The translations under genes were made by a program, and so were the position numbers. 25,499 nt of DNA from positions 1 through 25,499 of the IMG/VR virus record IMGVR_UViG_3300030104_001163. One strand, given 5' to 3'. This DNA comes from a virus. Positions within the stretch are counted from its first letter, which is position 1. Each line of letters opens with the position of its first letter. Below, piece by piece: positions 1 through 25,499 of this stretch. The notes beneath the pieces are model-generated. The model did no database searches and had not been told where the DNA came from. It was given only the letters and a program-made list of their open reading frames with translations.

Positions 1-438
1 CCTAAGATAGCTGATGGTGGTTTTATTGCTGATGCAAACGGTAATGAAGGTATAGTATTACAAACAGCTAGTTCTGCCGTAAACGCTGTAGAGATAACTA
101 ACGCAGCATCAGGTGGATCTGTAGTTGTCGGAGCTATGGGAGATGATTCTAACATCGACATAGACATTACACCAAAAGGAACTGGTGAAGTAAATATAGC
201 AGCAGGTAACTTAAACTATGCAGGTACAGCAGTTACATCTACTGGTGCAGAACTAAATAAACTAGATGGATACAATGGATCTGTAACTGAATTAAACTAT
301 CTTAAAGACTTATACGATACTGGTGTTACTAACACAGAGTATGATTACTTAGATGGTGTAACAAGTAACATACAAACACAATTGAATGCTAGAGCATCGA
401 CAGGTAAGGCTATTGCAATGGCAATGGTATTTGGCTAA
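1..438 (+). CDS. Tail-fibre-like structural protein, C-terminal part
   Basis: The frame is open from base 1, so this is the last 145 residues of a gene that begins upstream of the window. The visible part is rich in Gly, Ala, Thr, Asn and Ser and contains ITPKGTGEVNI, then two ELN(K/Y)L units and a YLDGVTSNIQTQLNA segment. Repeats of this kind recur in marine phage tail-fibre and other virion surface proteins, where they form beta-rich or trimeric shafts. The C-terminus is GKAIAMAMVFG, an ending I associate with marine phage structural proteins. It leads directly into a small structural gene and the propeller gene family, so a virion surface role fits. The ATG at 136 lies inside the frame and is not the start. 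The exact position in the particle cannot be told from this fragment. Confidence 0.7.
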   Translation, partial: PKIADGGFIADANGNEGIVLQTASSAVNAVEITNAASGGSVVVGAMGDDSNIDIDITPKGTGEVNIAAGNLNYAGTAVTSTGAELNKLDGYNGSVTELNYLKDLYDTGVTNTEYDYLDGVTSNIQTQLNARASTGKAIAMAMVFG

Positions 439-451
439 AAGGAGATAAAAT

Positions 452-826
452 ATGTCAGCACCTAATATTGTCAATGTAGCAACCATTACTGCAAAGACAG
501 ACACATTACTACTAACAGGTACATCAGCAGTACAACTGTTAGAGAATCCTGCATCATCTGGTAAAGTTATGAAAGTTAATAGCTTAGTTGTAGCTAACGT
601 AGATGGTACTAATGCAGCATCAATAACTGTAGGAATATATCCTCAAGATGATATTGGTGGTACAGCAGTGCTATTAGCATCTACTATATCCGTACCAGCA
701 GATGCATCCCTAATTGTCATAGATAAAAACATGGGATTATATTTAGAGGAAGATACATCAATCGGTGTTACTGCTAGTGCAGCTAATGACTTAGCTTGTA
801 CTATTACATATGAAGAACTCTCATAA
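452..826 (+). CDS. Small virion structural protein (hypothetical)
   Basis: A 124-aa protein with a good ribosome-binding site (AAAGGAGATAAAAT before the ATG). It has no signal peptide, membrane segment or Cys cluster and consists of alternating short beta-strand-like stretches (for example VMKVNSLVVANVD and ASITVGIYPQDD) ending in ACTITYEELS. This looks like a small all-beta virion protein of the decoration, fibre-accessory or adaptor type that marine phages often keep next to tail-fibre genes. It sits 13 nt after the fibre gene and 9 nt before the first propeller gene, so it is probably co-transcribed with both. A precise function is not recognised. Confidence 0.6.
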   Translation: MSAPNIVNVATITAKTDTLLLTGTSAVQLLENPASSGKVMKVNSLVVANVDGTNAASITVGIYPQDDIGGTAVLLASTISVPADASLIVIDKNMGLYLEEDTSIGVTASAANDLACTITYEELS

Positions 827-835
827 GGATTTTAA

Positions 836-3313
836 ATGCCTAATAAAGGTAAATTTATAGGTAGTCAGGATAATCTATTTGTTCCTGATGCTCCCACTAT
901 AGGTTCAGCTACTGCTGGTTCTGGACAAGTATCAGTAGCATTTACTGCACCTTCTGATGTTGGTGGGGATGCTATAACACTATATGGTGCTAGTGCATTT
1001 TTAGCAGGAGCTACTATTAATTATAGAGTATCTGTTGGAACGGGTACATTATCTACAGGTGGTAGTGGTAATGTATACTTTATAGATGGTATTCCTACTA
1101 AGACACTAAGTTTAATAAAAGGGTTTACTTATGTATTTGACATGAGTGACAGCAGTAATTCAGGTCATCCATTGGCTTTTAAAAATGCTTCTGATGGTTC
1201 GTATACAACTGGGGTAACTACATCAGGTACAGCAGGTAGTGCATCAGCTACTGTAACACTTGTATTAGCAACAGATGCATCAGAACCTTCTAGTTATTAT
1301 TGTACTTCTCATGGTAATGGTATGGGAAATACTATATCACTTATAGAAGCTAGTGCATCTACAGATCCATTAGGTGCTGCTCAAGCAGGTACAACTGGTT
1401 CTTCTTCTCCTATAACAGTAACTGGCCTGTCTAATGGTACAAGTTACATAGCACAAGTATGGGCTATCAATGATTATGGTAATGGCCCATTATCTGCTGC
1501 AACAGCTAGTTTTACTCCAGTAAATGATAATGCTTTTTTTATATTAGGTCAAAACAGTAGTGGTACTGCTATTAATAGTATAGATCAAATATCTGTAGGC
1601 ACTACAGGCAATGGTACTGATTGGGGAGATTTAACTGTTGCTCACGGCAGAGAAAATGCTTCTGGTGGAAATAATACTAGGGTAATAGCTGCTGGTGGAC
1701 ATGATGGCAGCGATAGAAGTAATGTTATAGATTATTTTTCTACGTCTAGCTCTGGTAATGCTAGTGACTTTGGTGATTTAATAGCTGCTACTTCACTTAT
1801 AGCAGGAGGTATCAATAATAACGTAAGAAGTATATTTTTTGGAGGGGATGCTGGTGGAGTAACTCAAAATGTACTTCAGTATGTAACTATACAAAGCACA
1901 GGAAACAGTACAGATTTTGGTGATTTATTAGGTGCAACTTATGATTCAGTTGGAACGAGTAGTTCAACAAGAGGCATAACTTTTGGTGGTACTATTACAG
2001 GGTTAGATAACGATACAATATCATATGTTACTATAGCCAGTTCTGGTAACGCTACAAATTTTGGTAATTTATCTAATGGTGCAAATGGAGCGCAAAGAAG
2101 ACCCAGTGCAGTAAGTTCTTCTACGAGAGCAGTAAAAGCAGGGGGTTACAGTAATGAGTATTTAAATATTATCGAGTACATAACTATTGCTAGTACAGGT
2201 AACGCAACAGATTTTGGTGATCTTTCGAGAGGAGCAGGTTATATATCTGGAGCAGAAAGTTCTACTAGAGGAGTATTTACTGTTTCTAATGGTGGAAGTG
2301 CTGCTAATAACTTAGAATATATTACTATAGCTAGTACAGGTAATTCTACAGATTTTGGTGATCTTACTATTTCAGCTTTAAATGGTTCTGCTCACGGTGC
2401 AAATAAAGCAGCAGTACAAAACGAAACAGGTTTTGCCCCTGCTGCTATAGGGTTATTCGCAGGTGGTGAACCTTCTGCTGGTGGTACTCAAAGTACCATT
2501 GAATACATAGACATAGCTACTACAGGTAATGCAGCTATGTTTGGTGATCTTACAGGAAAACGATTTCATGTAGGCAGTGGTACTGGGGTAGCTTCTGCAA
2601 CTAGAGGTGTATTTCTTGGTGGTCACAGTGCAACAGATACAATTGAATATGTTACTTTTTCAACTAAGTCTAAAGCAACAGACTTTGGTAATTTAACCAG
2701 TAATATGTATGCTTTAGGAGCAGCCTCAAATAGCACAAGAGGACTAGGAATGGGAGGTCACTCTGGTGCAGCTGTAACTAATGTAATTCAATATATTACT
2801 ATTGCCAGTGCTGGAAATGCAACTGACTTCGGTGATCTTAATAGTACTAGTGAAGAAGGAATGTCGTTATCAAGTACAACTAGAGCAGTTCATGCTATAG
2901 GAGCATCTTCTGGTGCAAAAAATACATTAGAATATGTCACCATTGCTAGTACAGGTGACGCAACAGATTTTGGGGATCTTACAGATACTTCATATAGAGC
3001 ATCTACAGCAGCAAGTAATACTAGAGGTGTAGTAGCTGGAGGTTTAAGAGGTGGTTCAAATAGTAATGTTATAGACTACATTACCACGGCTAGTACTGGG
3101 AATGCTACTGACTTTGGAGATCTTACTTCTGCAAGATCTAGATTAAATGGAGTGTCATCAGGTGTAAGAGGTGTATTTGGTAGTAGCCATGATGTAACAG
3201 TTATGGATTATGTAACGATAGCATCAACTGGTAATGCTACAGATTTCGGAGATATGTTTTTAAATGCTGGATATAGAGGTACGGCATCAAGCGCACATGG
3301 AGGACTAGCATAA
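836..3313 (+). CDS. FN3/cupredoxin and double kelch-like propeller virion protein
   Basis: An 825-aa probable receptor-binding or tail-surface protein. Residues 17-50 begin a fibronectin type III domain (PDAPTIGSATAG... GGDAITLY) that resumes at about 176-229 (SSPITVTGLSNGTSY ... ASFTPV). Between the halves lies a cupredoxin-like domain (about 79-171) with a possible type 1 copper set: His111 (SGHPLAF), Cys156, His159 and Met163 (CTSHGNGM). From about residue 230 there are 12 kelch-like repeats of roughly 45-50 residues with the core ITIASTGNATDFGDL and a TRGVFAGG-like strand. They form two arrays of six, joined by a linker near 525-540 (AAVQNETGFAPAAIG), and suggest two six-bladed propellers. 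The C-terminus is SSAHGGLA. The gene starts after AAGGATTTTAA, and its stop overlaps the next start (TAATG). Copper binding and host recognition are inferred. Confidence 0.75.
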   Translation: MPNKGKFIGSQDNLFVPDAPTIGSATAGSGQVSVAFTAPSDVGGDAITLYGASAFLAGATINYRVSVGTGTLSTGGSGNVYFIDGIPTKTLSLIKGFTYVFDMSDSSNSGHPLAFKNASDGSYTTGVTTSGTAGSASATVTLVLATDASEPSSYYCTSHGNGMGNTISLIEASASTDPLGAAQAGTTGSSSPITVTGLSNGTSYIAQVWAINDYGNGPLSAATASFTPVNDNAFFILGQNSSGTAINSIDQISVGTTGNGTDWGDLTVAHGRENASGGNNTRVIAAGGHDGSDRSNVIDYFSTSSSGNASDFGDLIAATSLIAGGINNNVRSIFFGGDAGGVTQNVLQYVTIQSTGNSTDFGDLLGATYDSVGTSSSTRGITFGGTITGLDNDTISYVTIASSGNATNFGNLSNGANGAQRRPSAVSSSTRAVKAGGYSNEYLNIIEYITIASTGNATDFGDLSRGAGYISGAESSTRGVFTVSNGGSAANNLEYITIASTGNSTDFGDLTISALNGSAHGANKAAVQNETGFAPAAIGLFAGGEPSAGGTQSTIEYIDIATTGNAAMFGDLTGKRFHVGSGTGVASATRGVFLGGHSATDTIEYVTFSTKSKATDFGNLTSNMYALGAASNSTRGLGMGGHSGAAVTNVIQYITIASAGNATDFGDLNSTSEEGMSLSSTTRAVHAIGASSGAKNTLEYVTIASTGDATDFGDLTDTSYRASTAASNTRGVVAGGLRGGSNSNVIDYITTASTGNATDFGDLTSARSRLNGVSSGVRGVFGSSHDVTVMDYVTIASTGNATDFGDMFLNAGYRGTASSAHGGLA
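3299..3304 (+). promoter_or_regulatory. Shine-Dalgarno inside the HGGLA codons, for the second propeller gene
   Basis: GGAGGA lies within the codons for the C-terminal HGGLA of the first propeller gene, eight bases before the ATG of the second, which overlaps the stop as TAATG. The arrangement implies translational coupling. Confidence 0.7.
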
Positions 3314-5187
3314 TGGCTCCATCATTCTCAGGCGTATGGAATATATCTACACTCTATCAATATACCAGTGATGTACCTAGTCCACCTAAAAATGGGATTC
3401 TTGCTGGTGGTTTTAATAGTGGCTATGCTAATCGTGCAGACTATCAAACTATAAATTTTAATGATGGTAATGGTACTGATCAAGGTGATTTAACTTTAGC
3501 TAGATATGATATTGCTGGATTTGGTTCAACAACAAGGGCTGTATTTGCAGGTGGATATGGGTCTAGCGTTACAAATGTTGTTGATTATGTAGAACACGCT
3601 GCATTAGGTAATGCTACAGATTTTGGAGATCAAACTGTTGCAGGATCTGGATCAGGAGCGCATAGCAGTAATACTAGAGGTCTTGTAGCTAGTTTTACCA
3701 ATGCTTCTGGCGTGAATACACAAAATAAAACAATAGATTATTATACTATCGCTAGTACTGGTAATGCTACTGACTTTGGTGATTTATCTTCTAATAGAAA
3801 CTCTACGCAAGGTGGAGGTAGTACTACAAGGGCTATATTCTTTGCTGGTTATGCTTGGGGAAGTGGTGCTGTCAATGTAATTGATTCTGTAACTATTGCT
3901 ACTACTGGTGATGCAACCGATTTTGGAGATGCTTCAAATAGCATATACACTCATCATGCTAACGTAGATAGCACAACAAGATCTATATTTTTCGGTGGAT
4001 ATACAGGTAGTCATATAGATGTTATTGAGTATGTAACCATAGCAAGTAGAGGAAACGCAACAGATTTTGGTAACTTAGATCAGGCTCAAAGTGCTAGAAG
4101 TTCTGGTTTAAGTAACGGTACTATAGGAATACTTGCTGGTGATGTAGGAGGTACTAGTGCAAATAACCAAAAAATAACGATAGCATCTACGGGTAATGCT
4201 ACTGATTTTGGAACACTGCAAACATATGGTGGTACTTATATGGCATATCAAGGTAGTGCATCACCTCACAACCCAGCAGTACAACCTTTAGATGGTCTAC
4301 CATCAGCTATAGGTTTAACTGTAGGTTATGTAGATACATTTATTGAAGCAATAGATATTACAACATTAGGTAATAGTGTTGCTTTTGGTGATATAACTTA
4401 TTATAGAAATGCTTCTTATGGTGGAGCATCTTCCTCTACAAGAATGTGTATAGGAGGTGGTTATGAAGGAGGATATTTAAATAATATAGATCTTACAATA
4501 TTTTCTACTAGAGGAAAAGGAACAGACTTTGGTAATCTTACAGTAGCAAGAGGTACTACAGGTGGATCAAATAGTACAAGAGGTATATTTGCAGGAGGTT
4601 CAATAGCTTCACCTGCTCCATATCGTGTTAATACTATCGACTATATTACAATAGCTAGTGCAGGAAATGCTTCTGATTTTGGCGATCTTACAACAACATC
4701 AGAAGGACATGGCATGGCCGCAAGTACATCAAGAATGGTAATATTTGGTGCTAGGGAACAAAGTGGTTATTATAATACAATTCAATATGTTACTATAGCT
4801 AGTACAGGTAACGCCACAGATTTCGGTGATCTAGCACAAGCAAATGCTTATGGTGAGGCTACAAGCAATAGCACAAGAGCAGTTCATTGTGGTGGTTACA
4901 CTGGATCGTCAGGTTTAAATTCTATGCAGTATGTTACCATAGCCAGTACTGGAAATGCTACAGATTTTGGAGACTTAACAAGACAATGGACACAAGGAGC
5001 AGTGTTTAGTAATAGCACAAGAGGAATAGTTGCTGGAGGATATGACTGGGCAGGTGGTGGTGGTGCAATTTTTGATATTACATATTTTACTATAGCTTCT
5101 ACAGGTGACGCAGCAGACTTTGGTGATCTAACATTTTCTGGCTCTCTTCCTGCTGGTGCATCAAATGGTCATGGAGGTATAGCTTAA
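3313..5187 (+). CDS. Double kelch-like propeller virion protein (paralogue 2)
   Basis: A 624-aa paralogue of the preceding protein. It has a short N-terminal segment (MAPSFSGVWNISTLYQYTSD) in place of the FN3/cupredoxin module. The SGVW part resembles the anchor seen in the third family member. Twelve kelch-like repeats follow, again two sets of six, separated at about residues 318-333 by the linker NPAVQPLDGLPSAIG. Degenerate repeat cores include TDQGDL, VAFGDI and AADFGDL. The C-terminus ASNGHGGIA matches the first paralogue. The start codon overlaps the upstream stop by one base, and its Shine-Dalgarno (GGAGGA, 3299-3304) lies inside the upstream gene's terminal codons. A two-propeller host-surface binding protein is the best reading; the ligand is unknown. 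Confidence 0.7.
   Translation: MAPSFSGVWNISTLYQYTSDVPSPPKNGILAGGFNSGYANRADYQTINFNDGNGTDQGDLTLARYDIAGFGSTTRAVFAGGYGSSVTNVVDYVEHAALGNATDFGDQTVAGSGSGAHSSNTRGLVASFTNASGVNTQNKTIDYYTIASTGNATDFGDLSSNRNSTQGGGSTTRAIFFAGYAWGSGAVNVIDSVTIATTGDATDFGDASNSIYTHHANVDSTTRSIFFGGYTGSHIDVIEYVTIASRGNATDFGNLDQAQSARSSGLSNGTIGILAGDVGGTSANNQKITIASTGNATDFGTLQTYGGTYMAYQGSASPHNPAVQPLDGLPSAIGLTVGYVDTFIEAIDITTLGNSVAFGDITYYRNASYGGASSSTRMCIGGGYEGGYLNNIDLTIFSTRGKGTDFGNLTVARGTTGGSNSTRGIFAGGSIASPAPYRVNTIDYITIASAGNASDFGDLTTTSEGHGMAASTSRMVIFGAREQSGYYNTIQYVTIASTGNATDFGDLAQANAYGEATSNSTRAVHCGGYTGSSGLNSMQYVTIASTGNATDFGDLTRQWTQGAVFSNSTRGIVAGGYDWAGGGGAIFDITYFTIASTGDAADFGDLTFSGSLPAGASNGHGGIA
5173..5178 (+). promoter_or_regulatory. Shine-Dalgarno inside the HGGIA codons, for the third propeller gene
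   Basis: GGAGGT lies within the codons for the C-terminal HGGIA of the second propeller gene, eight bases before the overlapping ATG of the third. It has the same layout as at the previous junction. Confidence 0.7.
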
Positions 5188-6227
5188 TGACGCAAAGATA
5201 CCTTGGTGGAATAATAACAGCAAACCCAGTAGAACCATCTAGCAATCTATCTACTGCATCTGCATCTGGTATGTGGACATTACAAGAAGCATTGAGTTTC
5301 TATAGAGCAGGAGATTGGCCTGATGCTACTAATACGCCTACTGTTGGTCTTATCAAAGGAGGTTATGCAGCTTCAGCACCAACAAACACAGTTCAAAAAA
5401 TAGTTCCAGAAACAACAGGTAATGCTAGTGACTTTGGTGATTTGTCAGCAAGTAATTATGCTTTAGGCGCACTATCTTCAGATACAAGATCAATAGCTGG
5501 AGGTGGATATTATAATAATTCTGCTGCCACTAATATAATAGAATACTTTACTTTCGCCAGTGCTGGTAATGCTACAGACTTTGGAGATTTATCTGCTTCA
5601 GCGTACTACACAACTGGGATTTCAAATAATGTAAGGGGTGTATTTGCATTAGGATATGCAGGAAGTAATGTTAATACTCTTGAATATATAACGATAGCAT
5701 CAACAGGTGATTCTACAGACTTTGGCGATGCAACAGAAGTTAAACCTTTTGCTGCTTCTGTTGGAAGTTCTACTAGAGGTGTATTTGCTGGAAATACTAG
5801 TTTTAGTAACGTAATAGAGTATATAACTATAGCCAGTACAGCAAACGCTACAGACTTTGGGGATCTTACTACTTCTAGAGGTTATATGCATGGAGGAGCA
5901 AGTAGTAGTACTAGAGGCGTATTTGGACCAGGATTAGGTGGAAGTGGAAGTACTTATTTTAATACACTAGATTACATAACTATAGCTTCAACTGGCAATG
6001 CAACGGATTTCGGAGATGCATTAGCTGGTACATATGGTACAAGTGGTATGTCAAATAGTACAAAAGGAATATTTTTTGGTGGTCAAGATTCAGGTGGTAG
6101 GCTTAACGTAATACAACAGATTACAATAGCTACTACAGGCAACGCAACAGATTTTGGCGATTTACTTTCGATTAATTCTCAAAACGCATCTACTTGCTCT
6201 GGCAATCCAGCAGTGCAAGTAACATAG
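5187..6227 (+). CDS. Truncated single-propeller virion protein (paralogue 3)
   Basis: A 346-aa third member of the propeller family. The N-terminus (about residues 1-50) has an anchor-like motif, SGMWTLQEALSFYRAGDWP, of a type common in marine phage structural proteins. Six kelch-like repeats with cores SDFGDL or TDFGD(L/A) follow. The protein then stops after NPAVQVT, exactly at the NPAVQ linker that precedes the second array in paralogue 2. The family C-terminus ASNGHGGIA is still encoded just downstream, but in the -1 frame. The gene therefore looks like a double-propeller gene that lost its second array in an out-of-frame deletion, or that carries a frameshift. The six remaining blades may still fold. 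The start is supported by GGAGGT eight bases before the ATG and a TAATG overlap. Confidence 0.7.
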   Translation: MTQRYLGGIITANPVEPSSNLSTASASGMWTLQEALSFYRAGDWPDATNTPTVGLIKGGYAASAPTNTVQKIVPETTGNASDFGDLSASNYALGALSSDTRSIAGGGYYNNSAATNIIEYFTFASAGNATDFGDLSASAYYTTGISNNVRGVFALGYAGSNVNTLEYITIASTGDSTDFGDATEVKPFAASVGSSTRGVFAGNTSFSNVIEYITIASTANATDFGDLTTSRGYMHGGASSSTRGVFGPGLGGSGSTYFNTLDYITIASTGNATDFGDALAGTYGTSGMSNSTKGIFFGGQDSGGRLNVIQQITIATTGNATDFGDLLSINSQNASTCSGNPAVQVT

Positions 6228-6286
6228 GAACAGAAAGTGAAGGTTCTGGTACAGCAGCATCAAATGGTCATGGTGGTATAGCTTAA
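6227..6286 (+). pseudogene. Out-of-frame relic of the propeller-family C-terminus
   Basis: In the -1 frame relative to the preceding gene, this stretch reads GTESEGSGTAASNGHGGIA and then TAA. The last nine residues are identical to the C-terminus of the second propeller gene. It directly follows the TAG that ends the third gene and has no start codon or ribosome-binding site, so it is a remnant and not a separate gene. Where the two intact siblings encode GGAGG in the HGG codons, the relic has GGTGG, so it no longer offers a Shine-Dalgarno sequence, and no gene follows immediately. Confidence 0.65.
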
Positions 6287-6293
6287 ATAAACC

Positions 6294-6322
6294 TTGACAA
6301 ACGCTTGAAAATATGGTATAAA
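6294..6322 (+). promoter_or_regulatory. Consensus sigma70-type promoter
   Basis: A perfect -35 box TTGACA (6294-6299), a 17-bp spacer and the -10 box TATAAA (6317-6322) lie 49 bp before the start of the 276-aa gene, in one of the few non-coding gaps. Expected transcription start is near 6329. It would drive the second half of the + strand arm with host RNA polymerase. Confidence 0.75.
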
Positions 6323-6323
6323 T

Positions 6324-6345
6324 GAGATCCCTTTTGAGGGATTTC
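6324..6345 (+). promoter_or_regulatory. Inverted repeat at the start site of the 6294 promoter
   Basis: GAGATCCC and GGGATTTC are complementary over eight positions (one G-T pair) around a six-base centre, TTTTGA. The element spans roughly -5 to +17 of the predicted transcript, so a complete hairpin forms only in read-through RNA from upstream. It could be a repressor or activator operator, or an attenuator/processing hairpin ending the propeller mRNA. There is no U-tract after it, which argues against a simple intrinsic terminator. Confidence 0.45.
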
Positions 6346-6370
6346 CCAAAACATAAATGGAGTTTAATAC

Positions 6371-7201
6371 ATGACTAATACTAGTTTAGTAGCACATGAA
6401 CTAAAAGTAAATTTACCTGCTGATGTTAAGCCAGAATATAATACAATGTTGGCTAACATACAGAAGAAAATGCCAGCAGTAGCACAAGCTACTTCTAACT
6501 TTCACAAGTCGCACTCACAATTCATGGGTGTTACATTAGACGTAACTGCAATTACGCCTATTCGTTCTGTAAAGCACACACTAGCTGAGATAGATAGAAC
6601 TAGAGGTGCATTGCAAGAAGCATACATTGGTATGAAGAAGAAAGAAAATGAACTAAAGAAGAAAGAACGTGACCTAGAATCATGTGATGATGATTTAGAT
6701 CGTGAACTACTAGAGATAGAGATACTAGAGATAGAAGGACACTTAGCAGGTACTAAGAATAGTGTGCAAGGTGCAATTAGAAAGATGTCATTCTTTACCA
6801 ACCAATATGACAACCTTATGAAGCATATAGGTAAAGAAGAACTGACTGAAGCTGACTACGAGTTAGAAGAAGCACGATACCATATTATGACCTGTATGAA
6901 ACAGGCATTAAATAGTGCTAGACCTAGAGGTGGTACAATTGATGAGGGTAATATGATCTACCTATTTGACTTAGGTATTAATGCAGCCCAAGCACAAGCA
7001 GAAGTATTTGCGTACCTACAATGGGAAAACAAAATTATTAGTGAAGGTAAAGCCCCAACTCATGCTAACACAATGGAATGGTTAGAGGCTTGTGCAGATA
7101 AGTGGGCAAGTTGTCCTGCTGAGTTTGCAAACAGTCGTGGTTTTGATGTGTATGATCCATTGTCATTAACTAATGTACCACAATTAGAAGCAGCCGAATA
7201 G
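6371..7201 (+). CDS. Coiled-coil protein of unknown function
   Basis: A 276-aa protein, the first gene after the strong promoter at 6294, with GGAG eight bases before the ATG. Residues about 75-125 are a highly charged coiled coil (MKKKENELKKKERDLESCDD, then LLEIEILEIEGHL). The flanks look alpha-helical, and the C-terminal part has a Trp-rich stretch (YLQWENK, MEWLEACADKWASCP). There is no signal peptide or membrane segment. No family is recognised. It is the best candidate for the highest-expressed product of this arm, because only it follows a consensus promoter directly. It could be a chaperone-like assembly protein or a virion component; the sequence does not decide. Confidence 0.6.
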   Translation: MTNTSLVAHELKVNLPADVKPEYNTMLANIQKKMPAVAQATSNFHKSHSQFMGVTLDVTAITPIRSVKHTLAEIDRTRGALQEAYIGMKKKENELKKKERDLESCDDDLDRELLEIEILEIEGHLAGTKNSVQGAIRKMSFFTNQYDNLMKHIGKEELTEADYELEEARYHIMTCMKQALNSARPRGGTIDEGNMIYLFDLGINAAQAQAEVFAYLQWENKIISEGKAPTHANTMEWLEACADKWASCPAEFANSRGFDVYDPLSLTNVPQLEAAE

Positions 7202-7215
7202 GAGAGGAAACCAAT

Positions 7216-7566
7216 ATGGCTTATAAAGTATGCAAATATCGGCTCAATGCTGATGGAACAATACCAGACTTCTTGCACTTTGGGCATGATCCAATGGGGA
7301 TGCATGGAGTTTATGTAGTTGTAGATAGCTCTACCGCATCACCTAGAGATAATGTTATGGTAGGCATTGTTAAAGATGGTGGTAGCGGAGACTTTACTGA
7401 GATTGCTAGTAAAGATGATCTACAAACTTATCTAGCTTCTGTGTCAGGAGATTGGACAGATCCAGATCCAACTGATGATGATCCAGATAAGACTAAAGCA
7501 TTTGATAATGCAGCCCACGCTAAACTAGTATGGGATGCTTTAGACGCTTGTAACGCGACACTATAA
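7216..7566 (+). CDS. Small acidic hypothetical protein
   Basis: A 116-aa protein with a strong AGGAGAGGAAACCAAT leader before the ATG, 14 nt after the previous gene. The N-terminal half has short beta-like stretches and a FGHDPMGMHGVYVVVD segment. An acidic linker (DWTDPDPTDDDPDKTK) follows, then a short C-terminal helix with AKLVWDALDACNATL. No signal peptide or membrane segment is visible and no family is recognised. Its place between the coiled-coil protein and a holin-like gene suggests co-expression, but gives no function. Confidence 0.55.
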   Translation: MAYKVCKYRLNADGTIPDFLHFGHDPMGMHGVYVVVDSSTASPRDNVMVGIVKDGGSGDFTEIASKDDLQTYLASVSGDWTDPDPTDDDPDKTKAFDNAAHAKLVWDALDACNATL

Positions 7567-7576
7567 GGAGCAAACT

Positions 7577-7816
7577 ATGATGGGCGAGATATCACCAGTA
7601 ATTTTTTGGAACGTAGTACTAACGCTGGTGATCGCACCTGCTATATGGATGTTCAGAAACCTCATGGCAGAGGTTAAGAGAATAGATATACTTCTGAATA
7701 GGACTAGAGAAGATTATTCTACTAAGCAAGAGCTAAGAGAAGACATGAGAATGGTTACAGAAGCTCTCCATAGGTTAGAGGATAAGTTAGATAAAGTATT
7801 AGAGAGAGGAAAGTAA
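7577..7816 (+). CDS. Small membrane protein with coiled coil, holin-like
   Basis: A 79-aa protein with one hydrophobic segment near the N-terminus (about residues 8-26, within VIFWNVVLTLVIAPAIWMF) followed by a long charged helix (about 28-77) with heptad character ending in LEDKLDKVLERGK. This one-membrane-segment, cytoplasmic-coil layout is typical of small phage lysis-associated proteins such as class III-like holins, but also of membrane anchors. AAGGAG sits six bases before the ATG. It begins 10 nt after the upstream gene and ends one base before the next ATG, so it belongs to the same transcript. A second holin-like protein is encoded at 18343, so one of the two may be an antiholin or have another role. 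Confidence 0.5.
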   Translation: MMGEISPVIFWNVVLTLVIAPAIWMFRNLMAEVKRIDILLNRTREDYSTKQELREDMRMVTEALHRLEDKLDKVLERGK

Positions 7817-7817
7817 A

Positions 7818-9146
7818 ATGCCTATTACACCAAATTTACAAGATGCATTATTAGGGTACATATCAGGTAGAAATGCTGATGTTGGTAATAGTGCAAGAGC
7901 GCAAGCAGCTGCTACAGGGTTTGCAAATAATACTCCAGAATATATAAATGCATTTAGAAATGCAGTAATAGATCACGCTATGGCTAATGGTTTAGCAGAA
8001 AATAGACCGGGTGCAGAACAATTAGTAAACGTAGTTACAAATGAACGTAATCAAGGTTTTAATCCTGTAACTGGCCTATCTTTTGACCCTAATTTTCATT
8101 TTGATACAGTAGATGGCCCTGTTTATCCTAATAGACCACCTGAAGACGGTGGAAGTGATAATGCCAGTGGTGGTGGAATGATGTCAGGGCCAGTTGGATT
8201 AGAAGCAGGAGCATTAAATCCTGTAACTAGTTTAATTGGTACTCCAGGAACAGGACAAACAGGACCGCAAGCAACTCTTATGGGTCAAACAGCAGGATTA
8301 GCTACAGGTCAACAAGGTATAAGGGATATAGTAACTCCTTTAGGAGAACAAGTAACTGCATTAGATACAAAAGTAACTCCTTTAGCATCAGATATAGGTA
8401 CTGTTAAAACAGATGTTGGTGGAATTAAAACAGATGTTGGTACTGTTAAAGCAGGTGTAGGTGATGTTCAATCAGCAATAGGTACACCTGCTGAAGGACA
8501 AACATTACTTGGTGGACAGCAAGGTATTATGTCAGGTATTGGAACTGCTGGTACAGGACAAACAGATTTATTTAAAGGTCAAGCAGATCTAACAGCAGGG
8601 CAGACAGGCATTCAATCTGCTATAGGAACTGCTGATCCTGAAATAGAACAACCTGCTACGTTATTTGAAGGACAAGCAGGATTGGCTGCAAATCAATCAG
8701 GTTTAATGTCAGGTCAAAAAGGAATAACTAGAGATTTAACAACAGAAATAGGTGATGTATCTTCTGCATTAGGTAATCAATTAGGAGCTTTCCGTACTGC
8801 TGCTGAAAATTATCAACGTGGTGCTACAACTCAACGTGGTGATATTCAAGGTACACAAAGAGCAAATCAAGCTAATATGTTGTCACAAATACAAGGTGTA
8901 GGTCAACCAATAAATAGGCAAGCAGAAGCATTGGCAAATCAAAGACAGCAAGAAGCTGCTTCCTTTGCTGCATCTCAAGCTCCTTTACAGCAACAAATTG
9001 CTACGTTAACCGCGAACAACGCTAATCAGGCTGCTAATAATCAGCCGATAGGTCCATTGGGTCCAATGGCAGCTGACCCAAGAGATGCTTTAATTCAACA
9101 ATTACTTACCAGAAATGCATCTCTGATGAATAACAGGCCAGTTTAA
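7818..9146 (+). CDS. Repetitive Gly/Gln-rich putative internal virion protein
   Basis: A 442-aa protein. The N-terminal ~100 residues look globular and helical. The middle is low-complexity and repetitive: units such as GTPGTGQTG, LMGQTAGLATGQQGI, LLGGQQGIMSGIG and LFEGQAGLAANQSGLMSGQ recur from about residue 135 to 310. A regular seven-residue repeat (IGTVKTDVGGIKTDVGTVKA, about 194-213) predicts a coiled coil or a trimeric shaft. The C-terminal third is Gln/Asn-rich and helical. There is no signal peptide and no enzyme motif. Neighbouring genes look like ejection or core proteins, so an internal or tail-associated virion role is the best guess. It starts one base after the upstream stop, with GAGAGGAAAG as ribosome-binding site. 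Confidence 0.5.
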   Translation: MPITPNLQDALLGYISGRNADVGNSARAQAAATGFANNTPEYINAFRNAVIDHAMANGLAENRPGAEQLVNVVTNERNQGFNPVTGLSFDPNFHFDTVDGPVYPNRPPEDGGSDNASGGGMMSGPVGLEAGALNPVTSLIGTPGTGQTGPQATLMGQTAGLATGQQGIRDIVTPLGEQVTALDTKVTPLASDIGTVKTDVGGIKTDVGTVKAGVGDVQSAIGTPAEGQTLLGGQQGIMSGIGTAGTGQTDLFKGQADLTAGQTGIQSAIGTADPEIEQPATLFEGQAGLAANQSGLMSGQKGITRDLTTEIGDVSSALGNQLGAFRTAAENYQRGATTQRGDIQGTQRANQANMLSQIQGVGQPINRQAEALANQRQQEAASFAASQAPLQQQIATLTANNANQAANNQPIGPLGPMAADPRDALIQQLLTRNASLMNNRPV

Positions 9147-9158
9147 TAGGAGTTTATA

Positions 9159-11081
9159 ATGGCAGATCCAAGAGCAGGTGATACTAGACCTAACCCAAAT
9201 ACAGGAATACTTGAGTATTTTGATCCTAATTTAGGATCAGCAGGAGAGTTTACTACTATTCCTCAGAATAGACTTGATGAGTTTTCAGGATCAATTGAAA
9301 ACACTCTTGGTAGTATTCCAACTAATTATGCTGGTTTTGCACCTGCACCTGAAGGGCAACAAGCAACTATTGATCCTAATACAGGTCTTAAAGTATTCAC
9401 TCCTATTCCAATAGATCCTGCAACTTTATCTAGTGAAGACTTACAAAGAGCAAGTAACATTGCTGCTTTAGAAAATTTTATTGATCCTGCTACAGGGCAA
9501 ATTAGAGATGAGTTTACTGGTGGTGGTTTACCTAATATAGATGAGATACGTGACCAAGATCCTGCAACTTTTACACAAACAATAGAAGCACTTAAAAATA
9601 GAGAAAGAGGTAGACTAACAGGATTTAAAGGTGAGTTTACTGATTTATCTGGTGGAGAAGCATTAGAAGCATTTCAAAGTGCAGTAGGAACTAGAGCAGG
9701 TTTTGTAGATCCTTATGGTCAAAAAACTCAAATAGGTATGCAAGAAGACTTATTTAAGAATCCTCAGTCAGCTATGATACAGGGTACTTTTGATGAACAA
9801 AAATATCTTAAAGATTTTCCTGATGTTGCGGCGGCTGTTGCTGCAGGAACTATTACATCAGGTAAGGAACACTTTGATAAATTTGGCAATAAAGAACTAA
9901 GAGATGCATATTATAAGGGTGGTACTGTATTAGATTTAGAAGAGATACAAACTAAACCTGATGAGTTTTTAGATTCTGCACAATATGATTTAGATCCTAC
10001 TACAGGACAATTTGATGCAGCTACAGGTACTACAGCAGATGTACCAATGCCTACTAAGACAGATGAACAAAGTTTTACTGCTGATAAAAGTTTTGCTGAC
10101 GTTCAAAAAGAAAATATGGTTGCAGCAAAGCAACAAGGACTAACAGATATTGTTACAGCACAAACAGGAACAGTAGATAAACAAGCTACCGTACAAGGTC
10201 AATTAGAAGGTTTGATGGCTCAGTTTGAAGGTGGTAAGGTTCCAGCATTTGCTGCTGGTGCTATTCGATTAGCTGAACAAAGATTGGCTGCTAGAGGTAT
10301 GGGTGCATCTAGTATGGCTGGGGCTGCTATCGTACAGGCTGCAATGGAAGCTTCTACACCTATAGCTGCTGCTGATGCACAAACATATCGTAGTATGCAG
10401 GAGTTAAATTTAAATAACCAACAACAAGCAGAAGTTCTTAATGCTCAGATGACTATGCAGTTAGACCTAGCTAATCTTAATAATGAACAACAAGCTAGAG
10501 TTACTAATACATCTAATAGGGTCCAAGCATTGTTTAGAGATCAAGCAGCTACAAATTCAGCTAAACAATTTAATGCATCAAGTGAACAACAGAATGACCA
10601 GTTCTTTGCATCGTTATTTAATAACGCAAATCAGTTTAAAGCTGCTCAATCAAATGCTATGGAACAATTTAATGCTGGTCAAGAAAATGCTGTAGATCAG
10701 TTCAACGCTAGTCTACAAAACACTAGAGAACAGTTTAACGCAAAGAATGCAATCTTAATAGATCAGGCAAATGCAGTATATAAACGTAACGTAAATACAG
10801 CTAATACTGCTTTAAGAAATGCAGAGAATGAATTTAATGTTCGTAATTTATTTAATATAAGTCAAACTGCTCTTAATAATCTTTTGCAAGAAGATAGAGA
10901 TAAAGTTAATTTTGCAAGAGTTAATTCGTTAAACGATACCGCCTTTAAAAACCAACTGGCTTTAACTTCTTTTTCCTTTGATAGAAATTTACAAGTATCA
11001 AAAGAAATTGCAAGAGGAGCGCAAAGAACAAGAATTGTAAATACAGTTGTAGGTGGGATTGTAGATAAGGTATTTAGTTAA
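9159..11081 (+). CDS. Putative internal virion protein with QFNA-type repeats
   Basis: A 640-aa protein. Around residues 205-250 it has a YL-x(3)-PDV ... GKEHFDKFG unit, matching a short helical repeat (YLxxxPDVxxA...HYxxxGxxEGR) found in many secreted and structural proteins. Residues about 345-415 are Ala-rich, Met-containing amphipathic helices (RLAARGMGASSMAGAAIVQA). Residues about 465-535 carry at least six Gln-Phe units about 10-14 residues apart (QFNASS, QFFASL, QFKAAQ, QFNAGQ, QFNASL, QFNAKN), which would form a regular long helix. There is no signal peptide. Proteins with this composition in podovirus-like phages are usually ejected or internal core proteins; that is inferred from composition and context only. 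AGGAG precedes the ATG. Confidence 0.5.
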   Translation: MADPRAGDTRPNPNTGILEYFDPNLGSAGEFTTIPQNRLDEFSGSIENTLGSIPTNYAGFAPAPEGQQATIDPNTGLKVFTPIPIDPATLSSEDLQRASNIAALENFIDPATGQIRDEFTGGGLPNIDEIRDQDPATFTQTIEALKNRERGRLTGFKGEFTDLSGGEALEAFQSAVGTRAGFVDPYGQKTQIGMQEDLFKNPQSAMIQGTFDEQKYLKDFPDVAAAVAAGTITSGKEHFDKFGNKELRDAYYKGGTVLDLEEIQTKPDEFLDSAQYDLDPTTGQFDAATGTTADVPMPTKTDEQSFTADKSFADVQKENMVAAKQQGLTDIVTAQTGTVDKQATVQGQLEGLMAQFEGGKVPAFAAGAIRLAEQRLAARGMGASSMAGAAIVQAAMEASTPIAAADAQTYRSMQELNLNNQQQAEVLNAQMTMQLDLANLNNEQQARVTNTSNRVQALFRDQAATNSAKQFNASSEQQNDQFFASLFNNANQFKAAQSNAMEQFNAGQENAVDQFNASLQNTREQFNAKNAILIDQANAVYKRNVNTANTALRNAENEFNVRNLFNISQTALNNLLQEDRDKVNFARVNSLNDTAFKNQLALTSFSFDRNLQVSKEIARGAQRTRIVNTVVGGIVDKVFS

Positions 11082-11092
11082 GGAGATAGATA

Positions 11093-11362
11093 ATGATACC
11101 AGCAATAGGAAAAGCTGTATTAGGTAAAATAGCTATGAGTGTATTTGATAAAAGAAAAAAAAGTGGTGGTTCAGCTTTTGCTCAAATGAAAACACCTAAA
11201 GTTTCTGTAGTATCTGGTGTTAGAAACATATCAAGTGGAGCAAAATCAAGACCTGTAAGAGCATCTGGATCAACCATATCTAAAAACAAAGGATTAATTG
11301 GTAATATAGCAGGTAAAGGTTCTATTAGAATGAAAGCAGCATCAGGTCTAACCAGACTATAA
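11093..11362 (+). CDS. Small basic hypothetical protein
   Basis: An 89-aa, strongly basic protein (many Lys and Arg, few acidic residues) rich in Gly and Ser, starting after AAGGAGATAGATA. The N-terminal 20 residues (IPAIGKAVLGKIAMSVF) form an amphipathic or weakly hydrophobic helix, and the rest is low-complexity (KSGGSAF, GAKSRPVRASGS, GNIAGKGSIRMKAASG). It lies between putative internal virion proteins and just before a very acidic protein, so the two could pair by charge or it could contact packaged DNA. No family is recognised and both ideas are inference. Confidence 0.5.
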   Translation: MIPAIGKAVLGKIAMSVFDKRKKSGGSAFAQMKTPKVSVVSGVRNISSGAKSRPVRASGSTISKNKGLIGNIAGKGSIRMKAASGLTRL

Positions 11363-11376
11363 TAAAGGAAAATAAC

Positions 11377-11955
11377 ATGGCAATGGAAATGGAAGAAGAT
11401 ATCGCAGTAGAAGAAACTTCAGAAATAGAAGAGGATACTATGAGTATGTTTGATGGGCCTATACCTGGAGCTTCTTTAACAGAAGAACTGGGTACAGAGG
11501 CACATGAAAGACCACCAGTATTTACTGATCCTGATGAAGCATATGAGTTTGTAATGAATAAGATTCAATCACCAGATGCTTTTGAAAGGATTATGATATC
11601 TGCTAAATTAGATATACCAGTTGAATTAACTGTTAGGGCTATCGTATTCTCTGGTTGGGCTTTGGGTCAGTACACACATGAAATTATGATATTAATATTT
11701 GGTCCTGTATTTGATGCCGTGTTAGATCTATTAGATGAACAAGATATAAAATATATTGCTTTAGCAGAAAGAGCAGAAGATGAACAACTAGAAGAAGCTA
11801 TGCAAGAATTAGAAAGATATGAAGAATTTAAATCGGATACGAATGTGGATTCTGGAGAAGCTGAGGAAGAAACCGAAATAGAGCCAGAGGAAGAATCTGA
11901 AGAAGAACCTGAAGTAGAAGTTCCTAATACAGGTTTAATGGGTAGGAGAGAATAA
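11377..11955 (+). CDS. Acidic protein with hydrophobic helical core
   Basis: A 192-aa protein with acidic ends and a non-acidic centre. Residues 1-30 and about 128-185 are rich in Glu and Asp (long EE runs, for example EPEEESEEEPEVEVP). Residues about 50-120 contain a conserved-looking core (DEAYEFVMNKIQSPDAFERI) and two hydrophobic helices (ELTVRAIVFSGWALG and IMILIFGPVFDAVLDLL) that could insert into a membrane or pack in a virion assembly. The tail ends GLMGRRE. The last codon overlaps the next gene as TAATG. The acidic tails could act as a DNA mimic or a chaperone for the basic 89-aa neighbour; nothing in the sequence proves this. Confidence 0.5.
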   Translation: MAMEMEEDIAVEETSEIEEDTMSMFDGPIPGASLTEELGTEAHERPPVFTDPDEAYEFVMNKIQSPDAFERIMISAKLDIPVELTVRAIVFSGWALGQYTHEIMILIFGPVFDAVLDLLDEQDIKYIALAERAEDEQLEEAMQELERYEEFKSDTNVDSGEAEEETEIEPEEESEEEPEVEVPNTGLMGRRE

Positions 11956-13490
11956 TGGCAGAAATAAGAGAACAAAAACCACAAGGTATGATGAGTAAGC
12001 AAGAAGAGTCTGAAGATACTGGTTTTATTGCTCGTATGATACCTGATAAAAATGAAAGAAGGGCTACAGGTAGACTTATTGGTGATGCTTTAACTAGTCT
12101 TTCTACTATGTTTGGGTCTACTGCCACTCAATTAGGAGCTATGAGAGAAGAAGAAGAAATTTCTGATGAAAGACAGGCTTTAGCTGTACAAGCAGCAGAA
12201 AATAGAATTGCAGTTGTAGGGGCAGAAAATAAAAAAAGAGCAAACGAATTAGAAAAAATTCGTGATAGAAAAAAAATAGCAGAAGACAATGCAGCTATAT
12301 TATTTAGCCAACCTATGTTTAAAATGGCAATACGTAAGTATGTTGAAACAACAGGTAGTACACCAGATTTATCTGAGGCTAAAATTAATCTAGGTAGAAA
12401 ATGGGCAAAAATTGCTGCTATAGAAGGAAAAGATACTGCTACTGCAAGTATAGTTAATGAAATATATAACGCAAGAAAAAATCCTAAAATAGGGCTATTT
12501 GATCAATACAAAGTTCCTTTTACAAAAACAGTAAAAACTACACTTGATCAACAAACTGATCAAGCATTAGGTCAACCTAAATCTATTGCTGAAAGTATAG
12601 TTGCTAGAAAACCAGAAAATATTCCTGGTCAAATAGCTAGTAAAGTAACATTAAATCCAAAAGAAAGAATAAGTGAAATACCTGGAACAGGTAAAACATT
12701 TCCAGTACTAGATGGATCAGGTGCGTTACGATTAGAAAGAGCCGTACAAGGTTTAATAGCATCTAATAGAGGATTAAAGTTAGTTTATCCTGAAGGAGAT
12801 TTTTCAACGACTGCAAAAATAGAGTCAGAAGGTACGACAGGTAGTAAAAACGATATTAGTTTTGGAACTAAAGCTATGGAATTAGCACGTTCTATGATTA
12901 ATTCTGGATATAGTGAAACAGATGCAGATATACTGTACAGAGATGTTACATTAATTTTACAAAATGCTGCACCCAGAAATGAAGAAAGTGATACAGAACA
13001 AAAAGATTTTGAAAAAAGAGTAGATCAAATTAAACTTGAGTTATCAAAAATAGATAACAGATTTGAAAGAAAAGAAAAGATAGAACAATTAAAGAAAGGT
13101 GAAGGGCTACCTAAGAAAACAAAACCTGTTGTAAATAATAATACTATAGTTCGTACTGCAATAGGTACAACATCAGAAGATCCTGTAGGATCAATTTTAT
13201 ATAAAATACATGAATCTAATCCAAATATAAAACAAATAGATGATACTAATTATATTATAACTGTAACAAAAGATACAGGTAATTATCCAGTAGGAACTGT
13301 TTTAAATGTAAAAGTTAAAGATGGTGAAGTGTTAAGTATCGTTGATACAAAACAAAAAACAGATGCAATACCAACAACTTATGAAGAGTGGAAAGCTTTA
13401 CCAGAAGGTGAAGCTAAAAGAAAGTTTGCTAAAGCATTTCGTGTTGAAGCAATACGTGAAGAAGCGATAAAACTAAAGGATAAAAAGTAA
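11955..13490 (+). CDS. Putative internal virion/ejection protein
   Basis: A 511-aa hydrophilic protein. The N-terminal half is strongly helical and coiled-coil-like (about residues 65-110: EEEEISDERQALAVQAAENR followed by KKRANELEKIRDRKK). The centre (200-330) is mixed, and residues about 410-470 form a small beta-rich segment (DTNYIITVTKDTGNYPVG, then VLNVKVKDGEVLSIVD). The C-terminus is again a basic helix. No catalytic motif is seen and no lytic transglycosylase signature is present. It overlaps its neighbours by one base on both sides (TAATG), so it is tightly coupled to the giant 1617-aa protein. That pairing is what T7-like phages show for their core proteins, but I see no direct sequence match to T7 gp15 or gp16. 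Confidence 0.5.
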   Translation: MAEIREQKPQGMMSKQEESEDTGFIARMIPDKNERRATGRLIGDALTSLSTMFGSTATQLGAMREEEEISDERQALAVQAAENRIAVVGAENKKRANELEKIRDRKKIAEDNAAILFSQPMFKMAIRKYVETTGSTPDLSEAKINLGRKWAKIAAIEGKDTATASIVNEIYNARKNPKIGLFDQYKVPFTKTVKTTLDQQTDQALGQPKSIAESIVARKPENIPGQIASKVTLNPKERISEIPGTGKTFPVLDGSGALRLERAVQGLIASNRGLKLVYPEGDFSTTAKIESEGTTGSKNDISFGTKAMELARSMINSGYSETDADILYRDVTLILQNAAPRNEESDTEQKDFEKRVDQIKLELSKIDNRFERKEKIEQLKKGEGLPKKTKPVVNNNTIVRTAIGTTSEDPVGSILYKIHESNPNIKQIDDTNYIITVTKDTGNYPVGTVLNVKVKDGEVLSIVDTKQKTDAIPTTYEEWKALPEGEAKRKFAKAFRVEAIREEAIKLKDKK

Positions 13491-16400
13491 TGTCAAAAGA
13501 GAAATTGACAACTGAAGAATTTCTTAAAAATGATGATTACGCTAAAGCTTTGTCTAAATATGCTGCAAGACAAGGTAAAGAATTTGGCAGTAGAGAACAA
13601 GCTTTAGAAAATTTCTTAGGTGACTACAGAGGTGTACAGTCGAATACAGGTCTTGCTGTAATGTTTGCTAATGACGTAACTAATATTAGAGATGATGAAG
13701 AAAGATTAGAGTTAGGTCGATTATATAAAGCTGTAGATGAAGATCTAGAAGATTTTGCTGGTCAACAAAGCGGAATAGCAACAACGGCAGAATATATTGG
13801 TAAGGGTATATTAGATCCACTAAACATTTTAGGTTTTGGTGTAGGATCTATTGTGGGTAGATCAATAGGTAAAGTAGCATTAAATAGAATTATAAGTAAT
13901 GCGTTTAAAGGTAATATATCAAAAGAAATATCTAAAGGTGCTTTGAAAAAAACTGTTGGTTTAGGTGCAGGTATTGGAGGAGTTGAAGGTGTAGGTCAAG
14001 GATTATCTATAGAGAATGTAAAAGGTGAAGGTAAATTAGGTTATCAGGATGAAATGGGTCTTGGTAATGTTGCTTTGATGGGTGGTATAGGTGCAGTAAC
14101 TGGTGGTGTGTTTGGTGGTTTAGGTGGTAGATCGGCTGCAAAACAACTAACAAAAGCAGGAGAGGTAATCCAAAAACGAGTAAAAACTATAGAAAATACA
14201 GCCCAAGGAAAGGTTGCTAGATCAGCTAATATACAAAATTTTGTTAATAAACAAAAAGGTAATTTTGATCCTTTAAGTGTTGTGGGAACATACGTTAGAC
14301 CTACTAATAAAAAACAAAAACTAATAGATGAGCCTGAAAATTATGGTGAGTTTGGTCTTATTAAAGGTATTGTAGATGGTAAGGCAGAAGTAGAGTTTTT
14401 ACCTACTACTTTTGGTCAAACAAAAAATCCAAAAACAGGATTGTTTGATGAAAGAAAAACAACATTAGTAGAATTTAATAAAATTAAAGGTGTGAGTGAA
14501 GCAAATAAAAGAGCATACCAGAAAAAATTTGTAGATAATTATGGTTTGTTTTTTAGTAAAGCTGACATTGAAAAAGGAAAAGAACTACTTAGAACAAATT
14601 CTAATATATCTATTCCTGAATTAGATACTATTTTTGAAGTAGGTTTAAAACAAGAAGACTTTGAAAACGTATCATCTCTTGTTTTTGATACAGCTCAAAA
14701 CTTTTTAAAAAATACTAAGATTGATCCAAATACTGCTTCAACAATAAGAGTAATTATGGATGATCCTATGAAAAGGATTTCTGAAAAGTTTGGTGAATTA
14801 ATACGTCTTGGAAATAAAGATAGAAATCTTTTAAGTAGTAGTATAGCAAATAATTTAGTTAGGTATAATCTAACACAAGAACAATTTTCTCATGCACTTT
14901 TAGCAGACATAAGTATAAGTATGACTAAAGGTTCACAAATGTCTAGTATTAAAAAACTAGTAGATACCAACAATCGTATTGGTAACAAACTAGAACAAAT
15001 GAGAAAAAATTTAACACCTTCTCAAGCAAAAGTCTTTGAAGCAGTAAAAGTGCAAAGAGAAGCAGAAAGAGCTATGGCAAAAAAATTTGGTATTTTTGTT
15101 GACATATGGAGATCTTTTTTAGTTACACAACCTGCTACAACATTTCGTAACGTGTTTGGTTCTGCATTACGAGTACCAGGTGAAACATTAGATATTAGTT
15201 TACAAAGTAGTAAATTTTTTACACAGTTTGAATCTAAAGCATTAGGTATGGATATACCAGAGCCAGATTTAAAAAATGAAAGTCTTTTACTAAGTAAAAA
15301 TTTACTTAATCCCTTAGAGCAAATTGAATTAGCAACTATTATCGCTAAAGAGTTTCCTGAAGCTAAACGTAAAGTGTTTGATGTTTTTGATGATTACTTT
15401 GCTGTTACTTTAGGAGATGATAGCAAGGCAGGTGGGTTTCTAAAGAAACTTAGTTTTGCATCTAAATTAGCTAACGTAGCTAACAGAGCGCAAGATAGAG
15501 CAATTAAATCTGCTGGTTTAATGACAGAGTTAGACAATCAAGTTAAAACTGCTATTCGTAGAGGTGAGATTACAGATCCAAAAGTAAAAGGTATTATTGA
15601 TTTAATTGAACAAAATAAATTAAATTTAGTAAACGATGAGATGCTATCTAAATCATTACAGTTTGCATATAAATTAACCTATCAATCACGTAATGCTGGT
15701 GATGAAGTACTTGGTGTAGGCGGTTTAATAAATATTGCACAAAACACTCTTAACAGAATTGCAATAGCAAAATTAGGTGTACCTTTTCCTAACTTCCTTA
15801 TTAATGGTTTTGTGTATACGTTAAATAGAGGTATGGGTGGTGGTGCATTAAAAATGCTTTATAAAGGCGCACAAACTATTGGGTCTTCAAAACAAGTAGC
15901 TAAAAATGAAAGAGAAAAAATAAATGATCTTACAGGAAAAATAAATGCTGCTGTAAAAAAAGGTATTAAAAGCCAAAAACAAAAAAATGATGTAGCTACT
16001 ATGAGAAAAGAAGTATCAGCCTTAGAAGCTAAGGCAGGTAAGCGATTAAAAAATGTAGAACAATTTAGAAAAGGTTTTGTTGAGAGTGCTGAAGGTGCAG
16101 CTTTAATATTTGCAGGATATGGTATAAGAGAAACAATGGGTGGTGCTAGATATGATGAACTAAAAATTGGTAATACTACTATTGATGTAGGGCCATTGTT
16201 TCCTTTAACACCATTTTTATGGTGGGGTGAAGTAATAAGAAGAAAACTTAATGATGAACCTATAGATGGAAAAATTATATCAGAAGGAGTGCAAGCTTTA
16301 TCTGGACTTCAAGCAGATAGAGCAGGTCCATTTGCTAAATTTCTTGGGGGAACTTACCAATTTCTTAGAGATTTAAATACTGAAGATCCATTAGCAGCTA

Positions 16401-18343
16401 AAAAAACTGGTGAATTAGTAGGAGGGGCGATTGGATATATAGTTAAAGGATTTTACACTCCCTTTAAAGCAATTGATGACCTTGCTAAAGATTTAGGACC
16501 AGCAGAATTACGGCAAAATTTTGAGAAAGGTTTTCAAGAGTTTATTACCGAAGAAGGTGATACGTATACAAAAGAAATGGCAAGAGGTGCATTCAATGAA
16601 TTTACTAGACAAATGTTTAGGGGTACTATTTTTCAAACTGGTGTCTTTGGAGAAGAGTCTGCATCACGACCATTGCAATCTGTAACTGGACTGCAACCAA
16701 AAACAAGAGTATTAACTTCTAGAAAACAACTCTCAGGTACAGCAGAAGCTCTTCCTAGAGGAAATTTAGGAGATGAAGTAGCAAGAGTAGGTATAGATGC
16801 CTATAATTTAGAAGTTAGATCAGAAGTACCTGAATATACTTTTCAATATAAGAAAATACTAGGAGAGTTAGCTGAAAAAAATATCAAACCTTTAATTCAA
16901 ACAGAGATATATAAAAAATTACCTATAGATGCACAAAAGGCTGCAATACTAGCTGAGTATAAAGGAGTAACTGGATTAAACGATGAAGAAAAACGTGCTT
17001 TAAGAGGTTTAGGTTTTAAATTTGATAATTTAAAAAAGGTTACTTCTGAAATAATAAAAACTAAGATGCCTTTCTTACATAATATGCATAACTTTAGAAA
17101 AACATACACTAAAGAAGAAATTAGAAAACTTTATAGAGATAGAAAAGCAGCAGGTGATCCTGTACCACAATTAAAATACGTAGGTGAAGAAACTACAGAT
17201 AGAGGTATTAACTATGCAGCAAAGGCACAAAATGATAAACTTAATGAATATAGAGCATTAATTAATGAAGATAGAAAACGTAGAAGTTTATTAGGAGGAC
17301 GTTATACAATAGAAGGACAATCTTCAGGAATGAGAGAAGGTGGTTACGTAACTCAAATGAATCGTTTAGGTTTTGCTGAAGGTGGTAATGTAGGAATGAA
17401 GGGTGGTACTGTATTAGGCAAAATGGCAGATCCTAATTATCCTATGACGGAAGCTGAAAAAGAAACAGGTAGAAGAAGTGTTACTGGAAGTAGAGTTTTA
17501 AAAGCAGTTCCTGTAACAGAGTATGCAACAGAAGCAGTAAAAGAAATGGCCTCTGGTAGAAACCCTACTAAAGCTGCTGAAGTTGCATCTGATTTAGGTA
17601 GAGATAGATTATCTAACAGAATAAAAAAATTTATTACAGAAATGTATAGTGAACCTAATAAAACATCTAAAATTGCTAAAGAAAATTTTGGTTTTCGACA
17701 TGAAAATCGTGCATTAGATAGTGGTTCTTACGGTGTAGATTGGTTAAAATCTAATCAAAAATATACTTTAGAACAAACAAAACGTGATAAAACACTAACA
17801 AGACAAGCAAAAGAAACGGCTGCATTAGGTGATTCATATACTCAACCAAATACTGAAATGTTTTTACCTACAAAAATATTAAAATCTATGAAAGGTGTTA
17901 TGGGAGAAAGAAGATTTAGAGGAGATAGTGGATATGATCAATTAAAAAAAGAAATTGGTAGTAATTTTGATATAGATCAAAGAGGAACAGGAAAGTATGA
18001 TAGTAAAATTACTGTAGTGGTAAATCAAAAAGGAGAAGGGTTTATCTGGGAAGGAAACACTCGTACTGCCATAGCTGATAAATTAAAAATTCCTTATGTA
18101 AAAGCTAAAGTTGTATATCTTAACGGTGGAGAGCTAGTAGATGGACCTTTTTCAGTTAAAAATATTGTTAAAGTAGCTAAAACTAGAAAAGGTGCAGAGG
18201 AAAGTATAGAATTTGAAAAAGAATATGGAGATTATATTAAAGAAAATATAGAAACTTCTAGAAAACCATATCAAAATATTGAAGAAGTTATAGATGAATT
18301 TAAACAGTTTAAAAAAGGTGGAATTATGATGAGGAGAGCATAA
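13490..18343 (+). CDS. Giant putative ejection protein with C-terminal ParB-like domain
   Basis: A 1617-aa protein, the largest in the window. The N-terminal ~100 residues are helical. Residues about 105-225 are Gly-rich and hydrophobic (LNILGFGVGSIVG, VGLGAGIGGVEG, LMGGIGAVTGGVFGGLGG), like membrane-active parts of injected proteins. The long middle is helical and Lys-rich. Near 1280-1310 there are GG motifs (REGGYVTQMNRLGFAEGGN), and the C-terminus ends KKGGIMMRRA. Residues about 1450-1545 resemble a ParB/sulfiredoxin-type domain: LPTKILKSMKG, GERRFRG, SKITVVVNQKGEGFIWEGNT with Glu1521-Gly-Asn-Thr-Arg1525, then IPYVKAKVVYL. Size and position suggest a virion protein ejected with DNA. No lysozyme or transglycosylase motif was seen. 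The function of the ParB-like domain here is unknown. Confidence 0.6.
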   Translation: MSKEKLTTEEFLKNDDYAKALSKYAARQGKEFGSREQALENFLGDYRGVQSNTGLAVMFANDVTNIRDDEERLELGRLYKAVDEDLEDFAGQQSGIATTAEYIGKGILDPLNILGFGVGSIVGRSIGKVALNRIISNAFKGNISKEISKGALKKTVGLGAGIGGVEGVGQGLSIENVKGEGKLGYQDEMGLGNVALMGGIGAVTGGVFGGLGGRSAAKQLTKAGEVIQKRVKTIENTAQGKVARSANIQNFVNKQKGNFDPLSVVGTYVRPTNKKQKLIDEPENYGEFGLIKGIVDGKAEVEFLPTTFGQTKNPKTGLFDERKTTLVEFNKIKGVSEANKRAYQKKFVDNYGLFFSKADIEKGKELLRTNSNISIPELDTIFEVGLKQEDFENVSSLVFDTAQNFLKNTKIDPNTASTIRVIMDDPMKRISEKFGELIRLGNKDRNLLSSSIANNLVRYNLTQEQFSHALLADISISMTKGSQMSSIKKLVDTNNRIGNKLEQMRKNLTPSQAKVFEAVKVQREAERAMAKKFGIFVDIWRSFLVTQPATTFRNVFGSALRVPGETLDISLQSSKFFTQFESKALGMDIPEPDLKNESLLLSKNLLNPLEQIELATIIAKEFPEAKRKVFDVFDDYFAVTLGDDSKAGGFLKKLSFASKLANVANRAQDRAIKSAGLMTELDNQVKTAIRRGEITDPKVKGIIDLIEQNKLNLVNDEMLSKSLQFAYKLTYQSRNAGDEVLGVGGLINIAQNTLNRIAIAKLGVPFPNFLINGFVYTLNRGMGGGALKMLYKGAQTIGSSKQVAKNEREKINDLTGKINAAVKKGIKSQKQKNDVATMRKEVSALEAKAGKRLKNVEQFRKGFVESAEGAALIFAGYGIRETMGGARYDELKIGNTTIDVGPLFPLTPFLWWGEVIRRKLNDEPIDGKIISEGVQALSGLQADRAGPFAKFLGGTYQFLRDLNTEDPLAAKKTGELVGGAIGYIVKGFYTPFKAIDDLAKDLGPAELRQNFEKGFQEFITEEGDTYTKEMARGAFNEFTRQMFRGTIFQTGVFGEESASRPLQSVTGLQPKTRVLTSRKQLSGTAEALPRGNLGDEVARVGIDAYNLEVRSEVPEYTFQYKKILGELAEKNIKPLIQTEIYKKLPIDAQKAAILAEYKGVTGLNDEEKRALRGLGFKFDNLKKVTSEIIKTKMPFLHNMHNFRKTYTKEEIRKLYRDRKAAGDPVPQLKYVGEETTDRGINYAAKAQNDKLNEYRALINEDRKRRSLLGGRYTIEGQSSGMREGGYVTQMNRLGFAEGGNVGMKGGTVLGKMADPNYPMTEAEKETGRRSVTGSRVLKAVPVTEYATEAVKEMASGRNPTKAAEVASDLGRDRLSNRIKKFITEMYSEPNKTSKIAKENFGFRHENRALDSGSYGVDWLKSNQKYTLEQTKRDKTLTRQAKETAALGDSYTQPNTEMFLPTKILKSMKGVMGERRFRGDSGYDQLKKEIGSNFDIDQRGTGKYDSKITVVVNQKGEGFIWEGNTRTAIADKLKIPYVKAKVVYLNGGELVDGPFSVKNIVKVAKTRKGAEESIEFEKEYGDYIKENIETSRKPYQNIEEVIDEFKQFKKGGIMMRRA

Positions 18344-18795
18344 TGGGTGGATTTCCAATGGAAATATTTACACTTTTAGCATCAACCGTGTTAGGTGGTG
18401 TTATGAGTATATGGGGGCAGAACATCAAGTCTAAACAAGAGGCTAACAAAATGTATATCGCTGCCCTAACAGAAGAAAGCAAAATCGTTGCTTCTGCAAG
18501 AGAACACGGTGTAAAAGATGTACACTTTGCATGGACCAGGAGAATCATAGCATTGGCTGCTGTATTCTCTATTATCGTGCTACCTAAGATAGTACCACTA
18601 ATATATCCAGAGCATCCTTGGATGGTTACTGTAGGTTATGCAGAGCTACAAGGTGGGTTTATGAATTGGATGTTTGGCCCAGATAAGGCTATGATGTGGA
18701 AATCATTTCAAGGCTTTGTAATTACTCCATTAGATACAAACTTAGTCGCTGCAATCACTGGCTTGTATTTCGGTGCAGGGTTCACCAAAAGATAA
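18343..18795 (+). CDS. Holin-like membrane protein with three hydrophobic segments
   Basis: A 150-aa protein with three hydrophobic stretches: about residues 6-24 (MEIFTLLASTVLGGVMSIWG), 67-88 (RIIALAAVFSIIVLPKIVPL) and 126-147 (VITPLDTNLVAAITGLYFGA), with charged loops. Length and topology fit three-segment phage holins, including the type linked to gene-transfer-agent lysis modules, and the gene lies last in the structural arm, a common place for lysis genes. No endolysin is next to it, so the assignment stays tentative. The ATG at 18343 overlaps the upstream stop (TAATG) and follows GAGGAGAG; an internal ATG at 18358 would remove only five residues. Confidence 0.6.
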   Translation: MGGFPMEIFTLLASTVLGGVMSIWGQNIKSKQEANKMYIAALTEESKIVASAREHGVKDVHFAWTRRIIALAAVFSIIVLPKIVPLIYPEHPWMVTVGYAELQGGFMNWMFGPDKAMMWKSFQGFVITPLDTNLVAAITGLYFGAGFTKR

Positions 18796-18796
18796 A

Positions 18797-18815
18797 GGGG
18801 GAAATTAATCCCCCC
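18797..18815 (-). terminator. Intrinsic terminator at the convergence of the two arms
   Basis: A G5/C5-6 stem with an eight-base AT-only loop lies between the + strand holin-like gene and the - strand 108-aa gene. Read leftward the hairpin is followed by TTTATCTTTT, a usable U-rich tract, so it should stop the - strand operon efficiently. Read rightward it is followed by AAGTCTTA, so termination of the structural arm here would be weaker. Confidence 0.65.
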
Positions 18816-18820
18816 AAGTC

Positions 18821-19147
18821 TTACTTACGCGAGTTAGCATTTAACTTTAATATTAACTCCGTATCTTTTTGAGTTTGTTTATCTCCTAGAGAACCTAATC
18901 TGTCCTGCACGATCTTGGGTAGTAATCCAAGAAATGCACAATTAGATGCAGTTTCCATAGTTCCATAAGCATACTGATTACCTTTGCTATCTATATAGTT
19001 ACCAGTAACATTATCATATGGGCATGAACTGTCGTGTACCCATTTCTTAACATCTGCATAACTAAAACCTATAGCAGTAATCAGCATTAATGCAGTTATA
19101 GATATACCTATTAGTAATTTTACTTTAGGACTATTTTCATTAATCAT
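18821..19147 (-). CDS. Small membrane-anchored or secreted protein
   Basis: A 108-aa protein with a hydrophobic N-terminal segment (about residues 9-29, KVKLLIGISITALMLITAIG) ending FSYADVKK, which could be a signal peptide cut at SYA or a single membrane anchor. The outside part has two cysteines (42 and 70) that could form a disulfide. No family is recognised. It is the last gene of the - strand operon, ending six bases before the terminator hairpin. Its ATG overlaps the stop of the 63-aa gene as ATGA, and GGAG precedes it by six bases. A host-envelope or lysis-accessory role is possible but unproven. Confidence 0.5.
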   Translation of the reverse strand: MINENSPKVKLLIGISITALMLITAIGFSYADVKKWVHDSSCPYDNVTGNYIDSKGNQYAYGTMETASNCAFLGLLPKIVQDRLGSLGDKQTQKDTELILKLNANSRK

Positions 19148-19335
19148 TTCTTACTCCAATCTTCAACAATATAATCATACAACATATTTATCTCATCCTG
19201 ATTCTCTTCTATTATCTGGACTCGATCATTAGGCCAAGAATACTTTCTAGCATACTTCTTGGCATCTCTTAACAAAGCAAAACCATTACTGATTTTATTA
19301 CCTTCTGGTTTTGTTACTACAACTTTATGGTACAT
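19144..19335 (-). CDS. Small hypothetical protein
   Basis: A 63-aa soluble protein with a basic, Tyr-rich middle (DAKKYARKYSWPNDRVQIIE) and an acidic C-terminal helix (EINMLYDYIVEDWSKK). No family is recognised. The start is supported by GGGAG eight bases upstream of the ATG. It follows a 161-bp non-coding gap with a candidate terminator and a -35-like box, and it is coupled by ATGA to the 108-aa membrane protein, so the two form a separate unit at the end of the arm. Confidence 0.5.
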   Translation of the reverse strand: MYHKVVVTKPEGNKISNGFALLRDAKKYARKYSWPNDRVQIIEENQDEINMLYDYIVEDWSKK

Positions 19336-19359
19336 ATCACATTCTCCCTACATTGTCAA
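19331..19359 (-). promoter_or_regulatory. Possible promoter with perfect -35 box
   Basis: TTGACA on the - strand (19359-19354) is followed 17 bases later by TATGTA, a poor -10 box that overlaps the start codon of the 63-aa gene. Transcription from it would begin inside that gene, which argues against it serving the annotated start. Only the -35 match and the position after a candidate terminator support it. Confidence 0.25.
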
Positions 19360-19371
19360 GTGTATTTTTTG

Positions 19372-19396
19372 AAAAAACGACCTCGTAGGATGAGGC
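19372..19396 (-). terminator. Weak intrinsic terminator candidate, leftward
   Basis: On the - strand, CCTC-ATCCTAC-GAGG (extendable by one G-T pair) is followed by TCG and six T's. The stem is short, so this is a tentative terminator or attenuator for the nucleotide-metabolism operon. Confidence 0.35.
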
Positions 19397-19422
19397 AGGA
19401 GAGGGTGTAAGCAATGTCTCTG

Positions 19423-19448
19423 GTAGGTAGTGTCCAGATTTTACCTAC
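19423..19448 (-). repeat. 7-bp inverted repeat in the intergenic gap
   Basis: GTAGGTA (19423-19429) and TACCTAC (19442-19448) are perfect complements separated by 12 bases. The element could form a small RNA hairpin after the secreted-protein gene or act as a protein-binding site. No U-tract follows it. Confidence 0.4.
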
Positions 19449-19496
19449 ATTCTCTCTAGCCTAGCTTAAAATAGCTCTCAGAGGATTTGCCCTAAA

Positions 19497-19817
19497 TTAC
19501 CACCTAATATCGTCTTTTTTCTTCAAAACTTCACCTGTAAACCCTGAATCTACCCAACATAGTAACTGAGAGTTCTCTGGACGTACAATTGCAGCAGTCC
19601 AGGTTCCAGATGTAGGATTATTAAATATAAATGTTACGTGTCCTCTGGCTGATATTCCACGGAATACGATTTGTTCTCCGTGTTTATCTTGAATATACGT
19701 CTTAGCTTCTTCCAAACTTTTGCATCCTGATCTTTCTGGTATTTGACTGTACGATGTGGAAACATTGAACATAAACAAACATAAACCAATTAAACCTCCT
19801 GTAAGTATTTTAGTCAT
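19497..19817 (-). CDS. Small secreted protein, unknown function
   Basis: A 106-aa protein with a clear signal peptide (TKILTGGLIGLCLFMF, likely cut after residue 24 in SYS-Q). The mature part (~82 residues) has cysteines 32 and 87, a HGEQIVFRGISARGHVTFIF stretch and NPTSGTWTAAIVRPE. I have an impression of similar small periplasmic proteins in marine phages and proteobacteria, with the pattern GE-x(3)-FRG-x-SARGH ... GTWT, but no named function. It follows thyX by one base. Its Shine-Dalgarno (AAAGGAGGT) is written in the last codons of thyX, so the two are translationally coupled. A role in altering the host envelope is inference. Confidence 0.55.
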   Translation of the reverse strand: MTKILTGGLIGLCLFMFNVSTSYSQIPERSGCKSLEEAKTYIQDKHGEQIVFRGISARGHVTFIFNNPTSGTWTAAIVRPENSQLLCWVDSGFTGEVLKKKDDIRW

Positions 19818-19818
19818 C

Positions 19819-20493
19819 TTAACCTCCTTTAAGGTTAGTTATTAGAGATATCCAACTTTCAGGAAACAATGGTAATATAATGTCATGCCATTGACTTGCT
19901 AAATCTTGTATCTCTTGTTGTGCAGTAGATTCACTGCGTAAATTATATGCCCTAGCCCAAGCGTATAATGATCCTGTTACATAGTATTCAGTGTATGTTG
20001 ATTGAGGTAGAACCATTCTAGCCTGTTCAGGACAAACGTCCATACCTAGTAAATGTATATAAGTCCACTTAGCTTTATTAATAGACTGCATATATTCGTC
20101 TATCATAAGGTGAGCAGGATTTATATTTACAATTTCATCTGATGAGCCTTGCTTCCTATCATCAACTTTCTTTCTCCACTCTTCAGGCACATAGAACTCA
20201 GGAAGATCATCTACATACCTTCTACTTATCTCATTGTAGCTAAACCCAACAGTATGTTTAAACCTTTGTCTAGCTATAAAGAGAGGAACTCTTTCTCGCA
20301 TGGTTATCATGCAATGTGTGAAAGGTGTGAAGTGTTCATTCCTTGCAAGAAAATCTAATAACTTTTGATCCTTTGCATTAAGAAACACACCCATCTCTGA
20401 TATACTAAAAGAGGACTCCTTGTTGAAGCTGACCCTTGCTGCATTCACTACTGTTAAATCCGTTCCCATCGAATCCACTAATAACACTTCCAT
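19819..20493 (-). CDS. thyX: Flavin-dependent thymidylate synthase ThyX
   Basis: A 224-aa enzyme that makes dTMP from dUMP using FAD, NADPH and methylene-tetrahydrofolate. The ThyX signature is present as Arg75-Gln76-Arg77, seven residues, Ser85 (ARQRFKHTVGFSYNEISRRY), a variant of RHR-x7-S with Gln for His. The later EQARMVLPQS segment (Glu156-Arg159) matches the dUMP-binding part of the family. The N-terminus MEVLLVDSMGTDLTVVNAAR and the length are normal. Together with RNR and the nucleases it feeds phage DNA synthesis. The ATG at 20493 has GGAG ten bases upstream. The gene's first 89 nt overlap the end of the upstream nuclease gene in another frame. Confidence 0.92.
   Translation of the reverse strand: MEVLLVDSMGTDLTVVNAARVSFNKESSFSISEMGVFLNAKDQKLLDFLARNEHFTPFTHCMITMRERVPLFIARQRFKHTVGFSYNEISRRYVDDLPEFYVPEEWRKKVDDRKQGSSDEIVNINPAHLMIDEYMQSINKAKWTYIHLLGMDVCPEQARMVLPQSTYTEYYVTGSLYAWARAYNLRSESTAQQEIQDLASQWHDIILPLFPESWISLITNLKGG
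19822..19830 (-). promoter_or_regulatory. Shine-Dalgarno inside the last codons of thyX
   Basis: AAAGGAGGT, a near-perfect anti-16S match, encodes the Lys-Gly-Gly end of ThyX and sits four bases before the ATG of the secreted protein. It implies strong, coupled translation. Confidence 0.6.
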
Positions 20494-20965
20494 CTTTATC
20501 TAACTCCACTTTATAACCAGGATAATATTTAGAAACTGCTTTATTCCAACTTTGATATACTGTAAGATTATAAGTAAATAAACGCAATTTTTTAGGTGTT
20601 ATTGAACCAGACCTTTCAGTAGATAATTCTTTAAAAGCTTTCATGTTTAAATAAAATATTTCTTCAGTGTCTAAAATAACACAAGCTAGTATTTCAAAAT
20701 CTTTTTCTGTATAAGCTTTCTTTTGATGTTTTTTTTCTCCAGAAAGACTATGATCAAAATAATGTTTTCTTATTAAAATATTATGAGTGGTATCAAATCT
20801 AACTGTTTTAACTTGTACTCTAATTGGTCTTTCAGAAGTAGAAATACAAACTATATCAGTATCTGCTGCATCTACGTGATATGATGGCAAACCCATACTA
20901 GCTAAATTTGCAAGTACTAAGAACTCTCCTTGTTTTCCAATGAGCGTATGTTTTGATTCAGGCAT
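20405..20965 (-). CDS. PD-(D/E)XK nuclease, possible free-standing homing endonuclease
   Basis: A 186-aa protein with the nuclease pattern in its first third: GKQGEFLVLANLASMG with Glu14, then ADTDIVC with Asp37, then RVQVKT with Gln51 and Lys53. This E...D...QxK layout resembles the small PD-(D/E)XK group that includes the intron homing enzyme I-Ssp6803I and Holliday-junction-resolvase-like proteins. The rest (YTEKDFEILACVIL) also fits that fold. AGGAG eight bases before the ATG supports the start. Its last 29 codons overlap thyX by 89 nt and its start overlaps the upstream small gene by 49 nt, unusually long for this genome. That suggests a gene inserted between RNR and thyX. The nuclease fold is fairly sure; homing is inferred. 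Confidence 0.65.
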   Translation of the reverse strand: MPESKHTLIGKQGEFLVLANLASMGLPSYHVDAADTDIVCISTSERPIRVQVKTVRFDTTHNILIRKHYFDHSLSGEKKHQKKAYTEKDFEILACVILDTEEIFYLNMKAFKELSTERSGSITPKKLRLFTYNLTVYQSWNKAVSKYYPGYKVELDKDGSVISGFDGNGFNSSECSKGQLQQGVLF

Positions 20966-21150
20966 CTATAGTACTCCTTATTGTAACCTCGTTGCCATTC
21001 CCTTGCTCTATCAGAAGTAGGAGGAAACGGATTGTTTTTGTTCCTCCTAAATCCGTTCCTACCTTGTTCTATAATATCCCTCATAGGAAAAGGATATCTT
21101 CTTTTATACGCCACAAACTCCTCCTGAGTTGGTAATTTCACAGATATCAT
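20917..21150 (-). CDS. Rmf/CrpP-like small protein
   Basis: A 77-aa protein from the ATG at 21150. Its C-terminal half has NPFPPTSDRAREWQRGYNKE, which resembles the short pattern of ribosome modulation factor and CrpP-type proteins (N/C-P-(Y/F) ... W-x2-G(W/Y)). Such phage proteins are small and basic and might bind ribosomes or RNA, but this is family resemblance only. The frame extends seven codons upstream to a TTG at 21171 that has AGGA seven bases before it, while the ATG lacks a clear ribosome-binding site, so the start is uncertain. It overlaps the end of the RNR gene by 47 nt (68 with the TTG) and the nuclease start by 49 nt. Confidence 0.5.
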   Translation of the reverse strand: MISVKLPTQEEFVAYKRRYPFPMRDIIEQGRNGFRRNKNNPFPPTSDRAREWQRGYNKEYYRCLNQNIRSLENKESS

Positions 21151-22807
21151 GTGTCTCAACGGCTTCTTCAAATTCTGTTCCTAACTTATCTACTGCCTCA
21201 CTATAAGGTACTACAGAGAGAGGTTGACCACCACGGCAACCATCAGGATACACTGTAAATCCACGTAATCTATGTGCATACGATGCTAACGTATTAGCAA
21301 AATCGTTTACAGTATCCTCATTATTAAACTTAGATCCCCAAGCAGGTAGATTGATAGTAGAACTAATAGACATATCTACGTAGTCCTGTACATCTGCCTG
21401 AAACTTAATCCTTCTTTCGTAATCATCTGCTAAATCTAGTGCAGATTCAATTTTATCAGGATCAGCACCATACATATCAATTAATTCTTGTGCTGCGGAG
21501 TCTATAACATACTGATACTTCCATTTAGTACCACCAGTTAAGTATCTACGCTTATATGCTACAGCAAATATAGGCTCTATTCCACTGGAGCTACCAGCGA
21601 GTATAGAAATAGAACCAGTAGGAGCGATAGCGCGGTTCGCAACTGGTCTTGATATGGATAACTCGTCAGAAAATTCCTTAGAGATGTTATCGCTGACACC
21701 TTTATAGATTGACAACCATTTGTGTAGTTCTGGTGTAACTTCATACTTTTCTCCTCTTTTAACTAACCATTCATGCATTCCCATAAGACCTAAACCTAGT
21801 CTTCTATTCTTTTCCCTAACTTTATATACTTTAGCATAAGGTAGCTCTGCTCTAAGTGTACCACAGATTAAGAATTTAGTAGCAAGTTCAACGACTCTAG
21901 CAAGCTCTTGAAGTGAATCAATGCGTCCAAGGTTAACACTACCCAGATTACAAACATCACTGTCATCAGCAGAAGTAACCTCCGTACAAGCATTTCTAAG
22001 GGTATCCTTTTCATTATCCATGAAGTTAAAGCTAAATCCTGGTTCAGCAGAAGTTAATGCCTGTTCAACATTCTTCAAGAATACTTCACCAACATCACCT
22101 GTCTTCCAGTAGTTCATAAGCCATTCAGTATCATAATTAACACTAATGTTAGTCATATCTAATGGTGCGCGGAAGTTAAAGTCTTGTTCTTTAATGTCTT
22201 TGAATGTAAATCCTGTAGTACCAACAGGCATATCATTCCAGTTTTTTGCTATTAAGAAGTAAGGTATATCATTGTGCTTCCAATTTAATGAAGCATACAT
22301 GGCTGATCTACGAGATCCTCCTTGCATTACGTTAGCACCTATAGAATTAATCATCTGCATCTTAGGTATAGGTCCAGATGCTAATCCACCAGATCCACCT
22401 AATGATCTTCCTGACTCACGATAGATAGAATAATCAACTCCAATACCACCACCAGTCATCAAACATGATTCTGCTTTCCAACTAAGGTTGGCCCAATCTT
22501 CTCTCGTATCTTCTTCAGCAGATAGTAAGAAACAGTTATTGTAGAAACGTCTATCTCTTCCTGCATAATAAATATATCTACCACCTGGTACGAACTTGAG
22601 ATCTGTTATATACTTTTGTAGTTCTTTACGTTCTTCTTTACGCATCAAAGCCTCTTCACCTTGACGTAAGTTACCACATACATCTTCTACAAGCACCCTT
22701 GATAGTTGCTCCCATGTATCGCAGCCAGTGTGTGCATACTTTAAATTAAATATATCTTCAGAGAATTTGGATCTAAACATTGGATTCATGTTTGATTTAA
22801 ATGACAT
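21104..22807 (-). CDS. nrdJ: Class II (adenosylcobalamin-dependent) ribonucleotide reductase
   Basis: A 567-aa enzyme reducing ribonucleotides to deoxyribonucleotides. Active-site residues are visible: Cys92 (NNCFLL) and Cys286 (DVCNLGSVNL) as the redox pair, and Asn272, Cys274, Glu276 (NACTEV) with the thiyl cysteine. GGGIGVDYS, APTGSISILAGSSSGIEPIF and LRGFTVYPDGCRGGQ are class II features. No NrdB-like small subunit lies in the window, in line with B12-radical chemistry. The C-terminus is short and ends CEITNSGGVCGV, with Cys556 and Cys565 as likely shuttle thiols instead of the long Cys-rich tail of many bacterial NrdJ proteins. It lies in the same operon as thyX. The ATG overlaps the upstream 58-aa ORF by 11 nt. 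Confidence 0.9.
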   Translation of the reverse strand: MSFKSNMNPMFRSKFSEDIFNLKYAHTGCDTWEQLSRVLVEDVCGNLRQGEEALMRKEERKELQKYITDLKFVPGGRYIYYAGRDRRFYNNCFLLSAEEDTREDWANLSWKAESCLMTGGGIGVDYSIYRESGRSLGGSGGLASGPIPKMQMINSIGANVMQGGSRRSAMYASLNWKHNDIPYFLIAKNWNDMPVGTTGFTFKDIKEQDFNFRAPLDMTNISVNYDTEWLMNYWKTGDVGEVFLKNVEQALTSAEPGFSFNFMDNEKDTLRNACTEVTSADDSDVCNLGSVNLGRIDSLQELARVVELATKFLICGTLRAELPYAKVYKVREKNRRLGLGLMGMHEWLVKRGEKYEVTPELHKWLSIYKGVSDNISKEFSDELSISRPVANRAIAPTGSISILAGSSSGIEPIFAVAYKRRYLTGGTKWKYQYVIDSAAQELIDMYGADPDKIESALDLADDYERRIKFQADVQDYVDMSISSTINLPAWGSKFNNEDTVNDFANTLASYAHRLRGFTVYPDGCRGGQPLSVVPYSEAVDKLGTEFEEAVETHDICEITNSGGVCGV

Positions 22808-22973
22808 CGTTTACTACTACCTTTACATTATCTATTACTATACCTTCCAGAGCATCTGAAACAGCAGATGATATTAACTCCTTCATGTCTTCTTCTAATC
22901 CTGCCTTACCATCAACAGGAACCCAACAGGCATCACTATCTATCTGGGCATTTATATAAATAGATACTACCAT
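22797..22973 (-). CDS. Small 58-aa protein between the DUF6378 and RNR genes
   Basis: This small ORF fills the only sizeable gap upstream of RNR. It starts with ATG six bases after the previous gene's stop, has a weak GAG ribosome-binding site, and ends 11 nt inside the RNR start. The protein begins MVVSIYINAQIDSDACWVPV, has an acidic helix (GLEEDMKELISSAVSDALEG) and ends IVIDNVKVVVNDVI, a composition typical of a folded alpha/beta peptide and not of random sequence. The perfect fit between neighbours supports a real gene. No family is recognised. Confidence 0.55.
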   Translation of the reverse strand: MVVSIYINAQIDSDACWVPVDGKAGLEEDMKELISSAVSDALEGIVIDNVKVVVNDVI

Positions 22974-22979
22974 ATTATC

Positions 22980-23324
22980 TCACAATTGCCAATCTACTTC
23001 GGCTTCAACTTTAGCAAGAACCTCTTGTTGTCTGGCAGCTTCTAATTTAGTTGAGGCATCCATTGAACCTATCTCTCCTCCTAAACCTGCATACCCTGCA
23101 ATGTCAATCCAACTATCCTGATGATTAGGGTTCTTAGCTAATCGTGCCATCTTAACCCATGCCATACATAATGCTACATCTTCTCTGGTTACGTGTTTTT
23201 TTAATATGAGACTCCAACCTTGTGCTATATCATTAAAGTTAGTAAATGCATCCCCATATTCTTTATCTCTATCTCCTGTAATAAGTTCACTTGCTTTTTG
23301 CAATACAGCTTTTCTCGTAATCAT
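22980..23324 (-). CDS. DUF6378-type phage protein
   Basis: A 114-aa helical protein with the pattern of the DUF6378 family: ITGDRDKEYGDAFTNFNDIA, then WSLILKKHVTREDVALCMAW, VKMARLAKNPNHQDSWIDIA and GYAGLGGE. The family is widespread in phages and has no settled function. Its all-helical pattern with conserved Asp, Glu and His residues and its usual place among nucleotide and DNA genes have suggested a nucleotide-related role, which is inference. The start overlaps the upstream stop as TAATG, with AAGG seven bases before it. The last ~25 residues form a charged helix beyond the core. Confidence 0.7.
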   Translation of the reverse strand: MITRKAVLQKASELITGDRDKEYGDAFTNFNDIAQGWSLILKKHVTREDVALCMAWVKMARLAKNPNHQDSWIDIAGYAGLGGEIGSMDASTKLEAARQQEVLAKVEAEVDWQL

Positions 23325-23611
23325 TAGTGTACCTTTTTATTAAAATTAGCGTAGACAACATTACCATTTACTTTTTCTATTTTTTGTAATGGCTGTACCT
23401 TTACATCTTTTATTCTATTTTGTGCTTCAACTACTACGCTTTCAAGCATTGTTCTCATAGAGATACCTATCTCTTCCATCATACCTGAACAATTAAATGC
23501 ACCATCATATATTTGAAGTTCGTTTCTTTCAGGATCGTAAGTACAGAATACACTATAGGTATTATCAGGTAGCATTACTTCATGTACTATTTCTTCTTCT
23601 TTGTCGGACAT
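23324..23611 (-). CDS. Hypothetical 95-aa protein
   Basis: A soluble 95-aa protein with an acidic N-terminus, a beta-rich first half (NTYSVFCTYDPERNELQIYD) and a helix (MMEEIGISMRTMLESVVVEA) followed by a basic tail. No family is recognised. GGAG lies eight bases before the ATG. Its first 25 nt overlap the end of the upstream endonuclease gene and its stop overlaps the DUF6378 gene start, so it sits firmly in the operon. Confidence 0.55.
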   Translation of the reverse strand: MSDKEEEIVHEVMLPDNTYSVFCTYDPERNELQIYDGAFNCSGMMEEIGISMRTMLESVVVEAQNRIKDVKVQPLQKIEKVNGNVVYANFNKKVH

Positions 23612-24006
23612 ATAGTTAACTCCATAAAATCATCAGCATACATTAATGCCAATGGACGTTTGCGATCACCTTTTAGTATTGCTACAGGCTTTGTAGCTTT
23701 TATCATATTAGTCTCAGCTTGTTCTAAGGCAGCATATACAGCAAAGGATGATCTTGCTTTGCATTCAACTGTCCAAGGAAATAGCCTACGTGCCAAAGGA
23801 CTAAGACCTATATCAGGTCCATTAACTCCACCAGGAGTTGACGTAACATCATCATCCTCAACACCTTTTAAATGTTTTTGAAGATAGTTACGTACCCACT
23901 GTTGAAGTCTACGCCCTTTAGCTTTCGCAGACGATACACTTATTCTATTTGAAGACCGTGTAGTGGTAGTAGGCATTTGCCGATTTCGATTTAGGGTTGC
24001 GTTCAT
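23587..24006 (-). CDS. PD-(D/E)XK endonuclease, Holliday-junction-resolvase-like
   Basis: A 139-aa protein with a small-nuclease signature: a basic AKAKGRRLQQWVRNYL helix, GPDIGLSP with Asp65, and TVECKARSSFAVYAALEQAE with Glu81 and Lys83 (E-x-K), then PVAILKGDRKRPL. This is the layout of archaeal Hjc-like and VRR-NUC-like phage resolvases and endonucleases, which cut branched DNA in replication and packaging. The lysine-rich C-terminus (TKKKK) may aid DNA binding. The start is uncertain: ATG at 24006 has no clear ribosome-binding site and overlaps the upstream gene by 62 nt, while a second ATG at 23976 would reduce that to 32 nt and lose ten residues. Confidence 0.7.
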   Translation of the reverse strand: MNATLNRNRQMPTTTTRSSNRISVSSAKAKGRRLQQWVRNYLQKHLKGVEDDDVTSTPGGVNGPDIGLSPLARRLFPWTVECKARSSFAVYAALEQAETNMIKATKPVAILKGDRKRPLALMYADDFMELTICPTKKKK

Positions 24007-24805
24007 ATTTTAAATCAGGCCAACAAGTATATCGATAGCTACAGTAAGAACAAGTCATACCTAGTTTTCTATTACCTGTAGGTTTACGATAAAAGAACTC
24101 TTCCTCATCAGTAAATCCACGTACAAAGTTATCTTCATTTGCTTTTTTATATCGAGTTATCGTATCTTCTATCTTATTGGTATAGCTTTCTTCATCATCA
24201 GGATCAGCTTGAACTACTTTCATGTCACCTGTTTCTTTGTTGATTGCTATCCAACCACCTGCTTTTATTTCTGGAGTCTCTTCTCGTTCAGCCTTAGTGT
24301 AACCAAACAGCTGTGAGCAGTAACCAAAGTCATCATTTTCTTTCAATGCCTGATAAGAAGCAAACTTCTTTTCAAAGGCAAACCTCGATGCACTTTTAAT
24401 ATCCCACAAAGAGAACCCGTTACCATCTCTGATAACTAAGTCTAACTCTCCATTAATGTAATCTCCATCAGGAGTCTTATATCCTACTCTTTTATTTAAG
24501 TCTACTATTTCTACTCCTGCAGCCAGTAGGATAGCTACAGCAATAACTTCAGTCATATCACCATATAACATTTTGATACGAAACGAATTAGATTCAGGTG
24601 CTTTAGGCCAACCAAGCTTCTCAGCGTGTAACTGACAGAATGGTTTACCTACCTGAGACATGGAGGGAAGTTTAGCTCCCCCCTTTCTCCTGAAGTTGAA
24701 CTTACCTAGCTTATTGTTGAACATCTGACTAGCTCTAAAAACTATGTCATCTGGAATCTTAGGATCACCTGCTAGGTAAGAATCAATAGTTGTTTGTAGA
24801 TCCAT
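23945..24805 (-). CDS. Cas4/RecB-type exonuclease with Fe-S cysteines
   Basis: A 286-aa nuclease from the ATG at 24805. RecB-type motifs appear in order: Glu86 (GDMTEVIAV), Asp122 (INGELDLVI), Asp135-x-Lys137 (LWDIKSAS) and Gln165-x3-Tyr169 (CSQLFGYT). Cys57 plus Cys252, Cys255 and Cys261 (CSYCSYRYTC) give the four-cysteine pattern that binds a 4Fe-4S cluster in Cas4 and AddB proteins. There is no CRISPR array or Cas1 nearby, so this is a phage recombination or DNA-processing exonuclease, probably acting with the ssDNA-binding protein encoded just before it. The frame runs 11 codons further to a GTG at 24838, but the ATG one base after the upstream stop (TAGGATG) is the more natural start. 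Confidence 0.8.
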   Translation of the reverse strand: MDLQTTIDSYLAGDPKIPDDIVFRASQMFNNKLGKFNFRRKGGAKLPSMSQVGKPFCQLHAEKLGWPKAPESNSFRIKMLYGDMTEVIAVAILLAAGVEIVDLNKRVGYKTPDGDYINGELDLVIRDGNGFSLWDIKSASRFAFEKKFASYQALKENDDFGYCSQLFGYTKAEREETPEIKAGGWIAINKETGDMKVVQADPDDEESYTNKIEDTITRYKKANEDNFVRGFTDEEEFFYRKPTGNRKLGMTCSYCSYRYTCWPDLKYERNPKSKSANAYYHYTVFK

Positions 24806-24806
24806 C

Positions 24807-25499
24807 CTAGAATGGGATCTCATCATCAATGGTTGCACCTACATCTAAGTCAGTTTTTACCTCACTTGGAACCATATTTTCTCTCATCTTATCAATGACT
24901 TGTTCATTCTCCATAGTGATAAGATCAGCAAAGTCTTGTAGGTATCCTCTTGTAGTATCGTTCAGTGCCTTACGTTCACTGACTATAGGAGTATACTTCA
25001 ATACAAAGTACTTATTAGAACCTGCTTTCTTCAACTCATAACCAATCTTTATGTCACAGTTGAATGGCTCCATCTGATACTGCTTCTTAATCATTGGTAG
25101 TAATTTACCAATCTCAAAGAAGTTAGATGGGCCTAACTTGATTCTAAATGGAACCTCATCAATCTCTACCTTCTCACCAGAGGCAGCAACAGGTTTATCC
25201 ATACGTATCAAACCAAACAGGTTTCTACTTAACTTAGCTTTAGATGCAGTAGCATAGGCAATAGGATCAGATGCACGTAGCTTCTCTCTTTCTGCATTGC
25301 TTACCCAACCACACTTATCTCCACCAAACCAATCCAACGCTTTATTCTTAAAGCTCATAAAGTGTTGCGATATGTTGGAGAACTTCTGAGAGTCTGGATC
25401 ATATACAGAAGTCTGCATAGTCTCAGCAAATACTCTGAAGTAGGTATCTTTAGCAAAAACATCACCATAATCAGGATGATTTAATGCTATTGATGGTGC
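24807..25499 (-). CDS. Single-stranded DNA-binding protein, 5' end outside window
   Basis: The frame is open through the right edge of the window, giving at least 230 residues; the ATG at 25418 lies 27 codons inside it and is not required as start. The C-terminus VGATIDDEIPF is an acidic tail ending in Ile-Pro-Phe, like SSB tails that recruit replication partners. The body has beta-like stretches (VPFRIKLGPSNFFEIGKLL, FNCDIKIGYELKK, KYFVLKYTPIV) suited to an OB fold, and an early GGDKCGW segment. Its place directly before a RecB/Cas4-type exonuclease fits an SSB/recombination pair. The fold is inferred from the tail, size and context. Confidence 0.7.
   Translation of the reverse strand, partial: APSIALNHPDYGDVFAKDTYFRVFAETMQTSVYDPDSQKFSNISQHFMSFKNKALDWFGGDKCGWVSNAEREKLRASDPIAYATASKAKLSRNLFGLIRMDKPVAASGEKVEIDEVPFRIKLGPSNFFEIGKLLPMIKKQYQMEPFNCDIKIGYELKKAGSNKYFVLKYTPIVSERKALNDTTRGYLQDFADLITMENEQVIDKMRENMVPSEVKTDLDVGATIDDEIPF

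Follow-up and report, generated by a model that had tools for sequence, protein, structure and literature searches.

The 825-amino-acid virion (tail) protein encoded at positions 836 to 3313 of the window, i.e., the whole stretch of 25,499 nucleotides of viral DNA analyzed here (IMG/VR record IMGVR_UViG_3300030104_001163), carries a cupredoxin-like domain nested within its N-terminal fibronectin type III (FN3) domain. We consider it likely that this domain is a divergent cupredoxin-like, copper-binding and copper-stabilized beta-sandwich that serves as an accessory module in the C-C' loop of the FN3 domain, near the N terminus of the tail protein. The proposed module comprises about 110 residues with the ligand order His...Cys-x2-His-x3-Met and would have a type-1-like site for a single copper ion. 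Copper would mainly stabilize and shape a surface beta-sandwich, which in turn may serve the virion as an exchangeable module for spacing or adhesion. The module probably originated from bacterial surface cupredoxin-like proteins or is common to them and the phages, and it would have been moved between virion proteins. We infer three points, namely, that copper is the metal, that virions contain it in bound form, and that it has a structural or adhesive function and not one in electron transfer. The open-access literature searched contained no account of a cupredoxin in phage virions, and the domain appears to be undescribed in phage virion proteins.

Protein architecture and genomic context

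The 825-amino-acid protein, which was delimited by its ORF, translation, repeat spacing, and gene context, and which like all features below is located on the plus strand, consists of the N-terminal FN3 domain with the nested cupredoxin-like domain, followed by repeats of about 48 amino acids (TDFGD..STRGVFAGG; nine FG[DN] marks were counted) that probably form a beta-propeller. The end of a tail-fiber-like ORF (1 to 438) and a small ORF (452 to 826) are located upstream, and a function in host recognition is plausible from the propeller-like repeats and the gene context. Directly 3' of the gene, two more proteins with the same TDFGD repeats of about 48 amino acids are encoded (3313 to 5187 and 5187 to 6227); their start codons overlap the preceding stop, and both are devoid of the FN3/cupredoxin part. 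Distant relatives of the product of positions 9159 to 11081 are encoded by Pelagibacter phage HTVC033P and the Roseobacter phages CRP-1 and CRP-3, which makes a remote relationship of the virus to these marine phages probable. A 1,617-amino-acid protein of the virus had no match among deposited phages.

The FN3 domain and its insert

The first part of the FN3 domain, with strands A, B, and C (residues 16 to 53; positions 881 to 994), is defined by predicted strands at residues 21 to 28, 31 to 37, and 47 to 56 and by its relatives, and the remainder with strands E, F, and G (residues 185 to 228; positions 1388 to 1519) is defined by the Pfam fn3 profile and the full-length model. The FN3 sequence runs to about YGAS53 and picks up again at GTTGSSSPITVTGLSNG after an inserted segment of residues ~54 to 184 (positions 995 to 1387, right edge approximate), which was delimited by comparison with FN3 homologues that have an empty site. 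From the order of the strands, the insert would be positioned in the C-C' loop. Both FN3 sequence and FN3 fold are present on the two sides of the insert, as indicated by Pfam, uninterrupted homologues, and fold matches. The Pfam fn3 match (PF00041) covers residues 190 to 223 with an E value of 4e-4, which is below the curated gathering score, and in a model of residues 1 to 232 the shell around the insert still matches the NCAM FN3 domain 2haz (TM score of 0.73 by target length).

Searches with the N-terminal 60 residues retrieved relatives with and without the insert. The distance from YGAS to SSSP is 135 residues in the window versus 12 in the empty-site relatives with an intact FN3 domain (L166 to L172 and L178), whose flanks are 78 to 88% identical to those of the window. 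L166 is 91% identical before the insertion site and 85% identical after it, and the 12 residues in between are VTDGTNVIGATG. The insert is also present in L002 to L006 and L173 to L176, with homologous junctions in L005, L006, and L173 to L176, and the segment preceding it is 68 to 91% identical across filled and empty relatives. In a small, weakly supported tree of the FN3 shell (93 to 94 residues), each of the two subclades contained both filled and empty forms; the module has therefore probably been lost or exchanged since its insertion. Seven further proteins (L179 to L184 and L196) have the N-terminal FN3 domain in common with the window protein, but RCC1-type repeats (WGxNxxGQLG) replace the window repeats; judged by these sequences, the propeller is swapped behind a conserved N terminus.

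The initial annotation had proposed a cupredoxin-like fold inside an FN3 domain at positions 1070 to 1350. The nesting is corroborated by the predicted fold and by the filled and empty-site relatives. The location was likewise correct, but the extent was slightly short, with the folded domain spanning 1019 to 1348 and the insert about 995 to 1387.

Fold of the inserted domain

The cupredoxin-like domain comprises residues 62 to 171 (positions 1019 to 1348) according to alignment, model, and fold matches. The initial annotation had suggested structure prediction as a test of the cupredoxin barrel, and the domain-only AF2 model (residues 62 to 172; alignment A3 of 42 sequences) indeed yielded a barrel-type fold with cupredoxins as PDB neighbors. 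This model has nine strands, a mean pLDDT of 96.9, and a pTM of 0.88, and together with the PDB fold matches it indicates a Greek-key beta-sandwich/barrel of the cupredoxin type. Cupredoxin-fold proteins accounted for 47 of the 50 best matches, including CueO (many redundant entries), copper nitrite reductases, McoA, bilirubin oxidase, and SufI; among them are the copper nitrite reductase 2dv6_A (probability of 1.00, TMq of 0.60) and McoA 6syy (TMq of 0.60), 0.60 being the highest TMq. The E values of the PDB matches range from 0.012 to 0.1 and none is significant alone; the evidence therefore consists of a consistent pattern and not of a single significant match. The cupredoxin domains of 2dv6_A, CueO, and McoA are the closest solved folds, but they share only 12 to 18% identity with the phage domain at an rmsd of about 4 to 7 and are parts of multidomain enzymes with further copper sites. 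Predicted viral structures, including those of tail fibers, a neck protein, and baseplate connectors, matched the domain model with E values down to 1.7e-10.

The four predicted copper ligands

His111 of the GHPL motif (positions 1166 to 1168), Cys156 (1301 to 1303), His159 (1310 to 1312), and the predicted axial ligand Met163 (1322 to 1324) are invariant in 41 aligned homologues with 38 to 73% identity. The initial annotation had placed these residues correctly, and the type-1-type ligand set that it proposed is complete and conserved. As in cupredoxins, His, Cys, His, and Met follow each other in this order, and the last three are located in a C-terminal loop. In the model, a strand begins directly after His111, the penultimate strand ends with Cys156, His159 is part of a loop, and the last strand starts close to Met163. 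Plastocyanin has the same ligand layout relative to its strands.

Since search patterns that contain the motif bias ligand counts, copies were sampled from IMG/VR in a ligand-blind manner with the pattern G-x-T-Y-x-F-D-x-S-D-x-S, which is located upstream of all ligands (some T-ending codons were fixed). The sample comprised at least 82 copies, among the matches listed 62 with C-x2-H-x2-M, 9 with C-x2-H-x3-M, 10 degenerate ones, and an incomplete one. The H-x3-M spacing had been set against H-x2-M as the norm of similar phage domains, but both are phage subclasses (9 versus 62 of the 71 intact loops among the matches listed), and H-x3-M is also found in L279, a genuine bacterial cupredoxin above the Pfam cutoffs. 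Removal of short and >85% identical copies left 64 nonredundant ones among the matches listed; all four ligands were kept in 54 of them, the loss of a single ligand was observed in none, and Cys and Met were either both kept or both lost in all 64. The probability of this Cys/Met co-occurrence is 3.6e-11 if the copies are independent, a value that ignores kinship, as the 10 degenerate copies (among the matches listed) represent about six lineages. L308 and L325 are 71% identical, yet all four ligands are replaced in L308. The ligands are kept or lost jointly, a pattern expected of a shared metal site but not of packing alone.

These data bear on the alternative that the insert is a plain Ig-like accessory domain with a cupredoxin-like fold, which is metal free in the virion and uses Cys, His, and Met for packing or other chemistry. 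Many such modules are purely structural, about 16% of the sampled copies (among the matches listed) have lost the ligand set but are still recognized by the domain profile, and Ig V domains are among the results of sequence searches owing to a YYC motif. However, packing alone does not predict that Cys and Met are co-kept or co-lost across lineages, a second conserved cysteine with which an Ig disulfide could form is missing from the 41-sequence alignment, and the PDB fold neighbors are, with few exceptions, copper proteins rather than Ig domains. We therefore regard a metal-free Ig-like domain as unlikely, and an actual Ig V-type domain, as suggested by the antibody light-chain matches in PDB sequence searches, was rejected on account of the missing cysteine and the copper proteins among the fold neighbors.

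Relationship to known cupredoxins

The domain shares the ligand order His...Cys-x2-His-xn-Met and the beta-sandwich with small blue-copper proteins (plastocyanin/azurin family, PF00127; Cupredoxin_1, PF13473), but it differs in its Gly/Ser/Thr-rich middle, its location in a virion protein, and its nesting in an FN3 domain. The loops of amicyanin (C-x2-H-x2-M) and plastocyanin (C-x2-H-x4-M) each deviate by one residue from the C-x2-H-x3-M of the window, and azurin has C-x4-H-x3-M. The azurin-like spacing proposed in the initial annotation accordingly holds for the H-x3-M half but not for the Cys-His half, and an azurin-type loop, as present in the azurin-like L280 (CSFPGHSTLM), is ruled out by C-x2-H.

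Pfam and PDB searches with the single window sequence returned nothing useful. The window sequence is unreported by Pfam, its scores being below the cutoffs of PF00127 and PF13473, and the domain is accordingly not classified in either family; weak PF00127 matches were obtained for 4 of 41 relatives (best E value of 0.002). A profile of the phage domain retrieved L279, whose loop CAIHGSAM is of the C-x2-H-x3-M type. With a broader profile of the phage domain and its bacterial homologues, seven PF00127 cupredoxins ranked directly after the profile's own members and outranked every decoy, i.e., every reversed or unrelated ORF. Masking of the ligand columns sharply reduced the cupredoxin enrichment (1/16 in the top 7 and 5/16 in the top 30); the sequence link to cupredoxins therefore leans on the ligand motif. 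An hhalign comparison with PF00127 members resulted in a P value of 8e-4 at a probability of only 10%. The commonest weak Pfam match was PF25489, a plant At5g54830-like domain (9 of 41 members, best E value of 1.6e-4), which gives a hint of eukaryotic relatives of the family.

Distribution in marine phages and bacteria

A tblastn search with the window domain returned 45 phage records, and an H-x2-M member as the query retrieved 376 of 50,697 phage records, with essentially all of the 376 being marine. Nearly all carriers among the 376 are phages of cyanobacteria, Pelagibacter, and Methylophilales. A metal site on a phage host-recognition protein had been considered unusual, an expectation that does not agree with this abundance. 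PHROG matches of the domain belong to tail fiber, baseplate, and virion structural families, and its occurrence in tail fiber, baseplate, neck, and other virion proteins makes a role specific for one receptor unlikely. If copper is bound, many abundant ocean phages, namely those of Synechococcus, Prochlorococcus, Pelagibacter, and Methylophilales, carry an unannotated metal center on their particles. A far-reaching version, in which a horizontally spread family of virion cupredoxins routinely loads marine phage virions with copper and the occupancy affects host attachment and/or forms a copper-binding pool in seawater, is in our opinion distinctly unlikely. Natural controls are available within the family, i.e., intact versus ligand-lost copies (L325/L308) and filled versus empty FN3 domains (window/L166).

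Bacterial relatives were detected in 49 of 101 genomes of the order of the SAR86 locus and in 9 of 148 genomes of the "Candidatus Actinomarina" class; L246 to L249, which resemble phage contigs in bacterial metagenome-assembled genomes, were not regarded as cellular. The SAR86 and "Ca. Actinomarina" surface or lipoprotein-like proteins (L251 to L256 and L259 to L277) belong to the same family by profile (E values down to 1e-33) and mostly have the full ligand set, but they differ from the window protein in their bacterial origin and the predominant H-x2-M spacing, and many are distinguished by a signal- or lipobox-like N terminus and one C-terminal copy, some of them being short proteins. They are claimed by no curated Pfam family.

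Metal sites on phage tail proteins have a precedent in the iron-binding HxH tail fibers of T4 (gp37) and alterophage R22Y (gp12), for which a Trojan Horse hypothesis has been published (PMC11705849). A copper center on virions would, if true, be a parallel to this idea, but the known fibers have iron instead of copper and HxH ligands, and the comparison is limited to metal and ligands. In an analogous "copper Trojan horse," a metal-uptake or metal-binding protein on the host surface would recognize the copper-loaded domain and thereby raise adsorption. Such docking would be in line with the domain's presence on tail fiber-type proteins, the life of marine hosts in metal-poor water, the published iron-binding fibers, and the domain relatives in SAR86 and Actinomarina surface proteins. 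However, the domain also occurs on virion proteins distant from the receptor tip, such as baseplate and neck proteins, it is located N terminal of the propeller-like repeats in the window protein, and close relatives lack it at the same site. Docking is possible, but less so as a general role because the domain occurs in many virion positions, and overall we judge it to be very unlikely. A redox or copper-buffering domain that carries electrons or sequesters copper or superoxide at the cell surface during infection, as its lipoprotein-like bacterial relatives may do, is highly improbable despite the complete type-1-type ligand set and the resemblance of L259 and L267 to L269 to membrane-anchored small cupredoxins, since the placement in virion proteins is varied and electron transfer is unlikely because neither a redox partner nor an enzyme domain was detected in the carrier proteins.

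L021, L025, L009, and others are proteins of about 455 amino acids with two tandem cupredoxin-like domains, both with full ligand sets. SAR86 also encodes surface-type proteins of about 3,500 amino acids with one or two domain copies (L251 to L256 and L260 to L265); in L263, ligands are lost in the copy at residues 69 to 179 and kept in the other one. In BFVD, two giant-virus entries from Pithovirus- and Marseillevirus-named viruses that are labeled "beta-sandwich proteins" (A0A481Z6J5 and A0A481YVH3) resemble the domain model with E values of ~4e-5 to 4e-4.
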